Shown here: in pieces, positions 1 to 44,729 of the stretch
Layout of the letters: the number at the start of each line of letters is the position of its first letter
Numbering within the stretch: position 1 is the stretch's first letter
Assembly: GCF_000424325.1 (NCBI RefSeq)
Contig: NZ_AUJR01000042.1
Span: 1-44,729, forward strand
Length of the DNA: 44,729 bases
From: [Clostridium] clostridioforme AGR2157
GTDB taxonomy: Bacteria > Bacillota > Clostridia > Lachnospirales > Lachnospiraceae
Direction: 5' to 3'
The notes under the pieces: generated by a model
Database searches by the model: none
The model's input: only the letters and a program-made list of their open reading frames with translations
What the model was told of the DNA's origin: nothing
Program-made: the position numbers and the translations under genes

Positions 1-935
1 CAGCCAACGGATACAACCAGGCAAGCGAGAGCTGGAACCCGGAGAAGCCGGAAGCCGGAACAACGCAGTTCACGGAAGATACGCATTATACAATCCGCTT
101 TACCGAAAACGCGGCAGTGGAGATAACCTATGTGCCGGATGACGCAGAGCATGGAAGCACAACGAACAGCCCTGATAAAGTAAGCCCGGCAACGGGAACG
201 CCGAAAGGCTCCGTAGCGACAGCAAAGGAAGGCTACGCGTTCAAGAACTGGACGAAGGACGGAGAGGTGGTAAGCTGGAATGCAGAGCTGAAGCCGGAGG
301 ACATCGCGAAGGTGGGAGGCCTGTATGTGGAATCTGAATACGTGGCGAACTTCGGAGTGGATGACAACGGAGACCAGATCCCGGATGAGTACCAGATTAA
401 AGTAACCTACAGTGCGGTGAACGGAAGCGTGGACCTGACGGAAGCGCAGTATGTGACGCTGTATAAGGATGACCATTATGCGACGAAGGAAGAGGGAGGC
501 GTGGGAACGCTGACCGAGGACCAGATAGCAAAGGCAACAGCAGCCAACGGATACAACCAGGCAAGCGAGAGCTGGACTCCGGAGAAACCGGAAGCCGGAA
601 TCACGCAGTTCACGGAAGATACGCATTATACAATCAGCTTTGCTGAAAATGCGGCAGTAGAGATAAGATACATACCGGATGACGCAGAGCACGGAACAAC
701 GACTAACAATCCTGATAGTGTGAATCCTGCAACAGGAACGCCGAAAGGCTCCGTAGCGACAGCAAAGGCCGGATATGCGTTCAAGAACTGGACGAAGGAC
801 GGAGAAGTGGTAAGCTGGAATGCAGAGCTGAAGCCGGAGGATATCGCGAAGGTGGGAGGCCTGTATGTGGCATCCGAATACGTGGCGAACTTCGGAGTGG
901 ACGACAACGGAGACCAAATCCCGGATGAGTACCAG
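1..935 (+). repeat. 540-bp direct repeat inside the surface protein gene
   Basis: Bases 1-395 and 541-935 are nearly identical with a period of exactly 540 bases (for example cagccaacggatacaacc at 1 and 541). The second copy diverges right after the shared GDQIPDEYQ codons. The period is a whole number of codons (180), so copy number can change without breaking the frame. Confidence 0.9.
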
Positions 936-2153
936 ACAATTTTCTATTATATCAGTGCAGATGAGACGAAGGGTACTGTTAGTACTGTGGAAGAAGTTCA
1001 TACCTTTAGGGATGAAAATGGACATTACACTGAGAAAACAGCAATAAGCCCGGATGGAGCAACTGCGATAGCAAAAGATGGCAATGCATTTGAGTACTGG
1101 ATAGACAACGAAACAAAGGATCCGACATCTGACATGAGTATTCTGAAGTCAAAGCAATACTTAGAAGATACCACCTTCACAGCATACTTTGATTCAGACG
1201 AGAAGGGAAAAGGACCAGACGGAAATGAACCCGATGGAGTACCGGATAAGTATGAAACAATCTTCGTATACAAGAGTGCAGATGTAACAAAGGGTACCGT
1301 AGATGCGGATCCACTTGAGGCAGAGGTTCATGTATTTAAGGACGTGGATGGCAACTACACAGAAAAGACACCAGTTAGCCCGAAGGGAGCAAACGCAACA
1401 GCACTGGATGGTTTTGCATTTGACTACTGGACTGATAGAGAAGTTAATGACTACACTCCAGACATGTCAAAGATGAAGTTGAATACCTATCTGGTAGATA
1501 CCACTTTCACAGCATACTTTGATGTTGATGAAATCGGCACAGAAGAACCAAACACACCAGACGGAGTACCGGATAAGTACCAGATTATGTTCCAATATGT
1601 ATCGGAAGACACAAATCATGGAACAGTAATAGGAGCGGTAACCGAAGTCAGGACTATCTATGAAATCGTTACAGGAGAAGATGGTAATGACCACAGGGAA
1701 CTGAGACCTGCAAGACCGAGCGCTGACGTGACAGTATCCAGCGTTGGAAGATATTCTTTCAATAACTGGACAGATGGAAGCAGGAGCTATGCTGACGCGA
1801 ATGAGATTAAAGCTGCGGAGTTCATACAGAGTACAACCTTTACCGCACAGTTCAATTATAACGGCGGCGGTGGCGGCGGCGGAACCGGTGGCGGCCCAAC
1901 CACAGGCGGTGGACGCTACACAGGTACACCTGGTGGCCCAGGCTTTACAACCATCACCCCAGAAGATGTGCCGTTAGCACCTCTTCCAGAATTACCAGTA
2001 GATGTAACCTTAATCGATGACGATGAAGTGCCGTTGGCACCACTGCCAAAGACAGGTCAGACATCTAAGAGAACCACATTGACCATGATATTATCAGGAA
2101 TCTTCGTTGCGGTGACAGCGTTAAGCAGGAAACGTAAAGAAGAGGATTCATAA
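1..2153 (+). CDS. LPxTG cell-wall-anchored repeat surface protein, 5' truncated by window
   Basis: The frame is open from the first complete codon at position 3, so the start lies outside the window; the GTG at 117 is internal. The visible ~717 residues are tandem beta-repeat-like modules with the pattern GYAFKNWT...YVANF, as in InlB/MucBP-type Firmicute surface repeats. Two nearly identical modules are followed by three more diverged ones ending in TTFTAYF or TTFTAQF. Then come a Gly-rich spacer (1861-1915), a Pro-rich stretch and a sorting signal: LPKTG (about 2046-2060), a hydrophobic segment and an RKRKEE tail. A sortase would link it to peptidoglycan. The repeats suggest an extended stalk or adhesin; the ligand cannot be told. 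A strong hairpin terminator follows 45 bases after the stop. Confidence 0.9.
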   Translation, partial: ANGYNQASESWNPEKPEAGTTQFTEDTHYTIRFTENAAVEITYVPDDAEHGSTTNSPDKVSPATGTPKGSVATAKEGYAFKNWTKDGEVVSWNAELKPEDIAKVGGLYVESEYVANFGVDDNGDQIPDEYQIKVTYSAVNGSVDLTEAQYVTLYKDDHYATKEEGGVGTLTEDQIAKATAANGYNQASESWTPEKPEAGITQFTEDTHYTISFAENAAVEIRYIPDDAEHGTTTNNPDSVNPATGTPKGSVATAKAGYAFKNWTKDGEVVSWNAELKPEDIAKVGGLYVASEYVANFGVDDNGDQIPDEYQTIFYYISADETKGTVSTVEEVHTFRDENGHYTEKTAISPDGATAIAKDGNAFEYWIDNETKDPTSDMSILKSKQYLEDTTFTAYFDSDEKGKGPDGNEPDGVPDKYETIFVYKSADVTKGTVDADPLEAEVHVFKDVDGNYTEKTPVSPKGANATALDGFAFDYWTDREVNDYTPDMSKMKLNTYLVDTTFTAYFDVDEIGTEEPNTPDGVPDKYQIMFQYVSEDTNHGTVIGAVTEVRTIYEIVTGEDGNDHRELRPARPSADVTVSSVGRYSFNNWTDGSRSYADANEIKAAEFIQSTTFTAQFNYNGGGGGGGTGGGPTTGGGRYTGTPGGPGFTTITPEDVPLAPLPELPVDVTLIDDDEVPLAPLPKTGQTSKRTTLTMILSGIFVAVTALSRKRKEEDS

Positions 2154-2197
2154 CGGTCCATTACAGTCAATGTAAAAACAAAATAGCAGTATAACAG

Positions 2198-2230
2198 GAA
2201 CCCCTGGCCAATATGGTCAGGGGTTCTTTT
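2198..2230 (+). terminator. Rho-independent terminator of the surface protein gene
   Basis: GAACCCCTGGCC pairs with GGTCAGGGGTTC around the loop AATAT (one G-T pair) and is followed directly by TTTT. It lies 45 bases after the stop codon. Confidence 0.9.
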
Positions 2231-2427
2231 ACAATCAAATTTGCAGTCAAATGAAATAACTCAAACTTCCCATAGCTAAAATGGGATTGTTCCTTGAAAA
2301 CTCAATACTTTAGAACACAAAATAGCTTTCAGGCAGCCGACTGAGCATCAGAAAGCGCATCCTGCATGTATTTTGGAAGATGCCCGATAAAGCTGGATGT
2401 GATTCTTCCAGCTGTGCCGGCTTAAAT

Positions 2428-5813
<3,386 letters not shown>

Positions 5814-5819
5814 TTAAGT

Positions 5820-6653
5820 TCATTTGTCTCGCATGGCTCTGTTGATATTCAAAGTCATGTAAGCAATTTCCTCCATGTTGGGCTGTACCTTCATCTGCTG
5901 TAAGATGAATTTTGCAATTTTAGCGCTGCAATCATATGCCGCCGGAAATTTTGTACAAATCAGCGCGCAGATCTCCTCATCCTCACCATGGTGCATCTGA
6001 TTGGTGATGATTCTTCGCAGCATATGTTTGATATAGACCATCAGTTCCTCAAACGCAAATGACCTGTGGTCCAGATCTTTTTGGAAATGATACTGGATGA
6101 TATTGATGATATCTTTTGTCATGACAACGATGTCGTAGCCCCTTGAATTGAAATTCCCCATCTCCGCATTGACGATGTGGATGGCGATAAATCCTGCTTC
6201 GTCTTCCGAGAGGACTATGTTCAGCTTTTCCACAATAATACTGAGGGCTTCGATTCCCACAGCGTATTCTTCCGGATAGTAATTCTTGATTTCCCACAGA
6301 AGCGCATTGGGCAATTCAATGCCCTGATTTTTCCGCTCCACAGCACAGCAAAGGTGCTCTGTCAGTCCGATGTGAATGCTGCGATCCAGCCTGTGACGCA
6401 GCTTTTTGTGGGCAATGCTGATAATCTCCTCTGCCGTCTGAATGTACTCATAGGGAATCCCAGCCGCAATTCCGGCAAATTTGGATACTGCTTCTGAGTC
6501 CTCCAGGTGAAACTTCTTCTGGATTATGCTTTCATCAAACACGCCTTCGGTTTTGTAGTGAAAACCGATTCCGGTTCCGATCCAGATGGTTTCCCGCCCG
6601 CTCTCATCCAATCCACTGACCACATTGTTATTAATGATCTTTGTTATCTCCAT
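5820..6653 (-). CDS. licT: BglG/LicT-family transcription antiterminator
   Basis: A 277-residue RNA-binding antiterminator. The N-terminal CAT domain (MEITKIINNNVVSG) is followed by two PRD domains with conserved histidines (HIGLTEHL and EAGFIAIHIVNAE in PRD1; HRSFAFEE region and a later one in PRD2). I chose ATG 6653: it has GGGA eight bases upstream, whereas the in-frame TTG at 6677 lies inside the T-run of the upstream terminator. Family knowledge: the dimer binds the RAT hairpin in the nascent leader and prevents the overlapping terminator when PTS sugar is available. Both elements are visible at 6671-6760, so the gene controls its own operon. Confidence 0.95.
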   Translation of the reverse strand: MEITKIINNNVVSGLDESGRETIWIGTGIGFHYKTEGVFDESIIQKKFHLEDSEAVSKFAGIAAGIPYEYIQTAEEIISIAHKKLRHRLDRSIHIGLTEHLCCAVERKNQGIELPNALLWEIKNYYPEEYAVGIEALSIIVEKLNIVLSEDEAGFIAIHIVNAEMGNFNSRGYDIVVMTKDIINIIQYHFQKDLDHRSFAFEELMVYIKHMLRRIITNQMHHGEDEEICALICTKFPAAYDCSAKIAKFILQQMKVQPNMEEIAYMTLNINRAMRDK

Positions 6654-6670
6654 AACCAGTCCCTTTTCCC

Positions 6671-6740
6671 AAAACAAAAGACCGGCATTATCCCAGACTG
6701 CTGCATTGTATATACAACAGAATAGGATAACCCAGTCTTG
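6671..6740 (-). terminator. Leader terminator controlled by LicT
   Basis: On the minus strand AGACTGGGTTATCC (from 6739) pairs, with small bulges, with GGATAATGCCGGTCT, followed by TTTTGTTTT (ending at 6671). The 5' arm overlaps the RAT, so the two structures exclude each other. The licT start lies 18 bases further on. Confidence 0.85.
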
Positions 6741-6760
6741 CCTGCTTTACCAGTGACACC
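6732..6760 (-). promoter_or_regulatory. Ribonucleic antiterminator (RAT) site
   Basis: On the minus strand the leader reads GGTGTCACTG, then GTAAA, then GCAGGCAAGAC. This closely follows the BglG/LicT RAT pattern GGNTTGTTACTG...GCAGGCAAAACC, and its 3' end overlaps the terminator stem. Confidence 0.88.
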
Positions 6761-6799
6761 TTACGGCTATACCTGACCTTTTGTTTAAATTATATAGTA

Positions 6800-6828
6800 A
6801 TATTACCATGCGCGGAGGGGTTAGTCAA
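6800..6828 (-). promoter_or_regulatory. Sigma-A promoter of the beta-glucoside operon
   Basis: On the minus strand TTGACT (6828-6823) is separated by exactly 17 bases from TAATAT (6805-6800). The RAT begins about 40 bases downstream. Confidence 0.8.
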
Positions 6829-6914
6829 CTTGTTTTTTGGCAATTTTACTTTTTCGTGGTAGACTTCCCCCGTTTTTTTGACTTATGTTACATGTCTTCA
6901 AATTTTGTAAACCC

Positions 6915-7377
6915 GACTCTACTTCCACTGTTTTTTCAGTAGCAATTTCAAGGAGTTTCAGAGATTTCCCCTCCAGGCCGATGATCTTGTGACCTGGCAT
7001 CATCACAGGATTATGAGGGGTCAGCTGTTTCATGATATCCATAAAGATAACCGGGTACATTCCTGCTCCAAACTGGGGAAGCATATCTACAATGCGCACT
7101 TCGGACGTCATGTTATGATTATAGAGATACTCTGCTGTTTCAAGGCCTGTAAGTCCCCCGCCGATTACAGTGACACGGCCATCTGTCATTTTGCACCGAT
7201 CAGTATATCGGAAGACATGATCACATTGTCGCTGTCCAGTCCTGGCAGCGGCGGACAGATCGGTTCAGCACCACCTGCGAGGAATACTGCCATCGGATTA
7301 TATTTTTCAACCGTTTCCACAGTAGCGTTTGTGTTTAAGAGAACTTCTACGCCTGCTTCTTTCAGTTCTTTGGACAT
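6915..7377 (-). pseudogene. Fragment of an OYE-type NADH:flavin oxidoreductase (C-terminal NAD/FAD part)
   Basis: Two overlapping frames encode consecutive parts of the pyridine-nucleotide domain of an Old-yellow-enzyme/2-enoate-reductase-type flavoprotein. The first (7377-7186) carries LKEAGVEVLLNTNATVE and FLAGGAEPICPPLPG. The second (7189 downwards) carries the dinucleotide motif VTVIGGGLTGLETAEYL. A frameshift at GCAAAATGACAG (about 7186-7190) separates them. The N-terminal TIM barrel and iron-sulfur region are missing upstream, and homology fades after TEKTVEVES. The remnant cannot be functional. Related intact enzymes act on enoates or bile-acid intermediates, but the substrate here is unknown. 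Confidence 0.8.
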
Positions 7378-7436
7378 GGTATCAACTATGCTGTTTGGTT
7401 ATACAATAAACCCAACCAAGAGAAAGGCGGTATTTA

Positions 7437-7573
7437 TGGACAATCAAAAGTTTGGACAGTTCATTCTCTCTCTTAGGAAAGAGAAAGGTTGGACGCAACT
7501 TGAGCTAGCTGAAAAACTCAATGTAACCGATAAGGCAGTATCAAAATGGGAACGTGGAGTTTCCCATAGTTAA
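7437..7573 (+). pseudogene. Truncated XRE-family HTH regulator
   Basis: From ATG 7437 the product begins MDNQKFGQFILSLRKEKGWT and continues with a typical helix-turn-helix (QLELAEKLNVTDKAVSKWERG), then ends after VSHS. Family members go on with the rest of the HTH fold and a C-terminal domain. The break falls where IS66-type sequence begins, so this is an N-terminal stub. It abuts the oxidoreductase fragment on the opposite strand. Confidence 0.75.
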
Positions 7574-7590
7574 AGATACGTAAGTAGGTA

Positions 7591-7851
7591 ATGATGGAGG
7601 TGATACCAATAAATACGAATGACAATGCAACCTCAAAGGCTGACCCTTGGGCAGACCGGATCCATGCTTTTCAGGAAAGCGGTTTATCCCGCAAAGAATG
7701 GTGTCAGCAGAATGGAATCCCACAGTCTACACTGGGTTACTGGATCCGAAAGCTCCAGTCAGAAGCCGCTGAGACAGAAAGTGCTTCTGATCCTATTGAA
7801 GTTGCTGCGGACTGTCCAGCCAGATATCCTTATCCCCAATTAGTAAAATAA
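7591..7851 (+). pseudogene. Fragment of an IS66-family accessory gene (TnpA-like)
   Basis: The frame contains WADRIHAFQESGLSRKEWC followed by QQNGIPQSTLGYWIRKLQSE, the pattern of the small IS66 accessory protein that precedes tnpB and the DDE transposase. After SASDPI the sequence leaves the family and reads into unrelated codons to a stop. No tnpB or tnpC follows. It is a remnant of an insertion sequence rather than an active element. Confidence 0.75.
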
Positions 7852-7990
7852 TTTCATGGAATGGCTTCTCCTGCTTGCCGGAACGAATTTTCTCATAGTT
7901 ATCGTCATTCCGGCGGTCATTTCTGGTCTGCTTCTCATTGTACCGGGCAAGTGCTTTATCAATCGTGATATACGTCCTTGATATTTTCAT
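7800..7990 (-). pseudogene. Fragment of a Mob/Pre-type plasmid recombination (relaxase) protein
   Basis: The minus strand encodes ALARYNEKQTRNDRRNDD followed by NYEKIRSGKQEKPFHEII. From memory this matches an N-terminal segment of Mob_Pre plasmid recombination proteins (pattern YNxKQxRxDRxIxxYxxxIxxSKQEKxFxE). Only about 55 residues are left; the catalytic remainder is absent, and the 3' side runs into the IS66 fragment. Its start codon has no good ribosome site. The family match is by eye only. Confidence 0.55.
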
Positions 7991-8801
7991 TGCAGTATTC
8001 CACGTTCAGACATACCATGGACGGAAAGACCTAATCCAGGGACGATATCATATGGTACAGGATCCAGTATGAAAAAGGCGACCCTTATGAACGGCATGTA
8101 GACGGTGAGCTGATGCACAACATAGCAGTTGTCTTTGATTTGAAAGGCGGAACACTGAATGATTCTACGGCCCCCTGCTGACCTACAGCCTGCAGAAATA
8201 TGGGGTGATAACAAACAACCTGATTCCTTCACTGGAGGGAAGCGGATTCAGCGGCTGGAAGGTCGTGGAATCCTCGGATGCAGGTTTTAAACCAGATCAG
8301 TTATATCAGGCATCAGAAATCAACAACCATGAGTTTACCGGCAATGTTGCCTTTGAAGCGGTTTGGGATATCAATATGTATACTGTAAATGTGGAGATGG
8401 TAGACAAGGAAGTTCCGGCGAATGTGCTTGACAGTAAGCTCTGGAGCAGGTGCCCTTTGGGACGGGATCCGGAAGCGGACGGCAGGCTGAACGGACTGAT
8501 TCCTGAATCAATCGACGGGACAGACGGAAACCATTATATCTATACCGGAATGATGTACAAGTCCTATGAGCCTGTACAGGGTGTCAGGAAAAATGGAACC
8601 GCGGTAACACTCCGGATATCAGAGGAAACAGCGGTGAGGTTCTGGCGGAAGCGGCGGCTCAGGAGGCGGATCCGGCAGAAGGTATGTATCCGCAGATGCA
8701 GGTCCAGGAGTAGTTACCCTGGAGGAAACCCTGTTCCGCTGGCCGAGGCCCCGGAGACAGGTATGGCAGTTATTGATGACGGATTAAATAAGCCTCATTA
8801 A
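7990..8801 (+). pseudogene. Decayed LPxTG-type repeat surface protein (3' remnant)
   Basis: Consecutive frames spell the end of an InlB-like repeat protein: DDIIWYRIQYEKGDPYE and VFDLKGGTLNDST, a stop/frameshift near 8170, then LTYSLQKYG...GWKVVESSDAG...VAFEAVW, a further repeat, a shift near 8634 into a Gly/Ser linker (SGGSGGSGGGSGRRYV), and another shift near 8727 into PVPLAEAPETG. APETG resembles a decayed sorting motif, and the downstream hydrophobic anchor is missing. The linker, Pro-rich and sorting order mirrors the gene at 1-2153, so this is a degraded paralogue. There are at least three disruptions, plus a stop near 8022. Confidence 0.8.
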
Positions 8802-8847
8802 ATAAAGCATAATAAATAAGGCATAATATAAACCATAAAGTGAGGGG

Positions 8848-8887
8848 ACACAGCAGTATGGAGGAATTCTGTACTGCTGTGTTTTTT
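8848..8887 (+). terminator. Rho-independent terminator after the surface-protein remnant
   Basis: ACACAGCAGTA (8848-8858) pairs perfectly with TACTGCTGTGT (8872-8882), followed by TTTTT. It probably served the now broken surface gene. Confidence 0.88.
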
Positions 8888-8923
8888 ATGAAATTTTAAT
8901 AATTTTTTCACAATCAGACGTGG

Positions 8924-8952
8924 TGGAAATACCTTTGTATTTGGGATATAAT
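8924..8952 (+). promoter_or_regulatory. Putative promoter of the SDR gene
   Basis: A perfect TATAAT at 8947-8952 lies 17 bases after TGGAAA (8924-8929, four of six matches to TTGACA). AGGAGG (8970-8975 region) and ATG 8985 follow. Confidence 0.6.
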
Positions 8953-8984
8953 AACCCCACCAAATAACAGGAGGCAATTCATAC

Positions 8985-9809
8985 ATGAAACAATTTTATC
9001 CCAACCGTTTTAAAGATAAGGTAATCATTCTGACTGGCGCGGCCAGGGGTATCGGTGAGGCCACAGCCATCCGGGCGGCGAAGGAAGGAGCGAAGCTGGT
9101 GCTGGCTGACCGGCTGAAGGAGGAGGGAGAGCGTGTGCTCAAAGCTGTCAGGGCAGAAGGAGGCACAGCCATTTTCCTGAATCTGGATCTGTCCGCGGAG
9201 GAGCATGCAGAACAGATGGTGGATGCGGCAGTGAAGACTTATGGACATCTGGACATTGCCATTAACAACGCGGGCGTCATGGGAAATCCCAGTCCGCTCC
9301 ATGAGTTAGAGCAGGAGCAGATGGACTACACCATGGCGAACAACTTTTATTCCGTATTTTTCTGCTGCAAGCACGAAATCAGGGAATTCATGAAGGAAGG
9401 GAATGGGGGCGTCATTGTCAACAATGCATCCATTGCCGGGCTCACAGGCCTTCCGGGCAATCCTGCCTATGTGGCGTCCAAACATGCGGTCAACGGACTG
9501 ACTAAGAACCTGGCCCTTGATTACGCCAGATACGGAATCCGCATAAACTCAGTCAATCCCGCAGGCACCACCACGCCCATGGTAGCCGAGGCATATGAAT
9601 ATGTGAAGAACCATAGAGAGGCAGCCATCAAAGCCGGTATGGACCCTGCAAAGGCCCAGTCCATGGCCGGACAGAAGCTCACCTCCATGCTGGAACGGGA
9701 GGCCACGGCAGAGGAGCAGGCGGCATCCATCCTGTTTTTGGTATCAGATGACGCCACCCACATGACAGGGGCCACGGTACAGACAGACGGAGGATGGACG
9801 TCCTTTTAG
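8985..9809 (+). CDS. SDR-family NAD(P)-dependent oxidoreductase
   Basis: A 274-residue classical short-chain dehydrogenase. It has the cofactor motif TGAARGIG (17-24), NNAG (94-97), catalytic S149, and YxxxK as Y162/K166 in AYVASKHAVNGL. D42 (VLADR) after the second strand suggests NAD preference. The C-terminal VQTDGGWTSF is usual for the family. It would interconvert an alcohol and a ketone; substrate unknown. A good AGGAGG site and its own promoter precede it. A zinc alcohol dehydrogenase follows after 96 bases. Confidence 0.9.
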   Translation: MKQFYPNRFKDKVIILTGAARGIGEATAIRAAKEGAKLVLADRLKEEGERVLKAVRAEGGTAIFLNLDLSAEEHAEQMVDAAVKTYGHLDIAINNAGVMGNPSPLHELEQEQMDYTMANNFYSVFFCCKHEIREFMKEGNGGVIVNNASIAGLTGLPGNPAYVASKHAVNGLTKNLALDYARYGIRINSVNPAGTTTPMVAEAYEYVKNHREAAIKAGMDPAKAQSMAGQKLTSMLEREATAEEQAASILFLVSDDATHMTGATVQTDGGWTSF

Positions 9810-9826
9810 GAATGCCTGATATATGC

Positions 9827-9832
9827 TATAAT
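9827..9832 (+). promoter_or_regulatory. Possible extended -10 promoter for the alcohol dehydrogenase
   Basis: TGCTATAAT gives an extended -10 (TG-N-TATAAT) just after the SDR stop. No convincing -35 is seen. A TA-rich run (9836-9860) follows, then a GGAGG site and ATG 9906. Confidence 0.45.
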
Positions 9833-9905
9833 ATCCTTATATTTATATATATATATGATAAGATGATATTGGAGAAAACAGCAGCAAATCGGAGGTATAG
9901 TAAAG

Positions 9906-11066
9906 ATGCAAAGCGATATGCAAACTCAGGTGTCCCAATCCCAGGCGGCCCAGTCTCAGGCGACCCAATCCCCGGTTCCTCAGTCCCCGGCTCCCCAGTC
10001 CCGGACTCCCCAGCCCAAGACAATGAAAGCCGCCGTCTATAAAGAAAATGGTATCATAACCCTGGAAGACCGGCCTGTCCCCAGGCTGAAAGATCCGCAG
10101 GATGCCATTATAAAGGTGACCCTTACCACCATCTGTTCCAGCGATATCCATATTAAGAACGGCGCTGTCCCAAGGGCTGTGCCGGGAACCATACTGGGAC
10201 ATGAGTTTGTGGGCATAGTGGAGCAGACCGGGGAGGCGGTAAGAAGGTTTAAGCCCGGAGACAGGGTGTCTGTGAATGTGGAGACATTTTGCGGGGAGTG
10301 CTATTTCTGTAAGCGGGGCTATGTCAACAACTGTACCCATGAGCACGGAGGATGGGCGCTGGGGTGCAGGATTGACGGCGGTCAGGCCGAGTATGTAAGG
10401 GTTCCGTTTGCTGACAACGGACTAACGAGGATACCCGGTGAAGTGACGGACGAGGCGGCGCTGTTTACAGGCGACATCCTTTCCACCGGTTACTGGGGGG
10501 CTTCCCTGGCGGAAATCAAACCGGCTGATACGGTAGCTGTTATTGGCGCAGGCCCTACCGGGCTGTGTACCCTGATGTGCGCAAGGCTTTACGGTCCCGG
10601 AATGATCATTGCCATTGATACGTCTGATGAACGGCTGGAGCTGGCTAAGGATCAGGGACTGGCGGATGTCGGCCTCAACCCGCTAAAGCAGGATGTGGAA
10701 CAGGAGATAAGGAAGCTGACCCTTGGACGCGGCGCGGATGCCGTATTGGAAGTGGCAGGAGGCAGGGATACCTTCCAGATGGCATGGAAGATTGCCAGGC
10801 CCAATGCAGTGGTCTGTGTAGTGGCCTTATATGAAGAACCGCAGATACTCCCCCTCCCGGACATGTACGGGAAGAACCTGGTTTTTAAGACAGGAGGAGT
10901 GGACGCTTCCTGCTGTGAGGAAATCATGAAACTGATAAAGGCCGGAAAACTGGATACCAGCTGTCTGATTACCCACAGGGCAAAGCTTGAAAACATTATG
11001 GAAGCCTATGATGTGTTTGAGAATAAGAGGGACCATGTGATAAAGTACGCAATTGAGGTATCATAA
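9906..11066 (+). CDS. Zinc-dependent MDR alcohol dehydrogenase with Gln/Pro/Ser-rich N-terminal extension
   Basis: A 386-residue medium-chain dehydrogenase. The conserved enzyme begins at MKAAVYKENG (residue 40). Catalytic zinc ligands are C77, H99 and E100 (GHEFVG), plus probably D190; structural-zinc cysteines are C129, C132, C135 and C143; the NAD fold carries GAGPTG (214-219). Preceding it is a 39-residue extension built from degenerate SQ/SP(A/V)PQ units. ATG 9906 has GGAGG ten bases upstream, while ATG 10023 has no ribosome site, so the extension is probably translated. It may work with the SDR in alcohol/ketone metabolism; substrate unknown. Confidence 0.88.
   Translation: MQSDMQTQVSQSQAAQSQATQSPVPQSPAPQSRTPQPKTMKAAVYKENGIITLEDRPVPRLKDPQDAIIKVTLTTICSSDIHIKNGAVPRAVPGTILGHEFVGIVEQTGEAVRRFKPGDRVSVNVETFCGECYFCKRGYVNNCTHEHGGWALGCRIDGGQAEYVRVPFADNGLTRIPGEVTDEAALFTGDILSTGYWGASLAEIKPADTVAVIGAGPTGLCTLMCARLYGPGMIIAIDTSDERLELAKDQGLADVGLNPLKQDVEQEIRKLTLGRGADAVLEVAGGRDTFQMAWKIARPNAVVCVVALYEEPQILPLPDMYGKNLVFKTGGVDASCCEEIMKLIKAGKLDTSCLITHRAKLENIMEAYDVFENKRDHVIKYAIEVS
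9940..10017 (+). repeat. Degenerate short tandem repeat encoding SQ/SP-rich extension
   Basis: Repeated units of about 12 to 15 bases of the type CCCAGTCYCRG or CCCCGGYTCC encode QSQAAQSQATQSPVPQSPAPQ. The composition differs sharply from the dehydrogenase that follows. Confidence 0.7.
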
Positions 11067-11129
11067 GGCTTATGGACGTTCAGAGTAATTTGAGGACATT
11101 TACAGATATATAAGAAAGAAGGAATGAGT

Positions 11130-11732
11130 ATGGGCAGGAACTGTTGTATCACCATTGAGCGTCAGTACGGAAGCGGAGGAAGGGAGGTGGCCCGCATCCT
11201 GTCGGAGCGCCTGGGGATTCCCTGTTATGGGAGGGAGCTTCTGGCAGTGACGGCGGCAGACAATGGAATCAGCATCGAGGAACTGAAAAAGCTGGATGAA
11301 AAACGGACGGGAAGCCTGCTTCATGATTTGGTGCTGTATGCCTTCCGGTTCCAGAATTACAATAAGATGCAGGAGCCCTTTGATATTAATAAGGAGGTAT
11401 CTGACACCATCCGCAGGCTGGCCCGGAAGGGACCATGTATCTTTATCGGAAGATGCGCTGATTTTGCCCTGGACGGAGAATGCGACGTACTTAAACTGTT
11501 TATCTACGCTTCATCCATGGAGAAGCGCAAACGCCGTATATGCGAGGTGGATGACATAGCCTTTGAGAAGGCGGAGGAAGAATTACAGAAGAGGGACAGC
11601 CAGAGAAGTGACTATTATCACTATTTTACCGGAAAAAACTGGGGTGATATGGAAAATTATGATGCCTGTCTGAATACCTCTGTATTGGGATATGAGGGCT
11701 GCGCGGACCTGATTATGAAAATGATGGAATGA
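11130..11732 (+). CDS. Cytidylate-kinase-like family protein
   Basis: About 200 residues. The N-terminus CCITIERQYGSGGREVARIL is the P-loop region of the cytidylate-kinase-like family (AAA_26 type); GPCIFIGRCADFAL in the middle and the acidic C-terminal half also fit. Real CMP kinases phosphorylate CMP; the cellular role of this paralogous family is not established. Two ATGs are possible. AGAAGG lies seven bases before 11130 but only one base before 11124, so I prefer 11130 (MGRNCC). It sits 63 bases after the alcohol dehydrogenase, possibly co-transcribed, and is followed by a terminator. Confidence 0.87.
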   Translation: MGRNCCITIERQYGSGGREVARILSERLGIPCYGRELLAVTAADNGISIEELKKLDEKRTGSLLHDLVLYAFRFQNYNKMQEPFDINKEVSDTIRRLARKGPCIFIGRCADFALDGECDVLKLFIYASSMEKRKRRICEVDDIAFEKAEEELQKRDSQRSDYYHYFTGKNWGDMENYDACLNTSVLGYEGCADLIMKMME

Positions 11733-11797
11733 GATTGTTGAATGTCATCAAAGGAAGTATAAAAACATTATATGAAAACGCTGCGAAAACGCCGTGA

Positions 11798-11856
11798 TAA
11801 TGCCGTGAATCAGCCGGATTCCAAACCAGGAAACCAGCTTCTTCACGGCATTTTTC
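11798..11856 (+). terminator. Rho-independent terminator
   Basis: AATGCCGTGAA (11798-11808) pairs with TTCACGGCATT (11842-11852), followed by TTTCTTCC. The loop is long, about 33 bases. Confidence 0.7.
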
Positions 11857-11945
11857 TTCCTCCGCGCCCTGTCAGAAGAACCATCCCGTCAAATAAACGG
11901 AGAAATAATAAAAGTTGAGCCGTAATTTTGTGAAAAAAAAACGGG

Positions 11946-11974
11946 TTGATTTTCATTTGCAAAATGCATATAAT
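11946..11974 (+). promoter_or_regulatory. Promoter of the MarR-efflux operon with nearby operator-like palindrome
   Basis: TTGATT (11946-11951), a 17-base spacer and TATAAT (11969-11974). Just downstream, ACAAC-A-GTTGT (11986-11996) is a perfect short palindrome within AT-rich DNA, a plausible MarR operator. The link to the regulator is inferred. Confidence 0.7.
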
Positions 11975-12060
11975 ATTTGTCAAACACAACAGTTGTTAAA
12001 TACATATGATAGCCGCACAAAGCATTCCTTAGCAGTGTCTGCGGCAGCACCCGCAAGGAG

Positions 12061-12504
12061 GTGAGTACCATACAGGAAATAGCCACCATGATAGAAAAGA
12101 GCAAACGAAGGTTTCTGTGCATTAAATTCAAGGCCTGCGGCCTTTCCTTTTCCGAGGGAATCGCGCTACTGGTCATAGGCTACAGCAAATACAGCAATCA
12201 GGATACCATTTCCAGCCTGTCCGGAATTGATAAGTACCAGACAGCCAAGGTATTGGCTGCCATGGAGGATCGGGGATATATCAGGAGGGAGATTAACCCT
12301 GGGAACAAGCGTGAAAAGCTGGTTTGCCTGTCAGAAAAAGGAAAAGAGGCAGCTAATACACTGAAGGACATTATGGACCAGTGGGAGAAAATCATCTTTG
12401 CCGGAATTACGACCCAGGAGGAACGGGCCCTGGAACAGATTATGTGCAAAATCGTCGGAAATGTAAGGGAGTATGAAAGAAATATTGGAAGGGAGAAACT
12501 GTAA
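12061..12504 (+). CDS. MarR-family transcriptional regulator
   Basis: Up to 147 residues with a winged helix: DTISSLSGIDKYQTAKVLAA is the recognition region and GYIRREINPGNKREKLV the wing. It probably represses the following efflux genes and responds to a small molecule. The start is uncertain: AAGGAGG (12055-12061) overlaps the GTG at 12061, which is too close, and would be best placed for the non-standard ATA codon at 12070; the first ATG is 12088. The HTH core is intact under any choice. The stop lies five bases before the membrane-fusion gene. Confidence 0.85.
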   Translation: MSTIQEIATMIEKSKRRFLCIKFKACGLSFSEGIALLVIGYSKYSNQDTISSLSGIDKYQTAKVLAAMEDRGYIRREINPGNKREKLVCLSEKGKEAANTLKDIMDQWEKIIFAGITTQEERALEQIMCKIVGNVREYERNIGREKL

Positions 12505-12509
12505 TAACA

Positions 12510-13574
12510 ATGAAACTGGCAAAATCCAAGAAGAAAATCATAGGGGCAGCGGCGGCTGTTATTTTATGCGCCATTGTCCTGGTGCTCATCTTCGGCCATG
12601 TGACCGGGGATGACCTGTTATTTAAGAATAAGAAAAATCTGGTGGTGCAGTCCTATGTGACCATGGATGAGAGCAACATCAACGCGCTGACAGGAGGCCA
12701 GATTAAGGATGTCCTGGTGGAGGAAGGGGATCTGGTGACGAAAGGCCAGGAGCTGGTCCGTCTGGACAGTGATACCCTGATGGCCCAGAGGGAACAGGCC
12801 CAGGCAGCCCTGGCCCAGGCGCAGGCATCTTATCAGAGCCTGTTAAACGGCGCCACAGAGGAACAGATGAAGCAGCTGCAGCTGGCGGTCCAGATTGCCC
12901 AGGCAAACCTGGAAAATGCCCAGGCATCCTATACCAGGATGGAGGCGGATTATCAGAGGACCTTAGCGCTGGTTCCGGCGGGAGCCGTGTCCCAGTCCTC
13001 CGTGGATGCGCAGAAGGCAGCCCTGGCTTCTGCCAAGGCAGCCCTTGACAGCTCACGTTCCAATCTGGAGATTTCCCGGAGCAAGCTTTCCGAGGCCCAG
13101 AACGGAGCCACGCCGGAACAGATTGCCCAGGCCCAGGCCGGGGTGGACCAGGCCAAGGCTGCCCTGAAACAGATTGACACCACCTTGGATAAATGTGTCC
13201 TCACCTCCCCTGTGGACGGTCTGGTGACAACGGTAAATGTCAAGGCCGGTGATGTGGTGTCCTCCGGACTTCCCTCCGTTGTGGTTGCGGACATTTATAC
13301 CCCCTATATCACATGTGATGTGGATGAAATGAAGCTTCCCCGGGTAAAGCTGGACCAGGAGGTGGATATCTCCCTGGCAGCCCTGGGAAAGGATACATAT
13401 AAGGGAAAAGTGGTGCGAATCAATAAAGAAGCGGATTTTGCCACCAAGAAGGCGTCCAATGAAGCTGACTGGGATATCCTGACCTACGGAATCAAGGTAA
13501 CCTTTGACGACCTGACGGGATTGCAGGATGAGCTGCGTTCCGGTATGACAGCCTATGTTGACTTTGGAAAGTGA
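12510..13574 (+). CDS. HlyD/EmrA-type membrane fusion (efflux adaptor) protein
   Basis: A 354-residue adaptor. It has one N-terminal membrane segment (about 9-29), a first half-lipoyl part (GGQIKDVLVEEGDLVTKGQE), a long Ala/Gln-rich coiled-coil hairpin (about 85-215; repeated QAxAALAQAQ-like heptads), a second half-lipoyl part (CVLTSPVDGLVTTVNVKAGD) and a beta-barrel domain. In Gram-positive bacteria such proteins bridge ABC-2 permeases across the wall or pass substrate at the membrane face. It lies in an operon with MarR (5-base gap) and two permeases (11-base gap). Confidence 0.9.
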   Translation: MKLAKSKKKIIGAAAAVILCAIVLVLIFGHVTGDDLLFKNKKNLVVQSYVTMDESNINALTGGQIKDVLVEEGDLVTKGQELVRLDSDTLMAQREQAQAALAQAQASYQSLLNGATEEQMKQLQLAVQIAQANLENAQASYTRMEADYQRTLALVPAGAVSQSSVDAQKAALASAKAALDSSRSNLEISRSKLSEAQNGATPEQIAQAQAGVDQAKAALKQIDTTLDKCVLTSPVDGLVTTVNVKAGDVVSSGLPSVVVADIYTPYITCDVDEMKLPRVKLDQEVDISLAALGKDTYKGKVVRINKEADFATKKASNEADWDILTYGIKVTFDDLTGLQDELRSGMTAYVDFGK

Positions 13575-13585
13575 TGTGATGGTAT

Positions 13586-14746
13586 ATGAGAGAATGGATG
13601 AAACGGGCAGGGAGCCTGGCATCTTCTGTGAAAAAACGGTACATAACGATTCCCATGCTGATTCTTCTTCTGGCACCCACCATCCTGAGTCTGCTCATGG
13701 GCGCTGAGTTCATTCACCTGCCTTTTCAGAAGGTCCCCACGGTCATTGTGAACCATGACCACTCTGAGACGGTCCAAAGCCTGATTCAACTGATTTCGGA
13801 TAACAGGACATTTGACGTCATTGCATGTACGGATGAGGAGGATGACCTGAAGGAAGCATTTTACTACAATAAGGCCCTGGCCGGAATCGTGATTCCGGAG
13901 CATTTTTCAGAGGATTTGTTAAATGGCAGGGAAGCCAAAATCATGATTTTTAACGACGGCGCCCTTTCCACGGTTGCCAGCGGCATGAGGGGAACCATAG
14001 CCGAAGCCCTGGGAACCATTAAGAGCGGCTATATGCTGAAGCTGGCAGAGGGAAAGGGCATACCGCCCCAGGCAGCCATGAACCTGATTGCGCCCATGGG
14101 ATATGTGACAAAGGCCATCAGCAATCCCTCCAAGAACGTGGCATACATGATGATGGAGGGCATCCTTCTTACCATTGTGCAGATTGGAGCCGGATGCGTG
14201 GGGGCCTGCGTGTGCGAGAGGGCGAGCTTTGGAAGGCTGATGAAGAAGGCCGGATTCATCACCGGCATTGCCTGCGTCTCTGCCCTGGGCTGTATGGTGA
14301 CCCAGACCCTGTGTTTCGGGTTTCCGTATAAGAGTTCGCCCTGGGCCGGCATTCTGATGACAGTTTTCACCTGCTTCGGCATTACCCTTTTTGGAATACT
14401 CCAGAACCTGGGTACCGGGGGAAACTGTGAGGAGGCAGTGCAGAAATGCAGCATCATAAGTTTTACCATGCTGTTAGCCGGTTACACATTTCCGGTCATC
14501 TCCATGCCCTGGCCCTGTAAGTTTCTTACCTGGTTCATGCCCAATACCCATTATATCGTGCCTCTGAGGGACATGGCCCTGGTGGAGCGCAGCTTTTTGA
14601 GTGAGGCCCATCATGTTCTGTGGCTTATGGGATTCTGCGCGGTGATGGCGCTTTTGGTGGCCAAGAAATTCAGGGATGTCAGGACAGAGGCGGTAAGCCC
14701 GCTGACGGATAGTCCCCTGACGGAAAGCGGGGTGGCCGGCATATGA
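13586..14746 (+). CDS. ABC-2 type export permease, first of pair
   Basis: 386 residues: one N-terminal membrane segment (about 21-41), a large extracytoplasmic domain with the ABC-2 pattern AGIVIPEHFSEDLLNG, then about five clustered segments in the C-terminal half. It resembles the YbhS/YhgE-type membrane subunits of multidrug or lipid exporters. Its stop overlaps the start of the next permease (ATGA), implying coupled translation of a heterodimer. No ATP-binding subunit is present in the operon. Confidence 0.87.
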   Translation: MREWMKRAGSLASSVKKRYITIPMLILLLAPTILSLLMGAEFIHLPFQKVPTVIVNHDHSETVQSLIQLISDNRTFDVIACTDEEDDLKEAFYYNKALAGIVIPEHFSEDLLNGREAKIMIFNDGALSTVASGMRGTIAEALGTIKSGYMLKLAEGKGIPPQAAMNLIAPMGYVTKAISNPSKNVAYMMMEGILLTIVQIGAGCVGACVCERASFGRLMKKAGFITGIACVSALGCMVTQTLCFGFPYKSSPWAGILMTVFTCFGITLFGILQNLGTGGNCEEAVQKCSIISFTMLLAGYTFPVISMPWPCKFLTWFMPNTHYIVPLRDMALVERSFLSEAHHVLWLMGFCAVMALLVAKKFRDVRTEAVSPLTDSPLTESGVAGI

Positions 14747-15891
14747 TGAGCAGGATATGGAAGGAAGAAAAAAACACGGTTATCGGTCTTTTTATTTCCG
14801 TGCTGGCCGGCATGCTCCTGATTACTACTATCTGGAAAAATGATTACACAGAAAATATTCCCTTCGGAATTCTGGATGAGGACCGGTCCTCTTTGTCCCA
14901 GTCCATTGTGAAGCAGTTTGGCATCAATCCCTCTCTGGACATTGTATATTACGCGGATTCGGAGCAGGATTTGAAACAGGCCATCCTGGATAAGAAGATA
15001 GAGGCCGGCGTCATGATACCCGTAAATTTCAGCCGGGATATGTCACTGAAGAAATCACCCCAGGCAGTGATTTTTGCGGACTGCTCCAACATCATCACCG
15101 GAGGAGGGGCTGTGGGGGCTGCATCGTCTGTGCTGGGTACCATGAGCGCGGGAATGCAGCTTAAGATGCTGGAGGGAAATAACTTTTACCCCTCGGCGGC
15201 CCAGACCAGCCTGGGTACATTTTCTTACGTGGACAGGACCTTGTATGAGCCACAGGGCGATTACATCAGGAAAATGAGCTATCTGCTGGTTCCCTCCATC
15301 ACCATGCAGACCTTCCTCATCTCATTTTTCATTCCTCTCATGATACGCAAGAGGAAAGCCCTGGCAGCGGCTGCCCCGGAAAAGCGGGGGGAGGAATTAA
15401 AGGACGGAATCATCAGGACGGCCGTGGTGGCGGGCGGCGCAGTGGTGACCCAGTTCGCGGCGCTGAGCGTGGTGGGGCTGTATAAGAATATTCCCCTGAG
15501 AGGGGAAATCGGCCTCTATCTGTTCAGCACAGTGCTTTTCATGCTGGCAGCCGTGGCCTTTGGCGTGATGCTTGGGTCCTTTACCAGGAGGCTGGCCTGC
15601 TTTGCACAGCTGTATATGATGTGCAGCAACCTGATTGTATTTACCTCAGGACTTATTTTTCCATACTATTTGATGCCGAAATGGCTCAGCATTGCTTCCA
15701 GGATATTTTCGCCCATTGCCAATATTGCCGTGGAATTAAAGGCTGTGAACCTGAAGGGAATCGGCTGGGACGCTGCCTGGCCCCAGCTGGCGGGAACGGC
15801 CCTGTATACCGTGTTCTGGCTGGCGGCAGGAGGCGCCATGTACGCTCTGAGCATTAAGAAGGAGCGGAGGCTTGCCGGGGCGGCGGAGTAA
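14743..15891 (+). CDS. ABC-2 type export permease, second of pair
   Basis: 382 residues and the same fold plan as the preceding gene: an N-terminal segment (about 14-32), an extracytoplasmic domain containing IEAGVMIPVNFSRDMSLK, and about five C-terminal membrane segments with the typical SNLIVFTSGLIFPYYLMPKW loop. The two permeases probably form the channel for the HlyD-like adaptor. The substrate is unknown. The operon ends here; the next 160 bases are purine-rich with no gene. Confidence 0.87.
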   Translation: MMSRIWKEEKNTVIGLFISVLAGMLLITTIWKNDYTENIPFGILDEDRSSLSQSIVKQFGINPSLDIVYYADSEQDLKQAILDKKIEAGVMIPVNFSRDMSLKKSPQAVIFADCSNIITGGGAVGAASSVLGTMSAGMQLKMLEGNNFYPSAAQTSLGTFSYVDRTLYEPQGDYIRKMSYLLVPSITMQTFLISFFIPLMIRKRKALAAAAPEKRGEELKDGIIRTAVVAGGAVVTQFAALSVVGLYKNIPLRGEIGLYLFSTVLFMLAAVAFGVMLGSFTRRLACFAQLYMMCSNLIVFTSGLIFPYYLMPKWLSIASRIFSPIANIAVELKAVNLKGIGWDAAWPQLAGTALYTVFWLAAGGAMYALSIKKERRLAGAAE

Positions 15892-16045
15892 GGGGCGGAG
15901 TAAAAGGAATGGCAGAAAGGGATAGAAATAAAGGGATAGAGTAAAAGGGAATAAATGAGAAACAGATAGTCTTTTTTTGTGATGGTATACAGGGAATGGC
16001 AGCCAACAATGTTTGGAGAATGGGGTGTTGTCTTGCAAAGCAGGG

Positions 16046-16212
16046 CAGTGCTTTAATATAGCAATCACCACATTTGTGGGGCAGAACATCGGAGCCCGCA
16101 AGGCGCGCCTCTGTTAATCAGCGTATTTACAAATGAACCGCAGGCACGGCGCCCTGCGCGGCGTTGGACTTTCCAAGGTCCCCATGCTCTTTATGCTTCA
16201 TGGTACGGTCAA
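16046..16212 (+). pseudogene. Shredded remnant of a MATE-family efflux transporter
   Basis: Three short pieces in different frames follow the MATE order. ITTFVGQNIGARK (about 16064-16102) comes from mid-protein. LLISVFTNEP (about 16111-16140) comes from further along. ALRGVGLSKVPMLFMLHGTV (about 16150-16209) comes from near the C-terminus. Stops and deletions separate them. The identification rests on the well-known TTFVGQNxGA and ALRGxGxSxVPM patterns. Confidence 0.65.
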
Positions 16213-16213
16213 G

Positions 16214-16244
16214 GCCGCCGCTCAGTAAAAAAGCGGCGGCTTTT
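16214..16244 (+). terminator. Rho-independent terminator
   Basis: GCCGCCGCT (16214-16222) pairs with AGCGGCGGC (16232-16240), loop CAGTAAAAA, then TTTT. It probably belonged to the lost MATE gene. Confidence 0.9.
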
Positions 16245-16261
16245 CACTATTTACGCGCAAT

Positions 16262-17088
16262 AAAAGGCGAAAAAGTCAAAAGCAGGCCAGCGGGGCTGAG
16301 AAAGGGGTCCTCAGATTTTTAAGGGAAAATCCCGAGGAAGCCGCCGGATACAGCATAAAACAGCTGGCGGACAAAACATTTTCCTCAGCGGCAACCATTG
16401 TCCGCCTGTGCAGGAAGATGGGGTTTGACGGCTATAAGGAGCTGCAGAAATCCCTGTTATATGAGTCAGCCCTGCGCAGGGAGAGTACACGGCCCATGGA
16501 GCAGGAGATAAAGAAGGACGACAGCCTGGAGGAACTGGTGAACAAGGTGACCTATAAGAACATAGTGTCCCTTGACAATACCAGGAAGCTTGTGGATTTG
16601 GAAATCCTGAATCAATGTGTGGAGCTGCTGGACCGGAGTCAGACCGTGTATCTGTTCGGAATTGGTTCTTCCCTGCTGGTGGCCAGGGACATGTATCTGA
16701 AGCTTATCCGGGTCAACAAGCCATGTGTGATTTGCAATGAATGGCATGCCCAGCTCCTCCAGGCCAGAAACATCCGGGGATGCGACCTGGCCCTGATCGT
16801 CAGCTATTCCGGTCTTACAGAGGAAATGATAACATGTGCCCGGGAGGCCAGGCTGAGGGAGGCGCCGGTCATCACCATATCCAGGTTCGAGCAGTCACCC
16901 CTGGTCCGTCTGGCTGATTATAACCTGGCAGTGGCTGCAACGGAACTGATTTTCAGGAGCGGGGCTCCAGGATATCTCAGCTGAACATGATAGATATTCT
17001 GTACACGGCCTATGTACACAAACGGTATGACGAGTGTATGGAGCAGTTCAGGAAGACCCATATAGCCAAATCCGAGGGGATGGATTAA
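16262..17088 (+). pseudogene. RpiR/MurR-family SIS-domain regulator, broken at both ends
   Basis: The frame is open from before 16262 without a start codon and encodes an RpiR HTH (RFLRENPEEAAGYSIKQLAD, then SSAATIVRLCRKMGFDGYKE) followed by a SIS sugar-phosphate domain (YLFGIGSSLLVARDMYLK, VSYSGLTEEM, VITISRFEQSPL). Near 16965 a frameshift (GGGGCTCCAGG) sends the frame to an early stop at 16984. The true C-terminus, RISQLNMIDILYTAYVHKRY onward, continues in another frame to 17088. The first ~15-25 residues are also missing. A murQ remnant follows, so the intact ancestor was probably a MurR-like regulator of muramic-acid use. Confidence 0.8.
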
Positions 17089-17120
17089 AACCAAAACTCA
17101 TTGTTAGGGGAGGAAACACC

Positions 17121-17720
<600 letters not shown>

Positions 17721-17767
17721 ACTACTTTTCCAGATGTTTTTATTTTGCAAGAACAAGGAGGCAGAAC

Positions 17768-19498
17768 ATGAAAAAAATATTTACAGAGCTGAAAGCATTC
17801 CGGCTGGAACTTCTATTCGTGCTGGTCAGTGTGGCGGCCGGAGTAGGAGCCACGCTGGGGCTTCCTACCTATCTGTCAGATATCATTAACAAGGGAATCG
17901 CGGATAAGGATATGAATTACATTCTTCACACCGGCGTCATCATGCTGGGAATCGCCATTGTGGGAATGGTATGTAATATTGCCACAGGCTTTTTTGCTTC
18001 CAGAATCGCGCTGGGCTTAGGGCGGAATGTGAGGAGCAGGATTTTCACAAAGGTGGAATATTTCTCCCAGGCGGAGATCGACACATTTTCAACCGCGTCT
18101 TTGATTACGCGCACCAACAACGACATTACCCAGGTACAGAATTTCATGGTCATGTTTCTGCGCGTCATACTGACAGCCCCTATCATGTGCGTGGTGGGCA
18201 TCATGCTGGCTTACAGCAAAAATCCGAAAATGTCAAGCATACTCGTGGTATCCATGCCGGTGATGGTGCTGATTATCAGCCTGATTGGCAGGAGGGCCAT
18301 GCCGCTTTCCAGAAAGATGCAGACCAGGATTGACCGAATCAACCTGATTATGCGGGAAAAGCTTTCGGGCATCCGTGTCATCCGGGCATTTGGAACAGAG
18401 GATTACGAAGAAAAGCGTTTTGACGGCGCCAACAAGGACCTGATGAACAATGCCATGAAAATGATGCATGCCATGTCACTGCTGGGCCCGTCCCTGATAC
18501 TGATATTAAACCTGACCGTGGTGGGACTTCTCTGGCGCGCGGGCCAGGGAATCGGCACGGAGCCCGTGATGCCGGGAGATATCCTGGCAATCATCCAGTA
18601 TGTCATGCAGATCATGATATCGGTCACCATGCTTTCCATGATTTTCGTCATGTATCCCAGATGTGCCGCTTCTGCGGACCGTATCTGTGAGGTGCTGGAT
18701 ACTGAAAATTCCATCGGGGATCCGGCTGTGCCCAGGACATCAGAGGGGCAGAGAGGGTATCTCACCTTCCGCGATGTAAGCTTTTATTTTCCTGGAGCAA
18801 AAGAGCCGGCTGTCAGCCATGTCAGTTTTGAGGCAAAGCCGGGAGAGACAACTGCTATCATCGGAAGTACGGGCAGCGGCAAGACAGCACTGGTAGGATT
18901 GATTCCCCGTTTTTATGATGTGCAGGAGGGCGAGGTCCTGGTGGATGGAGTCAACGTAAAGGACTATGACCGGGGGACCCTCCGCCGGAAAATCGGTTAT
19001 GTGCCTCAGAAAGCCCTGCTGTTTAAGGGCACTATCATGGAAAATATCCGTTTCGGGGATGATTCGGCCAGCGATGAGCGGGTGAGAGAGGCGGCAGCCA
19101 TTGCACAATCCACGGATTTTATCGTAGATAAACCGGACGGATTTGACTCATCCATTGCCCAGGGCGGAAGCAATGTCTCAGGCGGCCAGCGGCAGCGTCT
19201 GGCAATTGCCAGGGCCATTGTCAGGAAACCGGAGATATATGTGTTTGACGACAGCTTTTCCGCGCTGGATTTCAAGACGGATTCAGCCCTGCGCCAGGCC
19301 TTGTCCAAAGAGACAGGGAACGCCACCGTGGTAATCGTAGCCCAGCGCGTCAGCACCATCATGAATGCGGACCGGATTATAGTGATGGATGAAGGGAAGG
19401 TCATGGGAATTGGGACACACAGGGAGCTTTTAAATACCTGTGAGACCTATCAGGAAATCGTCCGGAGCCAGTTATCAGAGGAGGAGATGAGTGCATGA
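17768..19498 (+). CDS. ABC exporter half-transporter A (degenerate catalytic site)
   Basis: A 576-residue membrane-ATPase fusion of the BmrC/LmrC multidrug exporter type. I chose ATG 17768 because it has AAGGAGG eight bases before it; the reading frame extends upstream to 17693 without a better start. It has six membrane segments (about 1-310), then an ATPase: Walker A GSTGSGKT, signature VSGGQRQRLAIARA and Walker B IYVFDDSFSALD. The residue after the Walker B aspartate is Asp, not the catalytic Glu, as is usual in one half of asymmetric heterodimers. Its stop overlaps the start of the partner gene (ATGA). Confidence 0.93.
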   Translation: MKKIFTELKAFRLELLFVLVSVAAGVGATLGLPTYLSDIINKGIADKDMNYILHTGVIMLGIAIVGMVCNIATGFFASRIALGLGRNVRSRIFTKVEYFSQAEIDTFSTASLITRTNNDITQVQNFMVMFLRVILTAPIMCVVGIMLAYSKNPKMSSILVVSMPVMVLIISLIGRRAMPLSRKMQTRIDRINLIMREKLSGIRVIRAFGTEDYEEKRFDGANKDLMNNAMKMMHAMSLLGPSLILILNLTVVGLLWRAGQGIGTEPVMPGDILAIIQYVMQIMISVTMLSMIFVMYPRCAASADRICEVLDTENSIGDPAVPRTSEGQRGYLTFRDVSFYFPGAKEPAVSHVSFEAKPGETTAIIGSTGSGKTALVGLIPRFYDVQEGEVLVDGVNVKDYDRGTLRRKIGYVPQKALLFKGTIMENIRFGDDSASDERVREAAAIAQSTDFIVDKPDGFDSSIAQGGSNVSGGQRQRLAIARAIVRKPEIYVFDDSFSALDFKTDSALRQALSKETGNATVVIVAQRVSTIMNADRIIVMDEGKVMGIGTHRELLNTCETYQEIVRSQLSEEEMSA

Positions 19499-21297
19499 AG
19501 CAAATGAATGTCAGCGTAACAGATAAGAAAATCAATACCAAGGGCACCATGGGCCGTCTGTTCCGTTTTATGAAACCATACAGAATCAGAACCATTGTCA
19601 TGGTGGCCTGCCTTGTCATGGGAGCCGTGTTTACCACCCTGGGACCATATACCCTTGGCAGGGCCATGGATGCGCTGGTGGCCGTGGCGGTGGACGGCGC
19701 CGGGGTCCTTCAGGGATTTAAGGCGTTCATCACCGTGCTGATGCAATTGGGCTGTGTGTATATACTGGCCTTTCTTTTCAACTATTCCGGCCAATACATC
19801 GTGGCAGGGGTGGCGGAGCGCACAATGCATGATCTGCGCATGGCAGTGGACAGGAAAATCCGCCGTTTGCCCCTGGCCTACTTTGACAGCAATACATTCG
19901 GAGAAGTGTTAAGCCGCGTCACCAATGATGTGGATACCATAGACACCTCCCTTCAGCAGAGCATCAGCCAGGTTATCACAGCGGTCTGTACCATGGTATT
20001 CATATTCGTAATGATGCTGGTGGTCAGCCCTGTCCTGACCCTGATTGGGATTTGCGTCATCCCGGTTTGCGGCCTGGTGAGCATGAAGGTGGTAAAACAT
20101 TCCCAGCGGTATTTCCAGGGACAGCAGTCCGCGCTGGGGGAGCTTACCGGGTATGTGGAGGAGATGTACAACGGACAGAACGTGATTGCCGCCTTTGGAA
20201 AAGAGGAGGACATCATCGGTAATTTTGAGGACATCAACAACCGCCTCTACGACAATGGCTGGAAAGCGCAGTTTTCTTCCAGCATCATCATGCCCTTAAC
20301 ACAGGCCCTGACCAACATCGGTTATGTGGGTGTGGCAGTTGTCAGCGGATGGCTCTGCATCAACGGCAGGCTGAGAATAGGTATGATTCAGTCCTTCATC
20401 CAGTATCTGCGCCAGTTCTCCCAGCCCATCAACCAGGTATCCAACATTGCCAACATCATGCAGGCTACCATGGCTGCGGCCCAAAGGGTATTTGAGTTCC
20501 TGGATGCACAGGAGGAGGTGCCGGAAGCAGAGAAACCACAATTCCCTGAAAGCCGGGAAGGAAATGTGGATTTCAGCCATGTGCGGTTTGGTTACACGGA
20601 GGGCCGGCCCCTGATTCATAATTTGGACCTGCATGTACATGCAGGCGACAAGATTGCAATTGTAGGGCCCACCGGAGCAGGAAAGACAACGCTGGTAAAT
20701 CTGATTCTCCGTTTTTACGATGTAAATGGAGGGAGCATTACCATTGACGGCGTGGATGTGCGGGATATGAAACGGGAGGCCCTGCGCTCCATGATAGGTA
20801 TGGTGCTGCAGGATACATGGCTGTTCGCAGGCACCATAAAAGAAAATATTCGCTACGGAAGGCTGGATGCCACTGACCAGGAGGTCATCGCCGCTGCCAA
20901 GGCAGCCCACGCCCACGGATTCATCATGGCTATGCCGGGAGGCTACGAGATGGAGCTTCACGAGGGCGCTTCCAATATCGCCCAGGGCCAGCGCCAGCTT
21001 CTGACCATTGCCCGGGCCTTCCTGTCAGACCCGGAAATCCTCATTCTGGATGAGGCAACCTCATCCGTGGACACAAGGACCGAGGTGGCAATCCAGAAGG
21101 CCATGAATAAACTGATGGAAGGACGGACCAGTTTTGTCATTGCCCACCGTTTATCCACGATTAAGGATGCGGAACTGATTGTGTACATGGAACATGGAGA
21201 TATCAAGGAGGTGGGAAACCACAAGGAGCTTTTGGCTAAGGACGGCTACTATGCAGCCTTGTATAACAGCCAGTTTGCGGCTGAAAATGCGGGATAG
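19495..21297 (+). CDS. ABC exporter half-transporter B (catalytic partner)
   Basis: 600 residues: six membrane segments (about 20-330) and an ATPase with Walker A GPTGAGKTT, Walker B ILILDEATSSVD (catalytic Glu present) and H-loop FVIAHRLSTI. Its signature reads IAQGQRQLLTIARA instead of LSGGQ. Because each composite site pairs Walker motifs of one half with the signature of the other, A's good signature plus B's good Glu make the one working site, and the two degenerate elements share the other. It probably exports drugs, peptides or lipids. Confidence 0.93.
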   Translation: MKQMNVSVTDKKINTKGTMGRLFRFMKPYRIRTIVMVACLVMGAVFTTLGPYTLGRAMDALVAVAVDGAGVLQGFKAFITVLMQLGCVYILAFLFNYSGQYIVAGVAERTMHDLRMAVDRKIRRLPLAYFDSNTFGEVLSRVTNDVDTIDTSLQQSISQVITAVCTMVFIFVMMLVVSPVLTLIGICVIPVCGLVSMKVVKHSQRYFQGQQSALGELTGYVEEMYNGQNVIAAFGKEEDIIGNFEDINNRLYDNGWKAQFSSSIIMPLTQALTNIGYVGVAVVSGWLCINGRLRIGMIQSFIQYLRQFSQPINQVSNIANIMQATMAAAQRVFEFLDAQEEVPEAEKPQFPESREGNVDFSHVRFGYTEGRPLIHNLDLHVHAGDKIAIVGPTGAGKTTLVNLILRFYDVNGGSITIDGVDVRDMKREALRSMIGMVLQDTWLFAGTIKENIRYGRLDATDQEVIAAAKAAHAHGFIMAMPGGYEMELHEGASNIAQGQRQLLTIARAFLSDPEILILDEATSSVDTRTEVAIQKAMNKLMEGRTSFVIAHRLSTIKDAELIVYMEHGDIKEVGNHKELLAKDGYYAALYNSQFAAENAG

Positions 21298-21445
21298 GAT
21301 GTTTAGAACAGTGCAGGCGTGAAAAAATCAAGGTGCAAGGGACAGGAAGGTTTGCGATACCATAAAAAAAGCCTGTCATGGGTTCATTCCTCCTGTAATG
21401 AACGCCCGACAAACAGTAGTGCTGTTCTTATTATAGCGCACCTGT

Positions 21446-21561
21446 CCTTATTTGTCATTGGGCGGTTTGACGGTTTCTGATTTTATGAGCCGTATCATCT
21501 TGTCGTGGAGCCGTTCCGAGCCGCCGCAGGAGGTAGACACTTCATAGTATGTGCCGTCGAA
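21446..21561 (-). pseudogene. C-terminal fragment of an unidentified gene, possibly from a mobile element
   Basis: The minus strand reads DGTYYEVSTSCGGSERLHDK, then MIRLIKSETVKPPNDK and a stop near 21460. The composition and clean stop suggest the real end of a protein whose front was lost where zinc-ribbon sequence begins (about 21560). I do not recognise the family. Downstream on the same strand there is no gene up to the exporter stop. Confidence 0.4.
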
Positions 21562-21790
21562 CTTCTATATCTGTCCTAACTGCGGAAATATGATTACTGC
21601 AATAACGGATACAAGCATATTTTGTTGTGGGAAAAAACTAAAATTACTGCAACCCGTGAAAGCTTGACAGGTGATAGTATTATGCTACGAAAACAATATC
21701 CGGAATGGGAATTGCAAGTGCGTATCCCTATTTTTGCACATGGCAGATTACTTTGGTATTGTAATAAGCATGTGACTTGCAAACATGGAA
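21560..21790 (+). pseudogene. Fragment of a small zinc-ribbon (desulfoferrodoxin-like N-terminus) protein
   Basis: The plus strand reads FYICPNCGNMITAITDTS and FCCGKKLKLLQPVKA, a CxxC...CC ribbon. A different frame (from about 21664) then reads GDSIMLRKQYPEWELQVRIP and GRLLWYCNKHV, which fits the C-terminal end of the same ~120-residue family. The middle is deleted and the frame broken. The family match is from memory of similar small Lachnospiraceae proteins, whose function is not established. Confidence 0.5.
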
Positions 21791-21940
21791 ACGGGGCGGG
21801 ATGCAGGGTTCCTCGTCATGTTAACATTTTTAATACATGACGTGTCGAAAACGTTGAAATGCTTATAGACGCTGCATTTGTAGAAAATACTCGTCAGATT
21901 TTCTAGGATCCAGGATTGATGATGAAATGATGGAAAGATA

Positions 21941-21983
21941 AAGCGTCATGCCAGCAGTAACTACTAAAGTGGTCATGACGCTT
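21941..21983 (-). terminator. Hairpin after the SsuBC-like operon, probable terminator
   Basis: AAGCGTCATG (21941-21950) pairs perfectly with CATGACGCTT (21974-21983). Read on the minus strand it lies about 70 bases after the permease stop and is followed by TTATCTTTCC, a weak T-rich tail. Confidence 0.5.
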
Positions 21984-22053
21984 GAAATTGAGTTTATATT
22001 TTTTGCCTTCTGCATTTAAACAATTTAGGCTAATGTACGGTCTGTGTTGCAGT

Positions 22054-22878
22054 TTATCTAAGAGTAGTTATCTTGGTCTCCGCATACGCAATAATCTGAT
22101 ACAACACCCCCGACACAATACAAAGTATCACAATAGAGGTCACCACCATGGTCATGGCAAAGGTCTGGGAGCCATAGGTAATCAGATATCCCAGTCCGGC
22201 TTTGGCGCTCAGGAATTCACCTATAATCACGCCCACCAGACACAGTCCGATGTTCACCTTCATATTGCTTATAACAAGGGGAAGGGAACCGGGCAGCAGA
22301 ACCTTCAGGAGCACATCCTTTCGTCCGCCTCCCAGGGAGTAAATCAGCTTGATCTGTTCCGCATCCATCTGGGAAAATCCTGTGTATAAGGTCAGAATGG
22401 AGCCAAATACAGCCACGGACACAGCAGCCACCACAATGGTCCGCATGTTATTGCCCAGCCACACAATCAAAAGGGGGGCCAGGGCGGATTTGGGTAGGCT
22501 GTTTAACAGAACAAGGAAGGGCTCCAGCACCAGGGCCACGCTTTTGCTGGACCACAGAAGCAGGGCGCATGCCAGGCCGAAGATTGTGCACACGGCAAAG
22601 CTGATAAGGGTTTCCATAAGGGTCACCCCTGTGTGGAGGAACAGGCTTCCGTCCTTTGCCATGGAAACCAGGCATTTGGCAATCATGACAGGGGAGCTGA
22701 AAATGAAGCTGTCAATCCAGTGCATGTCGGCCGCCAGTTCCCACAGGGCCAGGAGAAGGACCAGCAGCATGACGCGGCATATGGTCACCTGGTGGTGGCG
22801 CCGTATTTCACGGGCCACATATTCCTGCTGGGCCACGGACATATTGCAGGCTGATACGGGCTGTTTATCTCTATTCAT
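22054..22878 (-). CDS. ABC importer permease, SsuC/TauC/NrtB-like
   Basis: A 274-residue inner-membrane permease with about six segments and the cytoplasmic EAA-type loop (SLGGGRKDVLLKVLLPGSLP), typical of sulfonate, taurine, nitrate and thiamine-precursor importers. Its start overlaps the ATPase stop by eight bases, with the AAGGAGC site inside the ATPase gene. No binding-protein gene is adjacent. A lipoprotein of the matching NMT1/SsuA type occurs at 36006-37010 on the same strand and may be the partner. Confidence 0.9.
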   Translation of the reverse strand: MNRDKQPVSACNMSVAQQEYVAREIRRHHQVTICRVMLLVLLLALWELAADMHWIDSFIFSSPVMIAKCLVSMAKDGSLFLHTGVTLMETLISFAVCTIFGLACALLLWSSKSVALVLEPFLVLLNSLPKSALAPLLIVWLGNNMRTIVVAAVSVAVFGSILTLYTGFSQMDAEQIKLIYSLGGGRKDVLLKVLLPGSLPLVISNMKVNIGLCLVGVIIGEFLSAKAGLGYLITYGSQTFAMTMVVTSIVILCIVSGVLYQIIAYAETKITTLR

Positions 22879-23638
22879 ATGTCTTCAGCTCCTTCCATAC
22901 CATATTAAAGTAAGCAGAGAATTCCGGACAGTTCCTGCGGTCCAGGGAGCGGGTGCACATTTCCGGAAAATCAATGGACAGGATTTTCTTGATCCGGCCG
23001 GGACGGGGGGACAGGACCAGGATGCGGTCAGCCACGCTGATGGCCTCAGACAGGTCGTGGGTCACCAGTATGGCGGTCTTGTGTGTCTGACGGATGATGG
23101 AGCTGATGTCGTCGCACACAGACAGCCGGGTCTGGTAATCCAGGGCTGAAAATGGTTCGTCCAGGAGAAGAAGGTCCGGTTTAAGGGCCAGGGTCCGTAT
23201 GAGGGCCGCTCTCTGGCGCATGCCGCCGGACAGCTCCGAAGGTTTGGCATATTCAAAACCTGCCAGACCGTAGGCCGCCATCATTTCCAGCAGTTCCTGC
23301 CTGGCAGGTTCGTCCAACCGCTTTTGAATTTCAAGGCCAAGGGATATATTGGAGAAAATATTTCTCCATTCAAATAAATGATCCTTCTGCAGCATGTATC
23401 CAATGGCTGAAGGAGATTTGGTCAGGGGGACGCCGTCTATGCTGATGGTGCCTCCCTCAGGCTGTGTCAGTCCGCACAGCATGGACAGAAGGGTGGACTT
23501 GCCGCATCCGGAAGGTCCCACGATAGCCAGGAATTCCCCGGGGGACACATCAAATGATATATGGTCAAGGGCCAGCGTCTCACCATCCAGCGAATGGTAG
23601 GAATAGCTGACCCCGTCTACTTCCAGTTTGGGAATCAT
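22871..23638 (-). CDS. ABC importer ATPase, SsuB/TauB/NrtD-like
   Basis: 255 residues with Walker A GPSGCGKST, Q-loop (MLQKDHLFEW), signature LSGGMRQRAALIRTL, Walker B LLLLDEPFSALD and H-loop LVTHDLSEAI. It powers uptake through the permease encoded next. ATG 23638 has AAGGAG upstream. On the minus strand TATAAT lies about 45 bases upstream of the gene, but I see no good -35. Confidence 0.92.
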   Translation of the reverse strand: MIPKLEVDGVSYSYHSLDGETLALDHISFDVSPGEFLAIVGPSGCGKSTLLSMLCGLTQPEGGTISIDGVPLTKSPSAIGYMLQKDHLFEWRNIFSNISLGLEIQKRLDEPARQELLEMMAAYGLAGFEYAKPSELSGGMRQRAALIRTLALKPDLLLLDEPFSALDYQTRLSVCDDISSIIRQTHKTAILVTHDLSEAISVADRILVLSPRPGRIKKILSIDFPEMCTRSLDRRNCPEFSAYFNMVWKELKTYE

Positions 23639-23717
23639 GAAGAAGCTCCTTTCAATTAGAAATCAATTCCTTGATTTATTATATGTAGACAACGGGAAAC
23701 CGTTCGCTCGGAGCAGG

Positions 23718-23763
23718 AAAAAAGAAAACAGGCCCCCGCCGCTTGGGCGCGGCAGGAAGCCTG
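23718..23763 (-). terminator. Rho-independent terminator of the deacetylase gene
   Basis: On the minus strand CAGGC...CCGC pairs with GCGG...GCCTG (outer arms 23763-23759 and 23733-23729), followed by TTTTCTTTTTT. It starts about 34 bases after the stop codon. Confidence 0.85.
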
Positions 23764-23796
23764 CATGATAACAATATGAGTGGGAGCCGTAAGCCG

Positions 23797-25377
23797 TTAC
23801 TTCTGGTAGCTCCAGCTCACCGGCGTGGGCCTGGCTGAGTCAAACACCTGGGCGGCGTCAAACAAATCGGTCAGGCGTTTCCTGGCCGGGTCTGTCTGGA
23901 TGAGGTCCTCATACAGGCGGTAGCCGTCCAGGTTTCTTCTGGCCATACGGAAGTAGTTTGTACCCATCTGGGACCAGTAGGGCTTGCTGGCATCCACGTT
24001 GCAGAAATAGCGGAATCCCTTGGCTTCCAGGTAGGCAAAGCGGGGATTGTCCTGATGGTAGGGACGCCAGTCGGCAATGTCGTTGCCATAAGGATAGAGG
24101 ATGATATCGGTGGGCCCTATGAGGGACTCCACCTCGGCCTCCCATTTGTCCGTATCGGTCCGGAAACGCTCCTCATCAATGGCAAATCCGGCCTCCGGGT
24201 CATCCGCCACGCCCAGGTGCAGGTGGCCCCAGCTGTGGGAAGCCAGCTCCCAGCCATTATCCTTCAGACACTGGGCCACCCTGGCTGCCTGTTCCCGGTC
24301 AGCCTCATAGGTGGGGCTGCCCTGGTAGGAGGAGGCAGTTCGATACCCCAGTATGCCTTCATAGCCGGTAAATGCGATAATGGCCCTTGCCCCTTTGTAG
24401 GAAAAGTCGGGGTGCTCCTGTATGAAGTCCTCCAAAAGCGGAATCAAATCATAGGAACCGGTGGATGTGGTGCCGTCGTCCATGACCATCTCGCAGGTGG
24501 GCTTTCCATCCTCGCCAATCACGACCCGTTTGGCAAACCCGTCCCCGTCCATGTAGGGATAGTAGCAGACATCATCCTGGGACATGACAAAGGGCTTCTT
24601 TCCCTCCGGGAGCATGACGCTGCCCTTTACAAAGCGGACGTTTCCGTTCTCATCAGGTGCCTCGTAGGCCACATCGTGGATGCGGACCAGCACATAGCCC
24701 TTCTGGTACATATCCTCCAGTATCTTAAGAAATTCATCCCTGGTGGTCATGACGGAATTATAGTTGGCGCTGTCCGTATCCCCGTCAAATGCCTTGGAGG
24801 TATCCATGATAAGGGAGTGGAAGAAAATGTGGGTGACAGCGTTCATGTCGGCGGGAGCCAGGGCGGCCTTCTGTGATTCATACCGTGCCAGCGCCTCCTT
24901 CATACGGGAGTCCTTAAGGTCCAGGCCGCTGGAGTTGATAAGCTCTGCCGCCTTGTCGTAATCATAACCCATGGCGATGCGGTCAGCCTGGGCTATGAGC
25001 CGGGAAATATCGTCCTGGGGAGCTACCGTGGAAGGCTGGTCCGATGAGCCGGAGGAACTATCTCCGGAAGCCCCGGAGGAACCATCGCCGGAGACTCCGC
25101 CGGAATTGCCGCCGGAAGCCCCGCCGGAGGAATCCGGACCATCGGAAGCGCTGCCCCCGTCCGGATTAGGAGAGCCGCCCTGCCCTGATGCGGCAATGAC
25201 CTGGACCGTTCCGTCCGGCTGTTTCGCTAAAACAAACCGGTAGAGGGCGAAAGTGCCTCCCCCTGCCAGTACAGTGATTGCTAATAATAAAATAAATATA
25301 GGAAGATGCCGTGACATCCGTGCAAGCTTCTGCCTGCGCCTGCGTGACTGCCTGCGTCTGAAATCTGTTCTGCTCAT
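23797..25377 (-). CDS. Membrane-anchored polysaccharide deacetylase (CE4, NodB-like)
   Basis: 526 residues. A very basic N-terminus (RRRQSRRRRQK) precedes one membrane segment (about 26-49), then a Gly/Ser/Pro linker (about 64-118) and an extracellular catalytic region. NodB motifs seen are SQDDV with D268/D269, SHSWGH with H381 and H385 (zinc ligands), and LYPYGN (427-432). The stretch between motifs 1 and 2 is longer than in PgdA, so this is a divergent CE4 member. It probably removes acetyl groups from peptidoglycan or a surface polysaccharide. The start has AGGAGAG nine bases upstream. Confidence 0.88.
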   Translation of the reverse strand: MSRTDFRRRQSRRRRQKLARMSRHLPIFILLLAITVLAGGGTFALYRFVLAKQPDGTVQVIAASGQGGSPNPDGGSASDGPDSSGGASGGNSGGVSGDGSSGASGDSSSGSSDQPSTVAPQDDISRLIAQADRIAMGYDYDKAAELINSSGLDLKDSRMKEALARYESQKAALAPADMNAVTHIFFHSLIMDTSKAFDGDTDSANYNSVMTTRDEFLKILEDMYQKGYVLVRIHDVAYEAPDENGNVRFVKGSVMLPEGKKPFVMSQDDVCYYPYMDGDGFAKRVVIGEDGKPTCEMVMDDGTTSTGSYDLIPLLEDFIQEHPDFSYKGARAIIAFTGYEGILGYRTASSYQGSPTYEADREQAARVAQCLKDNGWELASHSWGHLHLGVADDPEAGFAIDEERFRTDTDKWEAEVESLIGPTDIILYPYGNDIADWRPYHQDNPRFAYLEAKGFRYFCNVDASKPYWSQMGTNYFRMARRNLDGYRLYEDLIQTDPARKRLTDLFDAAQVFDSARPTPVSWSYQK

Positions 25378-25531
25378 AAAATCTCTCCTGTATCTGGTAC
25401 TTGCCTACTCATTATAGCATAGAATCCATGAAGTGGGTACTATGAAAGAAAAACAAATATTGGAATTGAAATTCATCTTTTTCCGTGGTATGTTTAAGTA
25501 GATATGAATAAACATAAAGGAGAACAGGAAC

Positions 25532-25972
25532 ATGGAAGATATGGTAAAGGATCCTAATTGCGCATATTGTATGCAGGGAGAACTGGTGGCTAAGTTCGGT
25601 TATCCTGTGTGCGAGATGAAGACAGGCTTTCTCTATGTATTTAAGGAGCAGAGCAAGAAGGGCAGGGTCATCCTGGCCCATAAGAAGCATGTCAGTGAGC
25701 TCATTGACCTGACCGACGAGGAGAGGAATGATTACTTTGCGGAGGTGGCCCAGGTGGCCCGCGCCGTTCATAAGGTGTTCCGGCCGGACAAGGTAAATTA
25801 CGGCGCTTACGGAGATACAGGACATCACCTGCACTTTCACATTGTCCCCAAGTATGAGGGCGGTGAGGAATGGGGCGGTACCTTTGAGATGAACAGCGGA
25901 AGGACCATGCTCACAGACGCTGAGTACGAGAAGATGGCAGAGGACTTAAGACAGGCCCTGAAGGAAGTATAA
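25532..25972 (+). CDS. HIT-family nucleotide-binding hydrolase
   Basis: 146 residues with the histidine triad H99-x-H101-x-H103 in GHHLHFHIVPKY and an N-terminal CAYC pair (C10, C13) that may hold zinc. HIT proteins hydrolyse nucleotide-phosphate links such as AMP-lysine or dinucleoside polyphosphates; the substrate here is not known. A single gene: start after AAAGGAG, divergent from the deacetylase and ended by a strong terminator. Confidence 0.9.
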   Translation: MEDMVKDPNCAYCMQGELVAKFGYPVCEMKTGFLYVFKEQSKKGRVILAHKKHVSELIDLTDEERNDYFAEVAQVARAVHKVFRPDKVNYGAYGDTGHHLHFHIVPKYEGGEEWGGTFEMNSGRTMLTDAEYEKMAEDLRQALKEV

Positions 25973-26000
25973 TTATAATAAGGCAGGAAAATAAGGTAGG

Positions 26001-26047
26001 AAAAATGCAGCAGGATCCGGTATAATCACGGCCCGCTGCATTTTTTT
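26001..26047 (+). terminator. Rho-independent terminator of the HIT gene
   Basis: AAAAATGCAGC (26001-26011) pairs with GCTGCATTTTT (26035-26045), followed by more T. It works on paper in both directions. Confidence 0.85.
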
Positions 26048-26131
26048 GCGGTAGAAACCAAGGTTTTGCGGGCATAAGCTGTCTGTCCACTCCCATACAA
26101 TTAGTAGCAGATGATTTTATTGGAGGAAAAT

Positions 26132-27535
26132 ATGAGACGGATTGCAGCGATATTGTGCTCAGCAGCAATACTGGCCTCCTATCCCGGGATTGCCGCCCTG
26201 GGTCAGGAGCCGGAAATAGCCATCCCCGTGGGAGCAGGGGTATCAGGGAGCAGTCTCTATGGACAGGAAGAAGGATGGACAGGAGGGGATGCGCAGGCGG
26301 CGGGAAGCGGGCAGGAAACGGGAGGCGCGCAGGCAGAAGGAAATGTGCAGGCAGCGGGAAATGCCCAGGCAGCGGGAAATGCCCAGGCAGCGGGAAATGC
26401 CCAGGCAGCTGAGGCGCCTGCGGACCAGAACCAGGCAGCGGTCCAGATAGCCGCTCCATCGGCCATTCTCATGGAAGCGTCAACCGGACAGGTAATCTAT
26501 GAAAAGGGTGCAGATGAAAAGCGCAGCCCGGCCAGTGTTACCAAGGTTATGACGCTGATATTGATTTTCGATGCCCTTCAGTCCGGGAAAATCCAGCTGA
26601 CGGACGAGGTGGTCACCAGCGCCCATGCCAAATCCATGGGAGGTTCCCAGGTGTTCCTGGAGGAAGGTGAGAAACAGACCGTGGAGACCTTGATTAAATG
26701 CATTGTCATTGCATCCGGCAATGACGCGTCTGTGGCCATGGCGGAGTACATAGCAGGCAGCGAGGATGAATTTGTGCGGATGATGAATGAAAGGGCAGCC
26801 GGCCTTGGCATGGTCAATACCCATTTCGTGGATTGCTGCGGCCTTACGGAATCCGCGGACCATTACACCACGGCCAGGGATATTGCCATCATGAGCCGCG
26901 AGCTGATTAATAAATATCCGCAGATACATAATTATTCCACCATATGGATGGAAAATATAACACATGTCACAAAGCAGGGAACAAAGGAATTCGGCCTGTC
27001 CAATACAAATAAGCTGCTTAAGATGGCAACTAATTTTACGGTCACGGGCCTTAAGACGGGTTCCACGTCCATTGCCAAGTACTGCCTGTCAGCCACGGCG
27101 GAAAAGGACGGGGTACGCCTTATCGCTGCCATCATGGCTGCGCCGGATTTCAAGGCCAGGTTTGCAGACGCCCAGACACTTCTCAACTATGGTTATGCAA
27201 ACTGCAAGCTCTATGAAGACAAGGAACATCTGCCGCTGCCCCAGATGCCGGTTACAGGAGGCGTGGAGGATGAGGTAGGGCTGACCTACGAGGGAACATT
27301 TTCCTACCTGAGCCTTAAGGGGGAGGATTTGGGAGCCATCGAGAAGAAGCTGGTGCTTCTGGAATCCGTACCCGCCCCAGTGGAACCGGGGCAGAAGGCA
27401 GGCGTGCTGGAATACTCCCTGGGCGGCAAAAAGCTGGGAGAGGTTAATGTGCTGACCAACGGAAGCATACGGGAAGCAGGGTATATGGATTATTTGAAGA
27501 AGCTTGTGGGGGCTTGGAAGCTGAACCGGCAGTAG
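26132..27535 (+). CDS. D-alanyl-D-alanine carboxypeptidase (PBP5/DacF family, S11)
   Basis: 467 residues from ATG 26132, which has GGAGG six bases upstream; the frame's ATG at 26111 lacks one. A signal peptide (about 1-25) precedes an Ala/Gly/Gln-rich repeat linker (about 50-95). The catalytic S11 domain has SxxK as S135-VT-K138 (RSPASVTKVM), SGN in IVIASGNDAS and KTG in GLKTGSTS. A C-terminal PBP5-like beta domain follows. It trims the terminal D-Ala from peptidoglycan stem peptides outside the membrane. The C-terminal amphipathic end (YLKKLVGAWKL) probably attaches it to the membrane. Confidence 0.93.
   Translation: MRRIAAILCSAAILASYPGIAALGQEPEIAIPVGAGVSGSSLYGQEEGWTGGDAQAAGSGQETGGAQAEGNVQAAGNAQAAGNAQAAGNAQAAEAPADQNQAAVQIAAPSAILMEASTGQVIYEKGADEKRSPASVTKVMTLILIFDALQSGKIQLTDEVVTSAHAKSMGGSQVFLEEGEKQTVETLIKCIVIASGNDASVAMAEYIAGSEDEFVRMMNERAAGLGMVNTHFVDCCGLTESADHYTTARDIAIMSRELINKYPQIHNYSTIWMENITHVTKQGTKEFGLSNTNKLLKMATNFTVTGLKTGSTSIAKYCLSATAEKDGVRLIAAIMAAPDFKARFADAQTLLNYGYANCKLYEDKEHLPLPQMPVTGGVEDEVGLTYEGTFSYLSLKGEDLGAIEKKLVLLESVPAPVEPGQKAGVLEYSLGGKKLGEVNVLTNGSIREAGYMDYLKKLVGAWKLNRQ
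26341..26411 (+). repeat. 18-bp tandem repeat in the carboxypeptidase linker
   Basis: Four units of AATGCCCAGGCAGCGGGA, the first and last slightly changed, encode NAQAAG. Units keep the frame, so linker length can vary. Confidence 0.9.
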
Positions 27536-27567
27536 GGCGTTGGGGGTTGGGTATTGCGGGTATTAAT

Positions 27568-27599
27568 AGGCTGTCCTCCTGGTGGAGGACGGCCTTTTT
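27568..27599 (+). terminator. Rho-independent terminator of the carboxypeptidase gene
   Basis: AGGCTGTCCTCC and GGAGGACGGCCT pair around TGGT, followed by TTTT. Confidence 0.88.
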
Positions 27600-27812
27600 A
27601 GAGGGATTTTTAACGGAAAATATGGCTGCATTCATTATTAGACAATGAATATTAAAATAGAAAAAAGTACCAATTACATCAGGCGGGAATAAAGATAATA
27701 TAATGTATATGACAAACAATTTTTCGTCTCATTTCTGTGATTCTATAAAAATGCATAAAAATACCCCCCTAATCAGGAAAAAGCCCCCCTTATTTGTGAA
27801 ACTGAAGCTTGG

Positions 27813-27818
27813 TATAAT
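27813..27818 (+). promoter_or_regulatory. Extended -10 promoter candidate of the sugar ABC operon
   Basis: TTGGTATAAT holds an extended -10 (TG-N-TATAAT) 55 bases before the ATPase start; the -35 is poor. Another TATAAT at 27699-27704 with a weak -35 lies further upstream. The 270-base gap before the gene otherwise shows AT-rich DNA and no ORF I trust. Confidence 0.5.
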
Positions 27819-27873
27819 AGAACCAGAGATAAAAGTCAGACAATGGATTATGAAGAAGGACAGGTGGCTGAGA

Positions 27874-29379
27874 ATGAACGATACAATTGTTTCCATGGAG
27901 AATATCTGTAAGAGTTTTCCGGGAGTCAAGGCATTGGACCATGTGCATTTTGAACTGCGCTCAGGAGAAGTCATGGCGCTTCTGGGAGAAAATGGTGCGG
28001 GAAAAAGTACACTGATGAAGGTGCTCAGCGGTGTCTACACAAGGGATGAAGGGAAAGTGGAGATATTCGGCAGGGAGTACGGGGACATGAACCCGAAGCA
28101 GGCCCAGGAAGCCGGAGTGGCAATCATCCATCAGGAACTGAACATGTGCAGGCATCTGTCGGTGACGGAAAACATGTTCCTGGGGCGTGAGAAGGTAAAG
28201 GGTATGGTCCTGTCAAATAAGGAGATGGAGGAGGAAGCCAGAAAGATTCTGGAGGATCTGAAAATCGATTTGGACCCGCATCAGGTGGTGGGGGACCTGC
28301 CTGTGTCCAAGCAGCAGATGGTGGAGATAGCCAAGGCACTATCCACCCATGCGGAAATCCTGATTATGGATGAACCCACTTCCGCCCTGACAGCCAGGGA
28401 GATAGAGGATTTATTCCGAATAATCCACAACCTGAAGGAAAAGGGATGCGGCATCGTGTACATTTCCCACCGGCTGGAGGAGCTTCAGTCCATTGCGGAC
28501 CGTGTGACCATTATGCGGGACGGTCAGTACATAACCTCCATGAATTTCCGGGACACCACCCTGGATGAGATAATTGCCAACATGGTGGGACGTGAAATTA
28601 AGAAAAAGTTCCCGCGCGTTTCCTGCAAAAAAGGAAAGAAAGTACTGGAAGTAAAGAACCTGAACGCAGGCAGGATGGTGCGGGATGTGGATTTCTCCCT
28701 GTATGAAGGGGAAATCGTGGGATTTGCAGGGCTGATGGGAGCGGGCAGGACCGAGACCACCAGGGCCATATTCGGCATTGATCCCAAGGAGAGCGGACAG
28801 ATTTTCCTGGACGGAAAAGAGGTGGCGATTCACAAGCCCGAGGATGCCATAAAGGCAGGAATCGTGCTGGCCCCTGAGGACAGGAAAAAGGATGGACTCT
28901 GTACAAAACTGAGTATCCGGCATAATATAGCCCTGCCAAACCTGGATTTGCTCTGCAACAAGATGGGCGTGGTAAGCCGGTCCAGGGAAGATGAGATGTG
29001 CCGGAAGGTGGTGGCTGACTTAAAGGTCAAAACCCCCAATGTGGATGTGAATGCAGGCAATCTGTCCGGCGGCAACCAGCAGAAGGTGGTTGTTGGAAAA
29101 TGGCTGGCCCGTAATTCCAGGGTGGTAATATTTGATGAGCCGACCAGGGGAATTGATGTGGCTGCCAAAGTAGAAATATATAATCTGATGAACCAGCTAA
29201 AGCAGCAGGGAATTGCAGTCATGTTCGTGTCCTCGGAGATGCCGGAGGTCATGGGAATCGCTGACAGAATCGTCGTCATGTGTGACGGCCGTATTACCGG
29301 TGAGCTGATGGCAGAGGAGGCCACCCAGAACAGCATCCTGACCCTGGCAACCAGATTTGAGAAGAAGATTGACTTATAA
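27874..29379 (+). CDS. Sugar ABC importer double ATPase (RbsA/MglA/XylG-like)
   Basis: 501 residues from ATG 27874 (AGGTGG upstream; the longer frame to 27703 has no family match). Two fused ATPase domains. The first has GENGAGKST (38-46), the signature-region LPVSKQQMVEIAKAL and Walker B ILIMDEPTSALT. The second has GLMGAGRTE, LSGGNQQKVVVGKWLA and VIFDEPTRGID. The Arg in the second Walker A is normal for this family. It energises uptake of a pentose, hexose or similar compound through the permease encoded 16 bases on. Compare the inactive relative at 34299-35819. Confidence 0.94.
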   Translation: MNDTIVSMENICKSFPGVKALDHVHFELRSGEVMALLGENGAGKSTLMKVLSGVYTRDEGKVEIFGREYGDMNPKQAQEAGVAIIHQELNMCRHLSVTENMFLGREKVKGMVLSNKEMEEEARKILEDLKIDLDPHQVVGDLPVSKQQMVEIAKALSTHAEILIMDEPTSALTAREIEDLFRIIHNLKEKGCGIVYISHRLEELQSIADRVTIMRDGQYITSMNFRDTTLDEIIANMVGREIKKKFPRVSCKKGKKVLEVKNLNAGRMVRDVDFSLYEGEIVGFAGLMGAGRTETTRAIFGIDPKESGQIFLDGKEVAIHKPEDAIKAGIVLAPEDRKKDGLCTKLSIRHNIALPNLDLLCNKMGVVSRSREDEMCRKVVADLKVKTPNVDVNAGNLSGGNQQKVVVGKWLARNSRVVIFDEPTRGIDVAAKVEIYNLMNQLKQQGIAVMFVSSEMPEVMGIADRIVVMCDGRITGELMAEEATQNSILTLATRFEKKIDL

Positions 29380-29395
29380 TGAGGAGGAGAAAGGT

Positions 29396-30427
29396 ATGAA
29401 TCACAAGAATCAAGGGGCCCTCAGACAGTTGTTGAATATAAGGGGCATGAGAGGGGCTTTGACTGCCTTTGCGGGACTCATTGTCATTTACATAGCATTC
29501 GGGGCAATTAACCCCACTGTATTTTCAGGACAAAATGTTACAAACCTGTTCCGTTCCATGTCAAAGTACCTGATTATCGGTATCGGTCAGAGCTACGTGC
29601 TCATAACAGGCAACATTGATTTGTCCATTGGTTCCGTGGTGGGCATGAGCGCCATGATATCAGCAACCCTCATGACCCATGGGGTTAATCCCATGGCCGC
29701 CATACTAATTACACTGGTCTGCTGCCTGGCCATCGGCGTGGTAAACGGTATTCTGGTGGGAAAGTTCCAGCTTCCTCCGTTCATAGCAACCCTGGGCACC
29801 ATGTTCGTGGCCAGAGGCGTGGCTTACATGGTAAATGGGAACCGCAACACGGATGCCATCAGTTCCGGCATTGGCAAGGAAGCGGCTGATAAGTTCCAGG
29901 CATTTTTTTACTATGGAAAAACGGCTGGGGTGTTTAATACCTTCTGGATTGCCCTGGTACTGTTTATCGCATTCTTTTTCCTGCTCTCCAAGACCAGGAC
30001 AGGCCGCCATATCTACGCCATTGGTTCCAATGTGGAGGCAGCCAAGCTCTCCGGAGTCAGCGTGGTGGCGACAGTCACAAAGACATATCTGGTCAGTGCC
30101 TTCTGTTCCTTTGTGGTAGGTCTGATTCTCTGCGGCCAGGCCAATATGGGCAATATGGAAGCAGGCAATATGTATGAGATGTATGCAGTGGCAGCCGGCG
30201 TCATCGGCGGTATCTCGCCACTGGGGGGAACGGGAATCCTGCTGGGTACCTTTGCAGGGGCGGCTGTATGGCAGACCCTTGAAAATGGACTCAACATGAT
30301 TGGGGTCCAGGTAGGAATCCAGCGCCTTGTCATTGGTATCATCGTGGTATTTGCAGTACTTCTGGACGTGGTGCTCCGCAAGGGAATGCTCATAAGGAAA
30401 CGTCCGGCAGCGGAAAAAAAGGTTTAG
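29396..30427 (+). CDS. Sugar ABC importer permease (RbsC/MglC-like)
   Basis: 343 residues from ATG 29396, which follows GAGGAGAAAGG; the frame's earlier start at 29357 lies in the ATPase gene. Eight to ten membrane segments with the family landmarks GQSYVLITGNIDLSIGSVVG near the N-terminus and YAIGSNVEAAKLSGV and GGISPLGGTG later. It forms the membrane channel for the double ATPase and the lipoprotein encoded next. Confidence 0.94.
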   Translation: MNHKNQGALRQLLNIRGMRGALTAFAGLIVIYIAFGAINPTVFSGQNVTNLFRSMSKYLIIGIGQSYVLITGNIDLSIGSVVGMSAMISATLMTHGVNPMAAILITLVCCLAIGVVNGILVGKFQLPPFIATLGTMFVARGVAYMVNGNRNTDAISSGIGKEAADKFQAFFYYGKTAGVFNTFWIALVLFIAFFFLLSKTRTGRHIYAIGSNVEAAKLSGVSVVATVTKTYLVSAFCSFVVGLILCGQANMGNMEAGNMYEMYAVAAGVIGGISPLGGTGILLGTFAGAAVWQTLENGLNMIGVQVGIQRLVIGIIVVFAVLLDVVLRKGMLIRKRPAAEKKV

Positions 30428-30440
30428 GAACTTTATGGAA

Positions 30441-30473
30441 TTAGACGTCACGGGCCAGCTTCCCTGACGCTAA
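30441..30473 (+). other. Hairpin between permease and binding-protein genes
   Basis: TTAGACGTCA pairs with TGACGCTAA (one bulge) with no T-run after it. It may stabilise or process mRNA so that the binding protein is made in excess; this is inferred from position. Confidence 0.4.
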
Positions 30474-30527
30474 TATAAAATGAATGTGAAAGTGAACATG
30501 CGTGTACGCAAAAAAGGAGGAAATGCA

Positions 30528-31499
30528 ATGAAAAAAATGTTAGCACTGGCTTGTTCCCTGGGCCTGGCCGCGTCCCTTATTACCGGGTGCGGCAGCAAGA
30601 CTGAGGTTGTATCAGCCACCACCGCAGCGCAGTCATCGGCAGAAGCAGCAAAGACAGAAGCGCCGGCAGCTGGTTCCGACACCATGATTGCCCTGATTAC
30701 CATGGATTCCATTGACCAGCACTGGGTGACCCTGAACGAGGGCGCGCAGAAGGCTGCAAAGGAGCTGGGTGTAACGGTCCAGTTTATGGCTCCCAACACC
30801 AAGGATGACGCGCAGCAGATTGAATGTGTGAACAATGCGGTATCCGCAGGCGCCAAGGCCATCATCGTGGCAGCCAACGGTCCGGACGCCATCTCATCCG
30901 CATTAAAGGAGGCGCAGTCCTCAGGCGTAAAAATCGTATATGTAGACTCCCCGGCCAACGTGGACGCAGAGGCAACCTTCTCCACGGATAATAAGGCGGC
31001 GGGCAAGACAGCAGGCGGGGAAATGCTTAAGGCCCTGAAGGATGCAGGGGTGACATCCGGTTCCATCGGCATCATCAATGTAAATGCAGCAACCGATTCC
31101 TGTGTAATGCGTGAAGAAGGATTCCGTTCCGCATTTGAGGGCAGCGGATTCACCCTGTTAGAGACACAGTACGGCGAAGGCGACGCAGCCAAGTCGCAGA
31201 GCATTGCGGAAAACTATATCACCCAGGGCGTTGTGGGCATCTTCGGCTGCAACGAGGGTTCCACCACAGGGGCCGGCAACGCAATCAAGGCTTCCGGCAA
31301 AGACGGAATCATCGGAGTTGGCTTTGACAAGTCCGATGCAATCCTCGGCCTGATTGACGACGGATACCTGCTGTGCACCATGGCCCAGAACCCGGACGTT
31401 ATGGGCTACAAGGGTGTGGAAGCATGTGTGAAGGCTCTGGAAGGCGAATCCTTAGGAGGAACTGTGACGGATACAGGAGTGTCTGTATTGAAGAAGTAA
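30528..31499 (+). CDS. Sugar-binding lipoprotein of ABC importer (periplasmic-binding-protein type I)
   Basis: 323 residues from ATG 30528, preceded by AAGGAGG; the frame upstream to 30480 has no ribosome site. Signal peptide with lipobox LITGC (C21), an Ala/Ser/Thr linker, then a RbsB-type fold: IALITMDSIDQHW, VNNAVSAGAKAIIVAANGPD, KIVYVDSPAN, GIFGCNEG and IGVGFDKSD. It captures the ligand outside the membrane for the permease encoded upstream. The conserved binding residues suggest a sugar, autoinducer-2-like or purine-like ligand; it cannot be narrowed further. Confidence 0.93.
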   Translation: MKKMLALACSLGLAASLITGCGSKTEVVSATTAAQSSAEAAKTEAPAAGSDTMIALITMDSIDQHWVTLNEGAQKAAKELGVTVQFMAPNTKDDAQQIECVNNAVSAGAKAIIVAANGPDAISSALKEAQSSGVKIVYVDSPANVDAEATFSTDNKAAGKTAGGEMLKALKDAGVTSGSIGIINVNAATDSCVMREEGFRSAFEGSGFTLLETQYGEGDAAKSQSIAENYITQGVVGIFGCNEGSTTGAGNAIKASGKDGIIGVGFDKSDAILGLIDDGYLLCTMAQNPDVMGYKGVEACVKALEGESLGGTVTDTGVSVLKK

Positions 31500-31525
31500 G
31501 AAATCACCAAGAATGGATATGCCAG

Positions 31526-31556
31526 GAACGCCGCTCTGAGGAACGGCGTTCTTGTT
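31526..31556 (+). terminator. Hairpin after the sugar ABC operon, weak terminator
   Basis: GAACGCCG (31526-31533) pairs with CGGCGTTC (31544-31551), followed by TTGTTG. The poor T-run suggests partial read-through into the two-component genes. Confidence 0.6.
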
Positions 31557-31641
31557 GAAATGTAAAATAGGGCATGTTATGATTAAGGTCAGAGGAAGGG
31601 CGCGGGTATAGCCTGGAAGGCTGTCTTAGGGGGAGTGGTAT

Positions 31642-33228
31642 ATGTTAAAGGTAATAATAGCGGACGATGAGCGCCTGATATGCAGGCTGGTGCAGATGCT
31701 GGCGGACTGGGACTCACTGGGCATGGAGGTGGTGGCCATGGCGGAAAACGGCCTGGAGGCGCTGGAACTGGTGCAGTCTAAGCGTCCCGACATACTGATT
31801 ACGGACATCCGTATGCCTGGCTGCGACGGGCTGGAGCTGATACGGAGCGCGAAACAAATCATGCCGGACCTGGAAGTGGTGATCATCAGCGGCTATGCCC
31901 ATTTTGAGTATGCCCAGAGCGCCATGCGGTACGGGGCCGGCTACTATCTGTTAAAGCCCATCAAACAGGCGGAGCTGATGGAGACACTGGAAAAAATCCG
32001 GGAAAAATGTGAATCCAGGCTGGAGACAATGGCATCCATCAGCAGGCAGCATCAGAACAGCCAGAAGGATTTGAGACGCATCCGGGAGAGTCTGGTAAAG
32101 GATTTGATGACGACCCCTACGGAGCTGACAGCGGAAGCCCTGAGGGACATCTACCATGTGGAGACATACGGCGGCATATACCAGGTGTTCATGGTAAAAA
32201 TAGACGGCAGCACTGACCAGGTCAGCCGTTCCGGCCTGGAAGTCATGCAGGAGAAAATAAAGGACATCTTCAGTAACTCCCTGGCCCCGGTCTGCCATGA
32301 CATGCTGCTGTATTTCCAGTCCTGTACCGGCTGCGGCGTCATGAATTACGACCCGGCTAAAAAGGATGAGGTGCGCAGAGGGCTGAGGGAATGCCTGAAT
32401 CACCTGGAAGTAAAGAGAAGTCTGCTGGGCCCCTTTGAATTTTCCGTCTCCCTGGGAATTGCCGTGGATGCGCCGGAGAAAATGCCCCTATCCCTGGAAT
32501 CAGCCAGGAACGCCATGACAGAGCGCCTGATTCAGGGAACCGGAAGGCTGCTGGATACAGTGCCGCCGGGCTCCGGCATAGAAAAGCAGAACCTGCTGGA
32601 CAAATACGTAAAGGTGATGGAGCACACCGTGGACAGCCTGAGCACAGCAGAGGCAGGGGAGGCCTGCCGTATGCTGGAGACAGAGGCCCTGGGGCTGGAT
32701 CATATATGCGGCAGGGAGATACTGGAGCTGGTGCTGTCTGCAGGCCGCCTCTTCATCGCCCGTACAGCCCTGAGCAATGTGGAGGAAATCCAGCAGGAAT
32801 TTGTGAACAGCTGCAGCCAGTGCAGGACAGCGGGAGAGCTCTTTGGCCAGCTGGCCCGAATCCAGGAACGGCTGCTGTCTGAGGCCAGGGAGCTTCGAAG
32901 CAGTGAGGCCGCAAGACCGATTCGCATTGCCAAACAATATGTGATGCAGCACTTTGACGAACCCATTACCCTGGAGACCGTGTGCGAGGATATCGGTTTC
33001 AGCGTCAATTATTTCAGTATGCTGTTCAAGCGTGAGACAGGGGAAGGATTTGCAAAATACCTTACCAGGGTACGGATTGAGGAAGCCAAGACACTGCTTC
33101 GCGAGACCGGTATTCCCATTGCGGAGATATGTGAGATGGTGGGGTACAGCGACAGGAAGCATTTTACCCATACCTTCCACAAGGCCACGGGACTGAATCC
33201 GGTGGAGTACCGGAAGCTGTATGGATAA
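31642..33228 (+). CDS. YesN-type response regulator (receiver plus AraC HTH)
   Basis: 528 residues. The N-terminal receiver has D8/D9, phospho-acceptor D55 in ILITDIRMPG and the conserved Lys in YYLLKPIKQ. A long middle region (about 125-410) follows, then a C-terminal AraC double HTH (IRIAKQYVMQHFDEPITLET...GFSVNYFSMLFKRETGEGF...ICEMVGYSDRKHFTHTFHKA). It probably activates the preceding sugar importer operon when phosphorylated by the kinase encoded 24 bases later. The start has only a GGGGGAG-like site. Confidence 0.93.
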   Translation: MLKVIIADDERLICRLVQMLADWDSLGMEVVAMAENGLEALELVQSKRPDILITDIRMPGCDGLELIRSAKQIMPDLEVVIISGYAHFEYAQSAMRYGAGYYLLKPIKQAELMETLEKIREKCESRLETMASISRQHQNSQKDLRRIRESLVKDLMTTPTELTAEALRDIYHVETYGGIYQVFMVKIDGSTDQVSRSGLEVMQEKIKDIFSNSLAPVCHDMLLYFQSCTGCGVMNYDPAKKDEVRRGLRECLNHLEVKRSLLGPFEFSVSLGIAVDAPEKMPLSLESARNAMTERLIQGTGRLLDTVPPGSGIEKQNLLDKYVKVMEHTVDSLSTAEAGEACRMLETEALGLDHICGREILELVLSAGRLFIARTALSNVEEIQQEFVNSCSQCRTAGELFGQLARIQERLLSEARELRSSEAARPIRIAKQYVMQHFDEPITLETVCEDIGFSVNYFSMLFKRETGEGFAKYLTRVRIEEAKTLLRETGIPIAEICEMVGYSDRKHFTHTFHKATGLNPVEYRKLYG

Positions 33229-33252
33229 AGGGAACAGGAGGGAGGCGGGGAA

Positions 33253-34302
33253 ATGGAACAAAACAGGTTCAGATATCTTTCAGTGCGGGTCATGGCGCTG
33301 CTTATTGCCGCTCTGTGTTTAACACTGTTTCTGACCGTGGCCTGCTTGGTCCAGGCGTTCCGGGGAAATGCACCCTTCTGGCCCGGCGTCATGGGCGCTG
33401 CGCTGCTGCTCCTTTCCATATGGGCCTTCAGTACATGGATACTCAGGCCCTACCTCCAATTGGAACGGACCATGCACCTGTTCCTGGAGGGATATACCAC
33501 CACTGATCTGACTGACTTGTGCCAGGTGGTCCCGACTCCCATGGTGTACCGGATGCTGGAGCACATGATGAAAATTATGGATTCATCGGAACTGCTTAAG
33601 CTTAACAAGCGGCAGGCCCAGTATCTGGCGCTCCAGAACCAGATTAACCCCCATTTCCTGTACAATACCCTGGAGAGCATCCGCAGCGAGGCTTTGATTG
33701 CAGGGCTTACCAGCGTAGCGGATATGACGGAGGCCCTGGCCACATTTTTCCGCTACACCATCAGCAAGGTGGAAAACCTGGTGTCCGTGGAGGAGGAGTT
33801 GGAGAACTGCAGGACCTATTTCCGGATACAGCAGTACCGGTTCGGTTCCCGTCTGAGCCTGTCCATGGAATGCGATCCGGAAGACCGGGAGGAGATATAC
33901 GGCAGCCGGCTGCCGAAGCTGACCATGCAGCCTATCCTGGAGAACAGCATCATCCATGGAACGGAGTGCAAGATAGGCACAGGTCACCTGACCATCCATC
34001 TGGAGCGGAGCGGAAAACGGCTGCTGATACGCATCTCTGACGACGGGGTGGGGATGGATGAGGAGGTATTGTCCAGGATGAACGAGCGGCTGGGAAAGAG
34101 CGGTCAGGCATTTGCGTCCCAGGGTTCAGAGACCCGGGGCGGCATAGCCCTTGTAAATGTAAACAACCGGATTCACCTGCTCTTTGGAGAGGAATACGGG
34201 CTTCATGTATTCTCCATGCCGGGAGTTGGGACAGATGTGGAAATCAACCTGCCTGCCATTACCAATGACAGGGACTTAAAGAACAAAGAGGCATTAAAAT
34301 GA
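33253..34302 (+). CDS. YesM/LytS-type sensor histidine kinase lacking an extracellular sensor
   Basis: 349 residues, far shorter than the ~580 of YesM. Two membrane segments (about 11-36 and 42-64) are joined by a loop of only a few residues, so no external ligand domain exists. Phospho-acceptor H134 is in QINPHFLYNTLE, and the ATPase domain has LTMQPILENSIIHG (N box) and ISDDGVGMDE and GGIALVNVNNRI (G boxes). A classic HAMP domain is not obvious. Its stop overlaps the start of the degenerate ABC ATPase gene (ATGA). It probably receives its signal from another membrane protein. Confidence 0.92.
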   Translation: MEQNRFRYLSVRVMALLIAALCLTLFLTVACLVQAFRGNAPFWPGVMGAALLLLSIWAFSTWILRPYLQLERTMHLFLEGYTTTDLTDLCQVVPTPMVYRMLEHMMKIMDSSELLKLNKRQAQYLALQNQINPHFLYNTLESIRSEALIAGLTSVADMTEALATFFRYTISKVENLVSVEEELENCRTYFRIQQYRFGSRLSLSMECDPEDREEIYGSRLPKLTMQPILENSIIHGTECKIGTGHLTIHLERSGKRLLIRISDDGVGMDEEVLSRMNERLGKSGQAFASQGSETRGGIALVNVNNRIHLLFGEEYGLHVFSMPGVGTDVEINLPAITNDRDLKNKEALK

Positions 34303-35819
34303 GGGAAGAGATTCTGCGCATGGAGCGGGTGACTTACCGGGAACAGGGAGTGGCCCTGCTGGAGAATTTCAGCATGACAATCTGGGCCGGCGAGATACTG
34401 GGCCTGGTGCCGGTAAACCACCTGGGCCTGTCCGCCCTGGTGCGTCTGCTGCAGCAAAACCTTCCCCTGCATTACGGCTATGTGTATTATAAGGAAAAGC
34501 TGGTAAACGACTGGCGATTTCCATGTACAGGCGTGAACCATACCATCATGAACCTGACCGCCATGAATCAAACCACCATGAACCGAATCAGCGTGATTCG
34601 CAACCGGAGCTGCCTGGCGGAGGGACTGACTGTGGCCGACAACATTTTCGTGCTCCGTCCCGGATTCAAGAAGCGGCTGATGCAGCCTCATATACTGAGG
34701 GAACAGTTGAAGCCCTTCATGGAGGATATTGGAGTGGAGATTCCGGCCGACGCCTATGTGGAGGAGCTGACCAACTTTGAGAGGTTTGTGGTGGAGCTGC
34801 TAAAGGCAGTTGTGGCAGGCAATCATCTGGTGGTGCTGGAGGACATCAGCACCTTCATCAGCGACGCAGAGCTGGAGCAGCTGAGCGGAATCCTGCACCA
34901 CTATGCAAAACAGGGCATGTCCTTTCTCTACATAGCCGCTCATTTCGAGGAAGCGCGCCAGGTATGCGGGCGGACGGCCCTCATGCTGAACGGACAGATT
35001 ATAAAGTGCTTCCAGGCAAAGGACAAAGCGCCGGACCCATTTTTCCTGCACTGTACCGAGGACTTTGACCGTCATGTGCGGGAGCAGATGGACCAGAGGC
35101 CAAGACCAGAGGAAAACCGGATTGTGTTTCAGGCAGAGGGAGAACTTAGGTTTTCAGTGGCAAGGGGAGAATGTCTGGTGATGCAGGATTTGGATAACTG
35201 CATGATTCAGGAACTGATTCCGGTCCTGTCCGGTGAAGGAAAGCCGTCAGCGGGACAGATATTCATTGAAGGAACGCCCCTGGGAGGGAAAAATGACCGC
35301 CGCATCGCAGTTATCCAGGAACTGCCGGTACATTCCATGCTGTTTTCCAACCTGAGCTATCTGGATAATCTTTGTTTTACTCTGGACCACCGGGTCAGGG
35401 GCGTGTGGGGAAGCAAGCGCATTAAGAAAAGCCTGCGCCAGGAATATGCAGGACTTTTGGGAGAGGATGTATTTGACCTGCCTGTGGACCGTCTGACGGA
35501 ATGGCAGAAATACGACCTCATATATACCCGCATATACCTTCAGAATCCCAAAATCGTGTTCTGTGTGCAGCCCTTTAAGAGCGCGGAGGTAGCCCTGCGC
35601 ATCCATATCATGGAGCTGCTGGAACGGTTTTTAAATAAGGGGATTCCTGTGGTGATTATGGCGGTGAACCTGGCAGATTCTCTGGCTCTGGCGGACCGGC
35701 TCCTGCGGGTGCGCCGGGGCGGGCAGGTACAGGAGTATCATAGGGATGAGTTTGCGGCATTGCCGGTGAATACGCCATGGCTGTATTTGTATCAGGAGAA
35801 GTACAGACAAGAGTGGTAA
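34299..35819 (+). CDS. Inactive double ABC ATPase homologue (RbsA/MglA-like pseudoenzyme), coupled to the histidine kinase
   Basis: 506 residues, the same length as the active double ATPase at 27874 and collinear with it, but without any nucleotide-binding motif. Where Walker A should be it has LGLVPVNHLGLSALVRLL; signature and Walker B become LTNFERFVVELLKAV and LVVLEDISTFIS. In the second half LTEWQKYDLIYTRIYL and IVFCVQPFKS replace LSGGNQQ and DEPTRGID. The frame is intact and ribosome-coupled to the kinase, so this is selected divergence rather than decay. ATP hydrolysis is not expected; a regulatory or scaffold role at a sugar permease is inferred. Confidence 0.85.
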   Translation: MREEILRMERVTYREQGVALLENFSMTIWAGEILGLVPVNHLGLSALVRLLQQNLPLHYGYVYYKEKLVNDWRFPCTGVNHTIMNLTAMNQTTMNRISVIRNRSCLAEGLTVADNIFVLRPGFKKRLMQPHILREQLKPFMEDIGVEIPADAYVEELTNFERFVVELLKAVVAGNHLVVLEDISTFISDAELEQLSGILHHYAKQGMSFLYIAAHFEEARQVCGRTALMLNGQIIKCFQAKDKAPDPFFLHCTEDFDRHVREQMDQRPRPEENRIVFQAEGELRFSVARGECLVMQDLDNCMIQELIPVLSGEGKPSAGQIFIEGTPLGGKNDRRIAVIQELPVHSMLFSNLSYLDNLCFTLDHRVRGVWGSKRIKKSLRQEYAGLLGEDVFDLPVDRLTEWQKYDLIYTRIYLQNPKIVFCVQPFKSAEVALRIHIMELLERFLNKGIPVVIMAVNLADSLALADRLLRVRRGGQVQEYHRDEFAALPVNTPWLYLYQEKYRQEW

Positions 35820-35820
35820 G

Positions 35821-35920
35821 GCGGCGTGGATGGGTGGCGGACGGCGTGGATGGGTGGCGGACGGCGTGGATGGGTGGCGGACGGCGTGGATGAGTGACAG
35901 GCGGAGTGGGTGAGTTAAAT
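35821..35920 (+). repeat. 20-bp tandem repeat after the pseudo-ATPase gene
   Basis: Three almost exact copies of ACGGCGTGGATGGGTGGCGG (35821-35880) and two decayed copies (35881-35920). They start directly after the stop codon and end just before the terminator hairpin. Confidence 0.92.
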
Positions 35921-35928
35921 GGAATCAG

Positions 35929-35986
35929 GCCGGATTATATACTGTACGGCATTTGGGCAGGTAACAGTTTATAATCCGGCTATTTA
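35929..35986 (+). terminator. Hairpin between convergent genes, probable terminator
   Basis: GCCGGATTATA (35929-35939) pairs perfectly with TATAATCCGGC (35970-35980), followed by TATTTATAG. It lies between the pseudo-ATPase gene and the convergent binding-protein gene. Confidence 0.65.
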
Positions 35987-36005
35987 TAGTTAAGGGAGAG
36001 GAAAA

Positions 36006-37010
36006 TTATTTTGCCGCCTGCTCAGAAAACTGTGTGGTAACAAGGTCCTCATAGGGAACCCGTGCTGACAGTTCACCTGCCTCTTCCAGGATGTTTTCCA
36101 GAAGCTCAAAGCTTTCTTTCTCAAATACGGTGTCATCCTTCCATGTATCCTGTTCCTTATAACGGCCTACGATGACCGCGAGTTTATCCACCGGCGTTTC
36201 CTTGAACTGGGGCTGTATGGTTTTGGCAATTTCTTCGGCTGAATGGGAATTTACGTAGTCCATGCCTTTTTGGATGGCATTGGTAAACTTCTGAATGATT
36301 TCCGGGTTTTGCTCCACATAACTCTTCCTGGCACAGTAAGCAGTGTAAGGGACATATCCGGATTCTGTTCCAAGAGAGGCCACCACATACCCGCTGCCTT
36401 CACTCTCCAGAGTGGTTGCAAAAGGTTCAAATTCCACGGTATAGTCCGCATCATCGCTGGTAAAGGCAGCTGCGGTCAGGCCGAAGTTGATGCTCTGGTC
36501 AATGGAAAGGTCTGTCTTGGGGTCCATGCCGTGTTTCTTCAGGATATACTCGAAGACCATCTGAGGCATGCCGCCTGCGCGCCCGCCGAGAACCTTCTTG
36601 CCTTTCAGGCTTTCCCATTTAAAATTGTCCTCAGGCTGACGTCCCACCAGGAAGTTACCTGCCCGCTGTGTCAGCTGGGCGAAGTTCACCGCATAGTCCT
36701 GGGAACCTTCCTGGTATACGTAGATGCTGGCTTCGGAGCCCATGAAACCGATTTGGGCGTCGCCGGAGATAAGGGCGGTCATTACCTTATCTGCTCCGGC
36801 ACCGTTGACAAGGGTCAGGTCGATGCCTTCGTCCTCAAAATATCCCAGCTCAATGGCTGCGTATTGAGGGGCGTAGAAGATGGAATGGGCTACTTCGTTG
36901 AGGACCAACGGGGTGTTGCCGGAGGATGCACTGCCGGAGGATTTTGAACAGCCGGTTAGGGCAGCGGCGGTCAGGGCTGCTGCCAGAAGAATGCTAATTG
37001 CTTTTTTCAT
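36006..37010 (-). CDS. NMT1/SsuA-like substrate-binding lipoprotein
   Basis: 334 residues from ATG 37010 (AGGAG eight bases upstream; the TTG one codon earlier is less likely). Signal peptide and lipobox ALTGC (C21). Typical NMT1/THI5-SsuA pattern: YAPQYAAIELGYFEDEGIDL, LISGDAQIGFMGSEASI, LKGKKVLGGRAGGMPQM. Such proteins bind sulfonates, nitrate, bicarbonate or pyrimidine precursors. No ATPase or permease is adjacent; the matching SsuBC-like pair lies at 22054-23638 on the same strand, so it may be its orphaned partner. The 486 bases upstream hold no gene I trust. Confidence 0.9.
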   Translation of the reverse strand: MKKAISILLAAALTAAALTGCSKSSGSASSGNTPLVLNEVAHSIFYAPQYAAIELGYFEDEGIDLTLVNGAGADKVMTALISGDAQIGFMGSEASIYVYQEGSQDYAVNFAQLTQRAGNFLVGRQPEDNFKWESLKGKKVLGGRAGGMPQMVFEYILKKHGMDPKTDLSIDQSINFGLTAAAFTSDDADYTVEFEPFATTLESEGSGYVVASLGTESGYVPYTAYCARKSYVEQNPEIIQKFTNAIQKGMDYVNSHSAEEIAKTIQPQFKETPVDKLAVIVGRYKEQDTWKDDTVFEKESFELLENILEEAGELSARVPYEDLVTTQFSEQAAK

Positions 37011-37382
37011 CAATATGCTCCTTATATGATTTGGTATATTATAGTCTATTAGGGCTGGGGGGAATCGGTGAGTAAAATTGGGAACTGAGAAATAAAATGG
37101 CTGCGGGAAGCTGTGTTTAGCGTAAAATAAATTTCGGGAGATGGGAATTTATGTAAACCATAAAAAGGAATGAAAAGAAAGTTCCAGATGAGGATAAATC
37201 TATTAGTGATTGCTCATCGCTTAAGCCGATCCTTTCTGATTTTTTTGTCTGCCATTCCGACTTTCGAAAAGTCCTCCGTATACAAAGATAGAGTTCTGAT
37301 ATCTGTAAGGCAAATCTGACCATTCTGCACTACCTCCGCCAAATCCCATTCCATCATTCAAATGAATATTCAACAAAAACAC

Positions 37383-37411
37383 TTGACAATACCGATGAAA
37401 TGTAGTAAATA
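37383..37411 (+). promoter_or_regulatory. Promoter of the DUF5058-M20 operon
   Basis: A perfect -35 TTGACA (37383-37388), a 17-base spacer and TAAATA (37406-37411). It lies 90 bases before ATG 37501. Confidence 0.8.
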
Positions 37412-37453
37412 TAAATATAAGGACATGTTATGGACATGACCGAAACTAGAAAA

Positions 37454-37476
37454 TCCAAAAGACTGCAGCTTTTGGA
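37454..37476 (+). other. Leader hairpin before the DUF5058-like gene
   Basis: TCCAAAAG pairs perfectly with CTTTTGGA around ACTGCAG; AAGGAGG follows 15 bases later. No T-run, so not a terminator; it may affect mRNA stability or protein binding. Confidence 0.5.
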
Positions 37477-37500
37477 AAGGGGATAACCAAGGAGGTCAGA

Positions 37501-38232
37501 ATGAACGAAGGTGTTAATTATTTGGATTATGCCAACAGCCCTCTGATGTGGGCAGCAGCGGCTTTGGCAGTAGCGGTGGTAGTGTTTCAGTCAATTCTGT
37601 TTATGAAAAGGTCTATAAAGGCAGCCAGCGAGTCAGCTCTTACCACGGACCAGGTACACAAGGCAATCAAGAGCAGCGTGATATCATCCATTGGCCCGTC
37701 CGTAGTAATCCTGGTCACCATGATATCCCTGCTGGTCACCATGGGTGCGCCGGTGGCGTGGATGCGTCTGTCATTTATCGGTTCTGTTAACTATGAGGCC
37801 ATGGCAGCCGGATTCGGCGCGCAGGCTATGGGAAAGACACTTCAGACCATGGATACCATGGCATTTGCCTGCGGCGTGTGGACCATGGTATGCGGCTCTC
37901 TGGGCTGGCTGATTTTTACCTTCCTGTTCTGCGATAAGATGGACAAGGTTAACCACTTAATGTCAAAGGGCAATGCCAAGATGGTTCCCATCATTTCCGC
38001 AGGCGCCATGCTGGGTGCATTTGCCAACCTGGCTTCCGGCAACTTTTTTACGGCTGAGGGTTCACTGACCTTTACCAACGCACCGGCTATCGCTACCATA
38101 GCGGGCTGCGTCATCATGATGATACTGGTGAAGCTGTCCAGGGCCAGGGATATCGGTTGGCTCAGGGAGTGGGCATTTGCAATCGCCATGTTCAGCGGCA
38201 TGTTTATCGGATATGCTGTCAGCGTAATCTAA
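37501..38232 (+). CDS. DUF5058-like multi-membrane protein, putative transporter subunit
   Basis: 243 residues with about five to six membrane segments (roughly 16-36, 62-84, 113-141, 157-182, 193-209, 222-243) and a glycine/alanine-rich character. I recall this pattern as the DUF5058 family, for which no function is established. It is translated from a strong AAGGAGG site. A second membrane protein follows after 13 bases and two M20 peptidases after that, so the pair probably makes a permease for the peptidases' substrate; this is inference from order. Confidence 0.8.
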   Translation: MNEGVNYLDYANSPLMWAAAALAVAVVVFQSILFMKRSIKAASESALTTDQVHKAIKSSVISSIGPSVVILVTMISLLVTMGAPVAWMRLSFIGSVNYEAMAAGFGAQAMGKTLQTMDTMAFACGVWTMVCGSLGWLIFTFLFCDKMDKVNHLMSKGNAKMVPIISAGAMLGAFANLASGNFFTAEGSLTFTNAPAIATIAGCVIMMILVKLSRARDIGWLREWAFAIAMFSGMFIGYAVSVI

Positions 38233-38245
38233 GGAGGGTTAGAAG

Positions 38246-38935
38246 ATGAAAAACGATTATTATTCTGGTACATATATCCCCGGAATCGTGAAATGGGGAA
38301 AGATTACACTGCTGCTGGGCATTTTCGCAGGATTCCTTCCTGCTCTGGTGATGGCCTTCAGAGGCTACATGCCTCCGGTGTCCGCCATTATCGCGGGCAC
38401 TCTGATGCAGATCAGCGTAAGCGGAGCATTTTACATTGTTGAGCCCATTTCCTACTTCCCGATTCTGGGTATTCCGGGCACCTACCTGACCTTCCTCTCA
38501 GGCAATACCTCCAACATGCGTGTGCCATGTTCTTCCGTGGCACAGGAGGCGGCCGGAGTGGAGATGGGTACGGAGGAAGGCTCCATTATTTCCACCATCG
38601 GCATTGCAACATCCATTCTTGTCAATGTCGTGATTCTTACCGTGGGAGCTGTTGCGGGAAGCGTTATCCTGAACATTCTCCCTGCACCTGTGAAGGAAGC
38701 GCTTAATTTCCTGCTTCCCGCACTTTTTGGCGCTGTATTCGGACAGTTTGCCGCAACACGTCCCAAACTTGGCGTGGTGGCTGCCATCATCGCCATTGGT
38801 ATGAACTGGCTCATGAAGCTGGGCTTCCTAAGCTTCATACCGGGCAATCCATCCTATGTGGTAATCCTGGTAGCTGTATTTGGCTCCATCTACGCAGGCA
38901 AGCTTCTCTACAAGAAGGAGCTGCAGGCTGACTGA
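38246..38935 (+). CDS. Partner multi-membrane protein, putative transporter subunit
   Basis: 229 residues with about six membrane segments. Distinctive loops are PISYFPILGIPGTYLTFLSG followed by NTSNMRVPCSSVAQEAAGV, a conserved-looking re-entrant-type region that could line a substrate path. No known transporter motif and no ATPase is present. It has its own AAGGAGG site and is surely co-expressed with the DUF5058-like gene 13 bases upstream. Function unknown; a two-component secondary transporter is the best guess. Confidence 0.75.
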   Translation: MKNDYYSGTYIPGIVKWGKITLLLGIFAGFLPALVMAFRGYMPPVSAIIAGTLMQISVSGAFYIVEPISYFPILGIPGTYLTFLSGNTSNMRVPCSSVAQEAAGVEMGTEEGSIISTIGIATSILVNVVILTVGAVAGSVILNILPAPVKEALNFLLPALFGAVFGQFAATRPKLGVVAAIIAIGMNWLMKLGFLSFIPGNPSYVVILVAVFGSIYAGKLLYKKELQAD

Positions 38936-39003
38936 CAGGGTGGATATATATGGAAATGACATATATGAAAAGGATATAGATGGAAAATAAAGATTTTTGC
39001 ACA

Positions 39004-39024
39004 AGCGCCCGAAGCATGGGCGCT
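39004..39024 (+). other. Intercistronic hairpin
   Basis: AGCGCCC pairs perfectly with GGGCGCT around GAAGCAT, without a T-run, between the transporter pair and the first peptidase gene. It may tune relative expression. Confidence 0.5.
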
Positions 39025-39062
39025 AAGTGTACATGAAGGCCTATAGAATGAGGAGGATGACT

Positions 39063-40169
39063 ATGCTGTCACGGGAACGGTTGCAGGAACGTTTTTTGGA
39101 ATTGGTTAAGATTTACAGCCCTTCCGGCGGGGAGAAGGAGCAGTGCCAGTGGCTTATGGACTATTTTAAGGAGAGGGGAATAGAGGCTTCCATAGATGAA
39201 GCCGGGAAGGCATATGGAGGAAATGGCGGAAATATTATCGCCCATATCAAGGGCGAGCCATGTAATCCTCCCTTCTGCTTTGTAGCCCATCTGGACCAGA
39301 TTGAGCCGTGTAAGGATGTGAGACCGGTGGTGGATGGACACATCATCCGCACGGACGGAACCACAACCCTGGGAGGCGATGATAAGGGGGCCGTGGCCTC
39401 CATACTGGAAATCGTGGAGGATATTGTGGAGACCAACAGACCCCACAAGGAGTTTTATATCATGTTCACAGTCTCTGAGGAGACAAGCATGCAGGGAACC
39501 AAACACATGGACCCGTCCCGCCTGCCATGTAAGAACATGGTCATAGCAGACGCAACAGGCCCAGCAGGAATCATTGCCTATAAGGCTCCGGCCATGGAGG
39601 CCATAAGGTGTACGGTGAGAGGCCGTAAGGCCCATGCGGGCATTGAACCTGAGAAGGGAATCAATGCCGTCGTGGCAGCGTCCAGGGCAATCAGCCGGAT
39701 GCATATCGGGCGGATTGACCAGGAGACCACATCCAATATCGGGCGGATCGAGGGAGGGGCAGCCACCAATATCGTGACCGATGAAGTGACATTTACCGCC
39801 GAGATACGTTCCCACAGCATGGATAAGCTTAAAAATGAAGTGGCCCACATGGAGGAATGCCTGAAAGCAGCCTGCCTGGAGATGGGAGCCGCCTATGAAA
39901 TGGAACATGAACTGGCATATCCTTCCCTGGAGGTAAGTCTTGACAGTGATTTGTACCGCATGACAGCCCAGGCCATGGAGAAGGAAGGAATCGAACCTAA
40001 GCCCATGGTCATCGGCGGAGGCAGCGACGGCAATATATTGGCCGGATACGGCTGCTGCAGCCTTATATTAAGCGTTGGCATGATGGATGTACATACTGTA
40101 CAGGAAGCATTGGATATGGACGAGCTGTGGAACGCCGCCAGGGTTATGAGCCGGATGACAGAACTTTAA
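39063..40169 (+). CDS. M20-family metallopeptidase, PepT-like
   Basis: 368 residues from ATG 39063, six bases after AGGAGG (39051-39056); upstream ATGs in the frame are worse placed. Metal site: H in FVAHLDQIEP, bridging D in TTLGGDDKGA, catalytic Glu pair in TVSEETSMQG, D in VIADATGP and H in MMDVHTVQE. The dimerisation domain begins at CTVRGRKAHAGIEPEKGINA. Family members are tripeptidases or dipeptidases with two zinc ions. It lies between the transporter pair and a second M20 enzyme, suggesting stepwise breakdown of an imported peptide. Confidence 0.92.
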   Translation: MLSRERLQERFLELVKIYSPSGGEKEQCQWLMDYFKERGIEASIDEAGKAYGGNGGNIIAHIKGEPCNPPFCFVAHLDQIEPCKDVRPVVDGHIIRTDGTTTLGGDDKGAVASILEIVEDIVETNRPHKEFYIMFTVSEETSMQGTKHMDPSRLPCKNMVIADATGPAGIIAYKAPAMEAIRCTVRGRKAHAGIEPEKGINAVVAASRAISRMHIGRIDQETTSNIGRIEGGAATNIVTDEVTFTAEIRSHSMDKLKNEVAHMEECLKAACLEMGAAYEMEHELAYPSLEVSLDSDLYRMTAQAMEKEGIEPKPMVIGGGSDGNILAGYGCCSLILSVGMMDVHTVQEALDMDELWNAARVMSRMTEL

Positions 40170-40192
40170 GTAAGATGACAAGGAATGATGAT

Positions 40193-41530
40193 ATGGACAA
40201 AGAAGAATTGAAACAGAGATGCCTCAATGTGATTGAGGAACACCAGGACGAGATCATTGCCCTGGGAAAGGAAGCTTATAAAACGCCGGAGCTGGGCTAT
40301 AAGGAGTTCAGGACAGGAAAACTTATGGAGGAAGCCTTCCGCAAGCTTGGGCTGGAGCCGGAGACCGGTGTATCCTATACCGGCTGCCGTGTATCCTCCG
40401 GTCCCAAGGGAAACGGTCCCAGGGTGGCGGTGATGGGCGAGCTGGACTGCATTATGTGCGACTCTCATCCGGACGCGGCTGAGGGCGGACTGGTTCATGC
40501 CTGCGGGCACAATGTACAGCTGGCAAACCTGTACGGGGCAGCCGTAGGAATCCTTACGTCAGGCGTTATGGAGCACCTGGGCGGCGCCGCTGACTTCATA
40601 GCCATACCGGCAGAGGAATGCGTGGACTATGAGTACAGGAACCGCCTCATGAGTCAGGGAACCATCCACTATCTGGGAGGAAAACAGGAGCTTATGTACC
40701 GTGGAGGCCTGGACGATACGGATATGGTTCTTCAGTGCCATATGATGGAGATGGAGCCGGGAAAATGCTGTATCCTGGACACCAAAGGCAATGGATTCAT
40801 CAGCAAGACCGTGCATTTCCTGGGAAAGGCAGCCCATGCCGGGTTTGCCCCGGAACAGGGAATCAACGCCCTGAACATGGCGGAGCTGGCCATGAACAAT
40901 ATTCATGCACTGAGAGAAACCTTCAGGGACGAGGACAAGGTGCGGGTAAGCATTGTAATCAAGGAGGGCGGAGGTCTGGTAAATGTGGTGCCGGAGCGTG
41001 TTACCATGGAAATCATGGTTCGTGCCTTTACCATTGACGCCATGGAGGATGCCTCCCATAAGGTGAACAGGAGCATGAAGGCAGCTGCCATGGCTCTGGG
41101 GGGCAAGGTGGAGATTCACGACTGTATCGGCTACCTTCCCCTGAACACGGACCGTCAGATTGCCCGTCTGTACCGGGACAACATGATAGCCTACGAACAC
41201 GCCGGGGAGGATGCGTTTGTGGAGGACTGGGAGACAGCCGGTTCCACGGACCTGGGGGACATTTCCCAGATCATGCCCTGCATGCACATTTGGGCAGGCG
41301 GCATAAAAGGCGGCCTCCACACGGAGAATTACCGGATGGACGACCCCTACACCGCCTACATTGTACCTGCTAAAATGATGGCCCTTACCATCATCGACCT
41401 TTTGTGGGATGGAGGCGCAAGGGGAAAGGAAATCATGAAGGATTTCCGGCCTGCCCTGACAAAGGAGGAATATCTAAATCTCTTAAAAGACCATCAGGTG
41501 GTTGATTTATACGACGCTTCTGATTTATAA
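40193..41530 (+). CDS. M20-family amidohydrolase, AbgB/HipO-like
   Basis: 445 residues from ATG 40193 (AAGGA about ten bases upstream), 23 bases after the first peptidase. Metal motifs of the aminoacylase/carboxypeptidase branch: GELDCIMC, HACGHN, PAEECVDYE (catalytic Glu pair), QCHMME and GLHTENY. The dimerisation domain has GKAAHAGFAPEQGINALN. Relatives cleave p-aminobenzoyl-glutamate, hippurate or indole-acetyl amino acids. With the PepT-like enzyme it could release amino acids from an N-acylated or conjugated peptide. Confidence 0.9.
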   Translation: MDKEELKQRCLNVIEEHQDEIIALGKEAYKTPELGYKEFRTGKLMEEAFRKLGLEPETGVSYTGCRVSSGPKGNGPRVAVMGELDCIMCDSHPDAAEGGLVHACGHNVQLANLYGAAVGILTSGVMEHLGGAADFIAIPAEECVDYEYRNRLMSQGTIHYLGGKQELMYRGGLDDTDMVLQCHMMEMEPGKCCILDTKGNGFISKTVHFLGKAAHAGFAPEQGINALNMAELAMNNIHALRETFRDEDKVRVSIVIKEGGGLVNVVPERVTMEIMVRAFTIDAMEDASHKVNRSMKAAAMALGGKVEIHDCIGYLPLNTDRQIARLYRDNMIAYEHAGEDAFVEDWETAGSTDLGDISQIMPCMHIWAGGIKGGLHTENYRMDDPYTAYIVPAKMMALTIIDLLWDGGARGKEIMKDFRPALTKEEYLNLLKDHQVVDLYDASDL

Positions 41531-41579
41531 TCGGTATAAGGCGCGCTGTGCGCAAAAAATCGGGAGGTTGACAGTATAA

Positions 41580-42884
41580 ATGATAGTGGGAGTAGTGGGG
41601 CCAAAGGAATCCTGCGGAATCATCAGGAAAGCAATTCATCAGATTGACCAGAGTCATGAGGTGCGTTTATATACAAGGGAGCTGGTAAGAGAGGCCGTGG
41701 ATGTCATTGACACCTGCGAGCAGGAGTGCGACGGTGTGATATTTACCGGAAGCGGCATCTGCGACTATGTGCTGGGGCATCACCAGATGCACAAACCTTA
41801 CACATACATCAAGCGGTCCGCCAGCAGTATTTCGGAAGTATTTCTGAAAATGGTCAGGGAAGGGCGTGAAATCGACACCTTCAGCATTGACGTGGTGGAA
41901 AAGCAGATTATCGAGGATATCCTGGATGCCTTTCACATACAGCCCAGGAATATATATACCTGCCCGCTGCTTGCAGGTGTGGCGGAGGAAGAGTATGTTG
42001 CATGGCATATGGAGCTGCTGGAGAAGAAGATGACCGATGTGGCGGTCACTGCTTATGTGGCAGTCTATCATATGATAGAAGAAAAGGGCGGCAGGGTCTT
42101 TTACCTGGAGCCCAAACGCTCCCAGGTCAGGGATGCCCTGGCCGATCTGGAGAAGGGCTGGGCCCTGGCCCAGGCAGAGTACTCGCAGATTGCGGTGGAA
42201 TTGATTCAGATGTCCAACTTCCCTGAGAAGGAGGACCAGTATTACAATGCCATGGCAAGCAAGGCGGAATTTGAAGTGGAACTGATACGCTACGTAAGGG
42301 GAATCCAGGGATCTGTATTCCCCTTTGGGCGTGATGAATATGTGATTTATGCCAATTCCGGAGTGGTGAAGGGCAAGAAGAACCACAAGGACCTGAGGAT
42401 TCTTCAGGGGGAGGGAAAGAACCTGGGACTGGTGGTAAATATAGGTCTGGGCATGGGCGTGACAGCTTACCAGGCAGAGATGCATGCCAGGAAGGCTCTG
42501 GAATATTCTCTTGGCAAGGGGGAGGGAGGAATCTTCCAGATTGATGAGGAAGAGAAGATTCAGGGCCCCCTGGGCCTGGTGCAGCAGCTTCGGTACAGCA
42601 TGATATCCTTTGAACCCAAAATCCAGACGATCTCTGAAAAGACTGGACTCAGCATGGAATCCATTCTGAAGATTCAGGCCATTGCGGATGTGAGGAAGAG
42701 CTATGTGTTTGACGCTTTGGAACTGGCCGAATGTCTGGGCATTACGGTCAGGAGCGCCAGGCGGATTCTCAGCAAGATTCAGGCAGCCGGCCTGGGGACG
42801 GTCTGCGCCAGGGAAAGCGCTGCCAAGGGCGGCCGCCCCAGGGCTCTGGTAGAGCTGAAATTCGGTCTCAGGGATATGGATTAA
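41580..42884 (+). CDS. Transcriptional regulator with sensor-like N-terminus, degenerate GGDEF-like middle and C-terminal HTH
   Basis: 434 residues. Residues 1-160 look like a Rossmann-type sensor (MIVGVVGPKESCGIIRKAI, VIFTGSGICDYV), somewhat like PrpR N-terminal domains. The middle (about 200-310) resembles a degenerate GGDEF/nucleotide-cyclase fold: FPFGRDEYVIYANSG in place of GGDEF and VVNIGLGMGVTAYQAEMHAR. The C-terminal part (about 345-434) has an HTH (ALELAECLGITVRSARRILS) and a wing (KGGRPRALVELKF). It follows the M20 genes by 49 bases and probably regulates them. The signal is unknown. Confidence 0.75.
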   Translation: MIVGVVGPKESCGIIRKAIHQIDQSHEVRLYTRELVREAVDVIDTCEQECDGVIFTGSGICDYVLGHHQMHKPYTYIKRSASSISEVFLKMVREGREIDTFSIDVVEKQIIEDILDAFHIQPRNIYTCPLLAGVAEEEYVAWHMELLEKKMTDVAVTAYVAVYHMIEEKGGRVFYLEPKRSQVRDALADLEKGWALAQAEYSQIAVELIQMSNFPEKEDQYYNAMASKAEFEVELIRYVRGIQGSVFPFGRDEYVIYANSGVVKGKKNHKDLRILQGEGKNLGLVVNIGLGMGVTAYQAEMHARKALEYSLGKGEGGIFQIDEEEKIQGPLGLVQQLRYSMISFEPKIQTISEKTGLSMESILKIQAIADVRKSYVFDALELAECLGITVRSARRILSKIQAAGLGTVCARESAAKGGRPRALVELKFGLRDMD

Positions 42885-42979
42885 TACCTGTTCCGGTTGT
42901 CACTGCGCTGTATTTCTGATAAAATGGTTCCTTGGAAATGTAATTGGGAATAGAGAAGCGGATACAGGAGAGAAAAGCA

Positions 42980-43789
42980 ATGGACTACAAGATAATCGTA
43001 CTGGATTTGGACGGTACACTGACCAACCGTGATAAAATCATCACGCCCAGGACAAAAGAGGCCCTGATGAAGGCCCAGGAAGCAGGAAACGTGGTGGTGC
43101 TGGCATCCGGCCGTCCCACGGCAGGCGTGGAGCCGCTGGCAAGGGAGCTGGAGCTGTCACGTTTCGGCAGCTATATCCTGTCCTACAACGGCGGGATGAT
43201 AACCAACTGTAAGACAGGTAAAACCGTGTTTTCTTCATTGCTGCCCAGGGAGTCCAATCAGAAGATCATCGGGCTGGCAGAGGAGCACAGGGTAGATATC
43301 CTTACATATGAAGGCGGGGAAATCATCACCAACAATGAGGAATGTCCCTACGCCATAGCCGAGTCCAACATCAACCATCTGCCTCTGCGCCAGGTGGAGG
43401 ACATGAAGTCCTATGTGGATTTTAAGGTGCCCAAGTTTCTGATGCTGGATGACGGCGATTATCTGGTGACCGTGGAGCCCAAGGTAAAGGCCGCCATGGG
43501 GCGCGATTTCAGCGTGTACCGTTCCGAGCCGTATTTCCTGGAAATCATGCCAAAGGGAATCGACAAGGCCCAGTCGCTGGCCCGTTTGCTGGAGGTGCTG
43601 GGGCTTGACCGGGAGCAGATGATAGCCTGCGGCGACGGATACAACGACCTGACCATGATTAAGTATGCCGGCCTGGGCGTGGCCATGGAAAATGCCGTCC
43701 TTCCGGTGAGGCAGGCCGCTGATTATATCACTGCATCCAACAACCACGACGGCGTAGGGCTGGTGGTTGAGAAATTCATGCTGTCCTGA
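42980..43789 (+). CDS. Cof-type HAD-IIB phosphatase
   Basis: 269 residues from ATG 42980, which has CAGGAGAG upstream; the longer frame to 42944 has none. HAD motif I LDLDGTLTN (nucleophile Asp), motif II VVLASGRP, and motif IV GDGYNDLTMIKYAG; the type IIB cap lies between them. Such enzymes dephosphorylate sugar phosphates, FMN or pyridoxal phosphate with broad specificity. Stand-alone after the regulator (95 bases). Confidence 0.93.
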   Translation: MDYKIIVLDLDGTLTNRDKIITPRTKEALMKAQEAGNVVVLASGRPTAGVEPLARELELSRFGSYILSYNGGMITNCKTGKTVFSSLLPRESNQKIIGLAEEHRVDILTYEGGEIITNNEECPYAIAESNINHLPLRQVEDMKSYVDFKVPKFLMLDDGDYLVTVEPKVKAAMGRDFSVYRSEPYFLEIMPKGIDKAQSLARLLEVLGLDREQMIACGDGYNDLTMIKYAGLGVAMENAVLPVRQAADYITASNNHDGVGLVVEKFMLS

Positions 43790-43986
43790 AACAGGCAGGG
43801 AAAACAGAAGAAAATATATCCGGGAAACGCACAGAAAAAGTGCCGGAAAAAATCTGAAAAAAAATGCCCTTATAAAATCTCCTGCCACGTATGGACTTTC
43901 AGACTTTAATATGCTAAAATGAACAAGTATGGGGCTTATATGACCTGTAATCATTTTACAATACATATACGGAAGGAGAAGGCCGT

Positions 43987-44007
43987 ATGAATTATAAGGA
44001 GAGATAA
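43987..44007 (+). CDS. Six-codon leader ORF before the YerC-like gene
   Basis: ATG 43987 sits after GGAAGGAGAAGGCC, an excellent ribosome site, and encodes only MNYKER before TAA at 44005-44007. The next gene starts eight bases later with only a weak site of its own, so translation of this mini-ORF may feed ribosomes to it. Confidence 0.5.
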   Translation: MNYKER

Positions 44008-44014
44008 CCAGGAC

Positions 44015-44335
44015 ATGAACAAGAAAATTAAAACAGAAGCAGTGGACCATCTATTTGATGCCATACTGACCTTAAAGACTCCGGATGAATGCTATAAGTT
44101 TTTCGAGGACGTGTGCACCATCAATGAACTGCTGTCCCTGTCCCAGCGCTATGAGGTGGCCAAGATGCTGCGGGAAGGCAAGACCTACCTGGAGATTGCG
44201 GAGAAGACCGGCGCATCCACAGCTACCATCAGTCGGGTAAACCGTTCGCTTAATTATGGAAGTGACGGATACGACATGGTATTCGCCAGGCTCACAGGGG
44301 GAACGCAGGCAGACAAAGGGGATAATGAAAGCTGA
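44015..44335 (+). CDS. yerC: YerC/YecD-family TrpR-like DNA-binding protein
   Basis: 106 residues with the TrpR superfamily helix bundle: LFDAILTLKTPDECYKFFED, CTINELLSLSQRYEVAKML and the HTH KTYLEIAEKTGASTATISRV. The length is normal for YerC. Members bind DNA but their regulon is poorly known. An AT-rich 170-base leader precedes it, with the mini-ORF just upstream. A strong terminator follows. Confidence 0.92.
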   Translation: MNKKIKTEAVDHLFDAILTLKTPDECYKFFEDVCTINELLSLSQRYEVAKMLREGKTYLEIAEKTGASTATISRVNRSLNYGSDGYDMVFARLTGGTQADKGDNES

Positions 44336-44356
44336 GTATGATAAAGGGTGTATTAA

Positions 44357-44397
44357 AAAACGGATATAGCGGCAGGAATTGCCGCGATATCCGTTTT
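44357..44397 (+). terminator. Rho-independent terminator of the yerC-like gene
   Basis: AAAACGGATAT (44357-44367) pairs with ATATCCGTTTT (44387-44397) and GCGGCA with TGCCGC inside it, one A-G mismatch between, loop GGAAT. The group II intron begins three bases later. Confidence 0.9.
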
Positions 44398-44399
44398 GG

Positions 44400-44729
44400 G
44401 TGCGCCCGGCGGGCGCACGTTCTAACGGGTGAAAGTCCCTGACCCGCCCGGCAGTGGGAAGGGTGCAGCCAATGGCAAGGGCGTCATCGTGAGGTGGGGT
44501 CTGAAGGAAGCCGGAGGCAAACCACTGGCCTGTAAAAGTTGTCCGGATAGGCTGTGAAGCGTGGATGAGGTTGCCTAACAAACTAAAGTCCAATAACTGC
44601 ACGGAACGCCAGCAGTAAACGGGGCAGGTATAAGTGGGAAAGAACGTGTGAGTACCCGGGGAGGTCTCACGGACGTGAAAGTGGCGATAAAACATTCGCT
44701 GTCACGGAGTAAAGCTTGCCGTGAGAAGT
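44400..44729 (+). mobile_element. 5' part of a bacterial group II intron (domain I), cut by window end
   Basis: The sequence opens with the group II 5' consensus GTGCG (44400-44404) and a GC-rich first hairpin (GTGCGCCC...GGGCGCAC). It continues with AACGGGTGAAAGTCCC, AACTAAAGTCCAATAAC and GTGAGTACCCGGGGAGGTCT-like stretches that I recognise from domain I of Firmicute group II introns. No ORF is seen in the 330 bases, as expected for the structured RNA upstream of the reverse-transcriptase gene. The 3' part and the encoded protein would lie beyond the window. Confidence 0.75.

Follow-up and report, generated by a model that had tools for sequence, protein, structure and literature searches.

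Several bacterial signalling systems that have already been described place a histidine kinase beside an ABC transporter, in some cases with a third protein added. Kinases of the class to which BceS belongs are known as intramembrane-sensing kinases, and the third proteins PhoU and GraX are not ABC proteins. In the BceAB-BceS-BceR system the kinase BceS senses the cycling of the transporter BceAB, according to PMC10314905. For the PstSCAB-PhoU-PhoR system, PMC5775613 describes PhoR as having no significant periplasmic domain and the adaptor PhoU as touching both the ATPase PstB and PhoR. GraX is described as an auxiliary protein of the two-component system GraSR. In kinases of the YesM/YesN type, the typical arrangement includes a large extracytoplasmic sensor.

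The locus analysed in the present work lies in a stretch of 44,729 nucleotides from [Clostridium] clostridioforme AGR2157 (contig NZ_AUJR01000042.1), referred to here as the window. It encodes, directly after a short histidine kinase, a catalytically dead ABC protein with two nucleotide-binding domains (NBDs) in tandem, which is here called PSE. The window kinase has no extracytoplasmic sensor domain, as is the case for Bce-type kinases, and the PSE system resembles the Bce system in that the kinase would be under ABC transporter control; in the Bce system, however, the live ATPase does the work, while the PSE system has a separate dead copy. The transporter of the PSE system is also unlike BceAB: it imports, using a BPD_transp_2 permease together with a binding protein, and the permease of the locus is not of the BceAB (export) type. 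As in PstSCAB-PhoU-PhoR, the kinase in our proposal reads an ABC transporter through an adaptor, but PSE is itself derived in form from the motor, of which it is a copy, with an ABC fold and no Pfam PhoU match. Because PSE is without the defining parts of the Bce and PhoU families, it is not placed in either. What it has in common with GraX-GraSR is that a third protein accompanies both a two-component system and an ABC transporter. The window pair has the PF06580 kinase and the receiver-AraC regulator found in YesM/YesN-like systems, but the window kinase is short and has no large extracytoplasmic sensor, and the gene order is regulator-kinase-PSE. PSE shares with the RbsA/MglA-type (CUT2) ATPases its tandem-NBD architecture, its fold and its linkage to a BPD_transp_2 permease and a Peripla_BP_4 binding protein, but it has lost their catalytic motifs and falls on a separate branch.

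Transporter-coupled two-component signalling is a known principle. No description of a dedicated, full-length dead tandem ABC protein as a conserved third component was found among the titles and abstract openings listed by searches of open PMC papers. The reading preferred here, to which we assign a probability of roughly 0.6, is that PSE adds a third element to the signalling system: seated on the permease, it would relay the permease's state to the kinase, which lacks an outside sensor.

Results

Organization of the window locus

The genes of this locus all lie on the forward strand. An intact RbsA-type ATPase (27862..29379, in a reading frame open from 27703) is followed by a BPD_transp_2 permease (29396..30427), a sugar-type substrate-binding protein with a Peripla_BP_4 domain (30480..31499), a response regulator of 528 aa with a receiver and an AraC-type HTH (31642..33228), a histidine kinase of 349 aa with PF06580 and HATPase_c domains and two membrane helices (33253..34302), and PSE, of 506 aa (34299..35819). 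The binding protein of the window has one domain in 339 aa, which could be real or could reflect a collapsed assembly; in two relatives, L051 (12034-13872) and L052 (4697-6580), the corresponding gene encodes a single chain (612 and 627 aa) in which the binding-protein domain occurs twice, nearly identical, and a binding-protein ORF of 611-641 aa is present in 10 of 41 loci (two of these ORFs were read). Elsewhere in the window, at 117-2153, there is a repetitive 678-aa ORF with an LPKTG-like sorting signal at its end, which probably encodes a cell-wall-anchored surface protein.

The preliminary description of this DNA had proposed that PSE is an intact, full-length relative of the RbsA-type ATPases whose start codon overlaps the stop codon of the kinase, and each of these points holds. 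All 506 codons are open, the overlap is the ATGA at 34299..34302, and PSE aligns at 22% identity with the live ATPase encoded in its own gene group. Family models, this alignment and the predicted fold all identify PSE as a tandem-NBD ABC protein, and a single-chain structure prediction gives the ABC fold seen in RbsA-type proteins. A short M/N/T-rich insertion at PSE residues 79-94 (window 34533-34580), VNHTIMNLTAMNQTTM, occurs also in L051 and is absent or shorter in the nine other aligned relatives; it is a region of low confidence in the structure prediction.

The same description had stated that both Walker A, both signature and both Walker B sites are replaced. This stands for both Walker A sites, both Walker B sites and the second-half signature; the first-half signature says little, because that of the live ATPase is itself non-canonical. 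The degenerate first-half Walker A (PVNHLGLS) lies at 34410..34433 and the first-half Walker B (LVVLED) at 34827..34844; in the second half, the site of the lost Walker A is at 35184..35210, that of the lost signature (LTEWQ) at 35493..35507, and the degenerate Walker B (IVFCVQP) at 35553..35573. The Walker A, Walker B and second-half signature motifs that characterize a CUT2/RbsA-type ATPase are thus absent from the window protein.

A kinase without a sensor

In the model of the window kinase, a helix at residues 9-37 is joined by a five-residue turn to a second helix at residues 43-79, and since only about five residues connect the two, the kinase has no outside sensor. In a hydropathy analysis of the linked kinases (46 rows, one of them a duplicate, from the loci fetched before the last 12), at least two hydrophobic windows are found in 43 rows, one in L058, and none in L061 or in a fragment from L101. 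The L061 kinase ORF (8163-8936, 257 aa), in which no hydrophobic segment was found, is perhaps soluble or has its start called too late. The catalytic motifs are retained: the histidine and the ATP-binding motifs are invariant among 35 aligned kinases, and the catalytic PHF(L/I) motif is present in 56/56 kinases of at least 200 aa.

The 19 other PF06580-type kinases in the window genome are ORFs of 380-636 aa, and no ABC match lies behind them in the flanks (up to about 1.5 kb). Similarly, no kinase match is found in flanks of up to about 1.5 kb around 18 RbsA-type ATPases of this genome (L002-L018, L020), 17 of which keep Walker A.

A family of kinase-linked dead ABC proteins

Searches for relatives of PSE yielded a family of 57 loci, the window included, in which the order regulator-kinase-ABC protein is kept on one strand. 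Of these, 46 belong to the window's family and 11 to seven other families of its phylum (five in the same order, one in the same class and five in the same phylum). The frames are long and open, with 18-95% identity to the window PSE where compared, and among 98 genomes related to that of the window, PSE matches range from 95% identity downward.

The loci were collected by profile searches of 397 genomes of the window's family (169 of them matching at E 1e-50, a count in which dead and live proteins are not separated), 344 genomes of its order (9 matching at E 1e-75) and 398 of its phylum (7 matching at E 1e-75). A total of 62 regions (14 + 36 + 12) were fetched, and in 56 of them genes for a response regulator, a short kinase and an ABC protein follow one another. 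Regions L062, L063, L064, L127 and L128, in which the ATPase is intact and has no kinase directly upstream, were left out, and two rows were dropped: L129, whose contig begins inside the gene, and L021, the one relative found in a scan of genome contigs, which is the same stretch as L052. L053 was included although its contig ends before any regulator is visible, as was L101, although its kinase is two ORFs; L172 was counted by hand, because the start of its ORF is called too early. The L051 regulator (10304-11891) and the L101 kinase (7779-8590) are apparently each split into two ORFs, by mutation or sequencing error.

Matches in the window's family were fetched down to about 230 bits, and lower-scoring ones were mostly left; since the linked protein of L122, which was met as the neighbour of an intact match, scores only 157 bits, more loci must exist beyond the 57. 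The search profile (A1) was built from dead proteins, so kinase-linked intact ABC proteins could be missed.

The start/stop overlap, which had been taken as a sign of coupling between kinase and PSE, is common but not universal: 20 of the 56 measured start-to-stop gaps are -4 nt, and the full range is -83 to +154, although premature start calls account for some of the negative values.

Motif loss and conservation

The loss of the motifs extends across the family. The second-half Walker A, signature and Walker B are kept in none of the 57 linked proteins, and in 50 of them none of the five scored Walker and signature motifs is kept, whereas all five are present in 57/57 live comparison ATPases (mostly neighbours of the linked proteins and not a random sample). 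The remnants lie in the first half: the Walker B1 aspartate survives in 14/57, a Walker B ending in DE in one (L112), a lysine at the Walker A1 column in 20/56, and a full Walker A in six (L061, L119, L122, L124, L125 and L126).

The information content of 15 segments, named before the values were seen, was compared between 39 core dead proteins and the 57 live ones. Only the two segments that follow the Q-loops, of which the first (34608..34667) is presumed to dock on the permease and the second lies at 35334..35387, are higher in the core dead set than in the live set (2.80 vs 2.62 and 2.90 vs 2.49 bits); over all 57 dead proteins they are slightly below it (2.25 vs 2.62 and 2.41 vs 2.49). 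In ABC ATPases, the segment after the Q-loop faces the coupling helix of the permease. An unbiased scan of 463 windows again finds gains after the Q-loops, but the top window, at residues 56-73, lies outside both of these segments.

These data also bear on the proposal that PSE senses a cytoplasmic ligand, such as a sugar, sugar phosphate or nucleotide, in a remodelled nucleotide site, and signals its presence to the kinase. The Walker A and lysine remnants described above speak in favour of this, as does the conservation of new residues in other parts of the protein. Both Walker A segments, however, are among the least conserved in the dead set, at 0.57 of the live value, and ligand sensing at this site must be regarded as improbable.

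Selection and ancestry

The dN/dS of PSE, computed with an in-house Nei-Gojobori script, is 0.129 against L051 (95% identical), 0.109 against L052 (77%) and 0.241 against L098, the L052 and L098 values being rough because dS exceeds 1 for both. Against L051 and L052 respectively, the kinase gives 0.193 and 0.099 and the live ATPase 0.054 and 0.038. The PSE values of 0.13 and 0.11 against these two orthologues point to purifying selection.

In a tree of 90 rows (from the loci fetched ahead of the last 12), 45 linked proteins and 45 live ATPases fall on opposite sides of one 100%-supported branch; the tree is a quick one, without bootstraps and with many long branches, and the L061-L126 join in it is flagged as unsafe. 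Because linked and live proteins occupy the two sides of one branch, the reading of PSE as a recent copy of the neighbouring ATPase is rejected. The six proteins that keep a full first-half Walker A adjoin the live ATPases, several of them on long branches, and this position suggests stages of motif loss; it is possible that they represent such stages or, alternatively, a branch that still binds ATP.

The missing catalytic motifs are also what would be expected if PSE were a decaying pseudogene or a sequencing artefact. Against this stand the purifying selection (dN/dS 0.11-0.13), the long open frames at 57 loci and the single shared lineage in the tree, and the probability of such an origin is negligible. 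The earlier suggestion that PSE is under selection for a non-catalytic role is, by contrast, well supported by the 57 linked loci, the low dN/dS and the single 100% branch.

Linkage to transporter and kinase

Within 14 kb and the fetched stretch, 50 of the 57 loci have an intact RbsA-type ATPase nearby and 48 have a permease; a binding protein was found in 41, using the window protein as a weak probe. Several of the seven loci in which no live ATPase was found are close to contig ends. Recurrent families in the flanks include ROK kinases (12 loci), D-lyxose isomerase (4), SIS (4) and Dak (5). By identity to that of the window, the permeases form a group of 15 at 28-35% and a group of 33, the window included, at 54-100%.

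L111 is the only locus with a permease but without an intact RbsA-type ATPase. Its regulator, kinase, PSE, binding protein and permease are consecutive (6492-12681), and no live RbsA-type ATPase was found in its 18.5 kb stretch, which also holds a C39-type exporter and a 265-aa ORF with an ABC match; an ATPase elsewhere in the genome could serve the permease. No relatives of this arrangement were found among 61 genomes (5 matched), the matches besides the L111 genome itself (G136) being 26-29% identical.

The evolutionary distances of PSE, taken over the 46 loci with all parts, correlate with those of the kinase (0.83), the regulator (0.85), the live ATPase (0.81) and the permease (0.78). These correlations are not independent, because the genes share one operon and one history. 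The correlation between kinase and live ATPase is 0.62 and becomes -0.26 given PSE, and that between kinase and permease given PSE is -0.18 (bootstrap -0.32 to -0.06). With all others held fixed, PSE retains partial correlations with the kinase (0.39), the regulator (0.37) and the live ATPase (0.33); that with the permease vanishes (-0.03) when live ATPase, kinase and regulator are fixed, the live ATPase and permease distances being themselves correlated at 0.95.

When PSE is divided into 40-residue segments, the signal for the permease, with kinase and regulator held fixed, reaches its maximum at residues 101-160 (0.57, 0.60). It is also high at 181-240 (0.55, 0.56) and 441-480 (0.50), where it equals that of the presumed docking segment, is near zero at 241-340 and is small in the second-half segment 341-380 (0.24). 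The kinase signal peaks at residues 401-440 (0.76). In an exploratory reading, these values fit a bridge in which the first half of PSE would be turned more to the transporter and the second half more to the kinase.

The strongest competitor of the preferred reading is that PSE modulates the kinase alone, as a scaffold or brake, without contact with the transporter, so that its ABC shape would reflect only ancestry. The kinase lies directly before PSE in 57/57 loci (split in one), which is the closest and most constant linkage; the correlation of PSE with the kinase given the transporter is 0.80, as against 0.58 with the permease given kinase and regulator; the transporters vary, with permeases either 28-35% or 54-99% identical to that of the window; and GraX offers a precedent for an auxiliary protein of a two-component system. 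Against this reading stand the transporter genes near most copies of PSE, a permease-linked signal that is not zero, and the conservation of the post-Q segments in the core family, and we regard it as rather unlikely. Linkage, distance correlations and conservation together give indirect support to the view that PSE is tied to both the kinase and the transporter, although some results, such as the vanishing partial correlation with the permease, weigh against it.

Discussion

The occurrence of a dead motor beside a sensor-less kinase in many relatives suggests that PSE probably informs the kinase of the activity of the transporter. According to this proposal, PSE would be a dedicated dead ABC subunit that adds a third member to the two-component system. 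With the outline of the RbsA motor preserved, it could still bind the sugar permease from the cytoplasmic side, by itself or by taking turns with the live ATPase. There it would touch the adjacent kinase, which consists only of DHp and ATP-binding domains attached to a membrane anchor. The docking of a sugar-loaded binding protein would change the permease, PSE would carry this change to the kinase, and the kinase would phosphorylate the AraC-type regulator. PSE would thus take the part of an adaptor, with its ABC shape placing it at the seat of the motor, instead of the live ATPase or perhaps beside it. Inferred in this scheme are the contacts that PSE makes with its two partners, the permease and the kinase, the way in which the signal runs, and the control of the transporter genes by the regulator.

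A stronger form of the proposal, which we advance only tentatively and consider somewhat doubtful, is that the binding protein, the permease and the dead motor together constitute a sugar receptor that drives the sensor-less kinase. Since the dead motor would occupy the seat of the live one, the same permease could either import or report. If such an importer-derived receptor exists, then the L111 operon would be its receptor-only form.

Kinases able to read a transporter's state have been described before. If the proposed role of PSE is correct, the route by which the information passes from transporter to kinase would include a separable signalling part that can be tested, and this would explain how sensor-less kinases in the Bacillota can respond to sugars. 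The dead family would also serve as a warning that some genes which appear to encode sugar ABC ATPases do not encode motors.
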